In this document: piece by piece, positions 1 to 34,364 of the stretch
How positions within the stretch are numbered: the stretch's first letter is position 1
Layout: every line of letters begins with the position of its first letter
NCBI GenBank assembly: GCA_017882905.1
Contig: JADGOO010000141.1
Location: 1 to 34,364, forward strand
Length of the DNA stretch: 34,364 nt
Source of the DNA: Acidimicrobiia bacterium
GTDB taxonomy: Bacteria; Actinomycetota; Acidimicrobiia; IMCC26256; PALSA-610
Direction of reading: 5' to 3'
The notes under the pieces: generated by a model
What the model saw: only the letters and a program-made list of their open reading frames with translations
Database searches by the model: none
What the model was told of the DNA's origin: nothing
Position numbers and translations under genes: made by a program

Positions 1-1343
1 GGCACACCTGTGCGGTGACCACCGCAGGCGCCGCGAAGTGCTGGGGTTACAACCCGAACGGAGAGCTCGGTGACGGCACGACGAGTACGCGCTATGCGCC
101 GGGCAACGTGTCGGGTCTCACGAGCGGCGTGAAGTTCATCAACGCCGGTGCCTTTCACACCTGTGCGGTGACCACCGCAGGCGGCGCGAAGTGCTGGGGC
201 CGCAACTACGAAGGCGAGCTCGGCGACGGAACTGGCTCGACGACGTATGTCCCCGTGAACGTGTCGGGACTCACGAGCGGCGTGAAGTACATCAACGCCG
301 GCGCGTACCACACCTGTGCAGTGACCACCTCCGGCGCCGCGAAGTGCTGGGGCGACAACTACAACGGAGACGTCGGCGACGGCACCGGCGGCACGCAGTA
401 CTCGCCCGTTGCCGTTTCTGGCATGGGCAGTGGTGTCGCCGGCGTCTGGGGCGGCGGCAACCACACGTGCGCCCTGACTACCGGGGGCGTCGTGAAGTGC
501 TGGGGTGCCAACTACAACGGTCAGATCGGTGACGGCACGAGCACCGACCGCTACACGCCCGTCACGGTGAACCTGGGCACGATCACACCACAGCCGTTCG
601 TCTCGATCGGTGGTGCCTCGTTCTACGAAGGCGATTCCGCCACCCACGTCGAGCACATCGCGGTCACGTTGAGCGACCCGTCGTCTTCGACGATCACCGT
701 CGGATACAAGGTGTTCAAGGGTCCGTCCGACACCGCCACACCAGGCACCGACTATGTGGCCGCGTCGGGAACACTCACGTTCTCACCCACCCTTGGTGGG
801 CTGACACCCACGGTGGCGTTGATCCCGATCACGATCAAGGGCGACACGACCGTCGAGGCCAACGAGTCGTTCACCGCGTCGTTGACCACCGCGTCCGGCG
901 CTCTGATCGGCCGGGGATCGTCGCGGGGCAGCATCCTCAACGACGACGCCGGATCGGGTCTGCGGCTCACGGTCGGCAACGCCGGCATCGTCGAAGGCAA
1001 CTCGGTCGCCACCGTCGGTGGATCGAACGCGGTCGAGTTCCACGTCACGCTCTCCCGCCCGGTGCCGTCGGGCCACGCCAACGTGGTCGTGAAGTACACG
1101 GTGACGGGCAGCACCGCGACGGGTTGCACCGGGCCGGGTACGGGCTGCGACTTCATCAAGGTCACCACCCCCGTGTCGCTCACGTTCACGCCCGGCCAGA
1201 ACGACAAAGCGGTGCTGGTCCGCACGTTCGCCGACACGACCGTCGAACCGAACGAGACGTTCTCCGTCAACCTCTCCGGCGCAACGGGCGGCGCCACCAT
1301 CATGAACGGCGTCGGCATCGGCACGATCATCAACGACGACTGA
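1..1343 (+). CDS. RCC1-repeat / Calx-beta surface protein, 5' truncated
   Basis: The reading frame is open to the left edge (His-Thr-Cys from base 3), so the true start lies outside the window. The first ~190 residues hold four RCC1-type repeats of 51 residues, each with an HTCA(V/L)TT motif, AKCWG or VKCWG, and GDGT, as in beta-propeller RCC1 proteins. Two Calx-beta domains follow (about residues 205-305 and 315-442), each ending in an I-x-NDD motif after a T(T/V)VE(A/P)NE(S/T)F strand. Such proteins are exported, calcium-binding or adhesive in known families. Signal peptide and anchor are not visible. The gene ends in NDD just before a hairpin. Function beyond extracellular repeat protein is not inferable. 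Confidence 0.85.
   Translation, partial: HTCAVTTAGAAKCWGYNPNGELGDGTTSTRYAPGNVSGLTSGVKFINAGAFHTCAVTTAGGAKCWGRNYEGELGDGTGSTTYVPVNVSGLTSGVKYINAGAYHTCAVTTSGAAKCWGDNYNGDVGDGTGGTQYSPVAVSGMGSGVAGVWGGGNHTCALTTGGVVKCWGANYNGQIGDGTSTDRYTPVTVNLGTITPQPFVSIGGASFYEGDSATHVEHIAVTLSDPSSSTITVGYKVFKGPSDTATPGTDYVAASGTLTFSPTLGGLTPTVALIPITIKGDTTVEANESFTASLTTASGALIGRGSSRGSILNDDAGSGLRLTVGNAGIVEGNSVATVGGSNAVEFHVTLSRPVPSGHANVVVKYTVTGSTATGCTGPGTGCDFIKVTTPVSLTFTPGQNDKAVLVRTFADTTVEPNETFSVNLSGATGGATIMNGVGIGTIINDD
3..600 (+). repeat. Tandem 153-bp RCC1-coding repeats
   Basis: Units begin at about 3, 156, 309 and 462 with a spacing of exactly 153 bp (51 codons). The first two units share a long near-identical stretch around CACACCTGTGCGGTGACC; the third and fourth diverge progressively. 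The period matches one RCC1 blade, so this is repeat expansion inside the coding sequence. More units may lie upstream of the window. Confidence 0.8.
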
Positions 1344-1378
1344 GCCACGAGCGCGGTTGGTTTCGAGCGCCACGGGCG

Positions 1379-1406
1379 GAGGGGGTACCCCAGCTGGTAC
1401 CCCCTC
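1379..1406. terminator. Hairpin between convergent genes
   Basis: A perfect 11-bp stem (GAGGGGGTACC with its complement) surrounds a 6-nt loop. It lies between the + stop at 1343 and the - stop at 1430, so it can serve both transcripts. There is no clear U-run, which is common in high-GC actinobacteria. The terminator role is inferred from position and stem strength. Confidence 0.7.
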
Positions 1407-1429
1407 GTCGTCCGGCGATGACGGACCGG

Positions 1430-2281
1430 TCAGGCGCGCGACGCGTCGGGGGGAACCAGTCGAGACGTGATCCCGCTCATGAGCTCGATCACGTCGCGCC
1501 GCGTCATGCTGCGAAACATCGCTTCGGCCGCACGGTTGGCCGAACCGGCCGCGATCGACGGTGTGGTGCCGAGCGCGGCGAGCGCGTCGGCCACCACAGC
1601 GGCGGGTTCCATCACACCCTTGAGGTCACCGCTCGCCGGTTGCGTCGACTGCCACGAAGGCGTGCGCGTGGAGCCGGGCCGGATGGCAACGACATCGACA
1701 CCGCGCCCTCGCAGCTCATACCAGAGCCCTTCGGCGAGCACGAGGTCGAAGGCCTTCGTCGCCGAGTAGAGCGCCACGTTGGCGGTGCCGGTCTCGGCAG
1801 CGAGTGACGACATCACGATGATCCCGCCGCGCGCGCGGGCCGCCATGCGCGAACCGAGCTCGTGGGTGAGCACGACCGGCGCGCGGCAGTTGATGTCGAT
1901 CGCGGCGACGAGCGCGGCGAGATCCGTCTCGATGAACGGACCAACCGGCGACCAGGCGGCGTTCGTCACGAGGAGACCGATCTCGAGATCACCGATCACG
2001 CGCCGCACCGCGTCGAGCAGCTGCTCCATGGGCTGACCGAGATCGACCACCGCCGTCACGACATCCACCGCGCCGGGCATCGCGCGCAGCTCGCTCGCAG
2101 TCGTCGCCAGTGCCGCTTCATCGCGGTCGAGCACCACGAGATCGATGCCCATGGCCGCGATCTGGCGGCAGTACTCGGCGCCCATGCCGTTCGCCCCGCC
2201 GGCCACGAGCGCGCGTGGGCCATAACGAGCGGCGAAGGCGGCAGGGTCGAGAGGCGGCGGCGCTGCGTGATCGTCGGGCAT
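1430..2281 (-). CDS. SDR family NAD(P)-dependent oxidoreductase
   Basis: A classical short-chain dehydrogenase/reductase of 283 residues. The cofactor loop is GGANGMG (a TGxxxGxG variant), followed by LVVLDRD at the end of beta-2, where an acidic residue favours NAD(H). The catalytic Ser is in SSLAAETG and the Tyr-Lys pair in YSATK. The fold continues through a typical IRPGSTRTP motif. The ATG at 2281 gives a normal N-terminus; a GTG at 2347 would overlap the stop of the upstream crotonase gene. It lies 41 bp downstream of that gene on the same strand, so the two are probably cotranscribed and may act on a common acyl-CoA or alcohol substrate. Substrate is unknown. Confidence 0.88.
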   Translation of the reverse strand: MPDDHAAPPPLDPAAFAARYGPRALVAGGANGMGAEYCRQIAAMGIDLVVLDRDEAALATTASELRAMPGAVDVVTAVVDLGQPMEQLLDAVRRVIGDLEIGLLVTNAAWSPVGPFIETDLAALVAAIDINCRAPVVLTHELGSRMAARARGGIIVMSSLAAETGTANVALYSATKAFDLVLAEGLWYELRGRGVDVVAIRPGSTRTPSWQSTQPASGDLKGVMEPAAVVADALAALGTTPSIAAGSANRAAEAMFRSMTRRDVIELMSGITSRLVPPDASRA

Positions 2282-2322
2282 CGCCGAACGGTACTTGTCG
2301 ACCGTGAGGCCGACCGGCCGCT

Positions 2323-3207
2323 CTAGAACTGTGGGTCTTTCCACCACGGGTAAGGCGCGGGCATATCGGCCGGGACACGACCGGGGAACGCCGCGGCCCG
2401 CTTCGCAATGAAGCTCTCGACTCCCTCACGGGCGTCGGCGCTACTTCCCAACGCATCCATGAGCGCGGAGTCGAGACGGTGTGCACCCATCGGGTGCGGC
2501 TCACCGAGCATGCGCCACATGAGCGCGCGGGTGACGGAGACCGAGACGGCCGAACAGCTCGTCGCGATCTCACGGCCCAACGCATACGCCTCGTCGAGCA
2601 GCGCCTCGGGTTCGTGCACCGAGCGAACGAGCCCGCCCGACAGTGCTTCGGCCGCGTCGAACACTCGACCGGTTGCGCACCACTCCATGGCGCGGCTGAT
2701 CCCGACGACGCGGGGCAGGAACCACGACGAGCACGCTTCCGGCACGATGCCGCGCCGGGCGAACACGAACCCGAAGCGGGCGGTCGTCGACGCGAGGCGC
2801 ACGTCGAACGGGAGCGTCATCGTGATGCCCACGCCCACCGCGGGGCCGTTGATCGCCGCGATCAGAGGCTTGGTGCACTCGAAGAATCGCAGCGCCACGA
2901 TGCCACCTTCGTCGCGGTGGCGACCGTCGGCCTCGTGGACCACGCCACTGTCGGCAGCGAGGTCGCTGCCGTGATCGAAGGTGCGCCCGCCGCCGCCGAG
3001 ATCCGCTCCCGCGCAAAAGCCGCGGCCTCGGCCGGTGACCACGACGGCGCGCACGTCGGGATCGGCGTCGACGGCGTCGATCGCCGCGCACAGCTCGTGC
3101 TGCATGCGCACGGTGAACGCGTTGAGCTTGTCGGGCCGATCAAGCGTGATCGTGGCGATGTGGTCGTCGACCTCGTAGGCGATGTGCGTGAACGGTGAGC
3201 TCGGCAT
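2323..3207 (-). CDS. Enoyl-CoA hydratase/isomerase (crotonase) family protein
   Basis: 294 residues with the crotonase fold: ITLDRPDKLNAF near the N-terminus, the oxyanion-hole loop GRGFCAGADL, and a second oxyanion segment GPAVGVGITM. In the catalytic region the IVPEACSSWFLPRVVG segment supplies the Glu equivalent to E164 of rat mitochondrial hydratase, while the E144 position looks replaced (FVFARRG). Hydratase activity is therefore uncertain; isomerase or another crotonase chemistry is possible. The ATG at 3207 was chosen because the preceding codons look non-coding. The gene is divergent from the leader ORF and flavoprotein operon (98 bp between this start and 3306) and precedes the SDR gene, suggesting a short beta-oxidation-like unit. 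Confidence 0.88.
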   Translation of the reverse strand: MPSSPFTHIAYEVDDHIATITLDRPDKLNAFTVRMQHELCAAIDAVDADPDVRAVVVTGRGRGFCAGADLGGGGRTFDHGSDLAADSGVVHEADGRHRDEGGIVALRFFECTKPLIAAINGPAVGVGITMTLPFDVRLASTTARFGFVFARRGIVPEACSSWFLPRVVGISRAMEWCATGRVFDAAEALSGGLVRSVHEPEALLDEAYALGREIATSCSAVSVSVTRALMWRMLGEPHPMGAHRLDSALMDALGSSADAREGVESFIAKRAAAFPGRVPADMPAPYPWWKDPQF

Positions 3208-3276
3208 GTGCCGTGCGTAGCACACCACCGGGCGTGGCTGGCAGACTCGGGCGTACCCCACAACCAAGGAGTCGCC

Positions 3277-3309
3277 ATGCCGACCCGTTTCACAGGAGAC
3301 CGAACATGA
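3277..3309 (+). CDS. Putative 10-aa leader ORF upstream of the flavoprotein operon
   Basis: ATG at 3277 is preceded by AAGGAG (3266-3271) at 5 nt, the strongest ribosome-binding site in the region. It encodes MPTRFTGDRT and stops with TGA at 3307-3309, which overlaps the ATG of the next gene as ATGA. The flavoprotein's own AGGAG (3294-3298) lies inside the leader. This is seen directly; translational coupling is the inference. There is no Cys or other codon run that would indicate classical attenuation. Confidence 0.45.
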   Translation: MPTRFTGDRT

Positions 3310-4433
3310 CTGCAACACCCTTCCTCGACGTGCTCGAGGACCTCATCGCCGGTGTCGTCGAACCGTCCGCGGCCGACGTCGACGCCAACGGAACGTTCCC
3401 ACGCGCCGCCGTGACCGCCCTGGGCGAGGCAGGGCTGCTCGGCCTCCTGAGCTCCACCGAAGTCGGCGGGCACGGTGGCACGCTCGACGATGCCGCCCAG
3501 GTCGTACGGCGCCTCGCCGCCAGCTGCGCGAGCACCGCGATGGTCGTGTGCATGCACTACTGCGCAACGTCCGCGATCGAGCAGTTCGGTCCGATCGAGA
3601 TCCGTCGTGCGATCGCCTCCGGCCATCACCTGTCGACGCTGGCCTTCTCCGAGACGGGGTCACGCAGCCAGTTCTGGGCTCCGATGGGCACAGCCGTGAT
3701 CGACAACGACGATGTGGTCCTCAACGCACACAAGAGCTGGGTCACGTCGGCGGGCGAAGCCGACTCCTATGTCTGGACGAGCCGGCCGGCTTCCGGCACA
3801 CCCGGCGCGACGCTGTGGCTGGTGCCCGCCGACGCGCAGGGCGTGAAGGTCGCCGCACCGTTCGACGGGCTCGGGCTGCGCGGCAACGCATCGAGTCCGG
3901 TCCTCGGCACCGACGTGCGCCTGCCCGCGTCGAGCGGCCTCGGTGACGATGGCGCCGGCCTCGACATCGCGCTCGGCGTCGTGCTCCCGGTGTTCCAGAT
4001 CCTGAATGCCTCGTGCAGCCTCGGCCTCACCGACGCGGCGATCGCGAAGGTGATCGGCCATGTCACCTCGGCACGCTTCGAGCATCTCGACCAGACGCTC
4101 GCCGATCAGCCCGTCACGCGCCAGCACGTGGCGCACATGAAGAACCAGGCCGACGCGGCCGCCACGCTGGTGGCCGACGCCATCGTGGCACTCACAACCG
4201 GTCGGTCCGACGCGCCGCTTCGAATGCTCCAATCCAAGGCCGTCGCGGGCGAGACTGCCCTGGAGGTGCTCGACCGCGCCATGCGAGTAGGTGGTGGTGC
4301 CGCGTTCCGCAAGGACATCGGCATCGAGCGCCACTTTCGCGACGCGCGCGCGTCGGCTGTGATGGCACCCACGATCGATGCGCTCCAGGAGTTCATCGGC
4401 CGAGCGCTCTGCGGCATGCCGCTGTTCGGGTGA
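3306..4433 (+). CDS. Acyl-CoA dehydrogenase-like flavoprotein
   Basis: 375 residues with the acyl-CoA dehydrogenase/SfnB/DszC-like fold. It has an N-terminal helical domain, the flavin segment LAFSETGSRS, a middle beta domain, and a C-terminal helical domain with RVGGGAAFRKDIG and ERHFRDAR. Where medium-chain dehydrogenases carry the catalytic Glu in an EGT motif, this protein has MAPTIDALQ, so the usual base is missing. It could use a Glu elsewhere, or be an oxygen-using group D flavin enzyme. The start is ATG 3306 with AGGAG 7 nt upstream; earlier in-frame Met codons precede non-coding-looking sequence. It is first in a tight operon with a PhnD/SsuA-fold protein and a TusA-diiron fusion. 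A sulfur or small-organic oxidation role is inferred only from context. Confidence 0.85.
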   Translation: MTATPFLDVLEDLIAGVVEPSAADVDANGTFPRAAVTALGEAGLLGLLSSTEVGGHGGTLDDAAQVVRRLAASCASTAMVVCMHYCATSAIEQFGPIEIRRAIASGHHLSTLAFSETGSRSQFWAPMGTAVIDNDDVVLNAHKSWVTSAGEADSYVWTSRPASGTPGATLWLVPADAQGVKVAAPFDGLGLRGNASSPVLGTDVRLPASSGLGDDGAGLDIALGVVLPVFQILNASCSLGLTDAAIAKVIGHVTSARFEHLDQTLADQPVTRQHVAHMKNQADAAATLVADAIVALTTGRSDAPLRMLQSKAVAGETALEVLDRAMRVGGGAAFRKDIGIERHFRDARASAVMAPTIDALQEFIGRALCGMPLFG

Positions 4434-4444
4434 GGAGTCAGGCC

Positions 4445-5308
4445 ATGACGATCACCCGACCCTTCACTCTCGGCGCAGTCGCTTACGACCCCAAGGTGGT
4501 CACCATCTGGGAGGGGTTCAAGGACTGGTTCGCCACACGCGACTTCGCGTTCGACTACGTCCTGTACTCGAGCTATGAAGCGCAGGCTGAGGCCCACCTC
4601 GCCGGCGACGTTGATGTCACGTGGGACTCCCCGCTGGCGTGGGTGCGCACACGGCGACTCGCCGCCGCGGCAGGGCGCGAAGCGCGTGCGGTGGCGATGC
4701 GCGACACCGATCAGAACCTCACGTCGGTGGTGCTCGTACGATCCGCCAGCGACATCATCGACGTGGCGCAGCTCGCTGGTCGAGCTGTGGCCACGGGTGC
4801 GATCGACTCGCCGCAGGCCACGTTGCTGCCGCTTGCGCACCTCGCCGACCGCGGCCTCGATCCGGGTACCTCGTTCACGGTTCGTCGCTTCGATGTGATG
4901 GTCACCAAGCATGGTGATCACGTGGGCGGCGAGCGCGACGCGGTGCGAGCGCTCATGGACGGCGAAGTCGACGCGGCGTGCGTGATCGACGGCAATCAGC
5001 TGCTGTTCGCCAAGGAGGGCACGATCGCTCCCGACGCGGTGCGGGTGCTCAGCCGAACGGGCGTGTACGACCACTGCACGATGACGGTGCTCGACGACGC
5101 GCCCCGGTTCATCGTGGAGCGGTTCATCGAGCTACTGCTGTCGATGTCGTTCGACGATCCAGAGGTCCGTCCGCTGCTCGAGCTCGAAGGACTTCGTGCG
5201 TGGCGGCCGGGCCGTACGTCGGGATACGAGCTGTTGGAACAGGCCGTCGACCGCCTCGGCTTCTACGGCGCCGACGGCACGATCCTGGTGGAGGGCTACC
5301 CGCGGTGA
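4445..5308 (+). CDS. PhnD/SsuA/transferrin-fold substrate-binding-like protein, no signal peptide
   Basis: 287 residues resembling periplasmic binding proteins of the PhnD/SsuA type. An N-terminal lobe has YEAQAEAHLAGDVDVTWDSP, the typical segment that inspects a small ligand. A second lobe has VRSASDIIDVAQLAGRAVATG, then a return to the first lobe around EVDAACVIDGN. It begins MTITRPFTLG with no signal peptide or lipobox, and no permease or ATPase gene is adjacent, so a cytosolic sensor or enzyme is as likely as transport; MqnA/MqnD and Thi5 are known enzymes of this fold. The ATG at 4445 has GAGGAG 7 nt upstream and lies 11 bp after the flavoprotein stop. The stop overlaps the next GTG start as GTGA. 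Confidence 0.8.
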   Translation: MTITRPFTLGAVAYDPKVVTIWEGFKDWFATRDFAFDYVLYSSYEAQAEAHLAGDVDVTWDSPLAWVRTRRLAAAAGREARAVAMRDTDQNLTSVVLVRSASDIIDVAQLAGRAVATGAIDSPQATLLPLAHLADRGLDPGTSFTVRRFDVMVTKHGDHVGGERDAVRALMDGEVDAACVIDGNQLLFAKEGTIAPDAVRVLSRTGVYDHCTMTVLDDAPRFIVERFIELLLSMSFDDPEVRPLLELEGLRAWRPGRTSGYELLEQAVDRLGFYGADGTILVEGYPR

Positions 5309-6522
5309 CGCGCGAACGCACCACCGTCGACCTCGGAGCACTCGGGTTCGACGGTGGCGCCGACGTGCTCGTGAAGCTCGCGCTCGCCGACCGTCAAGTC
5401 GGCGACGAGATCGCGGTGCGCGGCGAGCATCCCGATCTCGCGGGTCACGTCGCCACGTGGTGCCGGCAACAGGGCCACCGGTGGCGGTCGACCGACTCGC
5501 CCTCCGACGGCGACGCGATCGGGTTCATCGAGCGGGGCTCGGCCGTGAGCGCGCGATGGATCGGCGCCGAACGCTGCGGTCACGCCGATCCGACGACCGA
5601 GGGCGCGATCGATGCTGCGCCCCCGGCTTCGTGGGGCCTCGCGGCGCGCGGCGCCGCAGTCGAACCCGGCGGCCCGACGCCGCAGTTCCGCCTTGGCGTT
5701 CGCGAGGAAGTGTGGACCGACCGCGCCGCACCGCTCTACGCGCAGGCCGCGGCGGCGCAATGGGACCCCGCGACGGCGGTCGACTGGTCGGCGCCCATCG
5801 AGCACGATCTTCGGGTCGAGGCCGCCATCGTGCAAGTGATGACGTTCCTCATCGAGAACGAGGAAGCCGCGCTCGTGGTGCCCGCCCGGTTCCTCGGCCA
5901 GATCCATCCTCACTTCCGAGAGATCCAGCAGTTCCTCGCCGTCACGGTTGCCGATGAGGCGCGCCACATCGAGGTGTTCAGCCGGCGAGCCACGATGTCG
6001 GGCCACGACCTCGCGCTGTCGACGGTAGGCGGGCGCACGTCGCTGCAGACGTTGCTCGACGAACCCGACTACGCCACGGCGAGCTTCCTGCTCTCCGTGA
6101 TGGGAGAGGGCACATTCGTCTCACTGCTCGGGTTCTTGGAACGGCACGCACCCGACTCGAGCACGCGGCGGATCGCTCATCTCACCCGCGCCGACGAAGC
6201 GCGCCACGTCGCGTTCTCCCTGGCCCACCTCGAGCGCCACGCCCATGTTGAGCCCGACCTGCGCAGCCGGCTCGCCCGCGCCGTCGAGCAGCGCCACCGC
6301 GCGCTGCAAGGCACCGCGGGCCTCAACGAAGACGTGTTCGATGCCCTCGTGGTGCTCGCCGCAGGCGACATCACACCCGAGCGCGTGCGCACCGGATGGC
6401 AACACGTGCAGGCGTTGCAGGTCGAGATGAGCGACGCGCGCCGAGCGCGCCTCGCTCGCCTCGGGTTCACGGCCGGTGAATCTGAAGCCCTGTCGTCGCT
6501 GCACACCCGCAACTTCATGTGA
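5305..6522 (+). CDS. TusA/SirA-like domain fused to a ferritin-like diiron protein
   Basis: 405 residues from GTG 5305, which overlaps the preceding stop as GTGA. Residues ~8-65 resemble a TusA/SirA fold (GDEIAVRGEHPDLAGHVATWCRQQGH) but lack the N-terminal CPxP cysteine, so persulfide transfer by the canonical residue is unlikely. Residues ~130-400 form a helical bundle with a complete diiron ligand set: Glu in IENEE (184-187), E218xxH221 in DEARH, Glu268 in GEG, and E298xxH301 in a second DEARH. This fits ferritin-like diiron oxidases or oxygenases rather than storage ferritin. The flavoprotein and binding-fold neighbours suggest one oxidative pathway. The substrate is unknown; the TusA assignment is from pattern only. 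Confidence 0.78.
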   Translation: MTRERTTVDLGALGFDGGADVLVKLALADRQVGDEIAVRGEHPDLAGHVATWCRQQGHRWRSTDSPSDGDAIGFIERGSAVSARWIGAERCGHADPTTEGAIDAAPPASWGLAARGAAVEPGGPTPQFRLGVREEVWTDRAAPLYAQAAAAQWDPATAVDWSAPIEHDLRVEAAIVQVMTFLIENEEAALVVPARFLGQIHPHFREIQQFLAVTVADEARHIEVFSRRATMSGHDLALSTVGGRTSLQTLLDEPDYATASFLLSVMGEGTFVSLLGFLERHAPDSSTRRIAHLTRADEARHVAFSLAHLERHAHVEPDLRSRLARAVEQRHRALQGTAGLNEDVFDALVVLAAGDITPERVRTGWQHVQALQVEMSDARRARLARLGFTAGESEALSSLHTRNFM

Positions 6523-6534
6523 CCGGGCGATAGC

Positions 6535-7182
6535 TCACTTGCCCGCTCGGCCGGCGTACATGGAGCTCAGCATCTTCGGTCCGGCTATGGAGAAGCGCTC
6601 GAGGTGCTCGATCTCGAGCCCCGATGCTGCGATCAGGGCCGCGTGGTCGCGATCGAGGTGACACCCTCCGGCGAAGCGCTGCTGGAGCGCGTCGAAGCGA
6701 TGTTGACGGCGCGCCACCTTCGGGTCGTCGGAGAGGCCGTGCTCGAGGAACACGAGGTGACCGCCCGGCCGCAGCACACGCCGCACCTCTCGCAGCGCTT
6801 GGTCGACATCGGGGATCGTGCACAGCGTCCATGTGCTCACTGCCGCGTCGACCGACGCGTCATCGAGCGCGACGGCCGCACCGTCGATGCCGACGAACTC
6901 GACCGAGATCGGCGATGCCGCCAACCGCTTGGCCGCGAGCTTGCGCGCGACCAGCGCGGGGTCGACCGCGTACACGCGCTGCACCGACGGCGGATAGAAC
7001 GGCATGTTGGTGCCGCTCCCGAAGCCGAGCTCGAGCACGGTTCCCGTCAACCCAGCGATTGCCCGCTGCCGCAGCTTCCCGATCGCGCGGCTGCCGAGCG
7101 CGACGTCGACCAGCCGCGGCAAGACCTGTCGCTCGTAGAAGCCCACAGCAAAGTCTCTCAGAGCGAGCCGGCGCCGCGACAT
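6535..7182 (-). CDS. Class I SAM-dependent methyltransferase
   Basis: 215 residues. Motif I is VLELGFGSGTN; VYAVDPA follows as the acidic loop of motif II, then a DAAVSTWTLCTI motif and EVRRVLRPGGHLVFLEHG (motif IV/post-IV). This is the Methyltransf_11/25 type (UbiE/COQ5-like), common in actinobacteria, with a short positively charged N-terminal helix (RRRLALRDFAVGFYERQVLPR). The acceptor is unknown; a lipid, quinone or small lipophile is typical of the group. It is convergent with the diiron gene (12 bp between stops) and divergent from the small membrane protein at 7254. Confidence 0.88.
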   Translation of the reverse strand: MSRRRLALRDFAVGFYERQVLPRLVDVALGSRAIGKLRQRAIAGLTGTVLELGFGSGTNMPFYPPSVQRVYAVDPALVARKLAAKRLAASPISVEFVGIDGAAVALDDASVDAAVSTWTLCTIPDVDQALREVRRVLRPGGHLVFLEHGLSDDPKVARRQHRFDALQQRFAGGCHLDRDHAALIAASGLEIEHLERFSIAGPKMLSSMYAGRAGK

Positions 7183-7253
7183 TCGGGGGTCACTGTGGTC
7201 GTCCGGCCGGAGGGGCCACCGCGCCCCGTGCCGGTATCGCTACTGTCGCCGTC

Positions 7254-7637
7254 GTGAACCCGAGGCGCGTGCGCAATGCGGCGTTGGCGATCGCCGCGGT
7301 CCGCGTCGGCGCCGGTGTCGCGCTCGGCGCCTCCCCGGGCCGATTCCTGCGGTGGGAACCGAGCGTTGCGCGCAGCTCGATGCCGTTGACGCTGCGAACG
7401 GTCGGTATCCGTGATCTCGCAGTGGGCCTCGGCACGCTGAGCGCGGTGCGATCCGGCACGCCCCAAGACCTTCGCCGATGGCTGCTCGCCGGCCTCGTGA
7501 GCGACGGACTCGACGTCGCCGCGGGCGCGGCGAGCACTCGCTCCATCGGCGTGCGCGGGGTCATCTCGGCTGCGATGGCCGCGCCCATGGTGTGCATCGA
7601 CATCTACGCCGTGACCATGCTCCGATCACCCACGTAA
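7254..7637 (+). CDS. Small integral membrane protein (DUF4267-like)
   Basis: 127 residues starting at GTG 7254. About four hydrophobic segments alternate with short Arg-rich loops: ALAIAAVRVGAGVALGA, IRDLAVGLGTL, LLAGLVSDGLDVAAGA, and AAMAAPMVCIDIYAV. The arrangement GIRDLAVGLG plus a SDGLD motif resembles the DUF4267 group of actinobacterial membrane proteins, whose function is unknown. No good ribosome-binding site was seen, so translation may be leaderless. It is divergent from the methyltransferase gene (71 bp between starts) and 49 bp before the kinase reading frame. Confidence 0.65.
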   Translation: MNPRRVRNAALAIAAVRVGAGVALGASPGRFLRWEPSVARSSMPLTLRTVGIRDLAVGLGTLSAVRSGTPQDLRRWLLAGLVSDGLDVAAGAASTRSIGVRGVISAAMAAPMVCIDIYAVTMLRSPT

Positions 7638-7686
7638 CACGACGACTCGGTGCGTCCGCTCGTCGCTCGCGCTAGGTTCGACGGGC

Positions 7687-10296
7687 GTGGCGGGCCGCGA
7701 TGTCCCATCGGGATCTGCGGTACGCGATGCCGAACGTTCCGTCGTCGGCGTGCACATCGCCGGCCGAACCGCGCAGCTCGCGTTCTCGGCGCTCATGGTC
7801 GCCAACGACCGCCGCCGCTTCCGCCGACCGGCGCTGCAATGGACGCTGCTCGCGGCAGCGACCGTCGAGTCCACGTGGCTCGCGGCACGGCTGCTGCGGC
7901 GCGGCCGATATCAGGATCGTCTCGCGATGTGGGTCGACACGACATTCGCGACGACGGGACTGGTCGTGTGCCAGGCGGGCCTCGGCGATGGAGGTGGCGC
8001 GCTGTGGATGAAGAATCTTGCGATCGGCGCGGCCCACGGGACGAGCGGACCCGACGCGGCCGTCGACCGCATTGGCGCGCTCGGCATGCTCAGCGCGGCG
8101 GCGCTGTGGTGCAGCACGCGCGGCGGTGGCGCAGGCGACGGAGAGACGCTGGCTTCGGGCGTGAACGACGTCATCAACTGGGTTGGTCAGCATGCAGCCG
8201 CGCGCATGTACGTCACTGCCCATCGTCGCCACGCGGTGCTCGCGGAGCTGGCCGGTCAGGTCGCCGTGGCGCGTGCGGAGGAAGCAGCCGCCGCGGCGGA
8301 GCGCAACCGGCAGCAACGTGAGCTGCACGCAAGAACCGTCGAGGTGCTCCGCGAGCTCGCCACCTCTACCGACGCAACCGCCGCCACGGCGCTGGCGCGT
8401 CGAGAGGCATCTCGTCTTCGCCGGGCGCTCCGGACATCGCGCGAGCCGCGATCGTCCGTCCGTGCTGCTCTCGAGTCAGCGTGCGCGGCGCTCGATCGCC
8501 GAGCGCTGTCGATCGAGCTCGTCACTGCCGAGCTCACCGCCGATGCCCATCAGGCAGACACGGCCGCGCTCCACGCTGCTGTGGTGGAGGCGTTGACGGT
8601 GGCGAGCGACATCGACGATGTGTCTCGAGTGGTGGTACGCGCCGCGAACGACGAGACGACGATGACCGTCACGCTGCGCCACCAAGGCGAAGGCTTCGAG
8701 ATCGACTCGGCGTCCGATCACGAGCAACGCCTGCGCGCGCTGACGACGACGTTCGTCGATGCAAGCCGCGGCGCCGAGCTCTGGTCGGCGCCCGGGCGCG
8801 GTGTCCGTCTCACGCTGCGGGTGCCGACGGCGCCGCCGTCAGTCGTCGAGGACGAGACGCACGAGTCGGCGCACGTCCTCCCACGCGTCGGCGCTCGGCA
8901 CGCCTCTGCAGCTGACGACGACGTTGCCGACCGAGACCACCACATCGTGCGGTCGCTCGGCATCGATCTCGTCGGAGCACGACAACGTGAGATCGGCCCC
9001 GGCGTCGTCGACCACGCGCAGGCCGGCGCCGCGCGCGACCCGCTCGAGCCCGCTGCGCAGGAGGGGGCGGTGGGCTACGACCCACGCGGACGAACGCCGT
9101 TGCACACTCCGAGGATGGCGTCTTCACGAAGCGCTGTCGTGGGGACTACTACCCCTTTTTCCGGTGATGTCGGCTCGGGCGACCTCGACGAGGAGCGCCG
9201 GACCGGGCGCACCATCATCTCCGGCTTCGTCGCGTACCGGTTCGCCGGGATCGCGACCGGACTCGCGGCCGTGATCGCCGGGCGGCGTCGATACCGATCC
9301 CGACCGGCCGCCGCCGTGCAGCTCATTGCCGCTGCCGCAGAGTCGGCATGGATCGCTCGCCGACTGTGGCGCGGTGGCGGACGCGACGCGTTGGCGATGG
9401 GCGTCGACGCGGTCACCGCGATCGCGACCGTCACATCGGGCCGTTCGAACGTTGCCGCCGTGGATCGCGGCGCGTTCGTCAACTGGGCGCCGTGGGGGTT
9501 CGCCGCGCCGGCCGTCGCCGGGCAGGCGATGGCGGCCGCGTACGCGCCCGTCTCGGCGCTCGCCTCGGCCGCCGCAGTCGGCACGACCACGAGCGTGGCC
9601 CTGAGCGCCGGACCCGGTGAGTTCGTCACTAACCTCGGCGCGATGGCGGGTCTCGTCGCCGGCGGTCATGTGCTCGCCGAACAGATCCGTCGCGGCGCAC
9701 ATCGCCTCGAGCTCGCTCGAGCCAGAGCGGTCGAAGAGGGCATCGTGCTCGCTGCTGAACGAGAGCGCGTACGACAGCTCCGGCTCTTGCACGACAGCGC
9801 GCTGCAAACGCTCGAGGCAGTGGCCGCGGGGCGCGCGCTCGATCACGAGCGGATGCGATCGAGAGCACTCGACGAAGCCGAGCGGCTGCAGAGCGAGCTC
9901 GACGGGGGCCCGGCCCGATCGCGTTCGATCTCAGCCGAGATCGAACGCGTCGCGAGCGCGCACGAGGCGCGCGGCTTCCATGTCGACCTCGTCGCGGGTG
10001 CCGTTCCCGATCTTCCCGCCGCGGTCGCGAGCGCACTGCGCGACGCGTGCAACGAAGCGCTGACGAACGCGGCCAAGCACTCGGGCGTGAGCGAGGCGAG
10101 CCTGCACATCGGACCTGTGCGCAACGGCGTGGAGATCACGGTTCGGGATGCCGGAATCGGCTTCGATCCGCGCACCGAGACCGGCTTCGGAACCACGGAG
10201 TCGATCATTCGGCGGCTCAGCGAAGTCGGAGGCGTTGCCGAGATCCACAGCGAACGAGAAGGGGGCACCACCGTGGTGTTGTGGGGGCCGGCATGA
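7687..10296 (+). CDS. Long frame carrying two tandem histidine-kinase modules (first degenerate)
   Basis: The frame is uninterrupted for 869 codons from GTG 7687. Module one (residues 1-~382) has membrane helices at ~25-145, a coiled coil, and an HisKA_3-like box with His214 in RELHARTVEVL, where the acidic residue after His is Ala. Its ATPase-like domain lacks the N-box Asn (EALTVASDIDD) and the G1 Asp (RHQGEGF), so it looks like a pseudokinase. Residues ~385-475 read as His/Asp/Arg-rich, non-protein-like sequence and lie opposite a codon-aligned antisense ORF. Module two, from Met at 9115, is an intact kinase homologous to module one (shared RRLWR/ARLLRRG and ALAM motifs). Either this is a true fusion, or module one lost its stop codon through mutation or sequence error. 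Confidence 0.7.
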   Translation: MAGRDVPSGSAVRDAERSVVGVHIAGRTAQLAFSALMVANDRRRFRRPALQWTLLAAATVESTWLAARLLRRGRYQDRLAMWVDTTFATTGLVVCQAGLGDGGGALWMKNLAIGAAHGTSGPDAAVDRIGALGMLSAAALWCSTRGGGAGDGETLASGVNDVINWVGQHAAARMYVTAHRRHAVLAELAGQVAVARAEEAAAAAERNRQQRELHARTVEVLRELATSTDATAATALARREASRLRRALRTSREPRSSVRAALESACAALDRRALSIELVTAELTADAHQADTAALHAAVVEALTVASDIDDVSRVVVRAANDETTMTVTLRHQGEGFEIDSASDHEQRLRALTTTFVDASRGAELWSAPGRGVRLTLRVPTAPPSVVEDETHESAHVLPRVGARHASAADDDVADRDHHIVRSLGIDLVGARQREIGPGVVDHAQAGAARDPLEPAAQEGAVGYDPRGRTPLHTPRMASSRSAVVGTTTPFSGDVGSGDLDEERRTGRTIISGFVAYRFAGIATGLAAVIAGRRRYRSRPAAAVQLIAAAAESAWIARRLWRGGGRDALAMGVDAVTAIATVTSGRSNVAAVDRGAFVNWAPWGFAAPAVAGQAMAAAYAPVSALASAAAVGTTTSVALSAGPGEFVTNLGAMAGLVAGGHVLAEQIRRGAHRLELARARAVEEGIVLAAERERVRQLRLLHDSALQTLEAVAAGRALDHERMRSRALDEAERLQSELDGGPARSRSISAEIERVASAHEARGFHVDLVAGAVPDLPAAVASALRDACNEALTNAAKHSGVSEASLHIGPVRNGVEITVRDAGIGFDPRTETGFGTTESIIRRLSEVGGVAEIHSEREGGTTVVLWGPA
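8839..9105 (-). CDS. Putative degenerate mini-receiver, antisense to the kinase linker
   Basis: An 88-codon frame from GTG 9105 whose translation looks like a real protein while the overlapping + frame does not. WVVAHRPLLRSGLERVARGAGLRVVD resembles the start of a NarL/LuxR receiver (V-ADDHPLLR-GL), but the acidic pair is replaced by AHR and the phospho-acceptor Asp is absent (ADLTLSC). It is shorter than the usual ~120-residue receiver and has no DNA-binding domain. It would be divergent from kinase two, with 9 bp between starts. A shadow frame is the alternative, because the two frames are codon-aligned and high-GC antisense frames are often open. Confidence 0.4.
   Translation of the reverse strand: MQRRSSAWVVAHRPLLRSGLERVARGAGLRVVDDAGADLTLSCSDEIDAERPHDVVVSVGNVVVSCRGVPSADAWEDVRRLVRLVLDD
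9115..10296 (+). other. Second kinase module: likely independent NarL-family sensor kinase
   Basis: If translated separately, the ATG at 9115 (a GAGG precedes it directly) gives 393 residues. Membrane helices span ~35-185, then a coiled coil. The HisKA_3 box is QLRLLHDSALQTLEAV with His226 followed by the catalytic Asp. The HATPase has an intact N-box NEALTNAAKHSG and G1 box RDAGIGFDP. GTG 9139 is an alternative start. The stop overlaps the response-regulator ATG as ATGA, so the two form a two-component pair. Its stimulus is not apparent; the membrane part has no recognisable sensor domain. Confidence 0.75.
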
Positions 10297-10916
10297 TCAC
10301 CGTCGTGATCGTCGACGATCATCCTGTGTACCGCCAGGGGCTCGCCGTCGCCGTCGACCAGGCCAACGATCTCGATCTGCGCGGCGAGGCCAGCTCGATC
10401 GAAGCCTTCGATGCGCTCGACGTCAAGCCCGACGTGGTGTTGCTCGACCTGCACCTTCCGGGCATCGAGGGCGCGGCCGGCGTCGCGCACGTGTGCGGAC
10501 AAGGCAACCGAGTGCTCGTCGTGTCGGCGGCCGGTACGTCCGACGACGTCATCGATGCCATCGCCGCCGGTGCCGCCGGCTACCTCACGAAAGAGGCCGA
10601 CGCCGACGAGATCACTCGCGCCGTGCGCACGGTCGCGGGTGGCGACACGTATGTGTCGCCGACGCTGGCCTCGTACCTGTTGCGAGCCGACCGGTCGAGC
10701 CCGTCATCCACGCTGACGAAGCGTGAGCGCGACGTGCTCGCGCTCGTCGCGGCGGGCGAGACCGACCAAGACATCGCCGACCAGCTCATGATCGCCAAGA
10801 CCACGGTCCATTCGCACCTCGATCGCATCCGCGACAAGACCGGCGCACGGCGGCGCGCCGAGCTCACCAACCTTGCGCATCGCCTGGGCATCGCACCAGA
10901 GCCCGATCCGACCTGA
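10293..10916 (+). CDS. NarL/LuxR-family response regulator
   Basis: 207 residues. The receiver has VDDHPVYRQGL (acidic pair at 8-9), phospho-acceptor Asp52 in VLLDLHLPG, Ser78 in VVSAAG, and Lys100 in GYLTKEAD. The C-terminal LuxR-type helix-turn-helix spans ~137-195 (LTKRERDVLALVAAGETDQDIA and TTVHSHLDRIRDKTGA). All phosphorylation residues are present. The ATG overlaps the kinase stop as ATGA, so the pair is coupled. Just downstream lies the first copy of the 72-bp upstream element with a GGTA-N4-TACC palindrome, a shape NarL-type regulators can bind; that link is inference. Confidence 0.92.
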   Translation: MITVVIVDDHPVYRQGLAVAVDQANDLDLRGEASSIEAFDALDVKPDVVLLDLHLPGIEGAAGVAHVCGQGNRVLVVSAAGTSDDVIDAIAAGAAGYLTKEADADEITRAVRTVAGGDTYVSPTLASYLLRADRSSPSSTLTKRERDVLALVAAGETDQDIADQLMIAKTTVHSHLDRIRDKTGARRRAELTNLAHRLGIAPEPDPT

Positions 10917-10951
10917 GTCGACAGGTTCGCCCGGACGGGCTGGCCGACGGT

Positions 10952-11023
10952 GGGTACTCCTACCGACGTCGCGAAGGGGTTGTCCGGTCTCTGGCCCGCG
11001 ACGGCCGAGATCTCGACAATCGA
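10952..11023 (+). promoter_or_regulatory. Conserved 72-bp upstream element, copy A
   Basis: It contains GGGTACTCCTACC, a 30-bp block ending in GTCTCTGG, a 21-bp variable spacer, and ACAATCGA. The same order and exact spacing occur at 22780-22851 (minus) and 31807-31878. The palindrome GGTA-N4-TACC sits ~105 bp before the start codon at 11070. The following start region, GGAGGTTCAG then ATG, is also identical to that of copy B. Rigid spacing favours a promoter with an upstream operator over a structured RNA, though the palindrome could also form a small hairpin. Confidence 0.65.
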
Positions 11024-11069
11024 ACGACATGCAGCGCTCACTGGGGCGCCCCGTCGTTCGGAGGTTCAG

Positions 11070-12332
11070 ATGACTCGGAAGATCGATCGCAGGCAGCTCT
11101 CGCGTGCGGGGGCAGTGGTGCTCTGCCTGGGCCTGAGCCTCGCCGCGGCGACGGCCCTGCCCGCCGGCGCGGTCGGCGCCGGCACCAACATCGCCAATGC
11201 CAAGCAGCTCACCGCATCGGCGAGCGGTTCCTTGGCGAGCATGGTCGCCGACGACTGGTACGTGGTCTACCCAGCCACCTCGGGCGGCGTGATCCAGGTG
11301 AAGGCCACCAACACGACGGCGGGTTCGCCGACGTGCTCGGCCCTCGAAGTCGCGGTGCGCGACAGCTCGGGCACGATGCTGGCCGGCACCGGTCAGGGGC
11401 CCAACACGAGCTTCAGCTCGCCCGTGTCGAAGGTTGGTTCCGATCGCTACTTCATCGAGCTGAAGACCGCGAACTGCAACCCGCAAGCTGGACACGCCGT
11501 CACGTACTCGCTGCAGCTCCAGGCCGGAGGCGGGGGCGTCGCGCCGGCACCGGTGGCGGGTGCAGTCGCAGCCGGTGCCTCGATCGGAAGCGCATGGCCG
11601 CCGCTGCAAGGCGCCAGCTCTTACACGGGCACGCTCGCGAGCAGCCTCACCGATGCGTGGTACGTGCTCGACAAGCACTCGTCGACGAGCCCCGCGACGA
11701 TCCGCGTCGAGAACACGACCGTCGTCGGTTCGACGACGTGTGTCGCGATGTCGGTCGCGCTCCGCAACACCGACGGCAACATGGTCAGCGGCTCCGGGCT
11801 CAATGACAACACTGCTGTCACGCTCACCGTCGTCAACCCGGGCCGGTACTACCTCGAGCTCACCGATGAAGGCTGCGCCGCCGGCGGCACGACCTACCGC
11901 ATCGAGCCCGAGCCCGCCGCGGGTTGGGACCACCCGGCGCAGCTACCGACGAAGAGCATGCCCGTCGGCGCAACACTCGCCAAGGCCGGCGGCCCCCTCG
12001 CGGGCGGCGTCATCTACACGTCGTCGATCGCGAGCTCCACGACGAACGCATGGGTCGACCTCAACGACAACGGAAGCGCACCACAGGTGACCGTCAGCGT
12101 GCAGAACACGACGACCAACCTCTCGACGTGCGCCGCGCTCTCAGCGATCGTGACGAACGCGAGCGGCACCACGATCACCGGTCTCGGCCTCAACCGCAAC
12201 ACCGGCCACGAGTTCATCCTCAGCGCTCGCGGGCGGTACTACCTCCACTTCACCGACGAGAGCTGCAACCCGGGTTCGTCGCCCGCCACGAGCTTCACCG
12301 TCACGATCACACCGGCGACCGGCGTGTCATGA
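11070..12332 (+). CDS. Secreted protein with three tandem beta-domain repeats
   Basis: 420 residues from ATG 11070, preceded by GGAGG at 5 nt. A Sec signal peptide covers residues ~1-33 (KIDRRQLSR n-region, hydrophobic core, cleavage near PAGAVGA). Three repeats of ~125-135 residues follow, each with a W-Y-V/W-V-D strand, an NTT motif, a TC(S/V/A)AL or TCVAM motif, a GL-N-NT turn, GRYYLEL-type strand and a second Cys, suggesting one disulfide per repeat. The build resembles bacterial pre-peptidase C-terminal (PPC) beta-sandwich domains, but no enzyme domain is attached. No C-terminal anchor is seen. It carries element copy A upstream. Its stop overlaps the convergent cyclase stop within a TCATGA palindrome. 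Confidence 0.85.
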   Translation: MTRKIDRRQLSRAGAVVLCLGLSLAAATALPAGAVGAGTNIANAKQLTASASGSLASMVADDWYVVYPATSGGVIQVKATNTTAGSPTCSALEVAVRDSSGTMLAGTGQGPNTSFSSPVSKVGSDRYFIELKTANCNPQAGHAVTYSLQLQAGGGGVAPAPVAGAVAAGASIGSAWPPLQGASSYTGTLASSLTDAWYVLDKHSSTSPATIRVENTTVVGSTTCVAMSVALRNTDGNMVSGSGLNDNTAVTLTVVNPGRYYLELTDEGCAAGGTTYRIEPEPAAGWDHPAQLPTKSMPVGATLAKAGGPLAGGVIYTSSIASSTTNAWVDLNDNGSAPQVTVSVQNTTTNLSTCAALSAIVTNASGTTITGLGLNRNTGHEFILSARGRYYLHFTDESCNPGSSPATSFTVTITPATGVS

Positions 12333-13463
12333 GGCGGCAGCGCGGTGCACGGCAACGAGCTGCACGTCGTCGCGAAATCCCTTGAGCGGGTACGCGCGCG
12401 GGGCGCCGCACTGCACGGCCGGCTGGTCGTGGAGGGCGGCGCCCGTTGCCGTGTCGGCCAACACCGTCGAGAGCTCCGCCGACTTGACCGCGCGTGCCGC
12501 GAGGTTCACCACCGGGCCGGAGAAGTCGCCGTCGCGGGCCAGCACCTCGCCGGTAGCGATCCCGACGCGCACTGGTGGCAGGACGGGATGCGCGGCGAAG
12601 GCGTCGACGAGCGCCAGTGCGATATCGACCGCCGCGGCCGGTTCGTTGGCCACGAACATCACCTCGTCGCCGATGAGCTTCACGACCCGACCGTCGCGTG
12701 CCACGACGATCTCGGCCGCGGTGGCCTCGAATGCCGAGAGCGCTTGCCCGAGCTCACCGAGCTCGAGCTGTTGTGCCCACGCGGTCGAGTCGGCGAGATC
12801 CGCGAAGCCGACGCTGCGTTGCACGAGGTCGACGCCACCGACGATGCCGATTGCGCCCCGTGGGCGGAAGGCTCGTTCCATGTGGTGGCGCAAGAGCGTG
12901 TCGAAGCCCCGGGTCACGCCATCGAGCAACGCCATCGACTCCGCGTTGGCACGAGCCAGCGCGAGGCCCGATGCATCTTCTTCCATGGCGCGCGACGCGA
13001 CGTTCACGATGAACGCGCTCGCCGACGCATCGGCCACTCGCGCCGCGGCCGCGGCGAGCACCCGCAGGAGCTGGATCGCGACGGCTTCGTCGAACAGCTC
13101 GATCGCGGCACGCAAGATCTCGATGATCTCGACGTCCCGACTCGAGAACGTACGAGCGTGAGGGTCGATCTCGGGGTCGGGGAAGCCGGCCGCGCGCCAG
13201 GCCCGGGCCACCAAGGCGCGTGACACACCGGTGGCCGCGGCCACGTCGTCGATCGTCATGAGCTCCCGTGCGCCCCACAGCGCCGTTCGCGACGCCACGA
13301 GCGGCAGATCGTCGGGCGGGGCGGCGACCAGCTCGTCGAGCGTCACGCCGATCTCGATCAGGTACTCGAGCAGCGCGAGGCGCTCGCTCGCGCCCGCGCT
13401 GCCGGGTTCGTAGAGGCCGGCCGCTTCGAGGTCGTCGGGACCCAACCGCGGCACGCGTTCCAC
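12327..13463 (-). CDS. Class III adenylate/guanylate cyclase with Rv1264-like regulatory domain
   Basis: 378 residues from GTG 13463. The N-terminal ~190 residues match the all-helical autoinhibitory domain of mycobacterial Rv1264-type cyclases (ALLEYLIEIGVTLDELVAA, then TIDDVAAATGVSRALVARAWRAAG, which looks MerR/HTH-like). In Rv1264 this domain senses pH. The C-terminal catalytic domain has metal-binding Asp in VGFADLADST, substrate Lys and second Asp in KLIGDEVMF, and the transition-state Asn and Arg in VNLAARA. It is therefore expected to be an active homodimeric cyclase making cAMP; no membrane segment is present. It converges on the secreted-repeat gene with a 6-bp overlap. Confidence 0.88.
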   Translation of the reverse strand: MERVPRLGPDDLEAAGLYEPGSAGASERLALLEYLIEIGVTLDELVAAPPDDLPLVASRTALWGARELMTIDDVAAATGVSRALVARAWRAAGFPDPEIDPHARTFSSRDVEIIEILRAAIELFDEAVAIQLLRVLAAAAARVADASASAFIVNVASRAMEEDASGLALARANAESMALLDGVTRGFDTLLRHHMERAFRPRGAIGIVGGVDLVQRSVGFADLADSTAWAQQLELGELGQALSAFEATAAEIVVARDGRVVKLIGDEVMFVANEPAAAVDIALALVDAFAAHPVLPPVRVGIATGEVLARDGDFSGPVVNLAARAVKSAELSTVLADTATGAALHDQPAVQCGAPRAYPLKGFRDDVQLVAVHRAAAS

Positions 13464-13512
13464 CCGACCATCCTCGCACCGACCGTCGACCGCCGCGGGC
13501 CGGTCGCGTCGG

Positions 13513-14664
13513 CTACTGGCGGGTGGCGCGGGCCATGTACAGCCAGAACGCGAACGGCGCGCCGGCGTCTTTCATGGCGCGCCGGGCCGCGAGCAGCGTG
13601 CGTCCGCACTCGGTCTGCTCGTAGAACCACGCTTCGGCGCCACCCGCGTGAGCCGGCGCGCTCGCGAGCTCGATCGCGGCTTCCTCGTAGAACGTGCGCA
13701 CGTCGTGCGCCACACTGATCGGATCTCCGGGCAGGCCGGCTTCCGTCCAGGGTGTGCCCGTGGCGATGCGTACGAGCGCACCAACGGCGTGCGGGATGCC
13801 CTGGCCGTCGGTCGTGCGACCGACCGAAGTGCCGCGCTTGGCGCGGCTCCGCTCGTAGGCCGGCAGCAGCGCGGTGGCTTCGTCGACGGCCGCCGGAAGG
13901 TTCGGGTCGAATCGCGGCGGCAGGTCGCACGCGATGGGCTGCGTGTCGTCGGTCTCGATCAGGTCGGGATAGGTCTCGAGCACCGGGCCGCTCGGCGCGT
14001 CGAGCAGCGCGAACGCACGCCGCAGTACGGCGTGCTGATAGTCGGCGTCGCCCGGAACGCCCAGCGGACGCCCGAGCGGGAACTCGCAGTACAGCGCGCG
14101 CGGCGGGCGCATTTTCTCGGCAACGGCCAGCACCGACACCAGGGCGACGGTGGCGATGCCGTTGGCTTCGAGCACATGCGCGAGCACACACACGGTGCGC
14201 GTGCAGAGCGGTCAGACGGGCGTGAGCAAGGCGATGTCCACACCGTCGCCGCGCAACAGCTCGGCCGCCGCGGGCCCGGAATCGAGCCGCACGCGTGAGA
14301 CGGTGTCTTCCTGGTTGCCGGCGAACGCGAGGTGGCGGGGAGCGACCCGTCCGAGCTCGCCGCGCGCCGCCAGCTCCGAGAGGCGGTCGACGGGGAACAC
14401 CACGTTGGGGTCGAGCGCGAAGCCGGCGCGATCGAAGTTCGGGCTCCAATGGCCGAGCATGAGATCGCGAGCACCGGTCGGGATCACGCGAAAGCCCGTG
14501 TCAGTGCCCGTGAAGCCGGAGTCGTGGGCGGTGTGGATCGCCGCGGTGGTCACGATCGCGACGGTTGCGTCGGCCAGCGCGGGCGGTACCTGCCATGCGG
14601 TCGAGTCGAACTCCGGCGCCGGCAACCCCGACGCGTAGGCGCGCATCTCCACATCGCCACTCAT
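13513..14664 (-). CDS. GrdB-family selenoprotein (glycine/sarcosine/betaine reductase B-like), TGA read as Sec
   Basis: Two same-frame ORFs are separated only by TGA at 14212-14214. Read through, they give 383 residues with Sec151 in TPV-U-PLCTRTV, matching the U-x-x-C-T-R segment of GrdB. Upstream, DTGFRVIP, HWSPNFDRAGFALDPNVVFPVDRL and RGELG are GrdB/PrdB-like. Downstream, ANGIATVALVSV and CEFPLGRPLGVPGD continue the family seamlessly, which a true stop would not explain. A strong hairpin starts 7 nt after the TGA. Start ATG 14664 is preferred; ATG 14646 is possible. It is 41 bp downstream of the phosphatase gene on the same strand. Aerobic members have unknown substrates; U-x-x-C implies redox or thiol chemistry. 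Sec machinery is not in the window. Confidence 0.85.
14184..14204 (-). promoter_or_regulatory. SECIS-like hairpin just after the recoded TGA
   Basis: In the minus-strand mRNA an 8-bp stem (GCACGCGC with GUGUGUGC, two G-U pairs) closes a 5-nt loop ACCGU. It starts 7 nt after the UGA, placing the apical loop about 16-20 nt downstream, inside the window known for bacterial SelB-binding SECIS elements. The pairing was worked out by hand; SelB recognition is inferred. Confidence 0.55.
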
Positions 14665-14705
14665 GGCCGTGCACGGTATCCCGCTCGCCGACGACGACCG
14701 TCGGG

Positions 14706-16343
14706 TCAGTGGATGCGCTTCACCACGAGGGCGACGTCGTCGCGCGGTGTGTCGTCGACGAGCTCGGCGATGAGACGGTCGGCGATGCCCTGGACCGAGT
14801 CGGCGCGCCAGCGCATCGCGCACTCCGCCAGGCGCAGCAAGCCTCGATCGAGCACTTCACCCGGACGTTCGACGAGGCCGTCGGTGTACAGCACGAGGAG
14901 ATCGCCGGGGCGCACGTCGACGCGGGCTTCACCGCGCATCGGGTCGCCTACCGCCAGCGGTGTTGCCAACGCCTGGTCGAGCCATTGCGCAGCGTTGCCG
15001 CGCAGGAGCAACGGCGGTGGATGGCCGGCGTTCGAGTACGTGATCGTCTGTTCGACGAGATCGACGATCACGCACACGACGGTCGCGCAGAACGCGGCGA
15101 GCGTCGTGGTCGCGAACCGGTGCAGCGAGTTGATCACCTCGGCCGGACCGCGCCCCTCACCGAGCAAGGCCCGGCTCACGTTGCGCAACGCACCCATCGC
15201 GGTCGCCGCTTCGAGACCGTGACCGACGCAGTCGCCCACGATGAGGGCGCGCCGCCCCTTGCCGAGATCGAGCACCTCGTACCAGTCGCCTCCAACGGTG
15301 AGGTCACTCGCCTTGGGCAGGTAGCGCGCGGCGACGGTGGGCAGGTCCGACGCCAAGTCGAGCATCGCGTGCTGCAACGTGTCGCTGATGCGCCGGAGCG
15401 CACCGAGCTCGGCGGACCGCAGGAGCGCGGCGGTCATCGAGGCCGCGATCGTCTGGCGCAGGAGCTGCACAAACCGCTGGTACTCGTCGTCGAATCCGCT
15501 GTTGGGGTTGAGCGCGACCACGACGACGGTCTGCAGGTTCGGGTCATCGATCCCGAACGCAACTCGCTGCACCGGAAGCCCCGACGTCCACTCGCTGTCG
15601 AGCACCAATGGAGTCGGCGCAGTGGCCGCCCGGCGGAGCAGCTCCTGGTCGGCCGGCTGCGTCAAGGGGCGTTGCGGGCTCGCGATGCGTACGACGCTCT
15701 CGCCGACCACGAGGTTGATCTCGACGGCCGGTACTTCGGCGCAGCCCCGCAGCGCGTTGACGGTGGCCCGGGCAACCGAGTCGATCGTGGTCGCGCTCAC
15801 GAGCGCGCTCCCCAGCGCACTGATAGCGGCGAGCCGGCGCCGATCGACAACTTGCGCCGTGGTCTCCGTGGCGACCACGAGCAAGCCGGCGACCACGTCG
15901 CTGTCGTCGTGGATCGGGCTGTACGAGTAGGTGAAGAAGGCCTCTTCTTGGTAGCCGTTGCGGTTGATGAGGAGTCGCTGGTCGGCGTTCCAGATTGCCT
16001 CGCCGCCGTACACGCTCGCGAACAGCGGCCCGATCTCGGGCCAGATCTCGGCCCATGTGTCGCGGGCGCTGCTGCCCATGGCGTCGGGATGCTTGCCGGT
16101 GCCGAGGATCGGACGGAAGGCGTCGTTGTAGAGCTGTGTGTACTCGGGACCCCAGGCCAACATCATCGGGAACTCGGAGCTGAGCACCACCTGCACGAGG
16201 AGTCGCAGCTGGTCGGGCCACGTCTCGACTGGACCGAGCGGTGTGGCGTCCCAGGGATGGGCCAAGAGCGCGCGCGCCACTGGTCCGTGAGTCGCGCGAT
16301 CCACCAGCGGCCGCGCGTGATTCGACGTTTCGTCTGCGAGCAT
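14706..16343 (-). CDS. PAS-GAF-SpoIIE PP2C-type serine phosphatase
   Basis: About 545 residues. The N-terminus is PAS-like (PMMLAWGPEYTQLYNDAFRPILG, later RNGYQEEAFFTYSYSPI, a PAC-type segment). A GAF-like domain covers ~170-315. The C-terminal PP2C/SpoIIE phosphatase has DWYEVLDLG, IVGDCVGHGLEAA with the metal Asp, YSNAGHPPPLLL, LLVLYTDGLVE, and a final DDVALVV. All acidic metal ligands appear present. This build (as in RsbU/RsbP-like enzymes) usually dephosphorylates an anti-sigma-factor antagonist or answers a stress or redox signal; no such partner is adjacent. ATG 16343 is preferred over TTG 16349. The SpoIIE-type gene precedes the selenoprotein gene on the same strand. Confidence 0.9.
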   Translation of the reverse strand: MLADETSNHARPLVDRATHGPVARALLAHPWDATPLGPVETWPDQLRLLVQVVLSSEFPMMLAWGPEYTQLYNDAFRPILGTGKHPDAMGSSARDTWAEIWPEIGPLFASVYGGEAIWNADQRLLINRNGYQEEAFFTYSYSPIHDDSDVVAGLLVVATETTAQVVDRRRLAAISALGSALVSATTIDSVARATVNALRGCAEVPAVEINLVVGESVVRIASPQRPLTQPADQELLRRAATAPTPLVLDSEWTSGLPVQRVAFGIDDPNLQTVVVVALNPNSGFDDEYQRFVQLLRQTIAASMTAALLRSAELGALRRISDTLQHAMLDLASDLPTVAARYLPKASDLTVGGDWYEVLDLGKGRRALIVGDCVGHGLEAATAMGALRNVSRALLGEGRGPAEVINSLHRFATTTLAAFCATVVCVIVDLVEQTITYSNAGHPPPLLLRGNAAQWLDQALATPLAVGDPMRGEARVDVRPGDLLVLYTDGLVERPGEVLDRGLLRLAECAMRWRADSVQGIADRLIAELVDDTPRDDVALVVKRIH

Positions 16344-16403
16344 CTCCAACGGTGCAACACTAGATGTGCCGTCGAAGCGACGAGAAGGGCCGCTCGCGCG
16401 CGG

Positions 16404-16781
16404 CTACGCCGGCCGGTGCGGGGGCGAGGCCCGCCGACGCCAGACGGGCAGCTGCTCGTTCCATCGAAGGCTCAAGAGCGTGCGCCCGCCATCCTGGCGG
16501 AACCGGAACCGCGCCGTGCCGCAGTCGAGCAGCTGAGCCGACGGCAGGTAGCACGGCAGGCCGTCGGGCGTGCCGACCAGCCGAACGGGCACCTCCCATT
16601 GCGACGCGCCCAGGTGCCGGCCTTGCGGCCGCGCCGCCTCCACGAGCTCCACCCAGACGATGCGAGGGCGCGAGCCGGTCGAGTCGACCGCTCGCAACAC
16701 GTCACCCGCGCGCAAGCCGCGCGGTGTCTGGGTCAGCTCGTCGTAAGCGTCGCGGTCGTGGTTCGGCAGCGGGTCGGTCAT
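16404..16781 (-). CDS. Hypothetical 125-aa protein in the ArsR-SRPBCC operon
   Basis: 125 residues starting at ATG 16781 (MTDPLPNHDRDAYDELTQTPRG). The protein looks beta-rich, with alternating charged and hydrophobic segments (RAGDVLRAVDSTGSRPRIVWVELV, WEVPVRLVG, RTLLSLRW) and a basic, Pro-rich tail. No signal peptide or membrane segment. The family is not recognised. It starts 4 bp after the SRPBCC gene stop, so it belongs to the ArsR-controlled operon. The longer reading frame upstream of 16781 is a shadow of the SRPBCC gene. Confidence 0.6.
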   Translation of the reverse strand: MTDPLPNHDRDAYDELTQTPRGLRAGDVLRAVDSTGSRPRIVWVELVEAARPQGRHLGASQWEVPVRLVGTPDGLPCYLPSAQLLDCGTARFRFRQDGGRTLLSLRWNEQLPVWRRRASPPHRPA

Positions 16782-16785
16782 CCGG

Positions 16786-17259
16786 TCAGCTGGAAGTGGT
16801 GAGGAAGCCGCCGAGTGCGTCGAGGATGCCGCGACTGCCTTCTTGTCTTCCCTCCACGGTGTCGAGTCCGTCGACGTGCACGCCCTGTTCGGTATAGGTG
16901 AGACGGGTGCCGTTGTCGTCGGGTTCGACGGCGATCGTGGTGAGCGACGTCGAGAGGTGGCGGTCATCGATCCACATGTCATAAGTGAACACGACGCGCT
17001 CGTGTTCGACGATGTCGGTGTACGTCGATTCGAAGCGGGACTTCGGGCCGCCGTGCCACTGGCCGTCTTCGACAGCGCGGCCGCCCACTCGAAAGTCGTG
17101 CGATCGCTCGTGCACGTCGAAGTGCGCACCGCCACCGAACCACTGATCGCGGGCGTCGGTCGCCGACAGCGCGTGCCAGACCGCGGCGACGGGCACCGGA
17201 AAGGCGCGTTCGATGACGAACGTGGCGTGGGTCTCGCTGCGCTCGATGATGTCGCTCAT
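16786..17259 (-). CDS. SRPBCC/AHSA1-family protein
   Basis: 157 residues from ATG 17259, whose ATGA overlaps the ArsR stop. The START-like fold is shown by FVIERAFPVPVAAVWHALSATDARDQWFGG at the start, a middle with ERVVFTYDMW, and a C-terminal helix (GILDALGGFL). AHSA1-like proteins bind hydrophobic ligands. Paired ArsR-SRPBCC genes are widespread in actinobacteria, where the ArsR protein usually represses the pair. The ligand is unknown. Confidence 0.88.
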   Translation of the reverse strand: MSDIIERSETHATFVIERAFPVPVAAVWHALSATDARDQWFGGGAHFDVHERSHDFRVGGRAVEDGQWHGGPKSRFESTYTDIVEHERVVFTYDMWIDDRHLSTSLTTIAVEPDDNGTRLTYTEQGVHVDGLDTVEGRQEGSRGILDALGGFLTTSS

Positions 17260-17600
17260 CTCATGGGCTCCTTGTTCTGCTGATGTTCGAGGTAGGTGCC
17301 GAGGCGATCGAGACGCTCCTCGGCGCGGGGCTTCTGGCGGCCGATCCATTCGGCGGCGGGCCTGAGGGCGTCGGTGGCGATCTGATAGGTGCGGACCCGA
17401 CCGACCTTGGTCGAGGTCACGATCCCGGCGGCTTCGAGCACGCCGAGGTGTTGCACCACGCTCGGTAAGGCCATGTCGAAGGGCCGAGCCAGCTCGCTGA
17501 CCGATGCCGGACCGCGTACGAGACGCTCGACGATCGCCCGGCGGCTGGGGTCACCGAGGGCGTGGAACATTCGATCGAGCGAGACACTACGCTTAGGCAC
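17256..17600 (-). CDS. ArsR/SdpR-family winged-helix repressor
   Basis: 114 residues with the ArsR core FHALGDPSRRAIVERL, VSELARPFDMALPSVVQHLGVLEAAGIV (recognition helix), and a wing with KVGRVRTYQIA. There is no Cys metal site, which places it with the non-metal SdpR-like members that pair with SRPBCC genes. The start is GTG 17600, which lies within a 14-bp palindrome (17598-17611), so the protein probably represses its own, possibly leaderless, transcript. It heads the ArsR-SRPBCC-hypothetical operon. Confidence 0.9.
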   Translation of the reverse strand: MPKRSVSLDRMFHALGDPSRRAIVERLVRGPASVSELARPFDMALPSVVQHLGVLEAAGIVTSTKVGRVRTYQIATDALRPAAEWIGRQKPRAEERLDRLGTYLEHQQNKEPMR

Positions 17601-17611
17601 TTACCTAAGTG
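17598..17611. promoter_or_regulatory. Palindromic ArsR operator overlapping the start codon
   Basis: CACTTACCTAAGTG is a perfect inverted repeat around a CC centre (CACTTA and TAAGTG). It covers the GTG start of the ArsR gene, typical of autorepressor sites near the transcription start. An additional CTTAGG/CCTAAG pairing extends to 17592. The protein-DNA assignment is inference from position. Confidence 0.6.
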
Positions 17612-17632
17612 TTGCACGACGGCGAGCGGAGG

Positions 17633-18457
17633 TCAACCCCGCAGTGCGATCGTCAAGTGCAGGCTGCGGTGCTGCGATCCGAAGCTCGGACCGGTGCCGC
17701 GATCGACCGTGGTGAGGTGCGCGCTCAAGAGCGCGTGATCGATCGGGACGCGCAGCGGCCAGAAGGCCGCCGGCCACGACGCCTGGACGCCGAAGCCCAC
17801 GAGCGAGCTGTGCAGCCGGCCGCCGTGCACCAGCGAGTCGAACGCCGCGGACCACGGCGTTGCGTTGAGATCGCCTTCCACCACGTGCTCGTACGGCTGC
17901 GCGCGCGACCAGCGTGCCGCCGCGGCCAGCGCCGCGTCGCGATGCGAGGCGCGGCCCGGTGTGAACGGCGACTCGGTATGCAAGAAGAGCAGCGAGATCG
18001 GCGAGGAGCCGAGGTCCACCACGCACTCGAGCGATCCGTTCGGAAGGTCGCGATCCGCCGGGTGGCGCACACCGCGCAAGGGCACCCGCGCGAGTGCCAC
18101 GGCCCACACGTAGTCGCTGCCCGGAATGCCGACCGGCCACACCTGGTAGCCCGCGGCATTGCGTTCGAGCGCGGTCACCGTGGAGGCTTCCGGATCGAGC
18201 AGCACGAACAAGGCCGGGCGGCTCGCCGTGAGATAGGCGCGGAAGTGCGCCACGTCGATCGCCCCGCTCTGAGCGTTGAGGTGCCCGATCGTCAGCGTGG
18301 CCGATCCTTTGGCCGGAGCGGGTTGCGAGCCGCCGAAGCTGGGCAGCACCACCGCGCCGTTGACCACCACCGTGACGGCACACACGACGACCGCGAGTCG
18401 GGCGCGTACCAGCGCCGCGGCGCACAGCAGCACGAGCGCGGCCTCGAGGATCTGCAC
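17633..18457 (-). CDS. Endonuclease/exonuclease/phosphatase-fold membrane protein, probably 5' frame-disrupted
   Basis: From GTG 18457, 274 residues. Two hydrophobic segments (ALVLLCAAALVRARLAVVVCAVTVVVNGAVVL) precede an EEP domain with IGHLNAQSGA (degenerate at the usual metal Glu), VVEGDLNATPWS (the Asp-Asn of the active site), and PIDHALLS. The same frame continues upstream with another clear membrane helix (LLLRVAVLGSALAVGFVTLL) as far as ~18590, but contains no ATG/GTG/TTG there. An ATG at 18620 lies one frame off. A one-base insertion in the sequence, or a real frameshift, would explain this. Known relatives are membrane-anchored EEP proteins of unknown substrate. Confidence 0.7.
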   Translation of the reverse strand: MQILEAALVLLCAAALVRARLAVVVCAVTVVVNGAVVLPSFGGSQPAPAKGSATLTIGHLNAQSGAIDVAHFRAYLTASRPALFVLLDPEASTVTALERNAAGYQVWPVGIPGSDYVWAVALARVPLRGVRHPADRDLPNGSLECVVDLGSSPISLLFLHTESPFTPGRASHRDAALAAAARWSRAQPYEHVVEGDLNATPWSAAFDSLVHGGRLHSSLVGFGVQASWPAAFWPLRVPIDHALLSAHLTTVDRGTGPSFGSQHRSLHLTIALRG

Positions 18458-18663
18458 GCGAAAGTCGGCGATCAGATCGAGCGGCCACAGCTCCAGGCGG
18501 CCGAGGGTGAGCAGGGTGACGAACCCGACGGCAAGGGCCGAGCCGAGAACGGCGACGCGAAGGAGCAGACGAAAGCCGATCTTCCCATCGTCGCGCGGCG
18601 GATCGCGGAGGCGCCGTCATACGCTCAGGCCACGCCCGACAGCCATCATGAGGGAGCCGAGCA

Positions 18664-19164
18664 ATGACTCGACACGGTGCCGATGTCGACCGGCGCGCCG
18701 AGTGGGACGACCTGCGAGGTCGGCACCTCGCTGATCCTGGCACGCGACCGGCGTCGTCGGCGCGGGGTGTGCACCACCTCGCGTTGCTCAGCAGCGACGT
18801 GGAGCGAACGATCGTCTTCTACCAAGACCTGCTCGAGTTCCCGCTCACCGAGCTGTTCGAGAACCGCGACTACCAGGGCTCCACGCACTTCTTCTTCGAT
18901 ATCGGCCACGGCAACCTGCTTGCCTTCTTCGACTTCCCCGGCCTCGACCTCGGCGACTACGCAGAAGTGCTCGGCGGCTTTCATCACCTCGCCATCTCCG
19001 TCGACCACGACCGCTGGCAGCATCTCAAGGACAAGCTCGACGCGGCAGGTGTGCCGTACGAGCACATGAGTGGATCGTCGCTCTACTTCAACGGGCCCGA
19101 CGGCGAACGCCTCGAGCTGATCCGCGACCCTCTCGGCGAGATGTACGGCACCGCGGTGCTGTAG
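18664..19164 (+). CDS. VOC-family (glyoxalase/dioxygenase-fold) protein
   Basis: 166 residues from ATG 18664 with AGGGAG upstream. VOC beta-alpha-beta motifs: GVHHLALLSSDVERTIVFYQDLLEFPLTELF, FFFDIGHGNLLAFF, GFHHLAISVD, YFNGPDGERLELIRDP. Candidate metal ligands are His in VHHLAL, His in GFHHLAI and Glu in LELIRDP. It may be a metalloenzyme of small-molecule metabolism; the substrate cannot be read from sequence. It has no operon partner on its 5' side and is followed, 104 bp later, by the LDH/MDH-like gene. Confidence 0.85.
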   Translation: MTRHGADVDRRAEWDDLRGRHLADPGTRPASSARGVHHLALLSSDVERTIVFYQDLLEFPLTELFENRDYQGSTHFFFDIGHGNLLAFFDFPGLDLGDYAEVLGGFHHLAISVDHDRWQHLKDKLDAAGVPYEHMSGSSLYFNGPDGERLELIRDPLGEMYGTAVL

Positions 19165-19268
19165 GGCGCCACCTGCTCGGTCAGCCCGCGTGCATGCCGG
19201 TGGTGGGCAGGCTGATGTCGATCGTCGTGAAGCGCACGAGGGCAGCTGCGCTCGCTACTCTGCGCGCG

Positions 19269-20195
19269 ATGGCGGGCTTGGCGGTGGGCATCGTGGGAGT
19301 CGGTGGTGTGGGGATCGCGACCGCGTCGGCGCTGGTCATGCGCGGGCTGGCCGGTCGGGTCACGATCTACAACCGCGACGGCTTCGCGGCGCGCGGTCTC
19401 GCGCTCGACTTCATGCACGCTCGGCCCTTGCTCACGAGGGTCGAGGTCCGCGGACGGTCGCTCGACGAAGTAGACCGCGAAGACATCCTCGTGATCACCG
19501 CCGGCCATCACACGAAGCCCGGCGAGAGTCGCCTCGACGTGTTGCACCAGAACATCGCGGTCATGGACTCGGTGGCGAGCTCGATCGAGGCGGGGGCGCT
19601 GCCGCGCATCGTGCTCGTGGTCACGAACCCGCTCGACGTGATGACCGAATACCTCACACGCCGGTGGCACGACCGCGACGTGGCCGTCATGGGCACCGGC
19701 ACTGCGCTCGAGACGCTGCGACTCACCGACGCAGTGGCGCGGGCGTGCTCGGTGCATCCGCGCAGCGTGCATGCGTGGGTGGTCGGCGAACACGGCGACT
19801 CGTGCGTGTTCCTGCTCGACTCCGCGGTCGTCGGCACGGTGCCGCTCACGGAGTTCGCCCGCCAGCGCGGCGTCGATCTCACCACCGAAAGGCTCGCCGC
19901 GATCGAACGCGATGTGCGCACCGCGGCCTACCAGATCCGCGATCTGAAGGGCTCCACCGCGCAGGGGATCGGGCTCACCGTCGGCGGGCTCGTGAATGCG
20001 CTCGCCTACGAGGTCGGGGCGTTGATCCCCGTGTCGCGGCGGGTCGCCGACGGCGTGTGCGCCAGCCTGCCGTGTGTCCTCGGACCCGACGGGGCAAGCG
20101 AACCAGTATGGCCGCCGATGAACGACACGGAGCGGGCGGCGTGGGATCGCTCGCTCGAAGTCCTCGCCGACGCGAACGCCGCACTCCCGATCTGA
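19269..20195 (+). CDS. Lactate/malate dehydrogenase-like 2-hydroxyacid dehydrogenase
   Basis: 308 residues from ATG 19269. The NAD-binding loop is IVGVGGVGIATASAL and the acidic residue after beta-2 is replaced by YNRD. The catalytic loop reads GHHTKPGESR, where L-LDH has Gln and MDH has Arg at the discriminating position; here it is Thr. Catalytic His is in GEHGDS, and Glu/Arg in TALETLR. VVTNPLDVMT is conserved. The fold is complete and substrate preference cannot be assigned. Earlier Met codons at 19194 would add a non-conserved basic tail. It is convergent with L-2-hydroxyglutarate oxidase, with 4 bp between stops. Confidence 0.85.
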   Translation: MAGLAVGIVGVGGVGIATASALVMRGLAGRVTIYNRDGFAARGLALDFMHARPLLTRVEVRGRSLDEVDREDILVITAGHHTKPGESRLDVLHQNIAVMDSVASSIEAGALPRIVLVVTNPLDVMTEYLTRRWHDRDVAVMGTGTALETLRLTDAVARACSVHPRSVHAWVVGEHGDSCVFLLDSAVVGTVPLTEFARQRGVDLTTERLAAIERDVRTAAYQIRDLKGSTAQGIGLTVGGLVNALAYEVGALIPVSRRVADGVCASLPCVLGPDGASEPVWPPMNDTERAAWDRSLEVLADANAALPI

Positions 20196-20199
20196 GCCG

Positions 20200-21405
20200 T
20201 CAATCGTCGAAGTGGAGCTTCGTCGCGATCTCGGCGCCGATCTCGAGCGACGCGGTCGCCGCGGGCGACGGCGCGTTGAGCACATGGATCGCACGACCGG
20301 CCGTGCGGATCACGAAGTCGTCCATCAGCGCACCGTCGCGCCCGATCGCTTGCGCGCGCACGCCGGCCGGCGCGGCGACAAGATCGGCGCGCTGCACCTC
20401 GGGCACGAGCCGTTGCGCCGCCGCGGTGAAACGACGGCTGCTCAATGATCGCGCCATCTCGTCGAGGCCGAACCGCCAGTTGCGACGGGCGAAGCGCCAG
20501 AAGCCCGGGAAGCGGGCCATCCCGCGCAGGTCGCGACCGGATGTGCGCCGCCACTCGTACCCCTCACGGGCGAAGGCCAGCACGGCGTTGGGACCGACAT
20601 GCACGTTGCCGTCGACACCGCGAGTCAGATGCACGCCGAGGAACGGGTACTCCGGGTTGGCGACCGGGTAGACGAGCGAACGAACGAGGTGGGCGCGGCT
20701 TGCGACCAGCTCTCGGTACTCGCCCCGGAACGCGATCACGCGCACACCCGCAACCGCTGCATCGCCGCTGACGGCACGGGCCACTTCGTCGGCATGGAGC
20801 CCGGCGCAGGTCACCACTCGAAGCGCTTCGATCGGTTCGCCGTTCGTCTCGAGCACGAGCCCCGACGCAGTCTCGCGTGCGGAACGCACCTCGCAACCGA
20901 GACGGATGCGCGCGTCGGCGCCTTCGATCTCCTTGGCAAGCGAACGGCAGACGTCGGCGTAGTCGACGATGCCCGTGTCACGCACGTGGAGCGCGGCAAC
21001 CCCGGCCACGTGCGGTTCCAGTTCGCGGAGCCGGTCGGGCCCGACGAGCTCGGCGCGAACGCCATTCGCCTCACAGCGTCGTTCGAGCTCAGCGAGCCGC
21101 ACGCGATCCGGTTCGTCGGCCGCGACCACGACCTTCCCGCACACGGCGTGATCGATACCGTGCTCGCGGCAGTACTCCACCATCGACACGCGGCCCGCGG
21201 TGCACAGCCGCGCCTTGATGGAACCAGGCTGGTAGTAGACGCCGGCGTGGATCACGCCCGAGTTACGACCGCTCTGGTGCGTCCCCACCGCGCCTTCCTT
21301 CTCGATGACCGCAACCGACCTCGAGGGATTGGTGCGCAAGATCGCGCGAGCGGTGGCGAGCCCGACGATGCCTCCACCGACGACGACCACATCCACCCGC
21401 TCCAT
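20200..21405 (-). CDS. lhgO: L-2-hydroxyglutarate oxidase (LhgO)
   Basis: 401 residues with an N-terminal FAD-binding GGGIVGLATARAI, then EKEGAVGTHQSGRNSGVIHAGVYY, the hallmark of L-2-hydroxyglutarate dehydrogenases/oxidases. Later features include VTCAGLHADEVA, FRGEYREL, VYPVANPEYPFLGVHLTR, and the C-terminal LNAPSPAATASLEIG motif. Such enzymes reoxidise L-2-hydroxyglutarate to 2-oxoglutarate, a repair of promiscuous MDH/LDH activity. The length fits the family (~400). The start ATG at 21405 is immediately followed by the FAD motif. The adjacent convergent hydroxyacid dehydrogenase is a plausible source of the substrate, but this is inference. Confidence 0.9.
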   Translation of the reverse strand: MERVDVVVVGGGIVGLATARAILRTNPSRSVAVIEKEGAVGTHQSGRNSGVIHAGVYYQPGSIKARLCTAGRVSMVEYCREHGIDHAVCGKVVVAADEPDRVRLAELERRCEANGVRAELVGPDRLRELEPHVAGVAALHVRDTGIVDYADVCRSLAKEIEGADARIRLGCEVRSARETASGLVLETNGEPIEALRVVTCAGLHADEVARAVSGDAAVAGVRVIAFRGEYRELVASRAHLVRSLVYPVANPEYPFLGVHLTRGVDGNVHVGPNAVLAFAREGYEWRRTSGRDLRGMARFPGFWRFARRNWRFGLDEMARSLSSRRFTAAAQRLVPEVQRADLVAAPAGVRAQAIGRDGALMDDFVIRTAGRAIHVLNAPSPAATASLEIGAEIATKLHFDD

Positions 21406-21468
21406 GCGGCGAGACAGTAGGCCGCTGACCCGGCCGTCAGCCGAACCTACGCAGGCAGTCCATCGGCG

Positions 21469-22728
21469 TCACTTGCACGACTCGCTCTGCCTTCTTGCCT
21501 CGTCGGCCATCTGCTTGTACTGGTCGGCGAGCTGGTCGTAGGTGGCGGCGAGCTTCTGCAGTTCTTGAGCATCGGCCGAGGGCTCCTCACCCGGCACCCC
21601 GCCTCGGCCGAAGGCTCGGATCATCGCGTCGATGAGCTCCTCGCCCTTGGCGACGAACTTCGGGTCGATGCACCGCTCACGTGTGAGACCCGGGAAGTTG
21701 ATGCCGAGAATCCACCCGAACGGGTCGTGATGGAGGATCTCGTTGTCTTCGAGGTAGGCGGTCGTGAACTCGTTCGCCGCGGCCGTGTTCTGCCCACCCG
21801 CCCGGTCGGCGGCGAATCGCGCGTCGATCGACTGCGGCTGCAGGGAGGACGACAGCTGCGACGCCGTGAGCGTCGTGACCTCGATCGGCTGCGAGAGGCC
21901 CGACACGCTGTACACGCAGCCGAGCGACGGCGGGTCGGCCGCGACCTCATACGTCGACGTCACGCTCGACGCACCGAAGACGTGCTGGATCAGCGCCACG
22001 TTTCCGGGCTGACACGGATCGATCGCGCCCGCGGGCAGTACGACACCGGGCCTGCTCACGGCGATGCCGCTCAGGCGCGCGCCCAGCGCGGGCGCGATCT
22101 TCGCCGCTGACGCGTATGCCGCGTTGAGCGCGGCGGTCGGGTCGCCACCCGCCTCCTTGATCTTGTCGAGCTGCAAGTTCGCGGCGGCGCCGAGCTGGGT
22201 GTCGATCTGCAGCAGCTGCGCGCCCTTGCGCACGAGCGCGCGGCCGGTCGCGTACGTCGCAGCATCGCCCACGGTCAGCGGGCGCGCACCCTGCATCGAC
22301 TGCGCCGTCGTCGCGTACGCCTGCGTGGCGCTTGCTGCGCTGGCGAACGTCTCGAGGCGCACGAACAGGATCACGCCCGATGCCGTCATGACGCGCACGA
22401 CGCTCGTCTCACCGCCGGTCTCGTCGGGCAGACCTCCGTCGTCTTCGGGTCCTCGCACTTGCCCGCCGAGTGCAGCCCGATATCCCGCGGCGTCGAGGAG
22501 GTTGATCGCACTGAGCCGCGCGTCAAGGCGCGGCGCCCGACCTGTCGTGGTCGTGACACCGGCCGAGGATCGGTTCCCGGTACCCGTCGCCGCCGCACGG
22601 CCCGACGACGAGCTCGTGGAGCCACACGCCGCGACCGTGAGGCCGAGTGCGCACAGCACCGCGGTTGACGGACCGGGGCGGCAACCGAAGACGTGGCGCT
22701 TCGACAGTGCGCTGAACAACGCAGACAT
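21469..22728 (-). CDS. Putative lipoprotein with element copy B upstream
   Basis: 419 residues from ATG 22728, preceded by GGGAGGTTCAG. The lipobox LTVAAC predicts lipidation at Cys35 after a basic, hydrophobic leader, followed by a Ser/Thr-rich linker. The mature part has a domain around SAINLLDAAGYRAALGG...TSVVRVMTASGVILFVRLETF, a DUF3558-like (Cys-containing) segment with CQPGNVALIQHVFG and GCVYSVSG, and a C-terminal coiled coil (LQKLAATYDQLADQYKQMADEAR). It is membrane-anchored on the outside. The function is unknown. It lies downstream of the GGDEF/EAL gene, but its own promoter region carries copy B of the conserved element, so separate control is likely. Confidence 0.8.
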   Translation of the reverse strand: MSALFSALSKRHVFGCRPGPSTAVLCALGLTVAACGSTSSSSGRAAATGTGNRSSAGVTTTTGRAPRLDARLSAINLLDAAGYRAALGGQVRGPEDDGGLPDETGGETSVVRVMTASGVILFVRLETFASAASATQAYATTAQSMQGARPLTVGDAATYATGRALVRKGAQLLQIDTQLGAAANLQLDKIKEAGGDPTAALNAAYASAAKIAPALGARLSGIAVSRPGVVLPAGAIDPCQPGNVALIQHVFGASSVTSTYEVAADPPSLGCVYSVSGLSQPIEVTTLTASQLSSSLQPQSIDARFAADRAGGQNTAAANEFTTAYLEDNEILHHDPFGWILGINFPGLTRERCIDPKFVAKGEELIDAMIRAFGRGGVPGEEPSADAQELQKLAATYDQLADQYKQMADEARRQSESCK

Positions 22729-22779
22729 CTGAACCTCCCGACGATCGACGCGTTCGTTGCGAGCGCGTCATTGGCAGGC

Positions 22780-22851
22780 TCGATTGTGCGCACGACACCG
22801 CGGCCGAACCAGAGACCGGACCACCCCTTCGCAGCGTCGGTAGGAATACCC
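22780..22851 (-). promoter_or_regulatory. Conserved 72-bp upstream element, copy B
   Basis: On the minus strand: GGGTATTCCTACC, a 30-bp block ending GTCCGGTCTCTGG, a 21-bp spacer, and ACAATCGA. The palindrome lies ~111 bp before the lipoprotein start. Element and ribosome-binding region (GGAGGTTCAG then ATG) match copy A. The element starts 22 bp after the end of the upstream GGDEF/EAL gene and is therefore intergenic. Confidence 0.65.
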
Positions 22852-22873
22852 CACCCGATGGGTGGCTGCCTGC

Positions 22874-25237
22874 TCAAGACAAGGGTGGAGTGGCGTTCGC
22901 GAGGCCGAGCACCGGCGCGTCGACCAGAGCGGCGATGGCGTCGTCGCCTGTGGGCGGCGAGAAGAGATAGCCCTGGAGGTACGGGCAGTGCAGCTGCACG
23001 AGCACCGCGAGCTGTTCGTGGGTCTCGACGCCTTCGGCGACGACCATGAGGTCGAGGTTCTTGGCGAGCGCGAGGACCGCGGCGACGATCGCGGTGTCTT
23101 GTCGTTCGGTGCCGATCGTCCGCACGAACGACTTGTCGATCTTCAGGATGTTGATCGGAAACGCGCGTAGGTATGTCAGTGACGAGTACCCCGTACCGAA
23201 GTCATCGAGAGACAAGTTGACACCGAGCGCACGCAGATCGCGGAGCAACGTCTGGGCCGCGACGGCGTCGTCGATGAGTGTGCTCTCGGTGAGCTCGAGC
23301 GTGAGTCGAGCAGGGTCGAGCCCGGTGCGCGCGAGCGTGTCGGTGACCACGTCGAGGAAGCCGTCGGAGAGGAGCTGGCGGCCGGAGACGTTCACGGCGA
23401 TCCCGAGGTGCCGGCCGGGCCAGCGTTGGGCCCACGACGCCGCCCGACGGCAAGCTTCGTCGAGCACCCACGCGCCGATCTCGACGATGAGTCCGGTGTC
23501 CTCGGCCGTCGGAATGAACTCGTCGGGCCCGACGATGCCGACGCCGGGCCGGTCCCAGCGCACGAGTGCTTCGAACCCGTGGACCGCGCCGCTGTCGCCC
23601 GCCACGATCGGCTGGTAGCAAAGTCGCAGCTCGCCGCGCGGGGCAGCAAGGCGCAGCGCGGCTTCCAAGGCCACTTGGTTCGCGACCCATTGCTGCATCG
23701 CCTCGTCGAAGAGCTCGTAGCGGGCCCGGCCGTTGTCCTTGGCGCGATACATCGCGATGTCGGCATTGGCCAAGATGGCATCAGCCGTCACGGTGCCTTC
23801 GGCCGAGAGCGCCATGCCGATGCTCGCACTCACGTGCGCCTCGTCGTCACCGAACCGGAACGGGACCTGCAACGCGTCGATGATGCGTTGCGCGAGATCG
23901 GTGGCGTGATGGATGCCCTCGATACCCTCGCAGAGCACCACGAACTCGTCGCCGCCGAGCCGTGCGACGGTGTCGATCTCACGCACCGCAGCGTTGATGC
24001 GGGCCGCGGCTTCGATCAGCAGGCGATCGCCGATCGTGTGGCCGAGCGTGTCGTTGACCGACTTGAAGCGGTCGAGGTCGATGAACAACACGCCGAACAT
24101 GAGCGCGTTGCGCCGGGCGCGACCGATGGCTTGATCGAGACGGTCCGTGAGCATGAGGCGGTTGGGCAGACCGGTGAGCGAGTCGTGGAGCACTTGGTGC
24201 GCGAGCTGGTTCTCGATGCGCTTCTGTTCGGAGAGGTCGCGCACGATGCCCGACACGATGGGCTCGGCACCGTCGACGGTGATCGGCGTGGTCGAGACCA
24301 TCATCGGGAAGTACGTGCCGTCGCGCCGCACGCCGGTGCTCTCCACGTTGGTGCGTTCCGGCGTTCCAAGCGGCGCCGAGTAGGTGGCGAGCAGCGCTCG
24401 TAGTGGTTCGTGGTTGGCCTCGGGGACGAGCACCGTCGCGTGTTGCCCCAGGATCTCGGCCGCCGACCAGCCGAAGATCGACTCCGCGGCCTCGTTGATC
24501 GACATGATCGTGCCGTCGGAGCGGATCGTCAACATGCCCTCGGCCGCGTTCTCGATGACGGCGCGGTAGTGCGCTTCGCTGCGTTGCGCTTGATCGCGAG
24601 CCGCGGCGGCATGCGCGGTCTGCTCCGCGAGGAGCGCGTCGGAGCGCTCCTTGTGCTCGCCGACGGCGCCCGCCATGCGGATCTCGATCGCGAAGAGGAA
24701 CGCGCCGAGGAAGCCGATGGTCTGTCCTTGCGCGCCACCCAGGAACGACGGCGCCCAGTGCACGAGCACGCAGAGCTGCCCGATCGCACAGCCCGTCAAC
24801 GACCAGCCGAGCGTCGCCCGCCAGGCCCGAGCACCCGACTGCTGCAGATCGGCGAACGCCGAGAACGCGAACGCCGCGCCGAGCGCGGGTCCCCAGCCGC
24901 TCATGTACACGATCACCGCGACCGAAGCGACGTGGGCACCCACACGGAGGTGGAGTCGCAGCGAGCCCGGTGGGGTGTCGTGCCATGCCTCCACGAGCCG
25001 GCTCGACGCTTGGGACGCCACCATGGCAGCGACGTACGCCCATGGCGACACCCGCGCGACCAGCCCGAAGTGGCGCATCGTGAGCAGCAGGACCAGCGCG
25101 ATCGGTCCGACTGCGTACGCCAGCGCCATCGGCGACAGCAGGCGTCGGGGCGAAGAGCCTTCCCCCTCCGCCTCGTCGCCGGGCGGCGCGCCACTCGGGG
25201 CGCGGTCGGCCGCGCGGCCGGCCACCGTTGGCGTCAT
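22874..25237 (-). CDS. Membrane GGDEF-EAL cyclic-di-GMP turnover protein with PAS domain
   Basis: 787 residues from ATG 25237. Several membrane helices (~40-200, e.g. YAVGPIALVLLLTMRHFG and FLGAFLFAIEI) precede a coiled coil, a PAS domain (~220-340, YRAVIENAAEGMLTI), a diguanylate cyclase (HDSLTGLPNRL, FIDLDRFKSVND, GGDEF near residue 427) and a phosphodiesterase domain (EALVRW near 554, NVSGRQL, ELTES, DDFGTGYSSL, KIDKSFV, EGVE). Both signature motifs appear intact, so cyclase and hydrolase activity are each possible. It sits upstream of, and on the same strand as, the lipoprotein gene. ATG 25237 was chosen because earlier residues look non-coding. Confidence 0.93.
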   Translation of the reverse strand: MTPTVAGRAADRAPSGAPPGDEAEGEGSSPRRLLSPMALAYAVGPIALVLLLTMRHFGLVARVSPWAYVAAMVASQASSRLVEAWHDTPPGSLRLHLRVGAHVASVAVIVYMSGWGPALGAAFAFSAFADLQQSGARAWRATLGWSLTGCAIGQLCVLVHWAPSFLGGAQGQTIGFLGAFLFAIEIRMAGAVGEHKERSDALLAEQTAHAAAARDQAQRSEAHYRAVIENAAEGMLTIRSDGTIMSINEAAESIFGWSAAEILGQHATVLVPEANHEPLRALLATYSAPLGTPERTNVESTGVRRDGTYFPMMVSTTPITVDGAEPIVSGIVRDLSEQKRIENQLAHQVLHDSLTGLPNRLMLTDRLDQAIGRARRNALMFGVLFIDLDRFKSVNDTLGHTIGDRLLIEAAARINAAVREIDTVARLGGDEFVVLCEGIEGIHHATDLAQRIIDALQVPFRFGDDEAHVSASIGMALSAEGTVTADAILANADIAMYRAKDNGRARYELFDEAMQQWVANQVALEAALRLAAPRGELRLCYQPIVAGDSGAVHGFEALVRWDRPGVGIVGPDEFIPTAEDTGLIVEIGAWVLDEACRRAASWAQRWPGRHLGIAVNVSGRQLLSDGFLDVVTDTLARTGLDPARLTLELTESTLIDDAVAAQTLLRDLRALGVNLSLDDFGTGYSSLTYLRAFPINILKIDKSFVRTIGTERQDTAIVAAVLALAKNLDLMVVAEGVETHEQLAVLVQLHCPYLQGYLFSPPTGDDAIAALVDAPVLGLANATPPLS

Positions 25238-25296
25238 CCCAACACGATCGACAACCTTGGCGGCCCCCTGAAGCCCGTCCTGGAAGGCGAACCCGG

Positions 25297-25983
25297 CTAC
25301 AAGGTCCAGGCCGCCGGATCCGTGCCGACAGCGTGCTCCAACACGGCCAAGCCGTCGGAGATCGCCGCGGCGAGGTCTCCGCCCTGCAAGAACCATCGAG
25401 TCTGGGCCGCCTGGATGATGCCGCCTACGGCCGCGGCGAGCATCGTCGGGATCAATGAGTCGGCAGGAGTCCCGAGGCGTTGCGCGAGGAACTCTGCGAT
25501 CACCCGATGACTCTTCAGCTGGATCCCTCCGAGCACGCTCTTCAGCACGCTCGGTGTCGCGGCCACGACGACCGTCCAGCGGCGAACGATCTCGGGATCT
25601 TCGCTGCCGACGACGGAGTTGAGCGCGATGCCCAGCGACCTGAGCGGCGCTTCGTCAGGTGGTCGGGCGGCAAGCGCAGCGCGCATCCCCTGCGTGCGCT
25701 GGTCGATGCGAACTTGCAGCACGTCTTCCTTGGCGGGGAAGTAGCGATAGAAGGTGCGCACTGAGATCTGCGCGACGGCCGCGATCTCTTCGACGGTGAC
25801 GTCGAAGCCACGGGCTTCGAAGAGCTGCAACGCAACCGCCTCCAGCTGCAGCACCATCATTTCGGAGCGCTTGGCATTCAGCTGGCGGGCGAGTGTGGGC
25901 GGCGCGGGAACGTCGGCCCGAGCCTCGTCGCCGGATCGGGCCGGGCCAGGCCGGCCGCCGGACGGCTGGGGGGAGCGAGCCAC
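25297..25983 (-). CDS. TetR-family regulator
   Basis: 228 residues from GTG 25983 (start chosen because the frame upstream overlaps the divergent gene). The N-terminal helix-turn-helix is MMVLQLEAVALQLFEARGFDVTVEEIAAVAQISVRTFYRYFPAKEDVL, a TetR signature. The C-terminal ligand domain is helical. It is divergent from the exported alpha/beta hydrolase gene at 26101, with a 15-bp palindrome between, so it is the likely repressor of that gene. The inducer is unknown. Confidence 0.88.
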   Translation of the reverse strand: MARSPQPSGGRPGPARSGDEARADVPAPPTLARQLNAKRSEMMVLQLEAVALQLFEARGFDVTVEEIAAVAQISVRTFYRYFPAKEDVLQVRIDQRTQGMRAALAARPPDEAPLRSLGIALNSVVGSEDPEIVRRWTVVVAATPSVLKSVLGGIQLKSHRVIAEFLAQRLGTPADSLIPTMLAAAVGGIIQAAQTRWFLQGGDLAAAISDGLAVLEHAVGTDPAAWTL

Positions 25984-26014
25984 TGCCGACGAGGATACTC
26001 GGGCTCGGCGAAAA

Positions 26015-26029
26015 TGACATATCATGTCA
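26015..26029. promoter_or_regulatory. Palindromic TetR operator candidate
   Basis: TGACATATCATGTCA is an inverted repeat (TGACAT and ATGTCA around ATC). It lies in the 117-bp divergent region between the TetR gene and the hydrolase gene. The length and location fit a TetR operator; no binding is shown. Confidence 0.55.
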
Positions 26030-26100
26030 CTACTGACAGATATTGCTTTCATGCGCGCCCACTGCCATGATGACCCGGTTCTGACGAGGGGACCGAGTCG

Positions 26101-27666
26101 ATGCGTCAGCGCCAACGGCATGCCGCGGGGTACACACGTGCGGGGCGTCGCTCCCCCGCCCTGATTGCGCTGGCGCTCATCGGGGCGGCGGCCTGTTCGA
26201 CCAGCAGCTCGACCCCGTCGGCGAACTCGACGACCACCACCGGCTCGGGCGCCACCACCACGGCGCAGCCCACTCCAACCACAGAGGCGCGGCCTGCAGG
26301 TCCGGTCGCCGACATGTCGACCGAGCTCGTCGGAGGCCACGGCGTGTACATGGGCGAAGCCGCCCCGCCCGACCTCCAGTCGACCGGCTATACGCAACGC
26401 GAGTACGCCGCCGCCGGCACCGCGACGTCGTACCGAGCAGTGGGGGCGCTGAGCCACGACGGTCGCTGGCGATTCGCGGCCGACACCACCGCGGCGTACC
26501 GCACGCGGGTACTCGTTCGGATGCCGGCGAAGCGCTCCGCGTTCAGCGGCACGGTGATCGTCGAATGGCTGAACGTGAGCGCCGGCATCGACGCAGACCC
26601 CGACTGGGTGAACATCCAAGAAGAGACCCAGCGCGCCGGCGACGCATGGGTCGGCGTGTCCGCGCAACGCATCGGAGTCGAGGGTGGGCCCGTCGCGGTC
26701 AAGGTGACGGGCGTGCCCGGCGCCGACGCCGCGGGGAAGGGCCTCGTCAAGATCGACCCGGCGCGCTACGGATCGCTGCGGCACCCGGGCGACGCCTACT
26801 CGTTCGACATCTTCACCCAGATCGCCCGCGCGGTCCGGCAGGACGCCGGCTTGGGCGGCGCGCGACCCGCGCGCCTCATCGCCGCGGGCCAATCACAGTC
26901 GGCCTTCGCAATGGTCACCTACTACAACGGCGTGCAACCCCTCACCCACGCCTTCGACGGGTTCTTCGTCCACAGTCGAGGCGGCTCGAGCCTTCCTTTG
27001 GTGAACGGAGCGCAAGGCGCCGACATCGCGGCCGCGCTCACCCGCAGCACGCCGACGATCATGCGGACGGATCAAGCCGCGCTCGTGCTCGACATCCAGA
27101 CCGAGACCGACATCACCAGCATCCTGAACTCATACGCGGCGAGACAGCCCGACAACGCGCACTTTCACCTGTGGGAGGTCGCGGGCACTGCCCACGCCGA
27201 CGCGCACCAGATGGGCGCGAACGCCAGCGCCATGCACTGCGGCGTTCCGATCAACAACGGACCGATGCACATCGTCGCGGACGCCGCGCTACGCGCACTC
27301 ACAACGTGGCTCACGACCGGCCGGCCGCCGCCGACCGCGCCACGCATCGATGTCATTCCCGGCGCTGCACCAACGATCCGTCGCGATGCCGACGGCATCG
27401 CGCTCGGCGGGATCCGCACGCCGCCCGTCGTAGTTCCCGTTGCCGCACTGTCGGGCGCGTCGGGCCCGCATCCCTCGACGATCTGCCTGCTGCTCGGCTC
27501 GACCAGGCCGTTCACCGCCGCGAGGATCAAGCAGCTGTACCCGTCGCGCGCCGACTACGTGCAGCGATACGCAGCGGCTACCGACGCGACGATCAAAGCC
27601 GGCTTCGCGCTCGCCGAAGACCGTGACGCACTCATCGGCTTCAGCACTCCCTCACTGGTGCCGTGA
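26101..27666 (+). CDS. Exported lipoprotein alpha/beta hydrolase domain protein
   Basis: 521 residues from ATG 26101. A basic leader and the lipobox GAAACS predict a lipoprotein, followed by a Ser/Thr/Pro linker. The catalytic domain (alpha/beta-hydrolase, Abhydrolase_10-like) has VIVEWLNVS, WVGVSAQRIGVEGG, RYGSLRHPGDAYSFDIFTQIARAV, and the nucleophile elbow GQSQSA. A candidate acid is in VLDIQTETDI and a His in WEVAGTAHAD. It probably hydrolyses an ester or similar bond outside the cytoplasm; the substrate is unknown. It is divergent from a TetR gene, followed by another small exported protein. Confidence 0.85.
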   Translation: MRQRQRHAAGYTRAGRRSPALIALALIGAAACSTSSSTPSANSTTTTGSGATTTAQPTPTTEARPAGPVADMSTELVGGHGVYMGEAAPPDLQSTGYTQREYAAAGTATSYRAVGALSHDGRWRFAADTTAAYRTRVLVRMPAKRSAFSGTVIVEWLNVSAGIDADPDWVNIQEETQRAGDAWVGVSAQRIGVEGGPVAVKVTGVPGADAAGKGLVKIDPARYGSLRHPGDAYSFDIFTQIARAVRQDAGLGGARPARLIAAGQSQSAFAMVTYYNGVQPLTHAFDGFFVHSRGGSSLPLVNGAQGADIAAALTRSTPTIMRTDQAALVLDIQTETDITSILNSYAARQPDNAHFHLWEVAGTAHADAHQMGANASAMHCGVPINNGPMHIVADAALRALTTWLTTGRPPPTAPRIDVIPGAAPTIRRDADGIALGGIRTPPVVVPVAALSGASGPHPSTICLLLGSTRPFTAARIKQLYPSRADYVQRYAAATDATIKAGFALAEDRDALIGFSTPSLVP

Positions 27667-27766
27667 CCCTCGCACTCACCCGCCGACGAAGGAGCGCCCA
27701 GATGACGTGTGGTGACCGCAACGCGAACACCAAGCGGCGTGCCTCGCTGCGGCGATCGCGACTGGG

Positions 27767-28306
27767 GTGTTGTGCGCCGCCTGTGGCAGCGCCACCGGGG
27801 GCCGCGCCGCGAGCACGCCTGCCGTGTCGGGCGCGTCGACCACCACGATGCGACCGATGACGGCGTATGAGATGGCCCACATGCTCGATGCCACCGCCGC
27901 GTCGACCACGCCCGTCACCGATCTGTCCGGCCATCGGGTCGTCGGCGTCAAAGCGCACGACGTCATGGCCGAGATGGTGCCCGACATGGTCGGGCTCATG
28001 TACTACGCGTTGGGCACCGCGCCACCCGCGGGCTTCGCGGGACCGAACGATCACTGGCACCGGCACAGTGGTGTGTGCACCGGGGCAGCTGGTGCCGTGC
28101 TCTTCGCGCCCGACTCCAGCGTCACCGCCACGCAGTGCGCGCACGCTCACGGCTTCTACATGGCCATCACCGGCTGGATGGTGCACGCATGGGTCGTGCC
28201 GGGATGGGAGAGCCCAATGGGTGTCTTCTCGCACGAGAACCCCGACCTGCCCTGCGCCGACGGCACGTTCCACACCGACGCGATCGGTCGATGCCAAGGC
28301 TCGTGA
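27767..28306 (+). CDS. His-rich exported protein, probably frame-disrupted at the signal peptide
   Basis: From GTG 27767 the product is 179 residues starting at a lipobox-like LCAAC. The mature part has clustered His and Cys (HWHRHSGVC, CAHAHG, MVHAWVVPGWESPMGVFSHENPDLPC), suggesting metal binding outside the cell. The same frame runs back only to 27716 with no start, yet encodes the hydrophobic AAIATGVLCAAC. An ATG at 27702 with GAAGGAG upstream encodes a basic n-region in another frame. One missing base near 27740 would join them into a normal lipoprotein signal. Alternatively the GTG is real. No known family name was recognised. Confidence 0.65.
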   Translation: MLCAACGSATGGRAASTPAVSGASTTTMRPMTAYEMAHMLDATAASTTPVTDLSGHRVVGVKAHDVMAEMVPDMVGLMYYALGTAPPAGFAGPNDHWHRHSGVCTGAAGAVLFAPDSSVTATQCAHAHGFYMAITGWMVHAWVVPGWESPMGVFSHENPDLPCADGTFHTDAIGRCQGS

Positions 28307-28314
28307 GCCAGGCG

Positions 28315-29673
28315 TCACGCCAGCCGGCTGCTCACGTCCTCGCCCGCGGCGATCTTCTCCCGGTAGTCATCGAGCCAGCGATGGAACTTGCCCCCTTCCT
28401 GGCGGTCGGCGTCTTGGCGCGGGTAGGCGGGGATCTCGTAGTCGGGATCAAGGGGCGGGTGGTCTGCGGCGGGCTTGCGCGCCATCACCGCCGCGACGAC
28501 CGGCGCGAGTCGCTGCGCCTTGTCTCGCTCCCGCCGCTCGTCGCGTTCCGCGAACTCGGGAAGGACCTCCCTCGCGAACAGCTCGAGCGACTCCATGATG
28601 TGGTCGTGGCGGTTGCGGCCCGCCGTGCACGACAAGATGACCTGATCGACTCCGCACGCTTCGTAACGGCGCAGGTACTCGCGGACCTGCGCGGGCGTGC
28701 CCATCGCGCCCCGGAGCCCGCTCCCCTCCTGCTGCACGACCTTGGCGCCGAGCGTCTCGGCATTCCTGGCCGCGAGCGCGACCACTTCCGGGTCGAATCC
28801 CTTCTCGGCGCGGCGCTCTCGATATTCGGCCCACAGATCCCCGGCGCCGGGCTTGTGCCGTCCGAACACGTAGTAGTGACCGAGTGAGTAGCCGATGAAG
28901 TTCACACCTTCGGCGCCCCGGCGCACCGCCTCGTGCTCATCCTCGTGGCAGAAGAAGCTCGTGACACAGGCGAGGTTGGCGTTGACGGCGTCGCCGATCG
29001 CCACGCCTTCGGCGGCGAGGGTCGTGTAGTAGTCGTCGACCCACTGCTTGGCCTCTTCCGGGTCGGCGAAGGCGAAGGAGAGCGCTCCGATCCCGTGCCG
29101 GGCCGCGAGCAGAATGGAATCGCGTCGGGTGCACGCGACCCAGACGGGCGGGTGCGGACGCTGAATCGGCTTGGGCACCACGTTGCGTGGCGCGAGCCGT
29201 ACGTACTCGCCGGCGTGGCCGGTGAAGGGCGCCTCGCTCAGGCATCGCAGCGCGACGCGCGTGCCCTCTTCCCACATGGCCCGCTTGGCCGCCGGATCCA
29301 CATCGAACGCGTCGAGCTCGGCCGCGGCCGATCCTTCGCCGGTGCCGAACTCGACCCGTCCGCCCGACAGCACATCGAGCGTGGCGATCCGCTCCGCCAC
29401 TCGTGCCGGGTGATTGATCGCGGGGATCGTGTGCATGATCCCGTGGCCGAGTCGGATCTGCTTCGTACGCTGCGAAGCGGCCGCGAGGAAGAGCTCGGGC
29501 GCACTCGAGTGCGAGTACTCCTCGAGGAAGTGGTGCTCGACGAGCCAGGCGCAGTTGATGCCGATCCGGTCGGCGAGCTCGATCTGCTCGAGGGCCTCGG
29601 CGAACACTCGTGCATCGTCGCCGGGCTCCCACGGTCGCGGCACCTGGTGCTCGAAGAACATGCCGAACTTCAC
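28315..29673 (-). CDS. LLM-class flavin-dependent oxidoreductase
   Basis: 452 residues from GTG 29673. The luciferase-like monooxygenase fold is shown by MKFGMFFEHQ, AWLVEHHFLEEYS, RLGHGIMHTIP, RVAERIATLDVLSGGRVEFGTGEGS, and PPVWVACTRRDS. These enzymes use FMN or coenzyme F420 and oxidise small organics. The C-terminal ~90 residues are charged and helical, longer than usual. It is divergent from the PPOX-TetR-BKACE operon and shares a 107-bp control region with two palindromes. Cofactor and substrate are undetermined; it is convergent with the His-rich gene (8 bp between stops). Confidence 0.9.
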   Translation of the reverse strand: MKFGMFFEHQVPRPWEPGDDARVFAEALEQIELADRIGINCAWLVEHHFLEEYSHSSAPELFLAAASQRTKQIRLGHGIMHTIPAINHPARVAERIATLDVLSGGRVEFGTGEGSAAAELDAFDVDPAAKRAMWEEGTRVALRCLSEAPFTGHAGEYVRLAPRNVVPKPIQRPHPPVWVACTRRDSILLAARHGIGALSFAFADPEEAKQWVDDYYTTLAAEGVAIGDAVNANLACVTSFFCHEDEHEAVRRGAEGVNFIGYSLGHYYVFGRHKPGAGDLWAEYRERRAEKGFDPEVVALAARNAETLGAKVVQQEGSGLRGAMGTPAQVREYLRRYEACGVDQVILSCTAGRNRHDHIMESLELFAREVLPEFAERDERRERDKAQRLAPVVAAVMARKPAADHPPLDPDYEIPAYPRQDADRQEGGKFHRWLDDYREKIAAGEDVSSRLA

Positions 29674-29691
29674 CGCGGAGCTCGTTCCCTA

Positions 29692-29703
29692 CGTTGTACA
29701 ACG
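29692..29703. promoter_or_regulatory. 12-bp palindrome CGTTGTACAACG
   Basis: A perfect inverted repeat in the divergent region between the LLM and PPOX genes, 18 bp upstream of the LLM start codon. It is a candidate operator for the TetR protein encoded in the facing operon. Only sequence symmetry and position support this. Confidence 0.4.
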
Positions 29704-29740
29704 ACCATGTAACAACACTACGACGGCTTTCCGGGAGGTA

Positions 29741-29752
29741 GCATGATCATGC
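29741..29752. promoter_or_regulatory. 12-bp palindrome GCATGATCATGC
   Basis: A perfect inverted repeat 28 bp upstream of the PPOX start. It differs in sequence from the palindrome at 29692, so the two are unlikely to be bound by the same protein. It may be an operator or a chance palindrome. Confidence 0.35.
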
Positions 29753-29780
29753 AACAACCGCCTCGGACAAGGGGTCCGCA

Positions 29781-30251
29781 GTGACACGCGGCATCCGGCT
29801 CAGCGTCGACGAGGTGTGGGACACGCTGCACCGCGCGCACACAGGGGTGCTCACCAGCTTGCGCCGCGACGGCATGCCCATCTCGCTGCCCGTGTGGTTC
29901 GTCGCGCTCGACCGTCGCATCTACGTGAGCGGACCGGCGCACACCAAGAAGTTCGCCCGCATCGCCCACGATCCGAGGGTGAGCTTCCTCGTCGAGTCGG
30001 GAGAGCGTTGGATCGACCTGGTCGGGGTGCATCTCACCGGGACGGCCCGCGTGGTCGACGATCCTGGGCTCCGACAACGAGTGGCCGCCGCGCTCGACCA
30101 CAAGTACGGGCAGTTCCGCACGCCACGCGACGAGATGCCCGACGCGACGCGCTCGCACTACGAGACCGTCGTCACGACGATCGAGATCCTCCCCGACGAC
30201 CGCGTCTTGTCGTGGGAGAACGCTCGGCTCTTCGAACCGGGCCAGCCATGA
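29781..30251 (+). CDS. Pyridoxamine 5'-phosphate oxidase-like (PPOX/FDOR) family protein
   Basis: 156 residues from GTG 29781. The split-barrel fold is shown by GVLTSLRRDGMPISLPVWFVALDRRIYVSGPAHTKKFARIAHDPRVSFLVESG, followed by VHLTGTARVVDD. This matches flavin/F420-dependent FDOR-B or related proteins; the cofactor (FMN or F420) cannot be settled here. It is the first gene of an operon: its stop overlaps the TetR ATG as ATGA. The neighbouring LLM enzyme can also use F420 or flavin, suggesting a shared cofactor or pathway. Confidence 0.85.
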   Translation: MTRGIRLSVDEVWDTLHRAHTGVLTSLRRDGMPISLPVWFVALDRRIYVSGPAHTKKFARIAHDPRVSFLVESGERWIDLVGVHLTGTARVVDDPGLRQRVAAALDHKYGQFRTPRDEMPDATRSHYETVVTTIEILPDDRVLSWENARLFEPGQP

Positions 30252-30871
30252 CGGCGGCAACGCGAACGCCGACCATCACACCGGTACGGCGGCGACTCGG
30301 CCGCGAGGAACGCAGCGCGTCGATCATCGCGGCGGCCACGCACGTGTTCGCCGAAAGCGGATTCGCCGGCACGTCGATGGCCGACATCGCCAGCGCGGCG
30401 GGCGTGTCGCATCTGATCGTCTATCGCCACTTCGAATCGAAGGAAGCGATCTACCGGGCGGTCCTCGAACGTGCCCTGGCGAACCTCGACGAGGCTCTCT
30501 CCGTAGCCGACGCCACGGGCCAGTACGGCCCCACCACGACGGCGCTGCTCGCGTCGGCCCGAGCCGATGCCGACGCCTTTCGGGTGCTCTGGCGCCACGC
30601 CGTGCACGAGCCCGACTTCTCGCGCGTCGGCAACGCCGCCCGCCGCCGGGTGATGCGACCCACCATCACGGCGCTCGAGTCGCTCGTACCGCACGATCAC
30701 CTGCGGTGGGCCGCCCGAGCGACGATGACGTACGTCGTCGAAGCCGTCTTGGTGTGGATCGAAGACGGCGACGCCGGCGCCGACGATCGCTTCATCGCGG
30801 CGACCGACGCCGCGATGCGCGCCGGCGTCCGCAGTTGGGCCAAACCGAGCCGATCGGCGCGTCGGTCATGA
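30248..30871 (+). CDS. TetR-family regulator
   Basis: 207 residues from ATG 30248, overlapping the PPOX stop. The helix-turn-helix has IIAAATHVFAESGFAGTSMADIASAAGVSHLIVYRHFESKEAIYRAVL. The C-terminal domain is helical with a TetR_C-like pocket. Its stop overlaps the next ATG as ATGA, so all three genes are coupled. It probably controls this operon and the divergent LLM gene, using one of the palindromes between. Confidence 0.88.
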   Translation: MTAATRTPTITPVRRRLGREERSASIIAAATHVFAESGFAGTSMADIASAAGVSHLIVYRHFESKEAIYRAVLERALANLDEALSVADATGQYGPTTTALLASARADADAFRVLWRHAVHEPDFSRVGNAARRRVMRPTITALESLVPHDHLRWAARATMTYVVEAVLVWIEDGDAGADDRFIAATDAAMRAGVRSWAKPSRSARRS

Positions 30872-31764
30872 ACAACGACGCCGTCATCGTCGAGGTCGGG
30901 CTCAACGAAGCGGTCACACGAGCCGCGCATCCGCACGTTCCCCAGCAACCTTCCGAGTGCGCGGGCGACGCGCGCCGCTGCGCCGACGCAGGCGCGGCCA
31001 TCGTCCATTGGCACGCGGTCGACAACGCCGGGGCTCAACGACTCGCCGACGTCGACCTGTACGGCCCGGCGCTCGATGCCATGCGCGATTGCGTGGTGGC
31101 GTACCCGTCGTATCCGATCGACGTACCCGACACAGTCGACGCTCGACTCGGCCACTGTCTTGCGCTGCGCTCCCACCACGGGCTCGAGCTCGGCCCCATC
31201 GACGTCTCGACGGTCAACCTCGTGCTGTGGGACGTCAGCGCGCGCTCGCTCGCGCCACTCGTACCGCTCGAAGGCTACGAGGTGATCCGCAACTCGCTTC
31301 CCTTCGTCGCGGCCGCGCTCGCCCGCTACGACGAAGTCGGTCTGGTGCCCACCGTCGCGGCGTTCGACGTGGGATCGACCCGCACGATCGCACATCTCAT
31401 CCGGGCGGGCCTGTTGCACGAGCCGGCGATGGTGAAGATCTTCCTGTGGGGATCTCCGGCGATCGGTCCCGAGCCGAGTGTGCAAGCCCTCGACCTGCAT
31501 CTTCGCCAGCTCCCCGAAGACCTCGACGTGGAATGGCTGGTCGTGCCCTACGGCATCGCCGATCCCGCGCAGGTGGAAGAGCTCGCGCGTGCCGCGCTCG
31601 CGCGCGGAGGCGGTCTACGACTCGGCGTCGGCGACACGCCGGTGGCGTTCCCCGACAGCACCAACGCCCACCTCGTCGAACGTGCGGTGCGCTGGGCAGC
31701 CGACGCCGGTCGGCCCGTCGCGTCGGTCGACGCCGTGCGCGATCGGTTCGGGCTTCGTCGGTAG
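30868..31764 (+). CDS. BKACE-family (DUF849) beta-keto acid cleavage-like enzyme
   Basis: 298 residues from ATG 30868. It has the BKACE TIM-barrel pattern: EVGLNEAVTR at the N-terminus, ECAGDARRCADAGAAIVHWHAVDN with the two metal His (HWH), and RLGVGDTPVAFPDSTNAHLVERAVRWA at the C-terminus. In characterised BKACE enzymes (Kce) the C-terminal RVGLEDN segment supplies a Glu zinc ligand; here it reads RLGVGDT, so that ligand may be Asp or shifted. Known members cleave beta-keto acids using acetyl-CoA. The substrate is unknown; the PPOX, TetR and LLM neighbours suggest a catabolic pathway with flavin or F420 oxidation. Confidence 0.82.
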   Translation: MNNDAVIVEVGLNEAVTRAAHPHVPQQPSECAGDARRCADAGAAIVHWHAVDNAGAQRLADVDLYGPALDAMRDCVVAYPSYPIDVPDTVDARLGHCLALRSHHGLELGPIDVSTVNLVLWDVSARSLAPLVPLEGYEVIRNSLPFVAAALARYDEVGLVPTVAAFDVGSTRTIAHLIRAGLLHEPAMVKIFLWGSPAIGPEPSVQALDLHLRQLPEDLDVEWLVVPYGIADPAQVEELARAALARGGGLRLGVGDTPVAFPDSTNAHLVERAVRWAADAGRPVASVDAVRDRFGLRR

Positions 31765-31806
31765 CTCGTCGCGTCGTCGGCCACGCAGGGCACCGCTGCG
31801 TGGGGT

Positions 31807-31878
31807 GGGTACTTCTACCGATGCGCAAGAGGGGTCGTCCTGTCTCTGGTTCGGAAGCTGTCGCGCCTCGACAATCGA
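31807..31878 (+). promoter_or_regulatory. Conserved 72-bp upstream element, copy C
   Basis: GGGTACTTCTACC, a 30-bp block ending in GTCCTGTCTCTGG, a 21-bp spacer, and ACAATCGA. The spacing matches copies A and B exactly. The palindrome is ~109 bp before the start codon at 31928. The start region here is GGAGCAGCTC then ATG, not the GGAGGTTCAG of copies A and B. It lies in the intergenic gap after the BKACE gene. Confidence 0.65.
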
Positions 31879-31927
31879 GCCGACGGACCACGCGCTCGAT
31901 GGCGAGCCGAACCGAACGGAGCAGCTC

Positions 31928-32470
31928 ATGAGGTGGGTGATGCGATGCGCAGGCGCGTCGCTACTGTCGGGACTCGTCGTCGTGCTCGCCGCGACGCCGG
32001 CGGGAGCGAAGCTCTCCGGAGGGTGCACGGCTTCGGGCACGCAGCTCCAGACCGGTAAGTCGTACGACGCGGTCACGACGAACTTCGCCAAGATCCCGCG
32101 CGCGGGCGACGTCAAGTGGAAGGGCTCGGTGCCGGTCCCCGCGACGAAACGGCGCGCGATCGGCGAGGTACAGGTCAAGTTCCCGTGGCCGGTCGGCGAC
32201 GTCGAGATCGGCAACTGGGGCAAGGACGGCAAGTCGACGGGCTCGAACGCCAACGCCGGCACATACCACTACGACTTCCCCAACGTGATCGCAGGCATCA
32301 AGGTCCTCGTCCACGGGCGCGACCAGGAGCCCGGCGGCGTGCTGTGTCAGGGATCGGTCGTCGCACAGATCGAGGGCACGAGCCCGCTCGCCTGGGCCTC
32401 GCTCGCACTCACTGTCGTGATGGTCCTGAACCTCTCGCTCACAATTCGCGCAAAGAAGGTGACCCCATGA
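31928..32470 (+). CDS. Secreted/membrane-anchored protein of unknown function
   Basis: 180 residues from ATG 31928. Signal peptide ~1-27 (ASLLSGLVVVLAATPAGA). The extracytoplasmic part has two Cys (GGCTAS, VLCQGS) and a TYHYDFPN segment. A C-terminal hydrophobic helix (~152-173, AWASLALTVVMVLNLSLTI) and a short basic tail (RAKKVTP) suggest anchoring by the C-terminus. No family was recognised. It carries element copy C upstream and its stop overlaps the next ATG as ATGA. Confidence 0.78.
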   Translation: MRWVMRCAGASLLSGLVVVLAATPAGAKLSGGCTASGTQLQTGKSYDAVTTNFAKIPRAGDVKWKGSVPVPATKRRAIGEVQVKFPWPVGDVEIGNWGKDGKSTGSNANAGTYHYDFPNVIAGIKVLVHGRDQEPGGVLCQGSVVAQIEGTSPLAWASLALTVVMVLNLSLTIRAKKVTP

Positions 32471-32655
32471 ACCGTCGAGGTCGTCCTGTCCTCGCTGCGA
32501 TCTGCGGCTTCTTCCTCGGTCTGTTCATCGCGCTCGACCTGATGTTCTTCGGGGCCGTCCGTCTCGACAACATCGCCATCACCGTCTTGCCGATCGTCGG
32601 CTTGCTCGCCGGAGCCGGTCTCGCCATCTGGGCACCGCTCGGACGCCGGCAATGA
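32467..32655 (+). CDS. Small two-helix membrane protein (62 aa)
   Basis: 62 residues from ATG 32467, coupled by ATGA overlap to the preceding secreted protein. Two predicted membrane helices (AAICGFFLGLFIALDLMFFGAV and ITVLPIVGLLAGAGLAIWAPL) with a short loop (RLDN). A Met-Asn-Arg-Arg-Gly-Arg start and GRRQ tail place both ends inside. It probably partners the preceding membrane-anchored protein. No known family was recognised. Confidence 0.7.
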   Translation: MNRRGRPVLAAICGFFLGLFIALDLMFFGAVRLDNIAITVLPIVGLLAGAGLAIWAPLGRRQ

Positions 32656-32727
32656 GCTCTCGCCGACGACCGCACCGCCGAACCTGCGGATGAGCGCGGC
32701 GAGCCGTGGATCCGCGATGCTCGGGGC

Positions 32728-33837
32728 ATGACAACCCTTCACGAGACCGCTCGTGCGCTGTTCGACGTGGTGGACCGCAACGCCCGCGAGGCCGGACACC
32801 AACCGGTGCCGCAGGCGACTGTCGACGTGCTGGCCGCCGCGAACCTGCACGGGGTCATGACGCCGCGCGAGGTGGGCGGGCTCGACGCTTCGGTGCTCGA
32901 GGCGATCGACGTGTTCGCGGAGATCGCCCGCGCCGACGGCTCGGCGGGATGGTGCCTGATGGCGAACGCAGCCACCATCGCGTTCTTCGGGGCATGGGCT
33001 CCCGACGAGTTCGCGACGAAGCTGTTCGCCGACGGCGTGCCGCTCGCGGCCGGACAGTTCGCACCGAACGGCGTCGCGGTGCCCGAGGGCGACGGCTACC
33101 GCATCACCGGCAGCTATCACTTCGGCAGCGGCGTACGGCACTCGTCGTGGATCGGCGCCGGCGTCGTGACGGAACCCGCTGATGGCACCGACCCGAAGCT
33201 CCTCTTCGCGCTGCTGCCCGCCGCCGAAGTGCAGCTCACGGGGAACTGGGACGTGCTCGGCCTGGAGAGCACGGCCAGCTGGGACTACTCGATCGACCAC
33301 GTGTGGGTTCCGTCGGGCGCGACGTTCGACTTCTTCGCGCCCGTGCGCCAGCGCGGCGGCGCGGTCTACGAGCTCGGCGTGATGGGCCTCACCGCGGCCG
33401 GCCACGCCGGGTTTGCGCTCGGGGTCGTGCGGCGGGCACTCGACGAGCTCACCGCGATCGCGCGCTCGAAGCAGCGGATGGGATCCTCCACGGCGCTGCG
33501 CGACAGCGAACGCTTCCTCATCGAGCTCGCCAACCTCGAGTCTCGAGCGCGCGCTGCCGCGGCGTGGGTGCACGAGCGGTTCGCGGCGGCCGAGCGCACG
33601 GCGATCGAGACGGGCGCTGCCGACCCCGCGGAGATCGCGCTCGCACGCCAAGCGACCGTGTACGCAACCCAGGACGGCGCCGACATCGTGCGGCGTGCGT
33701 ATCTGCTCGCCGGCACCGACGCGTTGCGGGCCGGTCCGTTGCAGACGTGCTTCCGCGACATCCACGCCGCATCGCAGCACTTCTTCGCCAGTGATCTCGC
33801 CGGCATCGAACTCGGACGTTCCCTCATCGGCAGCTGA
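32728..33837 (+). CDS. Acyl-CoA dehydrogenase-fold flavin monooxygenase (HsaA/group D-like)
   Basis: 369 residues from ATG 32728. The acyl-CoA dehydrogenase fold is shown by VMTPREVGGLDASVLEAIDVFAEIARADGSAGW, YHFGSGVRHSSW, LGLESTASWDYSI, and the C-terminal CFRDIHAASQHFFAS. The last segment, with RDIHA, is typical of HsaA/DszC/hydroxyphenylacetate-hydroxylase-like oxygenase members rather than true dehydrogenases, so a flavin-dependent hydroxylase role is likely. A reductase partner is not in the window. Part of its C-terminus (33708-33794) is duplicated exactly at the window end. Confidence 0.85.
   Translation: MTTLHETARALFDVVDRNAREAGHQPVPQATVDVLAAANLHGVMTPREVGGLDASVLEAIDVFAEIARADGSAGWCLMANAATIAFFGAWAPDEFATKLFADGVPLAAGQFAPNGVAVPEGDGYRITGSYHFGSGVRHSSWIGAGVVTEPADGTDPKLLFALLPAAEVQLTGNWDVLGLESTASWDYSIDHVWVPSGATFDFFAPVRQRGGAVYELGVMGLTAAGHAGFALGVVRRALDELTAIARSKQRMGSSTALRDSERFLIELANLESRARAAAAWVHERFAAAERTAIETGAADPAEIALARQATVYATQDGADIVRRAYLLAGTDALRAGPLQTCFRDIHAASQHFFASDLAGIELGRSLIGS
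33708..33794. repeat. 87-bp direct repeat, first copy (inside the flavin monooxygenase)
   Basis: Identical to 34278-34364, offset 570 bp. The first copy is a natural part of the flavin monooxygenase C-terminus. The second runs to the last base of the window with no mismatch. This suggests an assembly end or graph repeat rather than a biological duplication. Confidence 0.85.
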
Positions 33838-33891
33838 GCATCGGCTTCGGGGCTGAAGCTGCGCGTCGACGGTCGAATCGTCGGCCGTCGA

Positions 33892-34277
33892 TCAGCCCAG
33901 GCGGATCAAGATGTTCCGAGTGATCTGCTCGATCTGCGGGTCGCGGCCGGCCAGTCCGTGCGCCCAATCCGTCGATCCCGACGTGATCACGGTCGCGCCC
34001 GCGTCGTTCGTGTACGCGCCGAGCACTGCGTGGCCGTGCCGGATCCGTTCGATCGCGTCGAGCTCGCGGGTGCCGAACACGCGCGACGCGATGTACTCGA
34101 GCTCGCTCGGCTCCCCGGGCTTCGGTGGGCGCGGCGCGGACTCGCGCGTGAAGTGCTGGGTGGGACATGTGCCGAGGATCTCGAACGTGTCCGGCGTGCC
34201 GTCTTCACCTGTGGGGCACGGCAGCCCATCGCGGTACGTGAACACGCAGCCGTCGCACTCGTAGCCCACCACAGTCG
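33892..34277 (-). CDS. N,N-dimethylformamidase beta-subunit-like protein, C-terminal fragment
   Basis: The minus-strand frame ends at 33892 with GAYTNDAGATVITSGSTDWAHGL followed by PQIEQITRNILIRLG. This tail is the C-terminal domain seen in N,N-dimethylformamidase large-subunit-like proteins. A Cys-rich start (ECDGC) is visible near the right side. Codons between 34278 and 34350 in the same frame belong to the 87-bp repeat and are antisense of the flavin enzyme, so the real 5' part is missing. It is convergent with the flavin monooxygenase gene (54 bp between stops). Confidence 0.7.
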
Positions 34278-34364
34278 CGCCGGCACCGACGCGTTGCGGG
34301 CCGGTCCGTTGCAGACGTGCTTCCGCGACATCCACGCCGCATCGCAGCACTTCTTCGCCAGTGA
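34278..34364. repeat. 87-bp direct repeat, second copy at window end
   Basis: Exact copy of 33708-33794. It abruptly interrupts the dimethylformamidase-like frame, whose family continues upstream of this point. Most simply, the sequence after 34277 is an assembly artefact. Confidence 0.8.

Follow-up and report, generated by a model that had tools for sequence, protein, structure and literature searches.

The window, by which we mean the whole 34,364-nucleotide stretch of DNA analyzed here, carries a predicted selenoprotein gene on its minus strand at positions 13513 to 14664. When TGA is translated as selenocysteine (Sec, U), the frame runs from an ATG at 14664 to a TAG ending at 13513 and comprises 383 codons plus the stop; full-length homologues read through the same site. 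Its single internal TGA is codon 151 of the 383 (14212–14214, minus strand), which lies in the residue context TPV-U-PLCTRTV and would supply U151 of a UxxC motif, UPLC. Re-translation of the frame agreed with the first-pass annotation on the strand, both ends, and the lone TGA. The prediction that standard gene calling would split this gene was also borne out, as the table 11 listing breaks the frame into two open reading frames, 14212–14823 and 13513–14193, and the proposed actinobacterial origin is supported by the relatives of the gene, which belong to Acidimicrobiia (Actinomycetota). Both flanking genes are on the same strand. Upstream, 41 nt away, lies a SpoIIE-type phosphatase gene (14706–16349, minus strand; Pfam PF07228, E = 1.4e-40) that was matched in 1 of 80 loci, and downstream, at a distance of 49 nt, lies a gene for adenylate cyclase regulatory and catalytic-like domains (12327–13463, minus strand; PF16701 and PF00211) that was matched in 0 of 80; across these 80 loci no conserved gene neighbor was found. 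Genes for crotonase, acyl-CoA dehydrogenase, SDR, and sulfatase recur near the loci at varying places, which may reflect no more than the overall gene content of such genomes. Elsewhere in the window (3195–6519), an acyl-CoA dehydrogenase gene is followed by one whose product weakly matches the N-oxygenase AurF (E = 1.5e-4, below the cut-off).

By profile comparison, the encoded protein is a distant relative of PrdB and is neither PrdB nor GrdB. The closest named family, TIGR04483 (PrdB), matched residues 26 to 220 (14005–14589, minus strand) with an E value of 1.4e-32 and 113.1 bits, versus an equivalog cut-off of 300 bits; the annotated PrdB of Peptoclostridium acidaminophilum scores 310 bits against the same model, and the model also matched 52 of 52 members of a diverse alignment of the family. 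GrdB-type models gave weaker matches than PrdB, with PF07355 reaching 21.6 bits versus a gathering score of 22 and covering only positions 201 to 345 of its 347. The first-pass annotation had assigned the protein to the GrdB family; its alignment of the U-x-x-C position and a weak homology stood, but the nearest named family is PrdB, and the GrdB match is confined to the C-terminal half of that profile. Since every score fell below the curated cut-offs and only half of the GrdB profile was covered, the protein is best described as related to PrdB but carrying a further domain. AlphaFold2 modeled the whole protein with a pLDDT of 93.5 and a pTM of 0.90, U151 being represented as Cys, and placed U151 and C154 together in a roughly 235-residue alpha/beta domain that takes in the PrdB-like region. 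The remaining C-terminal part (residues 246–383; 13516–13929, minus strand) was predicted to be an all-helical domain of about 140 residues, with a pLDDT of 90.9 when modeled alone; it is conserved in the long family and absent from PrdB and GrdB. No Pfam family matched this C-terminal domain, and PDB sequence searches with the single protein and with a profile returned nothing. Foldseek and VIA-align gave no trustworthy match for either the whole model or the C-terminal domain, a result that does not in itself show the fold to be new.

Whether the gene could encode a genuine subunit of D-proline (or glycine/betaine) reductase, acting with a pyruvoyl PrdA/GrdE partner, must be considered, as such a role is compatible with Sec coding, PrdB is the best named family, and the Sec site is aligned. 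In both PrdB and GrdB systems, a pyruvoyl-bearing partner activates the amino acid. PF09338, the family of this partner (PrdA/GrdE type), was found in 0 of 18 genomes, in a search run without a positive control, and the failure to find a pyruvoyl partner makes an amino-acid reductase role unlikely. The PrdB score, far under the level reached by the annotated protein, also argues against such a subunit, as do the lack of a conserved neighbor and the extra C-terminal domain, and we therefore regard this assignment as improbable. Given that the long form lacks some of the features by which D-proline reductase is defined, naming it PrdB would attach the wrong metabolism to it.

The in-frame TGA is conserved far beyond this genome. 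Homologues, more than 100 in all, were collected from a one-genome-per-species collection, a 396-genome phylum sample, and 60 near relatives. Among the 110 that align across codon 151, the column holds TGA in 109 and TGC (Cys) in one (L026, genome G025), and the TGA of P. acidaminophilum PrdB, a protein that passes the PrdB cut-off, falls in the same column, where Roseomonas and Haematobacter proteins have Cys. TGA is also present in homologues from the single-contig genomes G031 and G113. In the long-family alignment, P149, P152, and C154 are invariant near the site, and V150, R156, and T157 are almost invariant. Homologues reading through the same codon occur in other Acidimicrobiia and in metagenome-assembled genomes (MAGs) labeled Chloroflexota and Acidobacteria, and the existence of these full-length proteins elsewhere excludes chance. 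They continue for about 231 to 248 residues past the Sec site and mostly terminate with TGA; UGA is thus still an ordinary stop in these genomes.

Two further relatives, L180 (G450) and L181 (G448), were first expected to be Cys forms because their frames are open, but the aligned codons, GCT and GCG, specify Ala. The in-frame Cys and Ala homologues are each a single open reading frame. A quick tree built on the PrdB-like domain places the Ala pair inside the Sec forms on a long branch, indicating that Sec was probably lost in this pair; the apparent Sec-to-Ala change probably left one redox residue of two, as Cys154 is retained. The same tree set the long forms apart from short actinobacterial forms with a support of only 67. 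This short PrdB-like family (L027–L047 and others; about 220 to 250 residues) is found widely among other Actinomycetota, and nearly all of its members carry TGA at the equivalent site. Presence of the long form in MAGs labeled Chloroflexota (L108, L115, L116, L120, and L124) and Acidobacteria (L101) points to gene transfer or mis-binning. Two other MAGs (L083 and L087) are labeled Bifidobacterium breve and Ferrithrix thermotolerans, respectively, yet their genes closely resemble those of uncultured Acidimicrobiia; at least the first label looks wrong.

Shortly after the TGA, the family conserves a putative bacterial SECIS hairpin (14184–14200, minus strand). Numbering from the T of TGA as base 1, bases 15 to 20 pair with 26 to 31 to form a 6-bp stem around a 5-nt loop (bases 21–25) that begins 17 nt after the TGA, has G in its second position, and reads CGUGU here, CGUGW being the usual form in the family. 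Across 92 distinct sequences, four stem pairs are invariant, pair 17-29 alternates between G-U and G-C, and at pair 18-28 the counts are 54 C-G, 37 U-A, and one C-A mismatch. Base 18 occupies the third position in the codon of an invariant Arg and base 28 the first position in a codon for Val, Ala, or Thr, such that CGU Arg is paired with Thr (A28) and CGC Arg with Val or Ala (G28); the remaining Arg codons in these genes do not divide in this manner. On the tree, each of the two sites changed at least eight times, and both changed together in five independent pairs on well-supported branches; a sign test on these five pairs alone gave a p value of 0.0625. Third bases are also frozen across the element, with entropies of 0 to 0.09 bits at codons +4 and +6 to +9 and approximately 0.7 to 1.9 bits at nearby codons of the 92 sequences. 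Neither the Cys homologue, with 4 of 6 pairs disrupted, nor either Ala homologue, with 3 of 6 disrupted, retains the hairpin. A synonymous Arg base linked in this way to a Val/Thr codon makes a clear example of selection maintaining a SECIS within a coding region.

A published bacterial SECIS model allows a loop of 3 to 9 nt, a stem of 4 to 16 bp, a G at loop position 1 or 2, and a distance of 16 to 37 nt (PMC13188914), and the family hairpin agrees with it in loop size, stem length, G position, and 17-nt spacing. The first-pass annotation had described a strong hairpin starting 7 nt after the TGA. Such a structure exists, with 9 bp and a 3-nt loop (bases 11–19 with 23–31; 14184–14204, minus strand), and folding energies and pair probabilities favor it in the window sequence (−12.9 versus −8.1 kcal/mol for the 6-bp register), but it is the different, 6-bp register that is kept family-wide. 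In single-sequence folding, the 60-nt stretch was no more stable than its shuffles (z = −0.03), and an Rfam scan of the window gave no match; support for the predicted hairpin comes only from comparison across homologues, not from single-sequence folding.

These features bear directly on whether two separate proteins are made, the first stopping at the TGA and the second restarting downstream, as the pair of table 11 frames would have it. Alignment is continuous across the site with conserved P149, V150, P152, and C154 on either side, the Cys and Ala homologues are undivided, and synonymous positions are frozen directly after the TGA as a SECIS requires, all of which render a stop and restart very unlikely.

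The genome also encodes most of the expected Sec machinery. The selA, selB, and selD genes, which the first-pass annotation had named as a check on its proposal, were all found by profile search above curated cut-offs: selA at 446 bits, selB adjoining it on contig C156 at 314.8 bits (342.5 with the neighboring piece), and selD on contig C29 at 416 bits. The fourth gene named, selC (tRNA-Sec), was not found in the 259-contig assembly. The best RF01852 matches there were ordinary tRNAs below the cut-off, mostly tRNA-Ser; a pattern search and a search with the tRNA of a relative found none in this assembly, and none was found in 20 further contigs. However, contig C156 is collinear to its very end with the selAB regions of three relatives (G396, G404, and G401), whose tRNA-Sec genes lie 8 to 12 kb further on. 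The missing gene is thus best explained by an assembly gap, its absence is weak counter-evidence, and we infer that this strain does possess a tRNA-Sec located past the edge of the selAB contig. RF01852 scored above the cut-off in 15 of 16 other homologue-bearing genomes, with the anticodon UCA where it was read. In a survey of 61 relatives, own genome included, 14 of the 16 carriers of a full-length TGA gene had selA and 13 of the 16 had tRNA-Sec. Neither selA nor tRNA-Sec was found in the two Ala carriers, MAGs that are only 80 and 64% complete. The genome with the Cys form (G025) has two different tRNA-Sec genes 9 kb apart (contig C96, 70099–70187 and 79295–79385).

Lack of a canonical tRNA-Sec in the assembly might instead suggest that a variant tRNA reads UGA as Cys or Trp and that no Sec is involved. 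The presence of selA, selB, and selD, the use of TGA as the terminal stop in most homologues, and the standard, UCA-bearing tRNA-Sec of relatives all speak against this, and a general reassignment needs no site-specific hairpin; decoding by a variant tRNA is accordingly given very little weight. The MAG origin of the data, the Cys homologue, and the missing tRNA-Sec could be cited in favor of a true Cys (TGC/TGT) gene in which the TGA arose through faulty sequencing or assembly or through a nonsense mutation confined to one lineage. This reading has a negligible chance of being correct, having already been refuted by the same TGA in more than 100 homologues from independent assemblies, including the two single-contig genomes, and by the covarying SECIS.

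Taken together, the in-frame TGA almost certainly encodes Sec, and the gene a single PrdB-related predicted selenoprotein of 383 residues with SECIS-directed insertion. Comparative analysis establishes the Sec codon, the SECIS, SelA, SelB, and SelD, and the homology, and the Sec assignment of the first-pass annotation is upheld by TGA conservation, the existence of Cys homologues, covariation within the SECIS, and the occurrence of selA, selB, and selD in the same genome. Of the outcomes that the annotation listed as refuting it, none was encountered apart from the missing tRNA-Sec. In the proposed pathway, SelA and SelD would convert Ser-tRNA and selenophosphate into Sec-tRNA, the hairpin just 3′ of UGA codon 151 would recruit SelB carrying Sec-tRNA-Sec, and Sec would be inserted at this codon in place of termination to yield the full product.

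What the protein does can be proposed by analogy. Established knowledge of UxxC selenoproteins makes a selenol/thiol reductase coupled to a dithiol system the most likely role. The selenolate of Sec151 would attack an electrophilic substrate, Cys154 would resolve the intermediate by forming a selenosulfide, and the Sec151/Cys154 pair would then be re-reduced by a dithiol system of the cell; we consider this redox chemistry of Sec151-x-x-Cys154 reasonably probable. A GrdB-like protein has been proposed to reduce monofluoroacetate in Synergistota (PMC10838667), which suggests that the GrdB/PrdB type of family may be adaptable to substrates other than amino acids. More tentatively, the long forms may constitute a widespread group of two-domain Sec-x-x-Cys enzymes in Acidimicrobiia and their neighbors, with a helical domain unlike any known fold and no pyruvoyl partner, that act on a non-Stickland substrate, possibly under oxic conditions.

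Ordinary annotation misses or cuts selenoproteins, and here it would show a family present in dozens of Acidimicrobiia and in related MAGs as a pair of fragments. A limited search of the open-access literature found no description of the long two-domain form and, for selenoproteins in Acidimicrobiia, only incidental mentions. A redox selenoprotein that is common in mostly uncultured environmental actinobacteria and carries a second domain without detected kin is a concrete target for biochemistry, and its presence points to Sec use in these actinobacteria beyond formate dehydrogenase and Stickland enzymes.

Several known systems resemble this protein in part. The Roseomonas and Haematobacter proteins annotated as "glycine/sarcosine/betaine reductase selenoprotein B family protein" share the PrdB-like domain and have CxxC at the aligned site, but they use Cys rather than Sec, are about 305 residues long, and lack an equivalent C-terminal domain. 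In Roseomonas haemaphysalidis, the Cys homologue (L253, 4725–7110) adjoins a gene annotated as the protein adenylyltransferase SelO. GrdB, GrdF, and GrdH (PF07355 and TIGR01918) share the U-x-x-C position and a weak homology over the C-terminal half of the profile, whereas about 200 N-terminal residues of GrdB are missing here, all curated cut-offs are missed, and no partner was found. PrdB (TIGR04483) is the closest of these systems, being homologous over residues 26 to 220 with an aligned Sec followed by xxC and an in-frame TGA that is read through; it differs in having about 240 residues rather than 383, while the protein described here has the helical C-terminal domain, a score below the cut-off, and no detected pyruvoyl partner. 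The TGA-bearing prdB of P. acidaminophilum (L252, 5836–6549 on NZ_CP007453.1, plasmid EAL2_808p) itself stands alone, with no prdA within the 12.5 kb around it. UxxC proteins of the PrdB family also occur in surface-ocean microbes: "proline reductase PrdB" selenoproteins rank third in abundance among the known families of the Sargasso Sea set (PMC1088965), and the GOS data contain 235 Sec and 110 Cys members (PMC2398784); neither a long two-domain form nor evidence for D-proline reductase activity was seen to be reported for these marine proteins. Ocean metagenomes have yielded selenoproteins filed under PrdB since 2005, and the kind is therefore an established one; what sequence comparison adds here is that Acidimicrobiia have a long, two-domain form and that this form is distant from D-proline reductase.
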